Positions 1-36,718 of a DNA stretch of 36,718 nucleotides are shown piece by piece. Position 1 is the stretch's first letter, and every line of letters starts with the position of its first letter. Source of the DNA: Magnetovibrio sp. (GTDB lineage: Bacteria > Pseudomonadota > Alphaproteobacteria > Rhodospirillales > Casp-alpha2); contig JAPPPF010000159.1 of NCBI GenBank assembly GCA_028817665.1, positions 1-36,718 on the forward strand, written 5' to 3'. Both the position numbers and the translations under genes were made by a program. Below the pieces are notes generated by a model. The model saw only the letters and a program-made list of their open reading frames with translations, did not search any database and had not been told where the DNA came from.

Positions 1-306
1 GTCCGGCTGCGGCAGGGCGCCCGGGGCCGGCGGCGAGCTCGCCGGCGCCGAACCGGCGGGCAGGGGCAGCGGGGCGGGGCGGGGCGGCGCGGCCGGGGCG
101 GTGCCCGGCGGGATCGTCGAGGCCTGCACGTTGGGGCCCGTCGGCAGCGGCGGGCGGCGGTGCGACGGCGGCGTCTGGGTCGCCGGCCGGGGGCTTTCGA
201 CTTGCAAGGGCCCGGACTGTTGCAGAGACTGACAGCCGGCCATCGCCATGACGGCGGCGGTCAGGAGCGCGGCGGGAATTAGGGTGAATGTCGAAAAGCG
301 GTTCAT
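1..306 (-). CDS. LpoA-like penicillin-binding protein activator lipoprotein, N-terminal part (runs off window)
   Basis: The reverse strand from 306 stays open to the window edge (102 codons). It begins with a lipoprotein signal: Met-Asn-Arg, a hydrophobic stretch (residues 8-23), then a lipobox-like A-M-A-G-C with Cys25. After it comes a Pro/Ala-rich linker (about residues 35-100), as in lipoproteins that carry a periplasmic domain on a flexible tether. Only this tether is in the window, so the functional domain is not visible. The LpoA-like call rests on position: in E. coli lpoA diverges from rsmI and sits near yraN and dolP, and the same neighbours follow here. LpoA proteins are outer-membrane activators of bifunctional peptidoglycan synthases. 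The start has an AGGA four bases upstream. It could also be another proline-rich periplasmic binding-type lipoprotein. Confidence 0.62.
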   Translation of the reverse strand, partial: MNRFSTFTLIPAALLTAAVMAMAGCQSLQQSGPLQVESPRPATQTPPSHRRPPLPTGPNVQASTIPPGTAPAAPPRPAPLPLPAGSAPASSPPAPGALPQPD

Positions 307-1217
307 CGGGTCCTGGCAGCGGTTTTCCTCACGCCGGCGCCGACACTAACGGCCCAGGCGGGGAGAGTAAACCGTCGGCTGCGGGCGGCCTGGTCGTCGT
401 CGCCACGCCCATCGGCAACGCCGCCGACCTCGGCGCCCGGGCGCTGGACGTGCTCGCCGGCGCCGACGTCATCGCCTGCGAGGACACCCGGGTCACCGCC
501 AAGTTGCTGGCCATCCACGGGATCAAGACGCCGACCCTCTCCTATCATGAACACAACGCCGCCCAGCGGGCGCCGGCGATCATCAAACGCCTGAAAGGTG
601 GCGAAACCGTGGCGCTGGTCTCCGACGCCGGCACGCCGCTGGTTTCCGACCCGGGCTACCGGCTCGTCGGCCAGTGCATCGAAGCGGGCGTGGCGCTGAC
701 CGCCGTCCCCGGGCCGTCGTCGGTGATGGCGGCGCTGGTGCTCTCGGGCCTGCCGACGGACCGCTTCTTCTTCCAGGGGTTCCTGGCCGCGAAGGCCGGG
801 CCGCGGCGGCGCCAGCTGGCCGAGCTCGCGGCGGTGCCGGCGACCCTCGTGGTGATGGAATCGGCGAAGCGCCTGGCCGCCATGCTGACCGACGCGGCCG
901 ACGCGCTGGGCCCGCGCGCCGCCGCGGTGACCCGCGAGCTGACCAAGAAGTTCGAGGAGGTGCGGCGCGGCGCGCTCCCCGAGCTGGCCCGGCACTACCG
1001 GGACGCCGGCCCGCCGAAGGGCGAGGTGACGGTGGTCATCGGCCCGCCGCTGGCCGCCGAGGCGCCGGACGCCGCGGCCGTCGACGCGCTGCTGCGCACG
1101 GCGCTTTCGGAGAACAGCGTCCGCGACGCCGCCCAGCTGGTCGCCGAGGCCACCGGGCTGGCGAGGCGCGACCTCTACCAGCGCGCCCTCGCCCTGCAGG
1201 CCGATCGCGATGAATGA
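288..1217 (+). CDS. rsmI: 16S rRNA (cytidine-1402-2'-O)-methyltransferase RsmI
   Basis: RsmI uses S-adenosylmethionine to 2'-O-methylate C1402 in the 16S rRNA decoding centre. The 309-residue product has the tetrapyrrole-methylase fold signatures of the family: VVVATPIGNAADLG (about 36-49), ACEDTR, SDAGTPLVSDPG, VPGPSS, the GFL..K...R loop, and RELTKKFEE followed by RG. An extra ~34-residue Gly/Ser-rich N-terminus precedes the core. The start is forced: an in-frame TGA lies at 285-287, and no ATG, GTG or TTG occurs between 288 and the conserved core. The start overlaps the 5' end of the divergent lipoprotein gene by 19 bp. The 3' end overlaps yraN by 8 bp, so the two are probably co-transcribed. 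Confidence 0.96.
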   Translation: MSKSGSSGPGSGFPHAGADTNGPGGESKPSAAGGLVVVATPIGNAADLGARALDVLAGADVIACEDTRVTAKLLAIHGIKTPTLSYHEHNAAQRAPAIIKRLKGGETVALVSDAGTPLVSDPGYRLVGQCIEAGVALTAVPGPSSVMAALVLSGLPTDRFFFQGFLAAKAGPRRRQLAELAAVPATLVVMESAKRLAAMLTDAADALGPRAAAVTRELTKKFEEVRRGALPELARHYRDAGPPKGEVTVVIGPPLAAEAPDAAAVDALLRTALSENSVRDAAQLVAEATGLARRDLYQRALALQADRDE

Positions 1218-1593
1218 AGGCCGGGCCGAGACCGGGGGCCGCGCCTGGGCCGCCGGCAGACGCGCCGAAACCTGGACCGCCTGGTGGCTGCGGCTCAAGG
1301 GCTACCGGATCGTGGCGCGGCGCTTCCAATCGCCGGTGGGCGAGATCGACCTGGTGGCGCGCAAGGGCCGCACGCTGGTGTTCTGCGAGGTCAAGGTTCG
1401 GGCCGACGCCGACACGGCGGCGGAGAGCATCACCCATCACCAGCGCCGCCGCATCGAACGCGCGGCGCTAGCCTTCCTGCAGCGCCACCCGGGCCTGGCC
1501 GGGCTCGATCTCCGCTTCGACGCGATCGTCTTCGGCCGCGCCGGCGGCCCGCGCCCGCGCCACATGGCCGACGCCTGGCGGCCGGATTCTTGA
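1210..1593 (+). CDS. yraN: YraN family (UPF0102) nuclease-fold protein
   Basis: This is a 127-residue protein of the UPF0102/YraN family, which has a restriction-endonuclease-like fold and no firmly established role. The family core is visible: G-Y-R-I-V-A-R-R-F, then VGEIDLVARKG and LVFCEVKVR, carrying the E-D...E-x-K pattern of the fold. A helical R-R-I-E-R-A-A segment and LRFDAIVF follow. Length is typical. The gene overlaps the rsmI stop by 8 bp (ATGAATGA arrangement), implying translational coupling. The rsmI-yraN pair is widely conserved in proteobacteria. Confidence 0.9.
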   Translation: MNEGRAETGGRAWAAGRRAETWTAWWLRLKGYRIVARRFQSPVGEIDLVARKGRTLVFCEVKVRADADTAAESITHHQRRRIERAALAFLQRHPGLAGLDLRFDAIVFGRAGGPRPRHMADAWRPDS

Positions 1594-1647
1594 GCCATTT
1601 GTGACCGCCGTCATAGTTTTGACACGGTGGTTGGCGAAAACTGGCCT

Positions 1648-1675
1648 TTGAGCGATTCGCCGCTGGATTTAGAAT
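1648..1675 (+). promoter_or_regulatory. Candidate sigma-70-type promoter for the BON lipoprotein gene
   Basis: TTGAGC (1648-1653) and TAGAAT (1670-1675) are separated by 16 bp. The predicted start near 1682 gives a ~33-nt leader ending in AGAGG before the ATG at 1715. The matches are 4/6 and 5/6 to consensus. The site lies in the only gap of the rsmI-to-SirB1 run. Confidence 0.4.
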
Positions 1676-1714
1676 GATCGCGAATCGCCCCCATTGCTGC
1701 AGAGGTCCCCGACC

Positions 1715-2323
1715 ATGTCCGACGCCCGCCGCCGCCGCCCCGCGATTCTCGCCCTCGTCCTCTTCGCCCTCGCCGTTCCCGTGCTCGCCGGATGCGCCGG
1801 CGCGGTGGTCGGCGCCGGCGCCGCGGTCGGCGTCGCCGCCTTCGAGGAGCGCTCCCTGAAGACCATCGCCGCCGACACCAAGATGGCGACCGAGGTGCGC
1901 CTCAACCTGCTGGAGGCGGGCGAGGAATACACGCTCAAGATCGGCCTCAAGGTGTTCGAGGGCCGCGCCCTGCTGACCGGCGCCGTGCCGACGGAAGCGA
2001 TGCGCGCCGAGGCGGTGAAGCTGACCTGGAAGGTCGCCGGCATCAAGGACGTGATCAACGAGGTGCAGATCAGCGACGCCGGCTTCCTCGACACCGCCCG
2101 CGACGCCTGGATCACCACCCAGCTGAAGTCGAAGCTGGCCGTCGACCAGGAGATCCACGCCATTAACTATTCGGTCGAGACGGTCAACGGCATCATCTAC
2201 CTGATCGGCATCGCCCAGAGCCAGGTCGAGCTCGACCGGGTGATCGGCCACGCCCGCAACCTGGGTTACGTGAAGAAGGTGATCTCCCACGTCCGGGTGA
2301 AGAAGAGCGCGGCCAAGACATGA
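1715..2323 (+). CDS. BON-domain lipoprotein (DolP/OsmY-like)
   Basis: With the ATG at 1715 the product is 202 residues: a short basic N-terminus, a hydrophobic stretch and a lipobox V-L-A-G-C with Cys27, so it is predicted to be a lipid-anchored envelope protein. A Gly/Ala-rich transition is followed by two BON domains (roughly 50-118 and 125-197), recognisable from the alternating V-x-G-x-V strands and G-V-x-x-V-x-N-E-V-type ends. BON lipoproteins such as DolP (YraP) protect outer-membrane integrity, and dolP is close to lpoA-yraN in E. coli, which fits the neighbours here. An in-frame TTG at 1694 would also open the frame, but the AGAGG at 1701-1705 and the shape of the signal peptide favour 1715. 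The stop overlaps the next start (ATGA). Confidence 0.88.
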   Translation: MSDARRRRPAILALVLFALAVPVLAGCAGAVVGAGAAVGVAAFEERSLKTIAADTKMATEVRLNLLEAGEEYTLKIGLKVFEGRALLTGAVPTEAMRAEAVKLTWKVAGIKDVINEVQISDAGFLDTARDAWITTQLKSKLAVDQEIHAINYSVETVNGIIYLIGIAQSQVELDRVIGHARNLGYVKKVISHVRVKKSAAKT

Positions 2324-3159
2324 CCATCGCGGCGAAGCACCGCGACGCCCTGGAGGCCGCCGGCGCGGCCGCGGATGACGCCATCGACATCGGCGCCACG
2401 GCGCTGACCCTGGCCGCCGTCGGCCGCCCCGACACCTCGCGGGAACCCTACCGGCGGCACCTGGAGAAGCTGACCGCCGAGGTCGGCGCCTACGCCCGGC
2501 GCGGCCCCCGGGCGCCGTCGCTGGCGCTCAAGCACGAGGCGCTCTCGCAGGTCATCCACCGCCGCCTCGGCTACGCCGGCACCGAGGACGCCTTCGACGA
2601 CATCGAGGCCGCCAACCTGATGCGGGTCATCGACCGCCGCGGCGGCCTGCCGGTGGCGCTCGGCATCCTCTATCTGCACGCCGCCCACGCGCTCGGCTGG
2701 CCGGCCGCCGGGGTCGACTTCCCGGGCCGTTTCCTGTTGAGCCTCGACGGCGACGGCCGGCGCCTGATCTTCGATCCCTTCGACGGCGGCGCCGAGGTCG
2801 CCGTGCCGGAGCTCCGCCAGCTGCTCAAGACCATGGCCGGCGACGGCGCCGAGCTCCGCCCCGAGCACTACCGGGCGGCCGGGCCGCGCGCCGTGCTGCT
2901 CAGGCTGCAGAACAACATCAAGGTCCGCCACCTGGAGGCCGGCCACATCGAGGCGGCCCTGCGGACGATGGAGACCATGGTCATGATCGCGCCCATGGAA
3001 GCCGCACTTTGGCGCGAGCAGGGCATGCTGCACGCGCGCCTCGACCAGATCCCGGCCGCCGTCGCGGCCCTGGAGGAATCGCTCAGGCGCGGCCGCGACG
3101 ACGAGGCCCGCTACAAGACCTCGGCCTTCCTCCAGGAACTGAGGCGCCGGCTCGGCTGA
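2320..3159 (+). CDS. SirB1-like transglutaminase-fold protein with TPR tail
   Basis: The 279-residue product matches the SirB1/transglutaminase-core-2 family. An N-terminal helical region precedes the family block L-x-x-V-I-x-R-R-x-G-L-P-V-A-L-G-I-L-Y (about 108-126). Then come G-V-D-F-P-G-R-F-L-L and L-I-F-D-P-F-D-G-G, and a C-terminal TPR-like repeat (about 190-275). The family is widespread but its molecular function is not settled; the catalytic Cys of true transglutaminases is not evident. Its ATG overlaps the stop of the BON gene by 4 bp, so the two are almost certainly one transcription unit. Confidence 0.85.
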   Translation: MTIAAKHRDALEAAGAAADDAIDIGATALTLAAVGRPDTSREPYRRHLEKLTAEVGAYARRGPRAPSLALKHEALSQVIHRRLGYAGTEDAFDDIEAANLMRVIDRRGGLPVALGILYLHAAHALGWPAAGVDFPGRFLLSLDGDGRRLIFDPFDGGAEVAVPELRQLLKTMAGDGAELRPEHYRAAGPRAVLLRLQNNIKVRHLEAGHIEAALRTMETMVMIAPMEAALWREQGMLHARLDQIPAAVAALEESLRRGRDDEARYKTSAFLQELRRRLG

Positions 3160-3172
3160 GGGCAACGCCCTT
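3159..3172 (+). terminator. Small hairpin after the SirB1-like gene
   Basis: AGGGC-AAC-GCCCT (3159-3171) is a perfect 5-bp stem with a 3-nt loop, starting at the stop codon and followed by only two further T-type bases. It may attenuate read-through into gshB, which has its own promoter. The T-tract is too short for a confident intrinsic terminator. Confidence 0.25.
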
Positions 3173-3197
3173 GTGAACCGCCGTTAGCTCGGCGCGC

Positions 3198-3226
3198 TTG
3201 GCGGATCGGCGCCGCCTGATTATCTT
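3198..3226 (+). promoter_or_regulatory. Candidate gshB promoter
   Basis: TTGGCG (3198-3203), a 17-bp spacer and TATCTT (3221-3226) predict a start near 3233 and a ~34-nt leader carrying GAAAGGA before the ATG at 3267. Both boxes match 4/6. A possible TTG start for gshB at 3198 coincides with the -35 box, which argues against that start. Confidence 0.45.
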
Positions 3227-3266
3227 AGGTCACGCGCATCCGCTTCCCGGCACGAAAGGACAGCCC

Positions 3267-4205
3267 ATGGCCCTCAAGGTGGCGATCCAAATGGATCACG
3301 TCTCGACCATCGACATCGCAGGCGATTCGACCTTCGTCCTGGCCCTCGAGGCGCAGAAGCGCGGCCACGCGCTCTATCACTACCTGCCCGGCGCCCTGGC
3401 CATGGACTCGGGCCGCGTCCTGGCGAAGGCGGAGCCCCTCGAGGTGCGCCGCGAGGACGGCAACCACTACACATTGGGCGCGCCCGAGGAGATCGACCTG
3501 GCCGACGTCGACGTTGTCCTGATGCGCCAGGACCCGCCCTTCGACATGTCCTACATCACCGCGACGCACCTGCTGGAATACGTGCATCCGAAGACCCTGG
3601 TGGTCAACGACCCGCGCGAGGTCCGGAACGCGCCGGAGAAGCTGTTCGTCATGGACTTCCCCGAGTTCATGCCGCCGACGCTCATTTCATCCGACCCGGA
3701 CCGCATCAACGCCTTCCGGGCCGAGCACCGCGACATCATCCTGAAGCCGCTCTACGGCAACGGCGGCGCCGGGGTCTTCCACGTGACGCCCGACGACGAG
3801 AACATGAACGCGCTCCTGGAGATGTTCGCCGAGCGCAACCGCGAGCCGATCATCGCCCAGGCCTACCTGAAGGACGTGCGGGCCGGCGACAAGCGCATCA
3901 TCCTCATCGACGGCGACGTGGCCGGCGCCACCAACCGGATCCCGAAGGCCGGCGAGGCGCGCTCCAACATGCACGTCGGCGGCCAGGCGGTGAAGTCGGA
4001 GCTGACCGCGCGCGAAGAAGAGATCTGCGCCGCGCTCGGCCCGAAACTGAAGGAGCGCGGCCTGATCTTCGTCGGCATCGACGTCATCGGCGGCTACATG
4101 ACCGAGATCAACGTCACCTCGCCCACCGGCCTCCAGGAAATCAACGCCTTCGACGGTGTGTGCCTTGAAGCGGACATCTGGGACGCCATCGAGGCGAAGC
4201 TCTAG
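3267..4205 (+). CDS. gshB: Glutathione synthetase
   Basis: GshB joins gamma-glutamylcysteine and glycine with ATP to form glutathione in the cytoplasm. The 312-residue product (family usually ~315) has the prokaryotic GSH-synthetase N-domain (A-I-Q-M-D-H-V at the start, then D[12 protein letters not shown]). The ATP-grasp domain follows: [13 protein letters not shown], the region around [15 protein letters not shown], a glycine-binding loop with R-x-N-x-H-V-G-G, and the metal/ATP segment [21 protein letters not shown]. The ATG at 3267 has GAAAGGA seven bases upstream. A longer TTG start would read through the promoter. In many alphaproteobacteria yifB follows gshB; here only a fragment of it does. 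Confidence 0.96.
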
Positions 4206-4244
4206 GCCGGCGCCGGCCCCTCCGGCCCTACACCAACACCTATC

Positions 4245-4345
4245 ACCGTCATGCCCGGGCTTGACCCGGGCATCCACGACTTTCCCGTTGCGCCCGGCGA
4301 TGGAATGAAGTCGTGGATCACCGGGTCAAGCCCGGTGATGACGGT
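4245..4345. repeat. Long palindromic intergenic repeat (alphaproteobacterial REP-like element)
   Basis: Two 38-nt arms (4245-4282 and 4308-4345) are reverse complements apart from four central differences, with a 25-nt loop. Each arm is itself a smaller palindrome, for example GCCCGGGCTTGACCCGGGC in the left arm. The arms begin and end with CCGTCAT / ATGACGG and contain ATCCACGACTT / AAGTCGTGGAT. Such elements are scattered through many alphaproteobacterial genomes and produce well-known spurious ORFs. Placed 40 bp after the gshB stop, the transcript would fold into a very stable hairpin, so it probably also ends or protects the gshB mRNA. Confidence 0.85.
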
Positions 4346-4769
4346 TGGCAGGTCGGCGAACGTCGGTAAATTCGACCACAATCGATAATTGGTGGACAAT
4401 GATAGTTCTTTTTCTATAATTTGCAGAACAAAAGAGGGGTAATGGCATGGTCGCGCGCATCGGGACGGTCGCCTTCGAGGGCATTCGGGTCGCCGCTTCG
4501 GCGAAGGCCGCCTCGGCGGCGATCGCCACCGGATCCTCGATGCCGAGACCGCCCGACAGCTCCGGCGGCGGCGACGGCCGCATGGCCGGTTCCGGCGCTG
4601 TCCGCTCGACGCTGGTCAGCCAACTCATGGACGGCGCGTCGGTGGCGGCGCGGTAGGTGGGAAGGTCGGCCCCCGGGGCCGGCTTGCCGGCGCGGGCCGG
4701 CGCGTCACCGGCCTGGGCGAGTTCGGCGGTGGCGGTGGGGGCAGGGCTATCAACGAGCCACGAGGTCAT
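4326..4769 (-). CDS. Hypothetical 147-residue ORF, possibly 3'-truncated at the yifB junction
   Basis: The reverse frame starting at 4769 has TGAGGAGAC about 10 nt before its ATG, a good ribosome binding site. Its first ~92 residues are Ala/Pro-rich with no recognised motif. From about residue 93 it reads antisense through the yifB remnant, then through the promoter and into the palindromic repeat, so that tail cannot be an evolved protein. One explanation is that a once longer gene was cut at the same point as yifB (about 4490) and now reads into foreign sequence. Equally, it may be a chance ORF in GC-rich DNA. I do not recognise it and assign no function. Confidence 0.25.
   Translation of the reverse strand: MTSWLVDSPAPTATAELAQAGDAPARAGKPAPGADLPTYRAATDAPSMSWLTSVERTAPEPAMRPSPPPELSGGLGIEDPVAIAAEAAFAEAATRMPSKATVPMRATMPLPLFCSANYRKRTIIVHQLSIVVEFTDVRRPANRHHRA
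4393..4420 (+). promoter_or_regulatory. Strong-looking promoter of the former yifB gene
   Basis: TGGACA (4393-4398, 5/6) and a perfect TATAAT (4415-4420) are 16 bp apart in a locally AT-rich stretch. Transcription is predicted to start near 4427, followed by AGAGGGG at 4433-4439 and the ATG at 4447. Promoter and ribosome binding site look intact although the gene they served is not. Confidence 0.6.
4447..4656 (+). pseudogene. 5' remnant of a YifB/ComM-type Mg-chelatase-like ATPase gene
   Basis: The frame opens with MVARIGTVAFEGIRV. I recognise this as the near-invariant N-terminus of YifB/ComM family AAA+ proteins (typically M-V-x-R-V-x-T-V-A-F-x-G-I-E). The family runs to about 500 residues. 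Here homology stops after about residue 14-15 (near 4490) and the frame ends after 69 codons of Ala/Ser/Gly-rich sequence that does not resemble YifB. No other part of YifB (Walker A, Mg-chelatase core) is visible down to 4960. A good promoter and an AGAGGGG ribosome binding site (7 nt before the ATG) remain, so a short peptide could still be made. gshB-yifB adjacency in relatives supports the reading. I infer a deletion or recombination near 4490; an assembly join is the alternative. Confidence 0.6.
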
Positions 4770-4960
4770 TGCCGCGCCGTCTCCTCAGGCCGCGATCGGG
4801 CCGGAACGTGGGGTCTCCGCACCTTGGAATCATAGGAGGGCCGTGATTCGCCGCCAAGCCCGGCGGCGCCGGCCGCCGGAAACCGTCGCGGGTCAATGGT
4901 TTAGGCGAACTGGCGGAGATGGCGCGCGAGCCGGCGGGCGCGAAAACCCGCGAATCGGGC
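4657..4960. other. Stretch without a confident gene
   Basis: Between the end of the yifB remnant frame and the HIT gene I see no conserved protein, RNA gene or clear hairpin. The 4657-4769 part is covered only by the weak reverse-strand hypothetical ORF. The 4770-4960 part would be that ORF's upstream region and the downstream region of the HIT gene. Forward frames here give Arg/Gly-rich translations typical of non-coding GC-rich DNA. Confidence 0.5.
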
Positions 4961-5329
4961 TCAGGCGGGCGGGCGGCGGATCATCCCGCCGAGGTCGCGG
5001 CCGGCGAACACGTGGATGTGGAAGTGCGGCACCTCCTGGTGCGCGTCGCGGCCATGATTGGCGAGAATGCGGTAGCCGTCCTCGACGGCGCCGGCCTCGC
5101 GGGCGACGACGCCGACGGCGCGGACGAAGCCGGCGATCTCGGCGTCGCTGGCGTTGGCCGAGAAGTCGTCCATGGAGACGTAGGCGCCCTTGGGGATGAC
5201 CAGGATGTGGGTCGGCGCCTGCGGCTGGATGTCCTTGAAGGCCAGCGCCACGTCGTTCTCGTAGACCTTGTCGCAGGGAATCTCGGCGCGCAGGATCTTG
5301 GCGAAGATGTTGTTGTCGTCGTAGGCCAT
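4961..5329 (-). CDS. HIT family (HinT-like) nucleotide phosphoramidase
   Basis: This 122-residue protein has the histidine-triad signature HFHIHVF, with His102, His104 and His106 and an earlier conserved His. The N-terminal block F-A-K-I-L-R-A-E-I-P-C-D-K-V-Y-E-N matches the HinT branch, as does A-P-T-H-I-L-V-I-P-K. HinT enzymes hydrolyse purine nucleoside phosphoramidates and AMP-lysine adducts. It closes the his operon on the minus strand, 29 bp after hisE, with AAGGAA before its ATG. HIT genes directly after hisE are common in alphaproteobacteria. Confidence 0.95.
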   Translation of the reverse strand: MAYDDNNIFAKILRAEIPCDKVYENDVALAFKDIQPQAPTHILVIPKGAYVSMDDFSANASDAEIAGFVRAVGVVAREAGAVEDGYRILANHGRDAHQEVPHFHIHVFAGRDLGGMIRRPPA

Positions 5330-5358
5330 CTTGGGAAGTTCCTTTTCGGCGGTCGGTC

Positions 5359-5709
5359 TCAGCGGGGCGTCTCGGAATTCTTGGCGCGCTTGCGCAATTT
5401 CTTCTCGTCGATCCCGGAGACGCCGAAGCGGCGTTCCAGCTCGGCCCAGACCGCGTCCGGGCGGATGCCCTGGTCGGCCCACAGCACCATCAGGTGGTAG
5501 AGCAGGTCGGCGCTCTCCGACACCACGTCGGCCGGGCTCTGGCCGAGCGACGCGACCACCACCTCGGTGGCCTCCTCGCCGAGCTTCTTGGCGATCTGGT
5601 TGGTGCCGCGGTGGAACAGCTTCGACGTATAGGACGTCTCCGGATCGCCGCCACGGCGGCTGGCGATCACGTCGTAGAGCTCCTCGATGATCCGGCTGTC
5701 CTTGCTCAC
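5359..5709 (-). CDS. hisE: Phosphoribosyl-ATP pyrophosphatase
   Basis: HisE hydrolyses phosphoribosyl-ATP to phosphoribosyl-AMP, the second step of histidine synthesis. The 116-residue product is a standalone all-alpha NTP pyrophosphohydrolase. It has S-Y-T-S-K-L-F and G-x-x-x-I-A-K-K-L-G-E-E-A-T-E-V-V, and S-E-S-A-D-L-L-Y-H-L-M-V-L-W, which carry the Glu/Asp metal ligands. HisI is not fused and is not in the window. The gene lies 24 bp downstream of hisF in the same operon. Confidence 0.96.
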   Translation of the reverse strand: MSKDSRIIEELYDVIASRRGGDPETSYTSKLFHRGTNQIAKKLGEEATEVVVASLGQSPADVVSESADLLYHLMVLWADQGIRPDAVWAELERRFGVSGIDEKKLRKRAKNSETPR

Positions 5710-5733
5710 GCTCGGGTCCCTCCTCTGCCGGTC

Positions 5734-6501
5734 CTAGGCCGGCACCGGGCGCACCGGCACGCCGCCGGCGGCCAGATGCGCCTTCGCCTCGCCGATGGTA
5801 TAGGTCCCGAAATGGAAAATCGAGGCCGCCAGGACGGCCGACGCGTGGCCCTTGACGACGCCCTCGACCAAGTGCTCGAGGGTGCCGACGCCGCCCGACG
5901 CGATCACCGGGATCGGCACCGCGTCGGCGACGGCGCGGGTCAGCGGCAGGTTGAAGCCCTGCTTGGTGCCGTCGCGGTCCATGGAGGTCAGCAGGATCTC
6001 GCCGGCGCCGAGCTCGGCCATGCGCCGCGACCATTCGACCGCGTCGATGCCGGTCGGCTTGCGGCCGCCGTGGGTGAAGATCTCGAAGCCGCCGCCCGGG
6101 ACGCTCTTCGCGTCGACGGCGACGACGATGCATTGGCTGCCGAACTTGAGCGCCGCCTCGCGGACGAAGTCCGGGTTGTGCACGGCGGCGGTGTTGATGG
6201 AGACCTTGTCGGCGCCGGCCAGAAGCAGCTTGCGGACGTCGTCGGTGGTGCGCACGCCGCCGCCGACGGTCAACGGCATGAAGCACTCGTCGGCGGTGCG
6301 CCCGACTACGTCGTAGATGGTGTCGCGGTTCTCGTGGCTGGCGGTGATGTCGAGGAAGCAGAGCTCGTCGGCGCCGGCGGCGTCGTAGACGCGGGCCTGC
6401 TCGACCGGATCGCCGGCATCGACCAGGTCGACGAAGTTGACGCCCTTGACGACGCGCCCGCGGTCGACGTCGAGACAGGGAATGACCCGCGCCTTCAGCA
6501 T
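5734..6501 (-). CDS. hisF: Imidazole glycerol phosphate synthase, cyclase subunit
   Basis: HisF uses ammonia from HisH to convert PRFAR to imidazole glycerol phosphate and AICAR. The 255-residue (beta/alpha)8 barrel begins [12 protein letters not shown] with catalytic Asp11. The second conserved Asp is in V-V-A-V-D-A-K. The phosphate-binding loops V-G-G-G-V-R and I-A-S-G-G-V-G are present, as is the S-M-D-R-D-G-T-K segment. The gene overlaps the hisA stop by one base (TGATG), implying coupled translation. Confidence 0.98.
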
Positions 6502-7232
6502 CAGGCCGCCGCCTTCAGCGCCGCCACGGCGGCGGCGACGTCGACGCGGCCGTCGTAGACGGCGCGGCCCGAGATGACGCCCTCCAGCTGATCGCCGGCG
6601 GCCGCCTTGACGGCCTCCAGGTCGGCCATGGAGGAGACCCCGCCCGACAGGATCACCGGGATGTCGACGGCGGCGGCCAGCGCCAGCGTCGCCTCGGTGT
6701 TCGGGCCCTGCATGGCGCCGTCGCGGCTGATGTCGGTGTAGATCAGGGCCGCGGCGCCGGCCTCGGTGAACCGCTGGGCCAGCTCCAGGGCGGTGATTTC
6801 GGCGGTTTCCGCCCAGCCCTCGACGGCGACGCGGCCGTCGCGGGCGTCGATGCCCAGCGCGACGCGGCCGGGGTGGCGGGCGCAGGCGCGGCGCACCAGG
6901 TCCGGGTCGCGGACCGCGACGGTGCCGAGGATGACGCGGCGGATTCCCTTTTCCAGCCAGAAGTCGATGGTTTCCATGTCGCGGATGCCGCCGCCCAGCT
7001 GCGCCGGGATGCCGACGGCCCCGAGGATGCCCTCGACGGCGGCGCCGTTGACGGGCCGGCCTTCGAAGGCACCATTCAAATCAACGAGATGTAGCCATTC
7101 ACTGCCACGCTGCTCGAATTCCGCCGCCTGAGCCGCTGGATTCTCGTTGAAAACCGTCGCCTGGTCCATGTCGCCGCGCAGCAGCCGCACGCATTGGCCG
7201 TCCTTCAGGTCGATCGCCGGAAAAAAGATCAT
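6501..7232 (-). CDS. hisA: ProFAR isomerase HisA
   Basis: HisA converts ProFAR to PRFAR by an Amadori rearrangement. The 243-residue barrel starts [15 protein letters not shown] with catalytic Asp8. The second acidic residue lies in Y-T-D-I-S-R-D-G. Phosphate loops Q-L-G-G-G-I-R and L-S-G-G-V-S are clear. The gene lies between hisH (4 bp upstream) and hisF (1-bp overlap). The 5' end (about 7060-7150) has noticeably more A/T-ending codons than its neighbours. Confidence 0.98.
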
Positions 7233-7236
7233 CGCG

Positions 7237-7881
7237 TCACGGTGTCCAGTTGAGGAAGTTGGTGATCAGCCGGAGGCCCGTGGCCTGGCTCTTCTCCGGG
7301 TGGAACTGGGTGCCGACCAGGTTGTCGCGGCCGACGGCGGCGCTCAGCGGCCCGCCGTAGTCGGCGGCGGCGAGGCGGTCGGCCGGATCGGCCGGACGGA
7401 ACCCGTAAGAGTGCACGAAGTAGGCGTGGGCGCCCGGCTCGAGGCCCGCGAGCACCGGGTGCCGGGGTTCGGAAAAAGTTAGCTCGTTCCAGCCCATATG
7501 GGGAATCTTTAAGGTCTTGTCTGAGGGTTCGAGGGCGTCCACGCTGCCGGGCACCCAGCCGAACCCCGGGGTTTCGCCGTGCTCGAGGCCGCGGTCGGCC
7601 ATCAACTGCATGCCGACGCAGATGCCGAGGAACGGCCGGCCCTTGGCGCGCACCGCCTCGGCGAGGGCGTCGGTCATGCCCGGTACCCGCTCGAGGCCGG
7701 CGCGGCAGTCGGCGAAGGCGCCGACGCCGGGCAGCACGACGCGGTCGGCCGTGGCGACGGCGTCGGCGTCGGCGGTGACGTGGACGGCCGCGTCGAGGCC
7801 GGCCTCGGCGACGGCGCGCTCGAAGGCCTTCTGCGCCGAGCGCAGGTTGCCCGAGCCGTAGTCGACGATGGCGACGTTCAT
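7237..7881 (-). CDS. hisH: Imidazole glycerol phosphate synthase, glutaminase subunit
   Basis: HisH releases ammonia from glutamine and channels it to HisF. The 214-residue class I amidotransferase has [11 protein letters not shown] at its start and the nucleophile elbow F-L-G-I-C-V-G-M-Q with Cys88. The remaining triad members are in Q-F-H-P-E-K-S-Q (His194, Glu196). A longer upstream frame exists, but the ATG at 7881 begins exactly at the conserved N-terminus and overlaps the stop of the DUF2628 gene by 4 bp. Confidence 0.97.
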
Positions 7882-8270
7882 GTCACCGCCTTTTGGGGTT
7901 CGGCCGCGGTGTCGCCGAGATAGCCGTACAACGCCTCGTCGGCGCCGCGGCCGGCGGCGACGCCGGTCTCGACGAAGCCGCGGCGCTCGAGGGCGGCGCG
8001 CTTCAGGTCGTTGGCGACGAGTCCGACGATCAACGCCCAACCGAATCCGACCACCGACTGCGCCAGCGGGTCGGCGCCGAGGCCGCGCATGGTTACCCCG
8101 ATCACCGGCGGCACCGCGAGGAAGACCGCGGCCCACAGCCACATGCGGTTCCACAGCGCCCAGATCCCGGCGAACAGGAACGCCGGCCAGGAAAACCCCT
8201 CCTTGACCAGGGCCAGGTCGCGGTCCAGGTCGAGGCCGTGGCGGCGGACGTGGATCGAATAGACGCGCAT
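7878..8270 (-). CDS. DUF2628 family small membrane protein
   Basis: This 130-residue protein has a short cytoplasmic start (M-R-V-Y-S-I-H) and a family-like segment [16 protein letters not shown] (about 27-40). Hydrophobic spans lie at about 30-62 and 70-88, followed by a soluble tail. It matches DUF2628 proteins, predicted inner-membrane proteins of unknown function. It lies between hisB (48 bp upstream) and hisH (4-bp overlap). The location in a his operon is conserved among Rhodospirillales-type genomes, but I know of no histidine-related role for it. Confidence 0.8.
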
Positions 8271-8318
8271 GGTGTGGTCTCCGATGACCGGCGGCCTCTC
8301 GCCGCCGCGGTCCGGAAG

Positions 8319-8918
8319 CTAGAGCGACCCGCCGAGGACGCCCTTGGTCGAGGGCACCTCGTCGGACTTCCGGGGATCGATGCTGACCGCCTCCCTGAGG
8401 GCGCGGGCCAGGCCCTTGTAGCACGACTCGACGATGTGGTGGTTGTTCTCGCCGTACAGGTTCTCGACGTGCAGCGTGATCCCGGCGGATTGCGCGAAGG
8501 CCTGGAACCACTCCTTGAACAGTTCCGTGTCCATGTCGCCGAGCTTCGGCTTCGAGAAGTCGACCTTCCAGATCAGGTAGGGGCGGTTCGAGATGTCCAT
8601 GGTCACCCGGCTCAGGGTCTCGTCCATGGGAATCGTCGCCGTGGCGAACCGCGTGATGCCGCGGCGCTCGCCCAGGGCCTGACTGACCGCCTCGCCGATG
8701 GCGATGCCGGTGTCCTCGGTGGTGTGGTGGAAATCGATGTGCAGATCGCCGCTCGCCTTGACCTTGAGGTCCATGAGGCTGTGCCGTGACAGTTGCTCGA
8801 GCATGTGGTCGAGGAAACCGATTCCGGTCTCGACTTCGTAGGCGCCGGTGCCGTCGAGATCGAGGCTGACGGCGATTTCCGTTTCCTTGGTGCGGCGTTC
8901 GACCGTCGCGGTCCGCAT
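8319..8918 (-). CDS. hisB: Imidazoleglycerol-phosphate dehydratase
   Basis: HisB removes water from imidazole glycerol phosphate to give imidazole acetol phosphate. The 199-residue monofunctional form lacks the histidinol-phosphatase domain fused in E. coli. Visible signatures are G-I-G-F-L-D-H-M-L, the metal-binding D-F-H-H-T-T-E-D, and the second metal motif [11 protein letters not shown]. The ATG at 8918 is preceded by AGGAGGG, a strong ribosome binding site. It is the first gene of the his/HIT operon, divergent from hslVU. Confidence 0.98.
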
Positions 8919-9041
8919 GGCTGGGCCCTCCTGGCTTGCGAATCGGCGCTCCTTGTAGCAGGAACCGCCGCCAGCCGCCAGCCCGCAGGGCCCGGTCCCG
9001 GGGCGGTGGCGAATATTTTTGCGCCGGCCTTGACGGGCGCG

Positions 9042-9070
9042 CTTCACAAACCGAAATCCTAGGCTATAGT
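9042..9070 (+). promoter_or_regulatory. Candidate hslVU promoter
   Basis: CTTCAC (9042-9047) and TATAGT (9065-9070) have a 17-bp spacer; the start would be near 9077 with a ~60-nt leader. The -10 matches 5/6 and the -35 is weak. hslVU is commonly under heat-shock sigma factor control, but the clear TTGACG at 9030 is 29 bp from the -10, too far to pair, so I cannot assign the sigma factor. Confidence 0.35.
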
Positions 9071-9137
9071 CGGCCCGCCCAGACACCGGGGATCCGCCCC
9101 GGCGCGCGGCCAACGCCAACCCGGAGTAACCCGGCCC

Positions 9138-9683
9138 ATGAACGAACAAACCCCGACCTGGCACGGCACCACCATCCTTTCCGTCCGCAAGGACGGCCAG
9201 GTGGTGATCGCCGGCGACGGCCAGGTCAGCCTCGGCGACACGGTCATCAAGGGCAGCGCCAAGAAGGTGCGCCGCCTCGCCGACGGCGGCGTCATCGCCG
9301 GGTTCGCCGGCGCCACCGCCGATGCCTTCACGCTGTTCGAGCGCCTCGAGGGCAAGCTCGAGCAGTATCCCGGTCAACTGACCCGGGCCGCCGTCGAGCT
9401 CGCCAAGGACTGGCGCACCGACCGTTATCTCAGGCGCCTGGAGGCGATGATGGCGGTCGCCGACAAGGACGTCTCGCTGGTGCTCACCGGAACCGGCGAC
9501 GTGCTCGAGCCCGACGACGGCGTCATCGGCATCGGATCGGGCGGCAACTACGCGCTCGCCGCGGCCCGCGCGCTGGTCGACCAGGGCGACATGGACGCCG
9601 AGGCGATCGCGCGGAAGGCCATGCGGATCGCCGCCGACATCTGCGTCTACCCCAACCCCGAAGTGCCCCTCGAGAGCCTATGA
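9138..9683 (+). CDS. hslV: ATP-dependent protease subunit HslV
   Basis: HslV is the dodecameric threonine-protease core of HslVU and degrades unfolded or regulatory proteins in the cytoplasm. The 181-residue product has the N-terminal threonine motif [11 protein letters not shown]. Thr11 should become the new N-terminus and nucleophile after removal of a 10-residue propeptide, which is longer than the single Met removed in E. coli. Further motifs are [21 protein letters not shown] and [15 protein letters not shown]. It overlaps hslU by 4 bp (ATGA). Confidence 0.98.
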
Positions 9684-10993
9684 CCGAAACCAGCTTCACG
9701 CCGCGCGAGATCGTTTCCGAGCTCGACCGGTTCATCGTCGGCCAACACGACGCCAAGCGCGCCGTCGCCATCGCGCTCCGTAACCGCTGGCGCCGCCAGC
9801 AGTTGGACGAGGGCATGCGCGAGGAGGTTTTGCCGAAGAACATCCTGATGATCGGCCCGACCGGCGTCGGCAAGACCGAGATCGCCAGGCGCCTGGCGAA
9901 GCTGGCGCAGGCGCCGTTCATCAAGGTCGAGGCGACCAAGTTCACGGAGGTCGGCTACGTCGGCCGCGACGTCGAGCAGATCGTCCGCGACCTGGTCGAG
10001 ACGGCCATCCACATGACCCGCGAGAAGCTCAGGAAGCAGGTCCGCGCGAAGGCCGAGGTGCACGCCGAGGAACGCGTCCTCGACGCCCTGGTCGGCGAGA
10101 ACGCGGGCGCCGAGACGCGCGAGAAGTTCCGCCGCATGCTGCGCGCCGGCGAGCTCGACGACCGCGAGGTCGAATTGCAGGTCTCCGACGCCGGCGGCGG
10201 GCTGCCGACCTTCGACATTCCCGGCATGCCCGGCGCCCAGATGGGCATGCTCAACCTCAACGACATGCTCGGCAAGGCCTTCGGCCAGCAGACGAAGCCT
10301 CGCAAGATGACGGTGGGCGAGTCCTACGACGTACTCATCAATGATGAGAGCGATAAGCTGCTCGACGAGGACCGGATTGTGAAGGAATCCATCGAAGTCG
10401 TTGAAAACAATGGCATTGTCTTCCTCGACGAGGTCGACAAGATCACCGCGCGTTCGGAGCGCATGGGCGCCGACGTGAGCCGCGAGGGGGTGCAGCGCGA
10501 CCTGCTGCCGCTGATCGAGGGCACCACGGTGACGACCAAGCACGGTCCGGTGAAGACCGACCACGTGCTGTTCATCGCGTCCGGCGCCTTCCACGTCGCC
10601 AAGCCGGCCGACATGCTGCCCGAGCTGCAGGGCCGGCTGCCGATCCGGGTCGAGCTCAAGGCCCTGACCCGGGACGATTTCGTGCGCATCCTGACCGAGC
10701 CCGAAGCCAGCCTGATCAAGCAGTACACGGCCTTGATGGGGGTCGAGGACGTCGCGTTGACGTTCACCGACGACGCCATCGACGCGGTCGCCGACCTGGC
10801 CGCCGAGATCAATCAGGGCGTCGAGAACATCGGCGCGCGACGGCTCCACACGGTGATGGAGAAGCTGATGGAGGAGATCAGCTTCACCGCCTCGGAACGC
10901 AGCGGCGAGGCCATCGAGATCACCGAGGCGGTGGTCCTGGCGAACGTCTCGGAGCTGGCGAAGAACGCCGACGTGCGGAAATTCATCCTCTAA
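9680..10993 (+). CDS. hslU: ATP-dependent protease ATPase subunit HslU
   Basis: HslU is the AAA+ unfoldase hexamer that feeds HslV. The 437-residue product (usual ~435-445) begins with the [15 protein letters not shown] block. Walker A is GPTGVGKT at 59-66. The pore loop G-Y-V-G-R-D-V-E follows, then the I-domain (about 110-240) and Walker [11 protein letters not shown]. The C-terminus N-A-D-V-R-K-F-I-L docks into HslV. A longer frame extends upstream antisense to hisB, but the ATG at 9680 overlaps the hslV stop and starts at the conserved N-terminus. Confidence 0.98.
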
Positions 10994-11058
10994 TATTCAA
11001 GTCACTTCAAGGGTTTGTACGGCTATCCGGATTCAAGCTCTCAATGGATACCCGGAAC

Positions 11059-11439
11059 TCAATGCGTCGGCCCCTTTAACGGAGACTGGCGGCCGTGGAT
11101 CTCGGCCAGGATCCAATCGATGGTGTCCTCGTCGAGGATGTTGATCTTCTCGGCCAGCGTGTTGGCCAGTTCGGTGGCCTTCGGGCTGAGCCCGGCGGTA
11201 TCGACGACGACCCGGGGGTGCGACAGCTCGGCGAGGCGCCGGAGCTCCTCGGCGTCGTCCCACATCAGTTCGAAGTACCCGCAGACCTGCTGCACCAGCC
11301 CGGAGCCGGGGCGGCCCCGATGGCCGTGTTCGAGGGCCGAGAAATAGGCCGACGAGACGCCCAGGTCCTCGGCCATCTGTTTCAGGGTGATGCCGTTGCG
11401 TTCGCGAAGCTCCCGGACTTTCGATCCGAACGGAGTCAT
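11059..11439 (-). CDS. Xre-family helix-turn-helix regulator
   Basis: The 126-residue protein has an N-terminal HTH of the Cro/CI type: V-R-E-L-R-E-R-N-G-I-T-L-K-Q-M-A-E-D-L-G-V-S-S-A-Y-F-S split over residues 8-34, then a short wing-like basic stretch. A helical C-terminal region (about 70-118) probably dimerises. The target is unknown. Its ATG overlaps the smr stop (ATGA) and has the near-perfect AAGGAGG ribosome binding site inside the last smr codons. The smr-xre pairing next to hslVU is common in alphaproteobacteria. The gene converges with hslU across a 65-bp gap with no clear terminator. Confidence 0.9.
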   Translation of the reverse strand: MTPFGSKVRELRERNGITLKQMAEDLGVSSAYFSALEHGHRGRPGSGLVQQVCGYFELMWDDAEELRRLAELSHPRVVVDTAGLSPKATELANTLAEKINILDEDTIDWILAEIHGRQSPLKGPTH

Positions 11440-12008
11440 TTCCGCCTCCTTAGAAGAACGTAGAGCGCGCCCTCGCCGCCGTCGGCGGGCGCCGCGTGAT
11501 CGAAGGCCCGCACCCACTGGCGCATGGGCGGCTCATTCAACCATCTCGGGACCGCCGACCGCAAGACGCCAATCGCGCCATCTGGCCGCGTGCCCTTACC
11601 GGTGATGACCAGCAGGGTTTTCTTGCTTGACAGATAAGCTTCTTCGATAAACCTTATGAGCGCTTCATGCGCTTCCATCTGCGTCATCCCATGAAGATCA
11701 ACGCGAGACTCTATCTTAACCTGTCCTCTGCGTAAGCGCAATTCCGTACGCTTATCTAACCCCGGCGCCTTCCCATGAGTCATGGGCAAGGAGCGCGGCG
11801 TGATCTTATCTTGTAATTCCGGCGGATGATGCCGCCGCCTTTGAATCGCCGCCCCTGAACGTTTAGCTTGTGTGTTTTCAGTGATCTTATTCTGATGTGT
11901 TTTCAGAGGCGTGACATTCTGGGTCGCGTGCGACCACAGAAACGCATCCTCGTCCGATGCCGGCGTCGCGGCGCCGGTCTTCGGCCCCTTACGGCGTCGC
12001 GTCGTCAT
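11436..12008 (-). CDS. Smr-domain endonuclease-like protein
   Basis: The 190-residue product has a long basic, low-complexity N-terminus (1-95). A C-terminal Smr domain (about 100-188) follows, with the signatures V-D-L-H-G (103-107) and V-I-T-G-K-G (134-139), then V-L-R-S-A-V-P-R-W-L and a final L-Y-V-L-L-R-R-R-K. Smr domains of this stand-alone type bind or nick nucleic acids; the role here is inferred only from the family. The first half uses many A/T-ending codons and is clearly lower in GC than its neighbours. The start lies inside the end of lutC (20-bp overlap), and the stop overlaps the xre start. Confidence 0.9.
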   Translation of the reverse strand: MTTRRRKGPKTGAATPASDEDAFLWSHATQNVTPLKTHQNKITENTQAKRSGAAIQRRRHHPPELQDKITPRSLPMTHGKAPGLDKRTELRLRRGQVKIESRVDLHGMTQMEAHEALIRFIEEAYLSSKKTLLVITGKGTRPDGAIGVLRSAVPRWLNEPPMRQWVRAFDHAAPADGGEGALYVLLRRRK

Positions 12009-12666
12009 CGAGGATCACGATGTGCAGGCGCTGCGGGCCGTGCGCGCCGAGCAAAAGGGTCTGTTCGATATCGGCGGTCCGGGACGGGCCGGTGACCCAA
12101 TTCACGGTGCGCGGCATGTACGCGCCGCCGCCGGCTTCGGCGCGGAGCCGCGCCCAGACCGCCTCGTAGTCGCCGGCGATGTCGGCGGCGCGGATGACCG
12201 CGATGTGGGTCGGCGGCACGAAGTTGAGGGTGGTCGGGTTGTCGGGGCCGGACAGGAAGACCAGGGTGCCGGTCTCGGCGACGCCGCCGAAGGCCCGGCT
12301 GATCGAGCAGTTGTCGGCGCCGTCGGCGGTGCCGCCGGTGACCTTCAGCATGGGCTGGCTCGACCAGTCGACGTCGGCCAGGGACTGGGCGGCGCGGAGC
12401 GCCGGCGGCTGATTGGTTTCGGCGAGGTAGCGGGCGACCTCGCGGGGCAGGGCGGCCGGGCCGGGGATCCGCGCCACCGTCGCCTCGACCCGCTCGGCCT
12501 CCGCCGCGAACAGCGCGAGCCGGTCCGCCGGCGCGCCCTGGCCGCGCTCGGGGATCAGGCCCGCGGGCCGGTCCCGGAGCCGCGCGCGGGCCGCCTCGGG
12601 CGGACGGTTCTCTCGGTCCAGCGCCGACTTCAGCCGGCCCAGGATCTGGTCGCGGGGCAGCGTCAT
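11989..12666 (-). CDS. lutC: L-lactate utilisation protein LutC (LUD domain)
   Basis: LutC is the third subunit of the LutABC iron-sulphur L-lactate dehydrogenase complex, which oxidises L-lactate to pyruvate. The 225-residue protein is a LUD-domain protein with the family segments G-x-A-E-T-G-T-L-V-F-L-S-G-P and N-F-V-P-P-T-H-I-A-V, and a terminal H-I-V-I-L-D-D-D. The start at 12666 overlaps the lutB stop by 4 bp. The 3' end overlaps smr by 20 bp, so lut and smr-xre are probably one transcript. Confidence 0.92.
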   Translation of the reverse strand: MTLPRDQILGRLKSALDRENRPPEAARARLRDRPAGLIPERGQGAPADRLALFAAEAERVEATVARIPGPAALPREVARYLAETNQPPALRAAQSLADVDWSSQPMLKVTGGTADGADNCSISRAFGGVAETGTLVFLSGPDNPTTLNFVPPTHIAVIRAADIAGDYEAVWARLRAEAGGGAYMPRTVNWVTGPSRTADIEQTLLLGAHGPQRLHIVILDDDATP

Positions 12667-14117
12667 CGGCCGCGCCTCCGCAGCCGCTCGCCGCTGGCGT
12701 CGCCGCGCGCGCCCTTGTGCCATTGCTGGATGAAGGTGTCGCCTTCCGGCGCCGGCAGGTCGCGCCCGCCGGTCCAGCCGCCGGCCAGCGGCAGCCGCCG
12801 GAAGCGGCCGCGGCGCCGGCCCAGCATACCGAGGCCGGCGACCCCGAGGCCCATGATCAGGCGGTAGAGCCGGGGCCGCCGCGCCAGCCAGGCCCAGCCT
12901 TCCAGGGCCCAGCGGCCGAGCGCGCCGGTACGGCGGCTCTCGTAGAGCTTGTGGCGCCAGGCGCGGAGCATGCGGGGCAGCGGAATGCGCATCGGACAGA
13001 CCTGCTCACAGCGGCCGCACAGCGTCGACGCGTTGGGCAGGTGCGCCGCCTCGTCCATGCCGATCAGGCCGGGGATCAGCACCGCGCCCATGGGCCCCGA
13101 GTAGACCCAGCCGTAGGCGTGGCCGCCGACGGATCGGTAGACCGGGCAGTGGTTGAGGCAGGCGCCGCAGCGGATGCAGCGCAGCATCTCGTGGGACTCG
13201 GTGCCGAGCAGCTTGGAGCGGCCGTTGTCGAGCAGCACGACGTGGTATTCCTCGGGCCCGTCGAGATCGCCGGGCCGGCGCACGCCGGTGCAGAAGGTGG
13301 TGTAGACGGACATCTCCTGGCCGGTCGCCGAGCGGGCCAGGACGCGGAGGATCGTCGAGGCGTCCTCCAGGGTCGGCACGATCTTCTCGAGGCTGGCGAT
13401 GACGATGTGGACGCGCGGCAGCGAATAGGTGAGGTCGGCGTTGCCCTCGTTGGTGACCAGCACGTTCGAGCCGGTCTCGGCGATCAGCATGTTGGCCCCG
13501 GTGAGCCCGACGTCGGCGCCCAGGAAGCGGTCGCGGAGCCGGGTCCGCGCCTCTTCCAGGAGCTTCCTGGGCTCGTCGAGCGCCCGGTCCGGGTCGAGGT
13601 CGGCGTGGCTTTCGCGGAAGGTCTCCTCGACCTGGCCCATGGAGAGGTGAATGGCCGGCGCGATGATGTGGCTCGGCGGTTCGCGGCGGAGCTGGATGAT
13701 GTACTCGCCGAGATCGGTCTCGATGGGCTCGATGCCCTCGTTCTCGAGGTAGTCGTTGATGGCGATCTCCTCGCCGATCATCGACTTCGACTTGGTCACC
13801 GTCTTGGCGCCGGCGGCCTTGCAGATCTCGCCGATGGTCCGCCTCGCCGCGTCGGCGTCCGCGCACCAGTGCACTTGGCCGCCCGCCGCCTCGACCTTGG
13901 CCTCGAACGCCTCGAGGTAGAAATCGAGGTTGTCGAGGACGTGGTTCTTGATCTCGCGGGCCTGGTCGCGGAGGCGCTCGAATTCCGGCAGGCGCGCCGC
14001 CGCCTCGAGGCGCTTCAGGGGAAACCCGCGGCCGAGCTTGTCGAGCGCGTTCTGCAGTTGGGCGTCGTCGAGGGCGCCCCGGGCGTTGTCCTTGAACTGG
14101 CGGGTGGTCGAGTCCAT
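12663..14117 (-). CDS. lutB: L-lactate utilisation iron-sulphur protein LutB
   Basis: The 484-residue product has an N-terminal LUD-type domain (about 60-290, with T-K-S-K-S-M-I-G-E-E-I and a G-A-D-V-G-L-T-G-A-N region ending in E-T-G-S). A two-cluster ferredoxin module follows: CIRCGACLNHC followed by P, and CGRCEQVCP, both binding 4Fe-4S. The C-terminal DUF3390-like tail is basic. LutB passes electrons from lactate oxidation within LutABC. The ATG at 14117 was chosen over a longer frame because the family begins near D-S-T-T-R-Q-F-K and lutA ends just upstream. Confidence 0.95.
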   Translation of the reverse strand: MDSTTRQFKDNARGALDDAQLQNALDKLGRGFPLKRLEAAARLPEFERLRDQAREIKNHVLDNLDFYLEAFEAKVEAAGGQVHWCADADAARRTIGEICKAAGAKTVTKSKSMIGEEIAINDYLENEGIEPIETDLGEYIIQLRREPPSHIIAPAIHLSMGQVEETFRESHADLDPDRALDEPRKLLEEARTRLRDRFLGADVGLTGANMLIAETGSNVLVTNEGNADLTYSLPRVHIVIASLEKIVPTLEDASTILRVLARSATGQEMSVYTTFCTGVRRPGDLDGPEEYHVVLLDNGRSKLLGTESHEMLRCIRCGACLNHCPVYRSVGGHAYGWVYSGPMGAVLIPGLIGMDEAAHLPNASTLCGRCEQVCPMRIPLPRMLRAWRHKLYESRRTGALGRWALEGWAWLARRPRLYRLIMGLGVAGLGMLGRRRGRFRRLPLAGGWTGGRDLPAPEGDTFIQQWHKGARGDASGERLRRRGR

Positions 14118-14127
14118 CCGCGCCGCC

Positions 14128-14889
14128 TCAGCCGTCCGGCTCGCCGATCGCCGGCGCGTCACGCATCCCGGCCAGGACCTCGGCGACATGGCGCACCTCG
14201 GTCGGCCGGCCGAGACGCTTCAACCGCCCGGCGATGTTCATCAAACAGCCGAGATCGCCGCCGAGGACCAGATCGGCGCCGGTTTTGTCGATATCGGCGA
14301 CCTTGGCGCTGACGATCTCCTCCGAAATGTCGCCGTATTTGACGCAGAACAGGCCGCCGAAACCGCAGCAGGTCTCGGCCTCCTGTCCCTCAATTAAGCT
14401 CAAACCGTCGACCTTCGACAGAAGCTCCCGCGGCTGCCCTTTGATTCCAAGCTCCCGGAGGCCGGAACATGAGTCGTGATAGGTCGCCGCGACTTCCCAA
14501 GCTAAGAGCTTTTCATTGCTCTTAGCATGCTCTTGTAAAAATTGGGTCAGCTCAAAGGTCTTATCCGCGAGAGATTCCGCGCGCGCCTGCCACGCCGCGT
14601 CGGCGGCAAATAATTCGGGATAATGCTTGCGGAGCGTGCCGCCGCACGACCCCGACGGCACGACCACGTAATCGAAGCCCTCGAACGCCGCGATCACCTG
14701 CTTGGCGATAGCGCGGGTATCCTCGGTGTTCCCGGAATTGTAGGCCGGCTGACCGCAGCAGGTCTGCGCCGCCGGCACCTCGACCCGGAACCCGGCCGCC
14801 TCGATCAATTCGGCCGCCGCGAAGCCGGTCGCCGGGCGCATCAGATCGACCAGGCAGGTCACGAACAGGCCGACGCTGGGCTGGGTCAT
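14128..14889 (-). CDS. lutA: L-lactate utilisation CCG-domain protein LutA
   Basis: The 253-residue protein has two cysteine-rich CCG domains: Q-T-C-C-G-Q-P (Cys44-Cys45) with S-G-S-C-G-G (Cys82), and D-S-C-S-G (Cys141) with E-T-C-C-G-F-G-G (Cys174-Cys175). This layout is typical of LutA/GlcF-like subunits that bind a non-cubane Fe-S centre. It is the first lut gene, 10 bp before lutB, with GGAGGTG before the ATG at 14889. A patch at about 14390-14620 uses A/T-rich codons unlike the rest of the gene. No lactate permease is in the window. Confidence 0.94.
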   Translation of the reverse strand: MTQPSVGLFVTCLVDLMRPATGFAAAELIEAAGFRVEVPAAQTCCGQPAYNSGNTEDTRAIAKQVIAAFEGFDYVVVPSGSCGGTLRKHYPELFAADAAWQARAESLADKTFELTQFLQEHAKSNEKLLAWEVAATYHDSCSGLRELGIKGQPRELLSKVDGLSLIEGQEAETCCGFGGLFCVKYGDISEEIVSAKVADIDKTGADLVLGGDLGCLMNIAGRLKRLGRPTEVRHVAEVLAGMRDAPAIGEPDG

Positions 14890-14956
14890 CGCGGGCACCT
14901 CCCATCCTCGCCGATCATCCGCCAACGGGCCCCATCGCGCAAGCCGCCCCGCCGCC

Positions 14957-16201
14957 TCACGAGCCAGCCTTCTTCTCGCCGGCGGCGCGCGGCAAAAGCA
15001 TGTACATCTGCCCGCGCTGTTTCATGATCCCCGCCATGGTCCCCGCCTCGCGCCCATGTCCCCAGAACAAATCCGCGCGGACCACGCCCTTGATGGCGCT
15101 GCCCGTGTCCTGGGCGATCAACAGCCGCCTGAGCGGCCGCGCCGGCTTCGAGCCCGGCACCGTCGTCGCCAGCCAGACCGGCGCGCCCAAGGGCACGTAG
15201 CGGCGGTCGACGGCGAGGCTCCGGCCCGGCGTCAAGACCACGCCCTGGGCGCCGAGCGGCCCGTCGCCCTTCAGGACCCGGAAGAACACGAAGGACTGGT
15301 TCTTCTTCATCAGCGCCTGGCCGGCGACAGGGTTCTGTTCCATCCAGGCGCGGATCGCCGGCATGGTGACGTCCTTCAGGCGCATCACGCCGGCCGCCAC
15401 CAGTTCGCGGCCGACCGCCGTGTAGCGCCGGCCGTTACGGCCGGCGTAGCCGAGCCGCACGTGGGTGCCGTCGGGCAGCCGCACCCGGCCCGTCCCCTGG
15501 ATGTGCATGAAGAAGGCGTCAATCTCGTTGTCGGTCCAGAGAATCTCGAGCTGCCGCCCGGCCAGCGCGCCGGCCTCGATGTCGGCGCGGCTGAAGTACG
15601 GCACGAACCGGTTGCCCTCGAGCTTGCCGGCGATCTGGTCGCCCTGCCACTGATCGTCGAAGGAGCCGAGATCGGCGGAAATCAGATCCTTGGGCAAGGA
15701 ATAGAGGGGAAACCGAAACCGTCCATCGGACTTCCAGGCGCCGTTCAGTTCCGGCTCGTAGTAGCCGGTGATCAGGCCGTTGCGGCTGCCGCCCTGGGAC
15801 AGGGCATAGGCCAGGAATCGGCTTTCGAAGAAATACTGGGCCTCGGTATCGTTGCCAGGCCGGATCACCGCCGCGTCGTCGCAGACCTTCACCCAATCGG
15901 ATATCCGGCCCATCTCCGAAAGCGGTCCCATGGCCTGATCCGGCGGTTGCCTGCGCAGCCTTTCGCAGGACCGGAGCAGGGCCGGCAAGGCGGCGCTATG
16001 CCGTCCGGCGCGCCAGCCTGGCACCTCCTTGAACGGCATCGGCGTCAACAGCATCGGTCCCGTCGATACGCTGGTCCGGGTCGCGTCGGGAAGCGGCAAC
16101 TGCAGTTGCGAGGCCAGCTTGTCGCACCCGGCGACGAGGCCGAACAGGAGCACGGCGAAGAGGGAACGAAGCACGACGCGCTGGGGCCGATGGTCAGTCA
16201 A
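14957..16201 (-). CDS. mltA: Membrane-bound lytic murein transglycosylase A
   Basis: MltA cleaves peptidoglycan glycan strands, forming 1,6-anhydromuramic acid, at the periplasmic face. The 414-residue product has a lipoprotein signal with L-V-A-G-C (Cys26). The MltA domain includes G-Y-Y-E-P-E-L-N-G, M-H-I-Q-G-T-G-R-V-R-L, and the catalytic-aspartate block A-Q-D-T-G-S-A-I-K-G (Asp365) followed by A-D-L-F-W-G-H-G. The start overlaps the tim44 stop by 8 bp. In relatives smr usually follows mltA directly; here lutABC lies between them. Confidence 0.95.
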   Translation of the reverse strand: MTDHRPQRVVLRSLFAVLLFGLVAGCDKLASQLQLPLPDATRTSVSTGPMLLTPMPFKEVPGWRAGRHSAALPALLRSCERLRRQPPDQAMGPLSEMGRISDWVKVCDDAAVIRPGNDTEAQYFFESRFLAYALSQGGSRNGLITGYYEPELNGAWKSDGRFRFPLYSLPKDLISADLGSFDDQWQGDQIAGKLEGNRFVPYFSRADIEAGALAGRQLEILWTDNEIDAFFMHIQGTGRVRLPDGTHVRLGYAGRNGRRYTAVGRELVAAGVMRLKDVTMPAIRAWMEQNPVAGQALMKKNQSFVFFRVLKGDGPLGAQGVVLTPGRSLAVDRRYVPLGAPVWLATTVPGSKPARPLRRLLIAQDTGSAIKGVVRADLFWGHGREAGTMAGIMKQRGQMYMLLPRAAGEKKAGS

Positions 16202-16898
16202 GGCTGCGGGTTGCCACCAGTATCCAGTTGGGGTCGCCGGACCGGGTATCGCGGGCGAAGGTCCAGAAATCGACGACGTCGGCGACCTGGTTCGGGCTGC
16301 CGTCGATGACGTGACCCTGGCCGTCGCGGGTCACGTTGACCTGTTCGCTGACGAACTTGACGGTCACGTTGGCGACCTCGTCCTCCATGAACGCCTCGAC
16401 GATATCGGCGTGGCGGATGCCGACCAGCGTGTCCTCCATGGTGTGGCCGGCCGCCTCGCGGTCGTCGATGGCCTTGATGAAGTTCGCCAGGACCTCGGGG
16501 CTGAGCAGGTTTTCCAGGGTCTCGCGGTCGCCCGACGCGTAGGACCCAAGGATCATCTCGAAAGCGACCCGCGCGCCGACCAGGAAATCCTCCATGTTGA
16601 AGGACGGATCGTGTCGGCGGACCTGGGTGACGCCGGCGGCGAGCGCGTCGTCGGCGATCACCTCCTCGGCGCCGAGTTCGTCGCCGTTCAGGGGCGCGTC
16701 GTAGTCGTCGTCACGGCGGTCCGGCAACTGCACGACATTGTCGGAACCGGCCTCATCGGAGGCCTCGCGCTTGAACGGATCGGCATAGCCGCCCTCGTGT
16801 CCGTCGCGGCGGCCGAGAACGCTGCGCAACCTGAGGATCAGGAACGCCGCGATCATCGCGAACAGTATGATGTCGATAAACTGGAATCCGTTGCCCAT
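16194..16898 (-). CDS. Tim44-like domain membrane-anchored protein
   Basis: The 234-residue protein starts with one predicted membrane helix (about 8-24), then a charged Asp/Arg-rich linker (30-90) and a Tim44-like domain (about 95-234). It is related to TimA of alphaproteobacteria, the bacterial counterpart of the mitochondrial Tim44 C-terminal domain. Recognisable segments are D-F-L-V-G-A-R-V-A-F-E-M-I and V-A-D-V-V-D-F-W-T-F-A-R-D. A protein-targeting or envelope role is proposed for the family but not settled. It is upstream of mltA (8-bp overlap) and divergent from fxsA. Confidence 0.9.
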   Translation of the reverse strand: MGNGFQFIDIILFAMIAAFLILRLRSVLGRRDGHEGGYADPFKREASDEAGSDNVVQLPDRRDDDYDAPLNGDELGAEEVIADDALAAGVTQVRRHDPSFNMEDFLVGARVAFEMILGSYASGDRETLENLLSPEVLANFIKAIDDREAAGHTMEDTLVGIRHADIVEAFMEDEVANVTVKFVSEQVNVTRDGQGHVIDGSPNQVADVVDFWTFARDTRSGDPNWILVATRSLD

Positions 16899-17003
16899 GT
16901 TCGGTGCTCGGTGCTCGGTCTCTCATTGGGGCGCCGTACCAGACGGCTGAGGTGGACCCGCCGGAGACTGTCCGTTAAAACGTCTCGGTCGTCAATTTAC
17001 ACG

Positions 17004-17054
17004 TTAGCGGTTTCCCGGCTTCAGGTCTATAAACCGTTTACGAACCTGGGTTCG
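17004..17054 (+). promoter_or_regulatory. Possible fxsA promoter with overlapping palindrome
   Basis: TATAAA (17028-17033) is preceded at 18 bp by a poor -35, TTAGCG (17004-17009). The predicted start near 17040 falls at the edge of a perfect 14-bp palindrome with a TG centre, CGAACC-TG-GGTTCG (17041-17054). A protein bound there could block initiation, so it is an operator candidate. No regulator can be assigned. It lies in the 228-bp tim44/fxsA divergent region, which otherwise holds nothing I recognise. Confidence 0.3.
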
Positions 17055-17126
17055 GACCAACCGAATAATTCCTATCGCGAAACCCGCGTAAACCTTAGAT
17101 AAGCCGCGGCGGAGCAAAGGGCAAGC

Positions 17127-17645
17127 ATGCTACCTTGGTTGCTGATCATTTTTGTCTCGGTGCCGATCGCCGAGATCGGCGTGTTCATCGAGGTCGGCGG
17201 CCGTTACGGCCTGTGGCCGACCATCGCGGCCGTGTTCGCCACCGCCATCATCGGCACCGCGCTGATCCGCCATCAGGGTCTGAACATCGTCCGCGAGGTT
17301 CAGGCGCATCTCGACGCCGGGCAACTCCCGGCGCGCCAGATCTTCGACGGTCTCTGCCTGCTGGTCGCCGGCGCCCTGTTGTTGACGCCGGGTTTCATCA
17401 CCGACGCCGTCGGCTTCATACTGCTGGTGCCGGGGCTGCGCTCAATCGCCGCGGCGATGGTGTTGAGCCGCGTCGAACGGCATCAGGAGTTCCGGGCCGG
17501 GCCGGGCCCGGCGCCCGGCCCCGGCGGGGTGGTCATCGACGGCGAGTTCGCCGAGGTCGCCGATCCCGAGGCCGAGGCCGACGCCGCGGCGGAGGCGGCG
17601 CCGCGGCTCACCGACGGCTCCGATCCTTCCCGGCCGGCCTCCTAG
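17127..17645 (+). CDS. fxsA: FxsA family membrane protein
   Basis: The 172-residue product has the FxsA/UPF0716 pattern. A first membrane helix contains P-I-A-E-I-G-V-F-I-x-V-G. A second lies around 28-46, followed by R-x-Q-G-L-N-I-V-R-E-V-Q. A third region, L-L-L-T-P-G-F-I-T-D-A-V-G-F-x-L-L-x-P, spans about 80-100. An acidic Ala/Glu-rich cytoplasmic tail follows. E. coli FxsA relieves exclusion of phage T7 by the F plasmid when overproduced; its normal role is unknown. fxsA beside secB is a usual alphaproteobacterial arrangement. Confidence 0.92.
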   Translation: MLPWLLIIFVSVPIAEIGVFIEVGGRYGLWPTIAAVFATAIIGTALIRHQGLNIVREVQAHLDAGQLPARQIFDGLCLLVAGALLLTPGFITDAVGFILLVPGLRSIAAAMVLSRVERHQEFRAGPGPAPGPGGVVIDGEFAEVADPEAEADAAAEAAPRLTDGSDPSRPAS

Positions 17646-17660
17646 GCGGCCCGTCTAGAG

Positions 17661-17707
17661 AGTTGTCCCTGGCCGATTTCCATGATAGCCAAGGCGCCCG
17701 GACAACT
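17661..17707 (+). promoter_or_regulatory. Hairpin in the secB leader
   Basis: AGTTGTCC (17661-17668) and GGACAACT (17700-17707) are perfect reverse complements, with a partly pairing interior (CCTGGC against GCCAAGG). The right arm ends directly before the secB ribosome binding site GGAG (17708-17711). In the mRNA it could affect access to that site or stop read-through from fxsA. Confidence 0.4.
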
Positions 17708-17718
17708 GGAGAATGAAC

Positions 17719-18216
17719 ATGGCTGAAGACACCTCGACACCGGAAGCCGGCGACGGCGCCGCGGCGGAGGCGATGCCGCCGATCATCGTCAACGCGCAGT
17801 ACACCAAGGACCTTTCCTTCGAGGCGCCGACGGCGCCGGCGATCTACGGCGCCATGCAGCAGTCCGCGCCGGACGTGCAAATCTCCGTCAACGTCGATTT
17901 CTCCGAGTTCGAGAACGAGATCTTCGAGGTCGTCCTCAAGGTCGACGCGCGCTGCACGGTGGGCGAGGAAGTGGCCTTCCTGCTGGAGCTCGAATACGCC
18001 GGCTTGTTCACCCTGAACGTCGACGACGAGGTCAAGGGTGCGGCCTTGTTGATCGAATGTCCCCGCCTGTTGTTCCCGTTCGCCCGCAACATCCTCGCCG
18101 ACGTATCGCGCGACGGCGGCTTTCCGCCGCTGATGCTGGGTCCGGTGGACTTCGCCCAGCTCTACCACGCCGAACTGGAGAAACAGGGCGCCGAGGCCGC
18201 CGACGCGGCCTCCTGA
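17719..18216 (+). CDS. secB: Protein-export chaperone SecB
   Basis: SecB holds precursor proteins unfolded and hands them to SecA. The product is 165 residues. An acidic disordered start precedes I-V-N-A-Q-Y-T-K-D-L-S-F-E-A-P, V-x-L-K-V-x-A-R, F-L-L-E-L-x-Y-A-G-L-F, and the conserved C-P-R-L-L-F-P-F-A-R-N-I-L-A-D-V with G-G-F-P-P-L-M-L-x-P-V-D-F. An ATG at 17713 is also in frame, but GGAG (17708-17711) is only 1 nt from it and 7 nt from the ATG at 17719, so I chose the latter. Presence of SecB fits a proteobacterium with an outer membrane. Confidence 0.95.
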   Translation: MAEDTSTPEAGDGAAAEAMPPIIVNAQYTKDLSFEAPTAPAIYGAMQQSAPDVQISVNVDFSEFENEIFEVVLKVDARCTVGEEVAFLLELEYAGLFTLNVDDEVKGAALLIECPRLLFPFARNILADVSRDGGFPPLMLGPVDFAQLYHAELEKQGAEAADAAS

Positions 18217-18217
18217 C

Positions 18218-18232
18218 CCGGCGGCGCGCCGG
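18218..18232. terminator. GC hairpin between convergent secB and dnaQ
   Basis: CCGGCG-GCG-CGCCGG is a perfect 6-bp stem with a 3-nt loop, filling the 25-bp gap between the two convergent stop codons. There is no T-tract on either strand, so it may be a weak or Rho-assisted bidirectional terminator. Confidence 0.4.
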
Positions 18233-18241
18233 CCGGTTCAG

Positions 18242-18916
18242 CTACTGGCGCCAGACCGGTTCATCAAGATCATCGAGAAGAGCTTCGTGGGCCGCCAGCT
18301 CGTCGGCGCTCGCCGCGTGGGCGCGCGCCGGGCGCAGCGTCCGGTCCCCGGCATCGGCCGCCGCATCCGCGTCGGCCTCGCGCGCCCCGAGGTTGAAGCC
18401 GCGCTGGCGCCCACCGGTCAGCTCGAGATAGACGTCGGCGAGCAGCCGCGCGTCCTTCAGCGCGCCGTGCAGGTCGCGGTCCGAATTGTCGATCTGGAAC
18501 CGCTTGCAGAGCGCATCCAGGTTGGCCGGCGCGCCGGGAAGCTTCTTGCGCGCCAGGCGCACGGTGTCGACGGCGCGGTCCATGGCCAGGGCCGGCCGGC
18601 CGAGCCGCTCGAGTTCGGCGTTCAGGAAACCCATGTCGAACTCGGCGTTGTGGATGACCAGCCTGGCGTCGCCGACGAATTCCAGGAAGGCGTCGGCGAT
18701 GTCGGCGAAGACGCCGTGCCGGGACAGGAACTCCTCGCTGAGCCCGTGCACCTGGAAGGCCTCGTCGGGCATGTCGCGCTCGGGGTTGAGGTAGCAATGG
18801 AAGGTCTCGCCGGTGGCGATCTGGTTGACCATCTCGACGCAGCCGATTTCGACCACGCGGTGTCCGGACTTCGGGCTGAGGCCGGTGGTTTCCGTATCGA
18901 GAACGATTTCGCGCAT
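18242..18916 (-). CDS. dnaQ: DNA polymerase III epsilon subunit (3'-5' proofreading exonuclease)
   Basis: DnaQ proofreads for the replicative polymerase. The 224-residue product has the DEDD exonuclease motifs: L-D-T-E-T-T-G (Asp7, Glu9), H-N-A-E-F-D-M-G-F, and [16 protein letters not shown]-terminal Ala/Asp-rich tail (about 175-224) should carry the polymerase-binding segment. It is on the minus strand downstream of coaE, 44 bp away, in the leftward origin-proximal operon. Confidence 0.96.
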
Positions 18917-18960
18917 GCGCCGCCCCTGTCGTCTGCCCAGGGTCAGGTTCCGAATTTGAT

Positions 18961-19587
18961 CTAGACCGGGCGGCGCCGGGGCGGCCAGTTCCGGCCCCGC
19001 CAGGTGCTTACCGTCTTAAGGATTTTGGCGAGCGCGCGCAAGCTTTCCCAGCGCCCGCGCCCGGTCTGCACGACGAAATCGGCGCGCCGGCATTTCTCCC
19101 GGTCCGGCATCTGCTTGGCGAGGATGCGCTCGAGCCGTTCCCGGGTCATGCCGGGCCGGCGCAGCACCCGCGCCTCCTGGATGAAGCCGGGCGCCGACAC
19201 GTTGATCACCGCGTCGCAGCGCGCCTCGCCGCCGGTCTCGAACAACAGGGGCACGTCGAGGACCACGACCCGGCGGCGGCGGCGCGCCATGGCGCCGAGG
19301 AACCGCCGCTCGGCGTTGCGGACCATGGGATGCAGGATTCCCTCGAGCGCCGCGAGCGCGTCGGGGTCGTCGAAGACGATGGCGCCGAGGCGGCCCCGGT
19401 CGATGCCGCCGTCCGCGGCGACACCGGGAAACGCCCGGGCGACCGGGCCGACGGCGGCGCCGCCCGCCGCCAGCAGCGCGTGCACCGCGGCGTCGGCGTC
19501 GTGCACGGGAACGCCGAGGCGGTGGAGGTTGCGGGCCGCCGTCGTCTTGCCCATGCCGATCGAGCCGGTGAGGCCGAGGATCAGCAT
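18961..19587 (-). CDS. coaE: Dephospho-CoA kinase
   Basis: CoaE phosphorylates dephospho-CoA to coenzyme A, the last step of the pathway. The 208-residue product begins [14 protein letters not shown], a P-loop with Lys14. It contains V-H-D-A-D-A-A-V-H and [12 protein letters not shown], then a lid-type region with R-x-x-Q-related basic residues and F-V-V-Q-T. The tail is very basic. It starts 4 bp after the aroE stop. Confidence 0.96.
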
Positions 19588-19591
19588 GGGC

Positions 19592-20440
19592 TCATCCCCC
19601 GAGCCCGGCGAGCACGTGGCGGCGCAGCGCCGGCGTGACCTCCGGCGCCACGCCGAACCAGGCCTCGAACCCCGGGCGCGCCTGATGCAGCAGCATGCCG
19701 ATGCCGTCGACGGTGCGGCATCCCTGGGCCTGGGCGCGGACCAACAAGTCCGTTTGCAACGGCACGTAGACGATGTCGTTGACCGTGGCGCCCGGGGCCA
19801 GGGCCGAGAGCCCGATCTCCAGCGGCGCCTGGCCGGTCATGCCGAGGGTCGTCGTATTGACCAGCAGCGTCGCATCTTCGAGCGCGGCGTCGGCGGCCGT
19901 CCACGGATAGGCGGCGAGCGGGCCGCCAAGGTCGGCGGCCAGCGCCTCGGCGCGGGCCAGCGTGCGGTTGACCAGGCGGATCTCCGGCACGCCGGCGTCG
20001 AGCAGCGCGGCGACCACGGCGCGCGCCGCGCCGCCGGCGCCGAGCACCGCGGCGGGGCCGGCGGCGGCCCGCCAGTCCGGGTCGCCGGCCTCCAGGTTCT
20101 CGATGAACCCGAAGCCATCGGTGTTGGATCCGGTGAGGGTGCCGTCGGCCTCGACGACGATGGTGTTGACGGCGCCGATGCGTTCGGCGCCGGGGCTCAG
20201 CCGGTCGACGCCCAGGAACGCCGCCTCCTTGTGCGGTACCGTCACGTTGGCGCCGGCGAACCCCGCTTCGGCGAGGCCGCGCAAGGCATCGGCGAAGTCA
20301 TCGGGGGCCACCGCCAGGGGCTCGTAGGAGCCGTCGATGCCGTAATGATCGAGCCAGAAGCCGTGCAGCCGGGGCGACAGGGAATGCGCGACCGGCCAGC
20401 CGATGACGCCGGCGCGTAGAGTTTGCTCGGTGTTCGCCAT
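19592..20440 (-). CDS. aroE: Shikimate dehydrogenase
   Basis: AroE reduces 3-dehydroshikimate to shikimate with NADPH. The 282-residue product shows G-W-P-V-A-H-S-L-S-P (shikimate-binding serines), G-A-N-V-T-V-P-H-K with catalytic Lys71, and G-S-N-T-D-G-F-G with Asp108. The dinucleotide-binding V-L-G-A-G-G-A-A-R-A follows, then V-N-R-T as the NADP-ribose phosphate site. A C-terminal G-x-G-M-L-L-H-Q-A is present. The gene sits between maf (15 bp upstream) and coaE. Confidence 0.97.
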   Translation of the reverse strand: MANTEQTLRAGVIGWPVAHSLSPRLHGFWLDHYGIDGSYEPLAVAPDDFADALRGLAEAGFAGANVTVPHKEAAFLGVDRLSPGAERIGAVNTIVVEADGTLTGSNTDGFGFIENLEAGDPDWRAAAGPAAVLGAGGAARAVVAALLDAGVPEIRLVNRTLARAEALAADLGGPLAAYPWTAADAALEDATLLVNTTTLGMTGQAPLEIGLSALAPGATVNDIVYVPLQTDLLVRAQAQGCRTVDGIGMLLHQARPGFEAWFGVAPEVTPALRRHVLAGLGG

Positions 20441-20455
20441 GTCCCGGGTCTCCCG

Positions 20456-21025
20456 TCACGCGCTCAAGGCACCACGTTGCCTGAGATAGTCCAGCAACGG
20501 CAAGAGCGGAAGCCCCAAAACGGTGAAGAAATCGCCGTCGACGGCCTCGAACAGCTGCGCGCCCAGGCCCTCCAGCTGGTAGGCGCCGACGGACTGAAGG
20601 GCCGCCGCGCCGACGGCGTCGAGATAGGTCTCGACGAACGCCTCGCTGAGCGGCCGCATGGTCATCGCCACCTCGTCCTCGCGGCGCCAGGCGACGCCAC
20701 CGTTCTCGGCGACGACCACGCCGCTGATCAGATGATGGGTCCGGCCGCCGAGGGCGCGGAGGTTGCGGGCCGCCTCGGCCCGGTCGGCCGGCTTGTCGTA
20801 CCAGCGGCCGTCGAAGGCGAGGATCTGGTCGGCGCTGACCGCCAGCGCCTTGGCCGCCGCCAGGGCATGCGCCGTCTCCGTCACCGAGCGCCCGGCGGCG
20901 CGGCATTGGTGCTTGATCGGCGCTTCGTCGACGCCGGAGTTGACGGCCAGGTGCGCGACGCCGGCCTCGCTCAGCAACCGCCGGCGGACGGCGCTTGCGG
21001 AGGCGAGGATGACCGGCGGCGCCAT
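20456..21025 (-). CDS. maf: Maf-like nucleoside triphosphate pyrophosphatase
   Basis: The 189-residue product matches the Maf/Ham1-fold house-cleaning pyrophosphatases that hydrolyse non-canonical or modified NTPs. It has L-A-S-A-S-A-V-R-R-R-L-L (the family usually has S-P-R-R; the Pro is absent), V-D-E-A-P-I-K, S-A-D-Q-I-L-A-F-D-G-R-W-Y-D-K-P and Y-Q-L-E-G-L-G. This variant type is the one usually found next to ppsR-hemE in alphaproteobacteria, so its substrate may differ from that of canonical Maf. It starts 3 bp after the ppsR stop. Confidence 0.9.
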   Translation of the reverse strand: MAPPVILASASAVRRRLLSEAGVAHLAVNSGVDEAPIKHQCRAAGRSVTETAHALAAAKALAVSADQILAFDGRWYDKPADRAEAARNLRALGGRTHHLISGVVVAENGGVAWRREDEVAMTMRPLSEAFVETYLDAVGAAALQSVGAYQLEGLGAQLFEAVDGDFFTVLGLPLLPLLDYLRQRGALSA

Positions 21026-21028
21026 GGC

Positions 21029-21847
21029 TTAGATATGGGAATCCAGGCGTTCTTGATAGAGTTGCAGGACGGTCGCGGCGGTCTCCTCGATCGACTTGCG
21101 GCTGACGTTGATCACCGGCCAGTCGTGCTTGGCGAACAGCCGCCGCGCCTCGCTGATCTCCTTCGAGACCATTTCCAGGTTCACGTAGTCCGTGTTCTCG
21201 TCGCGGTCGAGGAGCTTCAGGCGCTGGCGGCGGATCTCGACCAAACGCTTCGGATCCTTGGTCAGGCCGACCACCAGGGGTTTCTCGATCTCGAAAACCT
21301 CCTTCGGGATCGGACAGCCCGGCACGATCGGCACGTTGGCGGTCTTGATGCCCCGGTTGGCCAAATAGATGCACGTCGGAGTCTTTGAGGTGCGCGACAC
21401 GCCCAGGAGCACCACGTCGGCCTCGTCCAGGTCCCATGTCGACTGGCCGTCGTCGTGGGAGAGCGCGTACTGCATGGCCTCGATGCGGTTGAAGTACTCG
21501 GCGTCCATGACGTGCTGTTCGCCGGGCCGGGCGTGGCCTTCGGCGCCGAGGAAATTTCCGAGCGCCGCGATCACCGGATCAAGCACCGGGATGCACGGAA
21601 CCTGCAGGTTGGCGCAGCCTTCCTCGAGCAACCGCCTGATCTTGTCGTCGACCAGCGTGTAGATCACGAAGCCGCCCTCTTCCTTGAGCGCCGCCAGGAT
21701 CTCGTTGACCTTTTCCTCAGTACGCACCAGGGCCCAGATGTGTTCCTCGGCCTCGATGTTTTCGAAATGCACCAAACAGGCCCGGCCGACGAGATTGACC
21801 GTTTCCCCCGTCGAGTCGGACACCAGGTGGAAATGAAACTGCTTCAT
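21029..21847 (-). CDS. ppsR: Pyruvate phosphate dikinase / PEP synthase regulatory kinase-pyrophosphorylase (RP001 homologue)
   Basis: This 272-residue DUF299 protein reversibly phosphorylates a threonine on pyruvate phosphate dikinase or PEP synthase, switching it off and on. It starts F-H-F-H-L-V-S-D-S-T-G-E-T, with a P-loop-like G-V-S-R-T-S-K-T-P (around residue 150), the segment Y-L-A-N-R-G-I-K-x-A-N-V-P-x-V, and C-terminal V-S-R-K-S-I-E-E-T-A. The target enzyme is not in the window. It is the first gene of the leftward operon. Its homologue flanks the Caulobacter and Rickettsia origins opposite hemE, which is why the gap to its right is important. Confidence 0.95.
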   Translation of the reverse strand: MKQFHFHLVSDSTGETVNLVGRACLVHFENIEAEEHIWALVRTEEKVNEILAALKEEGGFVIYTLVDDKIRRLLEEGCANLQVPCIPVLDPVIAALGNFLGAEGHARPGEQHVMDAEYFNRIEAMQYALSHDDGQSTWDLDEADVVLLGVSRTSKTPTCIYLANRGIKTANVPIVPGCPIPKEVFEIEKPLVVGLTKDPKRLVEIRRQRLKLLDRDENTDYVNLEMVSKEISEARRLFAKHDWPVINVSRKSIEETAATVLQLYQERLDSHI

Positions 21848-22278
21848 CTACTCACAATCGCCTGTGGATTTGTTCGCCCGGAGTTGCGGACAACCCGCGA
21901 AAATCGCCAGCGCGGCCAAACCGTTCAGAATTCGCCAGATCGGTTATCATGTTTTTACGCAGGGGAAAACTTTTTCGGCGAACTTTCCCAAAACGACCGG
22001 GCGGGTATTGCCGCCAATCCATACCCATATTGTGGGTGAATGGTCCACTGACAGTTAGTGCTATGCAATCAGGCTGTTGACCGATAGGTTTCCCTTCCAT
22101 CCACATGATATCCCCCGAACCGTACCCGCGAGGCATCACCCATGAATATTCCTATTGATAACCCACGCTGAAAATTTAATCCCCTTTATCACGCGCCCAA
22201 CAACCACTACCTCTTTTTCTATATATATTTAAGTTATTTGGTAGCACCGTTTCCCGAGATCGATAGAGACCGAGAACT
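21848..22278. other. oriC: Probable chromosomal replication origin (oriC)
   Basis: This 431-bp gap between divergent ppsR and hemE codes for nothing I recognise and is far richer in A/T than its surroundings. DnaA-box-like sites matching 7/9 of TTATCCACA are at 21863-21871 (-), 22031-22039 (-) and 22097-22105 (+), with a 6/9 site at 22159-22167. A 12/13 match to the IHF consensus is at 22067-22079. An AT tract lies at 22211-22243. Genes diverge from it on both sides, and the ppsR(RP001)-hemE interval is the known origin location in Caulobacter and other alphaproteobacteria. No perfect DnaA box is present and I find no CtrA-type TTAA-N7-TTAA site, so the detailed architecture is unproven. Confidence 0.8.
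22211..22243. other. AT-rich tract, candidate DNA-unwinding element
   Basis: The run CTCTTTTTCTATATATATTT followed by AAGTTATTTGG is the most A/T-rich segment in the window, in DNA that is otherwise strongly GC-rich. It lies on the hemE side of the proposed origin, 36 bp before the hemE start. It could also hold the hemE promoter. Confidence 0.55.
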
Positions 22279-23313
22279 ATGACATCATCGAAGCCCTTTC
22301 TTCGCGCCCTCGCCGGAGACACCGTCCGCCCGGCGCCGGTTTGGATGATGCGTCAGGCCGGCCGCTATCTGCCCGAGTACCGCGAGCTGAGGATCCAGGC
22401 CGCCAACTTCGTGGATTTCTGTTTCACCCCGTCGATGGCCATCGAGGCGACCTTGCAGCCGCTTCGGCGCTATGCCATGAACGCGGCGATCCTGTTTTCC
22501 GACATCCTGGTGATCCCGCACGGATTGGGTCAGGACGTGGCGTTCCGCGAGGGCGAAGGTCCGGTCCTTGACGCGATCACCGACGCCGCCGGCATCGAGG
22601 CCCTGCAGCCGGGTGCCGTGAACGAGCGGCTGGCGCCGGTGTTCGAGACCGTGCGCGGCGTCAAGGCGGCCCTGGACGAGAAGACGGCGCTAATCGGGTT
22701 CGCCGGCGCGCCGTTCACCGTGGCGCTCTACATGATCGAGGGTCGGGGCGGCACCGAGGGGACCAAGATCCGGCGCTGGGCCGCGGAGGCGCCCGACGAG
22801 TTCGGCCGCCTGATCGATATTCTCTCGGAGGCGACAACGGCCTACCTGATCGAGCAGATCGAGAACGGCGCCGAGGCCCTGCAACTGTTCGACAGCTGGG
22901 CGGGCCTGTTGCCGGAATCCATGTTCCGGCGCTGGGTGATCGCCCCGAACCGGCGGATCGTCGAGGCCGTCAAGGCCGCCCATCCCAATATCCCGATCAT
23001 CGGGTTTCCACGCAACGCCGGCGTCCTGTACCGCGATTTCGCCGTCGAGACCGGCGTCGACGGTGTCAGCATCGACGCCACCGTTCCCCTCGAATGGGCT
23101 GCCGAGACCCTGCAGCCGATCTGCACCGTGCAGGGAAACCTCGACAATCACGTGCTGCTCAGCGGTGGCGAGACCTTGGAGGCGGAAGTCGGACGCATCC
23201 TCGATGCCTTCGGGAACGGCCGGTTCGTCTTCAACCTGGGTCACGGCGTGTTGCCGCCGACGCCGCCGGAACACGTCGGGCGCGTCGTCGATCTGATCCG
23301 GGCCCGGGCCTGA
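22279..23313 (+). CDS. hemE: Uroporphyrinogen III decarboxylase
   Basis: HemE removes four carboxyl groups from uroporphyrinogen III to give coproporphyrinogen III. The 344-residue product has the substrate-binding start R-P-A-P-V-W-M-M-R-Q-A-G-R-Y-L-P-E-Y-R, and F-S-D-I-L-V-I-P with the catalytic Asp. G-F-A-G-A-P-F-T, D-S-W-A-G and the C-terminal F-N-L-G-H-G-V-L-P follow. It is the first rightward gene from the proposed origin and leads hemE-hemH-hemJ with gaps of 15 and 16 bp. Its own promoter must lie within the origin region, so replication initiation and hemE transcription may interact. Confidence 0.97.
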   Translation: MTSSKPFLRALAGDTVRPAPVWMMRQAGRYLPEYRELRIQAANFVDFCFTPSMAIEATLQPLRRYAMNAAILFSDILVIPHGLGQDVAFREGEGPVLDAITDAAGIEALQPGAVNERLAPVFETVRGVKAALDEKTALIGFAGAPFTVALYMIEGRGGTEGTKIRRWAAEAPDEFGRLIDILSEATTAYLIEQIENGAEALQLFDSWAGLLPESMFRRWVIAPNRRIVEAVKAAHPNIPIIGFPRNAGVLYRDFAVETGVDGVSIDATVPLEWAAETLQPICTVQGNLDNHVLLSGGETLEAEVGRILDAFGNGRFVFNLGHGVLPPTPPEHVGRVVDLIRARA

Positions 23314-23328
23314 CCGGTCGAGGCGGCC

Positions 23329-24381
23329 ATGGCACGGACGGCGGTCGTGATGTTCAACCTGGGCGGACCGGATTCGCCCGACGCGATGCAGCCGTTCCTG
23401 TTCAACCTGTTCAACGATCCGGCGATCATCGGCGCGCCGGGCCCGGTCCGATGGTTGCTGGCGAAATGGATTTCCAGCCGCCGCGCCCCGGTGGCCAGGG
23501 AGATCTACGCGCACCTCGGCGGCAAGTCGCCGCTGCTGGAATTGACCGAGGCCCAGGCCGCGGCGCTGCAGGACCAGCTCGCCGGTGGTGGCGATGACGT
23601 CCGCACTTTCATCGCCATGCGCTACTGGCACCCGATGAGCGCCGAGACGGCGACTGCGGTCGCCGCGTTCGCGCCGGACCAAATCGTGCTGTTGCCGCTC
23701 TATCCGCAATTCTCGACGACCACCGTCGGCTCGTCGCTGGCCGAGTGGCGCCGGGCCGCCCACGAGGCCGGGCTCACGGCGCCGACCCGGGCGGTCTGCT
23801 GTTATCCGCTGGATACAGGCTGGATCGCCGCGCAGGCCGACCTCGTCGGCCGGGCCATGTCGGACGCCGGCCGGGCGACGCCGCTGCGCGTCCTGTTTTC
23901 GGCGCACGGCCTGCCGAAGAAGGTGATCGCCGCCGGCGATCCCTACCAATGGCAGGTCGAGCGGACCGCCGACGCGGTGGTCGCGGCGGTGAACGGCGGC
24001 GACGGCGCCCGGATCGAGGATTGGACGGTCTGCTATCAGAGCCGGGTCGGCCCGCTGGAATGGATCGGTCCGTCGACGGAGGACGAGCTGGCGCGCGCCG
24101 GCCGCGACGGCGTCGGCGTCGTGGTGGTCCCCATCGCCTTCGTCTCGGAACATTCCGAAACCCTGGTCGAGCTCGATATCGAGTACCGCGAGGAGGCCGG
24201 AAAGCTCGGCGTGCCGGCCTACATCCGGGTGCCCGCGGTGGCGACCCACGCCGCCTTCATCGATGGCCTCGCCGGGCTGGTCGAGAACGCCCTGGCCCGC
24301 GATGCGGAGACGCTCTACGGTGGCGACGGCGGCGCGCGGCTGTGTCCGCGATCCTTCGGCCAATGCCCCTGCGGCGCCTGA
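23329..24381 (+). CDS. hemH: Ferrochelatase, probably with a 2Fe-2S cluster
   Basis: HemH inserts Fe2+ into protoporphyrin IX (or coproporphyrin in some bacteria). The 350-residue product begins V-V-M-F-N-L-G-G-P-D-S-P and has L-P-L-Y-P-Q-F-S and S-A-H-G-L-P with the metal-site His193. Y-Q-S-R-V-G-P and V-S-E-H-S-E-T-L-x-E-L-D carry the acidic residue. The C-terminus has Cys339, Cys346 and Cys348 (C-x6-C-x-C), and Cys157-Cys158 lie mid-protein. This spacing resembles cluster-binding bacterial ferrochelatases. Its partner HemJ is the next gene, suggesting the classical protoporphyrin route. Confidence 0.96.
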   Translation: MARTAVVMFNLGGPDSPDAMQPFLFNLFNDPAIIGAPGPVRWLLAKWISSRRAPVAREIYAHLGGKSPLLELTEAQAAALQDQLAGGGDDVRTFIAMRYWHPMSAETATAVAAFAPDQIVLLPLYPQFSTTTVGSSLAEWRRAAHEAGLTAPTRAVCCYPLDTGWIAAQADLVGRAMSDAGRATPLRVLFSAHGLPKKVIAAGDPYQWQVERTADAVVAAVNGGDGARIEDWTVCYQSRVGPLEWIGPSTEDELARAGRDGVGVVVVPIAFVSEHSETLVELDIEYREEAGKLGVPAYIRVPAVATHAAFIDGLAGLVENALARDAETLYGGDGGARLCPRSFGQCPCGA

Positions 24382-24397
24382 GACCGGGAAACCAGCG

Positions 24398-24847
24398 ATG
24401 ATCGAACTTTCCGGAACCGCCTATCTCTGGGTCAAGGCGCTGCACATCATCAGCGTGATCTCGTGGATGGCCGGCCTGCTCTACCTGCCCCGGCTCTACG
24501 TCTACCACACGGCGGCTGAGCCCGGCTCCGAGCTTTCCGAGACCCTGAAGGTCATGGAACGCCGGCTGCTGCGCGCCATCATGAATCCGGCGATGATCGC
24601 GTCCTGGGCCTTCGGCCTGGCGCTACTGGCGCATCTCGGCGTCGAGGCCTGGGCCGACGGCTGGCTGCACGTGAAGGCCGTCTCGGTGGTCGCGATGACC
24701 GCCATGCACATGGCCATGGCGCGCTGGCGCCGCGATTTCGAAGCCGACCGCAACACCCGCTCGGACAAGTTCTACCGGGTCGCCAACGAGGTGCCGACGC
24801 TGTTGATGATCGCCATCGTGATCATGGCGGTGGTCAAGCCGTTCTGA
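24398..24847 (+). CDS. hemJ: Protoporphyrinogen IX oxidase HemJ
   Basis: HemJ is the membrane haem-binding protoporphyrinogen oxidase that replaces HemG/HemY in most alphaproteobacteria. The 149-residue product has about four membrane helices. The conserved K-A-L-H-I-I-S-V-I-S-W-M-A-G (His16) and L-x-x-K-x-x-x-V-V-A-M-T-A-M-H segments are present, along with R-L-Y-V-Y-H and a terminal R-V-x-N-E-V-P-T-L-L-M-I. A longer frame runs back into hemH, but the ATG at 24398 begins at the family N-terminus, 16 bp after the hemH stop. The operon provides the final oxidation and metal-insertion steps together. Confidence 0.95.
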   Translation: MIELSGTAYLWVKALHIISVISWMAGLLYLPRLYVYHTAAEPGSELSETLKVMERRLLRAIMNPAMIASWAFGLALLAHLGVEAWADGWLHVKAVSVVAMTAMHMAMARWRRDFEADRNTRSDKFYRVANEVPTLLMIAIVIMAVVKPF

Positions 24848-24901
24848 GCGGACGGCCGGCGCCGGGAATGAGAAGTCTTTGTTAAGACATGCAATATCCG
24901 T

Positions 24902-24930
24902 TTGACACGGTCGCCGCCGTTCGGTAATGA
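24902..24930 (+). promoter_or_regulatory. Consensus promoter for rho
   Basis: TTGACA (24902-24907, perfect) and TAATGA (24925-24930, 4/6) have the ideal 17-bp spacer. The predicted start near 24937 gives rho a ~184-nt untranslated leader. Confidence 0.65.
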
Positions 24931-24936
24931 AATGGC

Positions 24937-25120
24937 CTCTTCACCGGGCCGACGCCATTAGACTCGGTGCCTACACATCCACGGGACATCCGAAGACGGG
25001 CTGGAAAAAGACGACGGGCGAACGCCCGGGCCGAGCCCCAACGACATCATCCCTCCCTTCCCGTACGGACGTTTCCCCCAAGTCCCTCCCCGCTGACCAC
25101 GATACCGCCGGAACACCGCC
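24937..25120 (+). promoter_or_regulatory. Long rho leader with C-rich rut-like segment
   Basis: The leader has a hairpin CGGGCG-AA-CGCCCG (25015-25028). An almost G-free, C-rich stretch follows: within 25041-25095 I count 27 C and 8 G. C-over-G enrichment with little structure is the usual feature of Rho-loading (rut) sites. In E. coli, rho limits its own expression by terminating in its leader, so the same feedback is plausible here. The ribosome binding site of rho (GGAA, 25110-25113) is weak. Confidence 0.5.
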
Positions 25121-26377
<1,257 letters not shown>

Positions 26378-26388
26378 GCCCGGGCGCC

Positions 26389-26988
26389 TCAGTACCGGCA
26401 GACCAGCCGGGCGTCGCGGATCTTCAACGGCAGATCGACGTCGCGCGCCCAGCCGCGGCGGAAATCGCGGGCCGGCGCCTCGATGCGCTGACACGCGGTG
26501 TCCGATCCCGCCGGCTTCGCCGCGCAGAGATCGAGCCGCGTCGCCGGCTCGCCGAGGCGCGCCCAGAGCGCCTTGAAGTCCGCCCGCCCGTCGCCCCGGA
26601 ACAGCGTCAGCTCGCGGACCTCGCCGATGGCGAGGCGAAAGTCCTGGGTCTTCAGCGCCCGCCAGTTGGCGCCGAACCGGGCCTCGCCGCCGCCCAGCCG
26701 GCAGGAGACGACGTGGCCGTAGCGGTTCAATCGGTAGACCCGCGCCAGGCGCTGCTGTTCGAAGTCGCGTTCGATGGTGTTGCGGTGCTTCTCCTCGGCG
26801 TCGCGGATCGCTTCCCGGCGCTCGATCTCGAGCTGCTTCTCGCGCGCCGCCACCTGTTCTGTCTCGCTCATCCGGTGCCACTCGGCCGCGCTCAGGCCGA
26901 GCGGATGGCCCGTGGTCGCGGCGGCGCAGCCGCCGAGCATGAGGGCGGCGCAAAGGACCAGGGGCGGAAAATGCCGGCTCGGGAACAT
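26389..26988 (-). CDS. Hypothetical lipoprotein with coiled-coil segment
   Basis: I do not recognise this 199-residue protein. It has a lipoprotein signal (hydrophobic 8-18, lipobox L-G-G-C with Cys21). A highly charged helical stretch at about 41-82 is rich in Glu/Arg/Lys and probably forms a coiled coil. A C-terminal domain contains four Cys (about residues 96, 154, 165 and 197) that could form disulphides in the periplasm. It is the last gene of the minus-strand block, 12 bp after the aldolase gene, with a poor ribosome binding site, and converges on rho across an 11-bp gap. Confidence 0.75.
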   Translation of the reverse strand: MFPSRHFPPLVLCAALMLGGCAAATTGHPLGLSAAEWHRMSETEQVAAREKQLEIERREAIRDAEEKHRNTIERDFEQQRLARVYRLNRYGHVVSCRLGGGEARFGANWRALKTQDFRLAIGEVRELTLFRGDGRADFKALWARLGEPATRLDLCAAKPAGSDTACQRIEAPARDFRRGWARDVDLPLKIRDARLVCRY

Positions 26989-27000
26989 GCGGGGGTCCGC

Positions 27001-27792
27001 TCAATCGAGGATGCCGTCTCCATCGCGCCGGAGCGCCTGGCGGGCGTAGTAATGGAAGGTGGCGTTCAGGGGGGCGGGCTTGAGGCGGTAGTCGTGGGCG
27101 TGCTTGCCGGCCGCCGGCGGCAGCGGCTTGATCTCGCCGGCCGCCATGGCGGCGAGCTGCAGTTGCGCCGCGCGCTCGAAGTGGAAGGCCAGGACGGCCG
27201 CCTGCTCGATGGTCTCGCCGGCCGAGAGCTGGCCGTGATGGGCGAGCAGGATGGCGCGCTTGTCGCCCAGGGCCGTGGTGATGAGATCGCCCTCCTCGTC
27301 GCCGATCGGCGGCCCCGGCCACTCGGCGAGCCAGGCGCAGTCGTCGTAGAACATGGCGGTGTCCATGTGCGACGCGATCAGCGGCACGCCGATCATGGAA
27401 AGCGCCGAGACGTAGGGCGGGTGCGTGTGGACGACGCAGCGGACGTCGGCGCGGGCCCGGTAGATCCAGAGATGGAACCGGTTCGACGGGTTCGGCATGC
27501 CGTCGCCCTCGAGGACGCCCAAGTCGTCGTCGACCAGGATGAAGTCGCTGGCCCGGATCTCGTCGAGGCCGAGGCCGAAGCGCGCCGTCCACATGGTACC
27601 GGGCGCCTCGCCGCGCGCCGTGATCTGGCCGGCCAGCGCCGAGCCGTGATCCTCGGCGGCGAGCATGCGCGCGGTCAGGGCCAGTTTCTGGCGGTCGGAC
27701 CAGTCGGGCATGTCGGTGAGGTGGGCGTTCATCTCGGCCGTCGCGCGGGCCTCGAACTCGGCCTTCGGCTTGTGCTTGGCGTCGTCGCTCAT
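27001..27792 (-). CDS. Class II aldolase/adducin family protein
   Basis: The 263-residue product belongs to the zinc-dependent class II aldolase/adducin fold. Metal-binding histidines are seen in V-V-H-T-H-P-P-Y (His122, His124) and L-L-A-H-H-G-Q-L (His185/His186). The N-terminal block R-M-L-A-A-E-D-H-G-S-A-L-A-G-Q-I-T-A-R and the F-I-L-V-D segment are also typical. Members cleave or decarboxylate sugar- or keto-acid-type substrates; nothing here identifies the substrate. The ATG at 27792 overlaps the GFA gene stop by 4 bp, so the pair is co-translated. Confidence 0.9.
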   Translation of the reverse strand: MSDDAKHKPKAEFEARATAEMNAHLTDMPDWSDRQKLALTARMLAAEDHGSALAGQITARGEAPGTMWTARFGLGLDEIRASDFILVDDDLGVLEGDGMPNPSNRFHLWIYRARADVRCVVHTHPPYVSALSMIGVPLIASHMDTAMFYDDCAWLAEWPGPPIGDEEGDLITTALGDKRAILLAHHGQLSAGETIEQAAVLAFHFERAAQLQLAAMAAGEIKPLPPAAGKHAHDYRLKPAPLNATFHYYARQALRRDGDGILD

Positions 27793-28229
27793 GGCGTCTC
27801 TCCGGTGCCGATGGCGAGCGCTGCCGGCGTCCACTTCTCGCGCCGCCGCCGCCGCCGGCCGGCCTCGTCCTCGCCGGCGTAGCTCACCGGCTCGTCGAGG
27901 CGGGTGAAGTCCTGGTGGTTGTCGAAGGCGTTGACGATCAGGGTCGCGAAAACGTCGGCGCCGTCCTCCATGACCGCCGCCACGTAGACGCCGCACCGCC
28001 CGCAGACCAGGAAGTCGGCGGCCCGGTGGCCGAACTGGTAGCGCACCAGCTTGCCGGGGTCGTGGACGAGGATCTCGGCCGTGCCGCCGGGGTCGGAGAC
28101 GGCGCGCACCCCGTGCTTGCGACAGAACGAACATTGGCAGGCGCGGACCGGGATTTCCGACGGCGCCGCCCGCGAACGGAACCGGGTCTCCAGGTTGCCG
28201 CAATGGCATCGCCCGTGGGTCTCGTGCAT
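27789..28229 (-). CDS. GFA family (glutathione-dependent formaldehyde-activating enzyme-like) protein
   Basis: The 146-residue product carries the zinc-binding cysteine set of the GFA/Mss4-like family: C-H-C-G (Cys8, Cys10), C-Q-C-S-F-C (Cys31, Cys33, Cys36) and C-G-R-C-G-V-Y (Cys76, Cys79). Few members have a proven activity. The founding enzyme promotes formation of S-hydroxymethylglutathione, but most are annotated only by homology. The C-terminus has an Arg-rich run (about 124-130). It lies 20 bp after the dipeptidase gene and overlaps the aldolase gene. gshB elsewhere in the window shows that glutathione is made. Confidence 0.9.
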   Translation of the reverse strand: MHETHGRCHCGNLETRFRSRAAPSEIPVRACQCSFCRKHGVRAVSDPGGTAEILVHDPGKLVRYQFGHRAADFLVCGRCGVYVAAVMEDGADVFATLIVNAFDNHQDFTRLDEPVSYAGEDEAGRRRRRREKWTPAALAIGTGETP

Positions 28230-28249
28230 GGCGTCCTCCGCTCCCCAGC

Positions 28250-29269
28250 TTAGCCGCCCCAGGTCTCCCTGAACACCCGGAGCCAGTTGCCGCCGATGAT
28301 CTTCCGGACGTCGGCCTCGGCGTAGCCGCGCGCGACCAGCCCGGCGGTGAGGTTGGCGAGACGGTCCGGGGTCTCGATCCCTTCCGGGAAATAATGCGGC
28401 GGCGGCGGGTAGACGTCGGCGTCCCAGCGGCCGGTGGCGACGGCGTCGTCGTAGCGGGCCCGCGCCTTCTCGGCGGGAATGATCGGGTCCATGCCCATGT
28501 AGTAGTCGATGCCGAGGCCGACGTGGTCAGCGCCGATCAGCTCGACGGCGTAGTCGATGAATTCGATGAACCGCGCCAGGGTCGGCCGCGGATCATCGCC
28601 CAGGAAGCCGGGGAAGCCGACAATGCCGACGAGGCCGCCGGTCGCGGCGGCGGCCCGCATCTGATCGTCGGTGATGTTGCGGGGCGACGCATGCAGCGCC
28701 CGGGCGTTGGCGTGGGAGTAGACGAAGGGTTTGCCGGCGCCGCCGCAAAGCTCGGTGGCCTCCATCGCCGTGCATACACCTGTGTGCGAGCCGTCGACGA
28801 CGACGCCGAGCTCCAGGCAGCGCCGCACCAGGTTCCGGCCGAAGATGCTGAGGCCCGCGTCGGTGCGTTCCAGCGCGCCGTCGCCGACCCGGTTCTTGAC
28901 GTTGTAGGTGAGCTGCACCATGCCGACGCCGAGCGCGTGGTAGGCGTCGAGCAGGTCGAGGTCGTCCTCGACCGGGTCGGTGCCCTGGAAGTGGAGCACG
29001 ATGCCCATGCGGCCGTCCGCCTTCGCCGCCTCGATGTCGGCCGCGGCCCGGACCAGGGCCAGGCCGTCGTCGCCGGCGATGAACCGGTGCCAGCCGCCGA
29101 GGTTGCGGAGCGTCTGCTCGGCCGGTTCGCGGATGGCGACGGTCGGCACCGCGGCGGTGACGCCGCCCCGCGCGTACCAATCGACGTTGGCGCGGTCCAT
29201 CAGCAGCGGGCAGACACCGTCGATGACGATGGCGTCGCGGTGCAGTTTCGCGGCGTCCGCCTCCGGCAT
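28250..29269 (-). CDS. Membrane dipeptidase (peptidase M19) homologue with altered metal site
   Basis: The 339-residue product has the overall M19/renal-dipeptidase barrel: V-I-D-G at the first strand, V-V-D-G-S-H-T-G, Y-S-H-A-N-A-R-A-L and G-L-G-I-D-Y. Two metal or substrate histidines (in G-S-H-T and Y-S-H-A) are kept. The usual H-x-D after the first strand is replaced by V19-C-P21, and the bridging Glu of the usual I-E-G-G block is Gln95 (H-F-Q-G-T). A known M19 subclass has a similar F-Q-N-T form, so this is probably a distinct hydrolase rather than a dead copy. The substrate is unknown. It is 12 bp after the quinone reductase gene. Confidence 0.85.
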   Translation of the reverse strand: MPEADAAKLHRDAIVIDGVCPLLMDRANVDWYARGGVTAAVPTVAIREPAEQTLRNLGGWHRFIAGDDGLALVRAAADIEAAKADGRMGIVLHFQGTDPVEDDLDLLDAYHALGVGMVQLTYNVKNRVGDGALERTDAGLSIFGRNLVRRCLELGVVVDGSHTGVCTAMEATELCGGAGKPFVYSHANARALHASPRNITDDQMRAAAATGGLVGIVGFPGFLGDDPRPTLARFIEFIDYAVELIGADHVGLGIDYYMGMDPIIPAEKARARYDDAVATGRWDADVYPPPPHYFPEGIETPDRLANLTAGLVARGYAEADVRKIIGGNWLRVFRETWGG

Positions 29270-29281
29270 CGGACGCGCCGG

Positions 29282-30256
29282 CTACGGCATCAGCACGGTC
29301 GAGCCGGTGGTCTTGCGGTCCTCGAGGTCGCGGTGCGCCTGGGCCGTCTCGGCGAGCGCGTAGGTCTGGCCGACGTTGATCTTCACGGCGCCCGCGCCGA
29401 CCACGTCGAAGAGGTCGCCCGCGCATTCGTTCAGGAGCTCGCGGTTGCGGGTGAAGGTGGCGAGCGTCGGGCGCTGCACGTAGAGCGAGCCCTTGGCGCC
29501 GAGGACGCCGACGTTGAAGTCGGTGATCGGTCCCGACGCGTTGCCGTAGGTGACGAAGACGCCGCAGGGCGCGAGGCTGTCGAGGGACGCCTCGCAGGTC
29601 GCCTGGCCGACGGAATCGTAGGACACCGGCACGCCTTCGCCGTCGGTGATCTCGCGGACCCGGGCGGCCACGTCCTCGGAATTGTAGAGGATGGTGTGGT
29701 CGCAGCCGTTGGCCTTGGCGAGCTCGGCCTTGGCGTCGGAGCCGACGCAGCCGATCACCGTGGCGCCCAGGTGCCTGGCCCACTGGCTCATGATCTGGCC
29801 GACGCCGCCGGCCGCCGCCATGATCAGGATGGTGTCGCCGGGCTGCACCGCGTAGGAGCTCTTCAGCAGGTAGCGCGCGGTCATGCCCTGCAGCATCATC
29901 GCCGCGGCGGTCTCGTCGTCGACGCTGTCGGGCACCTTGACCAGCCGGTCGGTGGCCATCACCCGGGCCTCGCAGTAGGACCCCAGCCCCATGGCGTAGG
30001 CGACCCGGTCGCCGGCGGCGAAGCCCTCGACGCCGGCGCCCACCTCCTCGATCACGCCGGCGCCTTCCATGCCCAGCGTCTGCGGCAGCGCGCCGATGTC
30101 GTAGAGGCCGGTGCGCTGGTAGACGTCGATGAAGTTGAGGCCGACGGCGGTGTGCTTGACCCGGACCTGGCCGTCGCCGGGCTGGCCGACGTCGACGTCC
30201 TCCCATTTCAGGTTGTCGGCGCCGCCGTACTCGTGGATGCGGATGGCTTTTGTCAT
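29282..30256 (-). CDS. NADPH:quinone oxidoreductase (zinc-free MDR family)
   Basis: The 324-residue product is a QorA-type medium-chain reductase: G-L-N-F-I-D-V-Y-Q-R-T-G-L-Y, G-M-E-G-A-G-V-I-E-E-V-G, then the Rossmann motif A-A-A-G-G-V-G-Q-I. The structural-zinc cysteines of alcohol dehydrogenases are missing, as expected. It reduces quinones or similar electrophiles with NADPH. The ATG at 30256 has GGGGAGGAA upstream, the best ribosome binding site of this block, so a transcript may begin in the 153-bp gap before it. Confidence 0.92.
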   Translation of the reverse strand: MTKAIRIHEYGGADNLKWEDVDVGQPGDGQVRVKHTAVGLNFIDVYQRTGLYDIGALPQTLGMEGAGVIEEVGAGVEGFAAGDRVAYAMGLGSYCEARVMATDRLVKVPDSVDDETAAAMMLQGMTARYLLKSSYAVQPGDTILIMAAAGGVGQIMSQWARHLGATVIGCVGSDAKAELAKANGCDHTILYNSEDVAARVREITDGEGVPVSYDSVGQATCEASLDSLAPCGVFVTYGNASGPITDFNVGVLGAKGSLYVQRPTLATFTRNRELLNECAGDLFDVVGAGAVKINVGQTYALAETAQAHRDLEDRKTTGSTVLMP

Positions 30257-30358
30257 CGGTTCCTCCCCGTGTGGAAAATGCGTTGCCCGCGTCGCCGGGC
30301 TTGGCCGGTATTGTGATGAGCCGCCGGCCGGGCCGCAACCGGAAACCATTGGCAGCGC

Positions 30359-30376
30359 CGGCAAAGTCCTTTGCCG
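30359..30376 (-). terminator. Hairpin after ogt
   Basis: CGGCAAAG-TC-CTTTGCCG is a perfect 8-bp inverted repeat (7-bp stem with a 4-nt loop in practice), 33 bp beyond the ogt stop on the minus strand. No T-run follows, so it is a partial terminator at best. It would separate yyaL-ogt from the qor-to-lipoprotein genes. Confidence 0.4.
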
Positions 30377-30409
30377 CCGGGGCACGGATGCGCCGCGCTC
30401 AGGCGGGCC

Positions 30410-30880
30410 TCAGAGGAACATGGCGCCTTCGAGCTTCAGCAGGAAGACCTTCGATTCCGGCCCGGCGCCGCCGGAGAACCCGGTCAGCTTGCCGCCGCCG
30501 CCGACCACCCGGTGGCAGGGCAGGATGATCGGGATCGGGTTCTTGCCGCAGGCCCCGCCGACGGCGCGCGCCACCCCGCCGATGCTGTCCGCGAGCTCGC
30601 CGTAGGTCCGGGTCTGGCCGTAGGGAATCTCCGCCATCGCCGTCCAGACGCGGCGCTGAAACTCGGTGCCGGCCGGCGACAGCGGCAGATTGAACTTCTC
30701 CAGCCTGCCGTCGAAGTAGGCGTTCATCTGGTCGCGGACGGTCTGCAGCAGGTCCGTCGGCGTCTGTTCGGATGGTTCCGGTTTGCCCCACTCAAGGGCG
30801 ACCAGGGCGTGGTTGACGGCGAAGGCGGTCAGCGTGCCCACCGGGGAAGGAAAGCTCAGCCAGTTCACGTCGGCGCTCAC
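30410..30880 (-). CDS. ogt: Methylated-DNA-protein-cysteine methyltransferase
   Basis: Ogt repairs O6-alkylguanine by moving the alkyl group to its own cysteine. The 156-residue product has the active site I-I-L-P-C-H-R-V-V with Cys122. Upstream are the helix-turn-helix region [17 protein letters not shown] and the A-R-A-V-G-G-A helix with the arginine finger. It lacks the Ada regulatory domain. It overlaps the thioredoxin-domain gene upstream by 4 bp. Confidence 0.96.
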
Positions 30881-32925
30881 AGGCCCCTCAGGTGCTCCTC
30901 GAGTTCACCCAAATCCGTCATCGGCAGTGTACACCGCGTGCCGACGCAAACATAGGCCGTTGGCCGGCCGTCGACGGCGCCCTTGCCGGCCGCCGGATGG
31001 TCGGCCGGCAGCGCGTCCTCCGGTCCGACCCGGAGGATCAGTCGGGTCGTCGGGGCGCCGCGCAGCGCCGCCGCCGCCATGGCGTCCGCGGCGTCGCCGG
31101 CGGGACCGGCGATCACCACCTGGACGGCGGATTGGAGCACCTCGAAGCCCATCAGCATGGAGAGCTGGTGCACCGCCTTTTCCGGTTCCGCCGGCGTCAG
31201 CGCCGTGAGCAGTTGGTCGGCGCGCTCGCGGTAGGCCGCCTCGCCGGTCAGGTGATGGAGCCGGGCCAGGACGTCGGTCATGGTGCCGTTGCCCGGCGGC
31301 GTCGCGTTGTCGTGGATCGGTTTCGGCCGGGCGATCAGGTCGTCGGTGTCGGCGGCGTTCATGAAGTAGCCGTGATGCTCGGCGTCCCAATGATGGGCGT
31401 CGGCGGCGGCGACCCAATCGCGGGCCTGGCCGAGATAGGCTTCCGCGCCCGTCGCCTCGAACAGCGCCAGCGCGGCGCGCGCCATGTTGGCGTAGTCCTC
31501 GATCACCGCCGGGTGTTGGGCCCGGCCCTCGCACCAGCTATGGCGGAGCCGGCCGCCCTCGCTCATCTCGGCCTGCACGAACCGGAACGCGCTCTCCGCC
31601 CGGGCCAGCCAGTCGGGCTCGCTGAAGACGCCGGCGGCGCGCGCCAGGGCGGCGATCATCAGGCCGTTCCAGTCGGCCAGCACCTTGTCGTCGCGGCCCG
31701 GCCAGACGCGCGCGCCGCGGACCGCCAGCAGCTTCTCGCGGGCCTTCGCCAACACCGCCTCCTCGGCCGCGTCGCCGAGCTCGAGCCCGGCCGATCGGTT
31801 GAGGATGGTCTTGCCCTCCCAGTTGCCGAAGGGCGTAACGTCGTAGGTCGCCTTGAAGCGGAGCGCGGCGTCGCCCAGGACTTCGTCGATCTCGTCCTCC
31901 GACCAGACGTAGAACTTGCCCTCCTCGCCCTCGCTGTCGGCGTCGTAGGCGCTGGCGAAGGCGGCTTCGACGCCGGCCTCGGCGCGCATCTCGCGGCACG
32001 CCCATTCGACGGTTTCGCGGACCCGAGTCTCGTAGAGACCGGAGCCGGTGACCAGCCATGCGTCGGTGAGCAGGTCGATCAACAACGCGTTGTCGTAGAG
32101 CATCTTCTCGAAGTGCGGCGCCAGCCAGTGGTCGTCGGTCGAGTACCGCGCGTAGCCGCCGCCCAGGTGGTCGTAGATGCCGCCCTGGGAGATGTGGTCG
32201 AGGGTCAGCGTCACCGCGTCGCGGAACAACGGTGACCCCGTCCGCCGGTAGGCCCGCCAGAGGAACTGGAAAAAGCCCGGCTGCGGGAACTTCGGCGCGC
32301 CCATGGTGCCGCCGGTCATCGGATCGACGGCGCGCAGCAGGGACGTCGCCACCGTGTCGAGGGTCTCCATGGTCAGGGTGCCGCCGCCGTCGGGCCGGGC
32401 CATCTTGTCGAGGCCCGCCTTCAGCGCCTCGATGTTGGATTTGAGCTGGTCCTTCTGGGTCCCGTAGGCGTTCGCCAGCGAGGTCAGGACGTCGGGGAAG
32501 CCGGGCCGGCCGTAGAGCGAGGCCGGCGGGAAATAGGTGCCGCCCCAGTAGGGCTCGCCGCCCGGGGTCAGGAACATGGTCAGCGGCCAGCCGCCGTGCT
32601 CGCCCATCATGCCCAGCGCCGCCTGGTAGATGGTATCGACGTCGGGGCGCTCCTCGCGGTCGACCTTGACGTTGATGAACAGTTCGTTCATCAGCGCCGC
32701 CGTCGCCTCGTTCTCGAAACTCTCGTGCGCCATGACGTGGCACCAGTGGCAGGCCGCGTAGCCGATCGACAGCAGGATCGGCTTGTCGGCGGCGCGGGCG
32801 GCGGCGAAGGCGTCCTCGCCCCAGGCCCACCAATGGACCGGATTGTCCTTGTGCTGCAGCAGGTACGGACTGGTTTCGTCGGCGAGCCGGTTGCGGCCCG
32901 TGGCGCCGCCGGAGTTCTGGTCCAT
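30877..32925 (-). CDS. YyaL-type thioredoxin-domain protein (DUF255 + six-hairpin glycosidase-like)
   Basis: The 682-residue product begins with [14 protein letters not shown] and N-P-V-H-W-W. A thioredoxin-like domain carries A-C-H-W-C-H-V-M (Cys59, Cys62) with E-S-F and the F-I[11 protein letters not shown] motif. The long C-terminal alpha/alpha-barrel region resembles N-acylglucosamine 2-epimerases ([16 protein letters not shown]). It matches human SSP411/B. subtilis YyaL in layout and length; biochemical function is unsettled. The ATG at 32925 has AAGGACAAG upstream; a longer frame back to 33402 crosses the opposite-strand small gene and is rejected. Confidence 0.94.
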
Positions 32926-33117
32926 GTGCGCTTGTCCTTGTCTGTCGGCGCCCGAGCGGTCATCTATTGACGGCGGCCCTGGGCCGGGGCTTGATTGTGC
33001 CCGAAGTGGTGCCTGTCTAGTTTGGTGGGCGGCGTGGGGAAAACAACCCCAAATTCCAAAGGGGTGTCGGCCCGCCCGGCGGCCGTGCCGGGGACGGGCT
33101 GAGAAAGGGAGACGGCC

Positions 33118-33366
33118 ATGAAGATCACCATCAATGTCGATTGCTCGCCGGAAGAGGCCCGCACCTTCCTCGGCCTGCCCGACGTCAAGCCCATGCAGGA
33201 CGCGATGATGGACGAGGTCGAGAAGCGCATGCGCGCCAACATGGAGGCCATGGACCCCGAGACCCTGATGAAGACATGGATGCCGGCCGGCATGCAGAGC
33301 TTCGAGCAGTTGCAGAAGATGTTCTGGGCGCAGCTCGGCCAGACGACGACCGACAAGAAAGATTGA
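33118..33366 (+). CDS. Small DUF6489-type protein
   Basis: The 82-residue acidic/amphipathic protein starts [19 protein letters not shown], continues [12 protein letters not shown], and has a C-terminal [10 protein letters not shown] recognise this as a small alphaproteobacterial family (DUF6489) of unknown function; the sequence suggests helices and no membrane segment. A GAAAGGGAGA lies just before the ATG. It is 19 bp upstream of the ferredoxin gene. Confidence 0.85.
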
Positions 33367-33385
33367 GACAAACCGGAGAACACCC

Positions 33386-33745
33386 ATGACGGCCGACGAC
33401 AACGGCGCCGGCGGAGACGATCCGCCGCTGTTCTACGACCGCCACGTATTTTTCTGCGTCAACGAGCGCCCCGACGGCCATCCCCGCGGTTGCTGCAAGG
33501 CGAAGGGTTCGGTGAAGCTCCGCAACTACATGAAGGCGCGGGCCAAGGAACTCGGCATCAAGCGGGTCCGCGTCAACAACGCCGGCTGCCTGGACCGCTG
33601 CGAGCTGGGCCCGACGGTGGTGATCTATCCCGAGGGCGTGTGGTACCGCTGCGAGACGACCGAGGACGTGGACCGGGTCCTGGAACAGCACCTGAGGGAC
33701 GGCGGTCGGGTCAAAGACATTATGTTGATGCCTGACGACCGTTGA
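33386..33745 (+). CDS. Thioredoxin-fold 2Fe-2S ferredoxin
   Basis: The 119-residue product contains the cluster cysteines of thioredoxin-like [2Fe-2S] ferredoxins: V-F-F-C (Cys24), R-G-C-C (Cys36/Cys37) and [13 protein letters not shown] (Cys68, Cys72). [10 protein letters not shown] follows. Such proteins carry electrons at low potential; the partner is not known. It lies 19 bp after the DUF6489 gene and 43 bp before mnmE, all on the plus strand. Confidence 0.94.
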
Positions 33746-33788
33746 CCCACTAGGGGTTGGGGGTATTCGTTTTGCACCCGAATCAAAC

Positions 33789-35132
33789 ATGACGCCCGAG
33801 ACGATCTACGCGCTGTCCAGCGGCCGCGGCCGCGCCGGGATCGCGGTGATCCGGCTGTCGGGTCCGGCGGCGCGTTCGGCGGCCGGGGCGGTCGGCGCCG
33901 ACGGCCTGGCGGCGCGGCGCGCCCGGCGGGTGACCCTCAGCGACCCCGCGAGCGGCGAACACCTGGACGAGTCCGTGGCGGTGTTCTTCCCGGAACCGGC
34001 GAGCTTCACCGGCGAGGATGTCGTCGAGCTCTACGTGCACGGCGGCCCGGCGGTCGTCGGCGGCGTCCTCGAGGCGCTGGCCCGCGACGACGCGCTCCGG
34101 ATGGCGGTGCCCGGCGAGTTCACCCGCCGCGCCTTCGAGACCGGCAAGCTCGACCTCACCCGGGCCGAGGCGGTGGCCGACCTGATCGACGCCGAGACCG
34201 CGGCGCAGCGCCGCCAGGCCCTGCGCCAGGGCGGCGGCGCCCTGGCCCGCCTCTGCGACGATTGGCGCGAGCGCCTGGTCGCCGCGCTGGCGCATTGGGA
34301 GGCGGCGATCGATTTCTCCGACGAGGAATTGCCGGCCGACCTCGAGGCCGGCACCGCCGCCGCGGTCGCCGAGCTGATCGCCGAGCTCGCCGGCCATCTC
34401 GACGACGCCCATCAGGGCGAGCGGCTGCGCGACGGCATCCACCTAGCGATCATCGGCCCGCCGAACGCCGGCAAGTCGAGCCTGCTGAACCTGTTGGCGA
34501 AACGCGACGTGGCCATCGTCTCGGAAACCGCCGGGACGACCCGTGACGTGCTGGAGGTGCATCTCGACCTCGGCGGCTATCCCGTGATCGCGGCCGATAC
34601 GGCGGGACTCCGCGACAGCGCCGAGCCGATCGAGATGGAGGGCGTGCGCCGGGCCCGGGCCCGGGCCGGGGACGCGGACCTGCAATTGTTGCTGTTTGAT
34701 TCCGCCGACTGGCCGCCCCGGGAGTCCGACTACCGGGAATTTCTCGGGCCGCGTGCCGTCGTCGCCGTCAACAAGATCGACCTGAAATCGCCGGCCCCAC
34801 CGGCGACGCTCGGTGGCCTCGATGCGACACCCATCTCGGTGCGCACCGGCGCCGGCATCGAGGCCCTGCTGGCCGCCCTCGAGGCCAAGGTCGCCGAGGG
34901 TTTCGACGCGGCCCAGGCGCCGGTGGTCACCCGAGCCCGGCACCGCGACGCGCTGCAGGCCTGCCGCCAGGCCCTGGAGCGGTTCGCGGATCGCGAGTCC
35001 CGGATGGTGGCGCCGGAGATCGCCGCCGAGGACCTGCGCCTGGCGGCCCAGGCGCTCGGCCGGGTCACCGGCCGGGTCGATGTCGAGGACTTGCTCGACG
35101 TCATCTTCAGCGAGTTCTGCATCGGAAAGTAG
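33789..35132 (+). CDS. mnmE: tRNA modification GTPase MnmE
   Basis: MnmE with MnmG places the (carboxymethyl)aminomethyl group on wobble U34 of tRNAs. The 447-residue product has the N-terminal formyl-tetrahydrofolate-binding domain (T-I-Y-A-L-S-S-G-R-G-R-A-G-I-A-V-I-R, then G-E-F-T-R-R-A-F-E-T-G-K-L). The central G domain has G-P-P-N-A-G-K-S-S (around 223), D-T-A-G-L-R and N-K-I-D (around 327). The C-terminal F-C-I-G-K carries catalytic Cys444. No clear ribosome binding site precedes the ATG. mnmG follows after 88 bp containing a parS site. Confidence 0.97.
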   Translation: MTPETIYALSSGRGRAGIAVIRLSGPAARSAAGAVGADGLAARRARRVTLSDPASGEHLDESVAVFFPEPASFTGEDVVELYVHGGPAVVGGVLEALARDDALRMAVPGEFTRRAFETGKLDLTRAEAVADLIDAETAAQRRQALRQGGGALARLCDDWRERLVAALAHWEAAIDFSDEELPADLEAGTAAAVAELIAELAGHLDDAHQGERLRDGIHLAIIGPPNAGKSSLLNLLAKRDVAIVSETAGTTRDVLEVHLDLGGYPVIAADTAGLRDSAEPIEMEGVRRARARAGDADLQLLLFDSADWPPRESDYREFLGPRAVVAVNKIDLKSPAPPATLGGLDATPISVRTGAGIEALLAALEAKVAEGFDAAQAPVVTRARHRDALQACRQALERFADRESRMVAPEIAAEDLRLAAQALGRVTGRVDVEDLLDVIFSEFCIGK

Positions 35133-35148
35133 CGGCCTGGCGGCCGCG

Positions 35149-35164
35149 TGTTTCACGTGAAACG
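35149..35164. promoter_or_regulatory. parS: parS centromere site (ParB binding)
   Basis: TGTTTCACGTGAAACG matches the 16-bp bacterial parS consensus TGTTTCACGTGAAACA at 15 of 16 positions, including the entire GTTTCACGTGAAAC palindrome. It lies between mnmE and mnmG, about 13 kb from the proposed oriC. This is the usual region for parS in alphaproteobacteria, where parA-parB lie just beyond mnmG-rsmG. ParB bound here would seed the partition complex for origin segregation. Confidence 0.9.
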
Positions 35165-35185
35165 CCGGCCGCCGCCGCGCCGAAA

Positions 35186-35214
35186 TTGACAGTCCCGATG
35201 ACCGCTCCTACATT
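35186..35214 (+). promoter_or_regulatory. mnmG promoter
   Basis: TTGACA (35186-35191, perfect) and TACATT (35209-35214, 4/6) have a 17-bp spacer. The start predicted 7 bases after the -10 is about 35221, which is the A of the mnmG ATG, so the transcript may be leaderless. Confidence 0.55.
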
Positions 35215-35220
35215 CCGGCC

Positions 35221-36718
35221 ATGAACGCGAAGCCCGAGACCTGGGATGTGATCGTCATCGGCGGCGGCCACGCCGGCTGCGAGGCGGCGGCGGCCTCGGC
35301 GCGCCTCGGCGCCCGCACCCTGCTGCTCACCCACCGCCTCGACACCATCGGCGAAATGTCCTGCAACCCGGCGATCGGCGGTCTGGCGAAGGGCCAACTG
35401 GTGCGCGAGATCGACGCGCTCGACGGGATCATGGGTCGGGCCATCGACCGGGCCGGCATCCAGTTCCGCATGCTCAACCGCTCGAGGGGCCCGGCGGTTC
35501 GGGGGCCGCGGGCCCAGGCCGACCGCAAGCTCTACAAGGAAGCGGTCCAGGCGCTGCTGGCGGCCCAGGAGAACTTGACGATCCGGGCCGAGCCGGTGGA
35601 TGACCTCAGGTTCGACGCCGCCGGCCGCATCAGCGGCGTTCAGACATCGGCCGGGCGGGTGCACAGGGCCGGCGCCGTGGTGGTCACCACGGGCACCTTC
35701 CTGCGCGGCCTGATCCACGTCGGCGACCGGCAGATCCCGGCCGGCCGGGTCGGCGAGCAGCCGGCCATCGGGCTGGCCTACACCTTCCGCCGCCTCGGCT
35801 TCCGGCTGGGCCGGCTGAAGACGGGGACGCCGCCGCGCCTCGACGGCCGCACCATCCAGTGGGACGGCCTCGACCGGCAGCCGGCCGATGACCCGCCGGT
35901 CCCCTTCTCCTATCTGACCGAGCGGATCACCGTGCCGCAGATCGATTGCCACATCACTGGGACGACCCCGGCGACCCACGATTTGATCCGCGCGAACCTG
36001 GCAAATTCCGCCATGTACTCGGGCCAGATCCAGGGCACCGGTCCGCGCTACTGTCCGTCGGTCGAGGACAAGATCGTCCGCTTCGGCGAACGCCAGCGCC
36101 ATCAGATCTTCCTCGAGCCCGAGGGCCTCGACGACCCTACGGTCTACCCGAACGGCATCTCCACGTCGCTGCCCAAGGACGTGCAGCTCGAGATCCTGAA
36201 GACCATTCCGGGGCTCGAGACCGCGCGCATGCTGCAGCCCGGCTACGCCATCGAGTACGACTTCGTCGACCCCCGCGAGTTGACGCCGGCCCTCGAGGCG
36301 AACCGCGCGCCGGGCCTCTACCTGGCCGGCCAGATCAACGGCACCACCGGCTACGAGGAAGCCGCCGCGCAGGGCCTGATGGCCGGGCTCAACGCGGCGC
36401 TGGCGGCGGCCGGCGGCGCCCCCTTCTCCCTCGACCGCGCCGACGCCTACATCGGCGTGATGATCGACGACTTGGTGACGCTGGGCACGCAGGAGCCCTA
36501 CCGGATGTTCACGTCGCGCGCCGAATACCGGCTCCGGCTGCGCGCCGACAACGCCGACCAGCGCCTCACCGGCAAGGCCATGGCGCTCGGCTGCGCCGGC
36601 GCCGAGCGGGTTCGCGCCTTCACCGCCAAGACCGAGCGCCTGGCCGTCGCCCGGGCCCGGCTCGAGGCGCTGACGCTGTCGCCGAACGCCCTCAAGGACC
36701 TCGGCCTCGGCATCAACC
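35221..36718 (+). CDS. mnmG: tRNA uridine-5-carboxymethylaminomethyl modification enzyme MnmG, 3' end beyond window
   Basis: MnmG (GidA) is the FAD-dependent partner of MnmE in U34 modification. About 499 of the usual ~620 residues are present. The FAD-binding start [13 protein letters not shown] is at 10-22, followed by [13 protein letters not shown] and the signature [11 protein letters not shown] with the conserved Cys. [13 protein letters not shown] and F-T-S-R-A-E-Y-R-L come later. No ribosome binding site is seen before the ATG, in line with a leaderless message. The frame is intact to the window edge. Confidence 0.97.

Follow-up and report, generated by a model that had tools for sequence, protein, structure and literature searches.

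The non-coding gap between ppsR and hemE (positions 21848-22278) is very probably the chromosomal oriC of this uncultured alphaproteobacterium. The window, i.e. the whole stretch of 36,718 nucleotides that was analysed, is contig C276 of an incomplete assembly (3.2 Mb, 312 contigs, 86% complete), in which the candidate and its boundary genes are placed as follows:

21848-22278, no strand: oriC candidate, the non-coding, AT-rich ppsR-hemE gap (431 bp)
21029-21847, minus strand: ppsR (COG1806/RP001-type), left boundary gene (NF003742, 1.6e-103)
22279-23313, plus strand: hemE, right boundary gene (TIGR01464, 5e-116)

The neighbouring genes are maf and aroE past ppsR, and hemH, hemJ and rho past hemE; an Rfam scan of the window returned no match. 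GC content falls to 0.487 in the gap against 0.65 in the 4-kb locus, a value as low being reached by just 0.2% of 431-bp windows, and the minimum-GC window overlaps the gap. The initial annotation had described a 431-bp AT-rich, non-coding interval with divergent ppsR and hemE flanks, all of which is present, and had read it as oriC; that reading is supported, mostly on grounds other than those first given, namely the GC skew and parS placement of relatives and a conserved sequence block beside hemE.

This is the expected place for an origin in the class, and the assignment fixes a landmark for an uncultured lineage. The Caulobacter and Rickettsia origins are bounded by the same genes, hemE and the ppsR homologue COG1806 (RP001/CC_0001) (PMC1914354), and origins of this type share with the present locus their boundary genes, an AT-rich gap of 200-1000 bp (431 bp with raised AT here), weak DnaA boxes (here in a cluster) and the class Alphaproteobacteria. 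The gap differs from them in lacking CtrA sites, GANTC and any DnaA box with zero or one mismatch, and its IHF sites are not demonstrably conserved. CtrA-type TTAAN7TTAA sites, which are not universal in the class, are absent from this gap even when 1 mismatch is allowed, and across relatives they are depleted (20 versus 50 expected in shuffles). The predicted origins of Wolbachia, Ehrlichia and Anaplasma are similar in size and prediction criteria, although several of them have lost the hemE/COG1806 pairing that is kept here (PMC1914354).

Comparison with relatives, which the initial annotation had proposed as a check, shows the gap to be kept in position, length, AT richness and sequence blocks. 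Across 32 genomes (this genome plus others of the same genus, family and order), its length ranges from 384 to 530 bp with GC below that of the surroundings, and the ppsR/hemE pairing is kept in most relatives. The closest relatives with named records are MAGs (hemE identity: Rhodospirillaceae bacterium SI073_bin34, 76%; Rhodospirillaceae bacterium UBA3470, 73%; Magnetovibrio sp. SP115, 66%).

The candidate protein-binding sites outside the conserved block are listed below, where invariant columns are those of the genus alignment (background 25%):

21863-21871, minus strand: DnaA-box-like site AAATCCACA, box 1 as first annotated (7/9); conservation moderate and in the genus only (4/9 invariant columns)
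21885-21893, minus strand: DnaA box TTGTCCGCA, previously missed (7/9); counterpart, in the alignment, of the leftmost box in most family members
21945-21957, plus strand: further IHF-like site TATCATGTTTTTA (12/13); falls within a block that is partly conserved in the genus alignment
22031-22039, minus strand: DnaA-box-like site TCACCCACA, box 2 as first annotated (7/9); not conserved in the genus (2/9 invariant columns)
22067-22079, plus strand: IHF-like site AATCAGGCTGTTG as first annotated (12/13); not conserved in the genus (4/13 invariant columns)
22097-22105, plus strand: DnaA-box-like site CCATCCACA, box 3 as first annotated (7/9); sequence not conserved in the genus (3/9 invariant columns)
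22153-22161, minus strand: DnaA box TTATCAATA, previously missed (7/9)

The earlier description had correctly placed its three boxes (each 7/9), its IHF-like site (12/13) and an AT tract, and it was right to call the boxes degenerate in this species, whose gap contains no DnaA box with one mismatch or fewer; most of the boxes it drew on, however, are not among the conserved elements (2/9 and 3/9 invariant columns for boxes 2 and 3). Five 7/9 boxes occur in this gap versus 1.42 expected in shuffles (P = 0.013), a cluster mildly above chance that is suggestive only, and no single box is above chance. When the 32 gaps are pooled, 66 DnaA boxes with at most one mismatch are found versus 5.2 ± 2.1 expected, together with 73 sites no more than one mismatch from TTATCCCCA (6.3 expected). 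Many relatives carry a minus-strand box ~35-50 bp from the ppsR end of the gap; in most family members the leftmost box reads TTATCCACA, TTATCCCCA or TTGTCCACA, and its counterpart here is TTGTCCGCA at 21885-21893. At the position aligned with box 3, the congener G003 carries TTATCTACA. The IHF motif WATCAN5WTR has 3 matches in this gap (0.14 expected), and IHF-like motifs show no enrichment across relatives (12 versus 8.9 and 34 versus 32.1 expected).

Beside hemE we observe a conserved block (22177-22239), missed in the initial annotation, in which a weak box, TAATCCCC, is followed by a spacer, C[A/T/C]A triplets and an AT tract:

22177-22185, plus strand: weak DnaA box A, TAATCCCCT, 6/9 to TTATCCACA and W-box-like; first 8 bases invariant in the genus and found in nearly all relatives
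22186-22194, plus strand: very degenerate tandem box B, TTATCACGC (5/9)
22198-22209, minus strand: relaxed DnaA-trio-like array; top strand CAA CAA CCA CTA, equivalent to bottom strand 3'-GTT GTT GGT GAT-5'
22214-22239, no strand: AT tract TTTTTCTATATATATTTAAGTTATTT, the probable unwinding element; the best-conserved 20-bp windows of the gap start at 22206-22215

All 8/8 columns of TAATCCCC are invariant in the genus alignment, as are 16/33 columns of the AT tract as first delimited (22211-22243); the published Caulobacter W-box is TCCCCA. Aligned across relatives, the block keeps its layout, with TAATCCCC followed by a spacer of mostly 9-13 bp, then by between two and six C[A/T/C]A triplets and finally by a tract rich in TATATA. 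The spacer is a second box (TTATCCACA/C) in some genomes, box B being intact or nearly so in, e.g., G027 and G006. At three loci (L197, L011 and L033 of genomes G199, G036 and G035), the C[A/T]A array has a mirror image in TAGTAG(TAG) units on the opposite, right-hand side of the AT tract.

The core of the block is present in 27 of the 32 gaps, versus 0.1 expected. Written as the strict pattern TAATCCCCN{8,16}CWACNACNWC, it has a single match in the 3.2-Mb assembly, inside this gap, and across 41 genomes every match but one (G026:C89) falls at the ppsR/hemE locus, while a reversed control gives zero matches in the same 41. When the comparison is widened to 193 genomes drawn from the class, 15 give a match (own genome included; reversed control, matches in 4 genomes), and 13 of the 15 loci also hold hemE or ppsR. 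Upstream of hemE, looser versions also occur in other members of the class; the block was not found at the Hyphomonas and Hyphomicrobiales loci L203 and L239. With its single match here and a reversed control of zero in close relatives, the block provides a compact origin marker for fragmented alphaproteobacterial genomes.

The block of this species is more degenerate than that of most relatives, in its triplets (CAA CAA CCA CTA) as well as in box A (6/9) and box B (5/9). Locus GC has shifted strongly within the genus (0.65 in this species versus 0.46-0.52 in congeners G002-G004), a shift that may explain the more degenerate boxes and triplets seen here.

The arrangement recalls the Bacillus unwinding system (BUS), which in B. 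subtilis consists of tandem boxes, a short spacer, trinucleotides and an AT tract (PMC8287927). Both share the order and orientation box-box-spacer-triplet array-AT tract, and the distance from box to array is near the published peak of 10-13 bp (it is 12 bp in this species and falls within 9-13 bp for 25 of the 30 gaps with box A and array). They differ in sequence: published BUS criteria ask for a box with at most 2 mismatches and at least 3 consecutive 3'-NAN-5' trios within 16 bp of that box (PMC8287927), whereas box A (TAATCCCCT) differs from TTATCCACA at 3 positions and box B (TTATCACGC) at 4, and the units at the conserved site, GTT GTT GGT GAT, carry T, A or G rather than a constant A as the middle base of the strand predicted to be engaged. 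The conserved block thus fails the published sequence criteria, and a BUS search that demands a middle A would overlook or misplace it. A formal match does exist elsewhere in the gap (22153-22161, minus strand, followed by ATATTCATG); such matches arise in 42% of simulated gaps, so that the box/spacer/NAN rule discriminates poorly when applied to AT-rich origins as long as this one.

By analogy of layout, we consider that the conserved block probably works like a BUS. In the latter, DnaA extends away from the boxes as an oligomer that takes hold of two bases per trio on one strand (PMC10721633); transferred to the present gap, this geometry would make the bottom strand, 3'-G[T/A/G]T-5', the engaged one. 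DnaA would first load on the scattered weak boxes and then assemble on the tandem weak boxes A and B (22177-22194), from which the oligomer would extend along the C[A/T/C]A triplets (22198-22209), engaging their bottom strand, and the AT tract beside hemE (22214-22239) would open and permit helicase loading.

Two other readings of the triplets accept the gap as oriC. They could belong to a hemE promoter, leader or other element and not be engaged by DnaA as trios, which we regard as unlikely, if well short of negligible: the array sits 61-135 bp from hemE, within promoter or leader range, and its middle base departs from the 3'-NAN-5' rule as published, three consecutive canonical units occurring in just 5 of the 32 gaps. 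Such an element does not, however, sit easily with a distance between box A and the array that is mostly 9 or 12-13 bp while the number of units varies, with an order of box, spacer, triplets and AT tract that is kept across the order and part of the class, or with G027, where an intact box stands immediately ahead of the array (TTATCCACAGGCCCTACCTACAACAACTA). Alternatively, DnaA might approach from the hemE side and engage the top strand as 3'-CA[T/A/C]-5', so that a middle A is constant throughout when this strand is read 3' to 5'. This we judge improbable, given that the AT tract has no conserved DnaA box on its hemE side, that the standard-orientation box is nearly always on the other side, and that possible inverted TNGTNG/TAG units on the hemE side are only weakly enriched (9 versus 3.9 expected, simulation maximum 11).

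If the bottom strand is indeed engaged, its relaxed middle base bears on how DnaA would read it. On the top strand of the 32 gaps the middle triplet base is T in 72 units, A in 51, C in 9 and G in 0. A middle T within a trio slows opening in B. subtilis; in the BUS, the middle A is read by Asn187, and the G by Arg202 and Glu228 (PMC10721633). Numbering residues by sequence alignment to Bacillus DnaA, we find position 187 of 53 proteins from the order and class to be Tyr in 48, His in 3 and Phe in 2, with Lys at position 202 in 53 of 53; no change is seen at Glu183, Glu228 or the arginine finger. Alphaproteobacterial DnaA thus differs from that of B. subtilis in having Tyr, Phe or His for Asn187 and Lys for Arg202. 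Outside the Alphaproteobacteria, alignments and sequence give Asn187 in B. subtilis and T. maritima, and Gln in A. aeolicus and E. coli. The changed pocket and the relaxed middle base therefore occur together, and from these sequences we hypothesize that both may have co-evolved, with the proviso that a single lineage is set against few outsiders and the association may be coincidence. We tentatively raise the possibility that origin opening in Alphaproteobacteria relies on a recoded DnaA-trio, 3'-G[A/T/G]T-5', whose fixed positions are the two outer bases instead of the middle A, and that this recoding accompanies the change of Asn187 to Tyr/Phe/His and of Arg202 to Lys in the base-capture pocket of DnaA. 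In the part of the DnaA-trio literature consulted, we found no earlier description of a relaxed triplet in Alphaproteobacteria; the nearest text concerns epsilonproteobacteria. A joint change of DnaA pocket residues and trio sequence would bear on single-strand recognition by DnaA across bacteria.

The position of the origin is indicated by the chromosomes of relatives, the window's own 36 kb displaying no clean GC-skew switch. In the single-contig genome G021, of which 430 kb were covered contiguously and the rest of the chromosome by samples, skew stays below zero between 100 and 430 kb and is mostly positive beyond; the cumulative minimum, at 432,996, is 30 bp off the gap (432,492-432,966), and dnaA, at 175 kb, lies 257 kb from it. 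G040, likewise a single contig, has a sharp switch with its minimum at 3,418,155, 3.6 kb away from a gap that begins at 3,421,766, and its dnaA is ~410 kb from the gap. The initial annotation had allowed for a minimum elsewhere, for example at dnaA; both relatives have theirs at or near the gap, not at dnaA.

Two members of one genus, G009 and G020, have a skew near zero over the ~110 kb from dnaA to hemE and beyond, with the minimum 211-321 kb away from the gap in G009 and, in the flat stretch, 11-48 kb away in G020. The flatness looks as if this stretch had recently been inverted or moved. Since skew is flat here, the placement of parS decides: the exact parS, TGTTTCACGTGAAACA, is found 10-12 kb from the gap in both, with none near dnaA. 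Eight of the nine genomes checked (G003, G004, G009, G010, G020, G021, G034 and G040) have all the parS found within 1.3-16 kb of the gap, and the single-contig genomes have no parS at dnaA.

That the origin should instead lie beside dnaA, as in many bacteria, with the gap being merely the divergent ppsR/hemE promoter region, is hardly credible: although AT-rich DNA between divergent genes fits promoters, and the near-zero skew of G009 and G020 means that skew alone cannot exclude dnaA there, the minimum is at the gap and far from dnaA in G021 and G040, parS in single-contig genomes is at hemE, and a promoter is not expected to hold clustered DnaA boxes and triplets. A published survey reports that dnaA is not conserved near ori in Rhodospirillales (PMC8116508). 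A search of the own assembly found dnaA to be absent; the gene is present in 37 of 41 relatives, including 3 of 4 congeners, and we therefore rejected a DnaA-less lineage and take assembly incompleteness as the most likely cause.

The assembly of this species contains two parS sites, of which one is perfect and lies on another contig, at 11180 of C250, which may be the neighbouring one. The other is in the window:

35149-35164, no strand: parS-like palindrome TGTTTCACGTGAAACG (15/16), 12.9 kb from the gap

Sites of this kind, ~10-15 kb from the origin, would serve the separation of newly replicated origins. The one at 35149-35164 sits directly behind mnmE (33789-35132).
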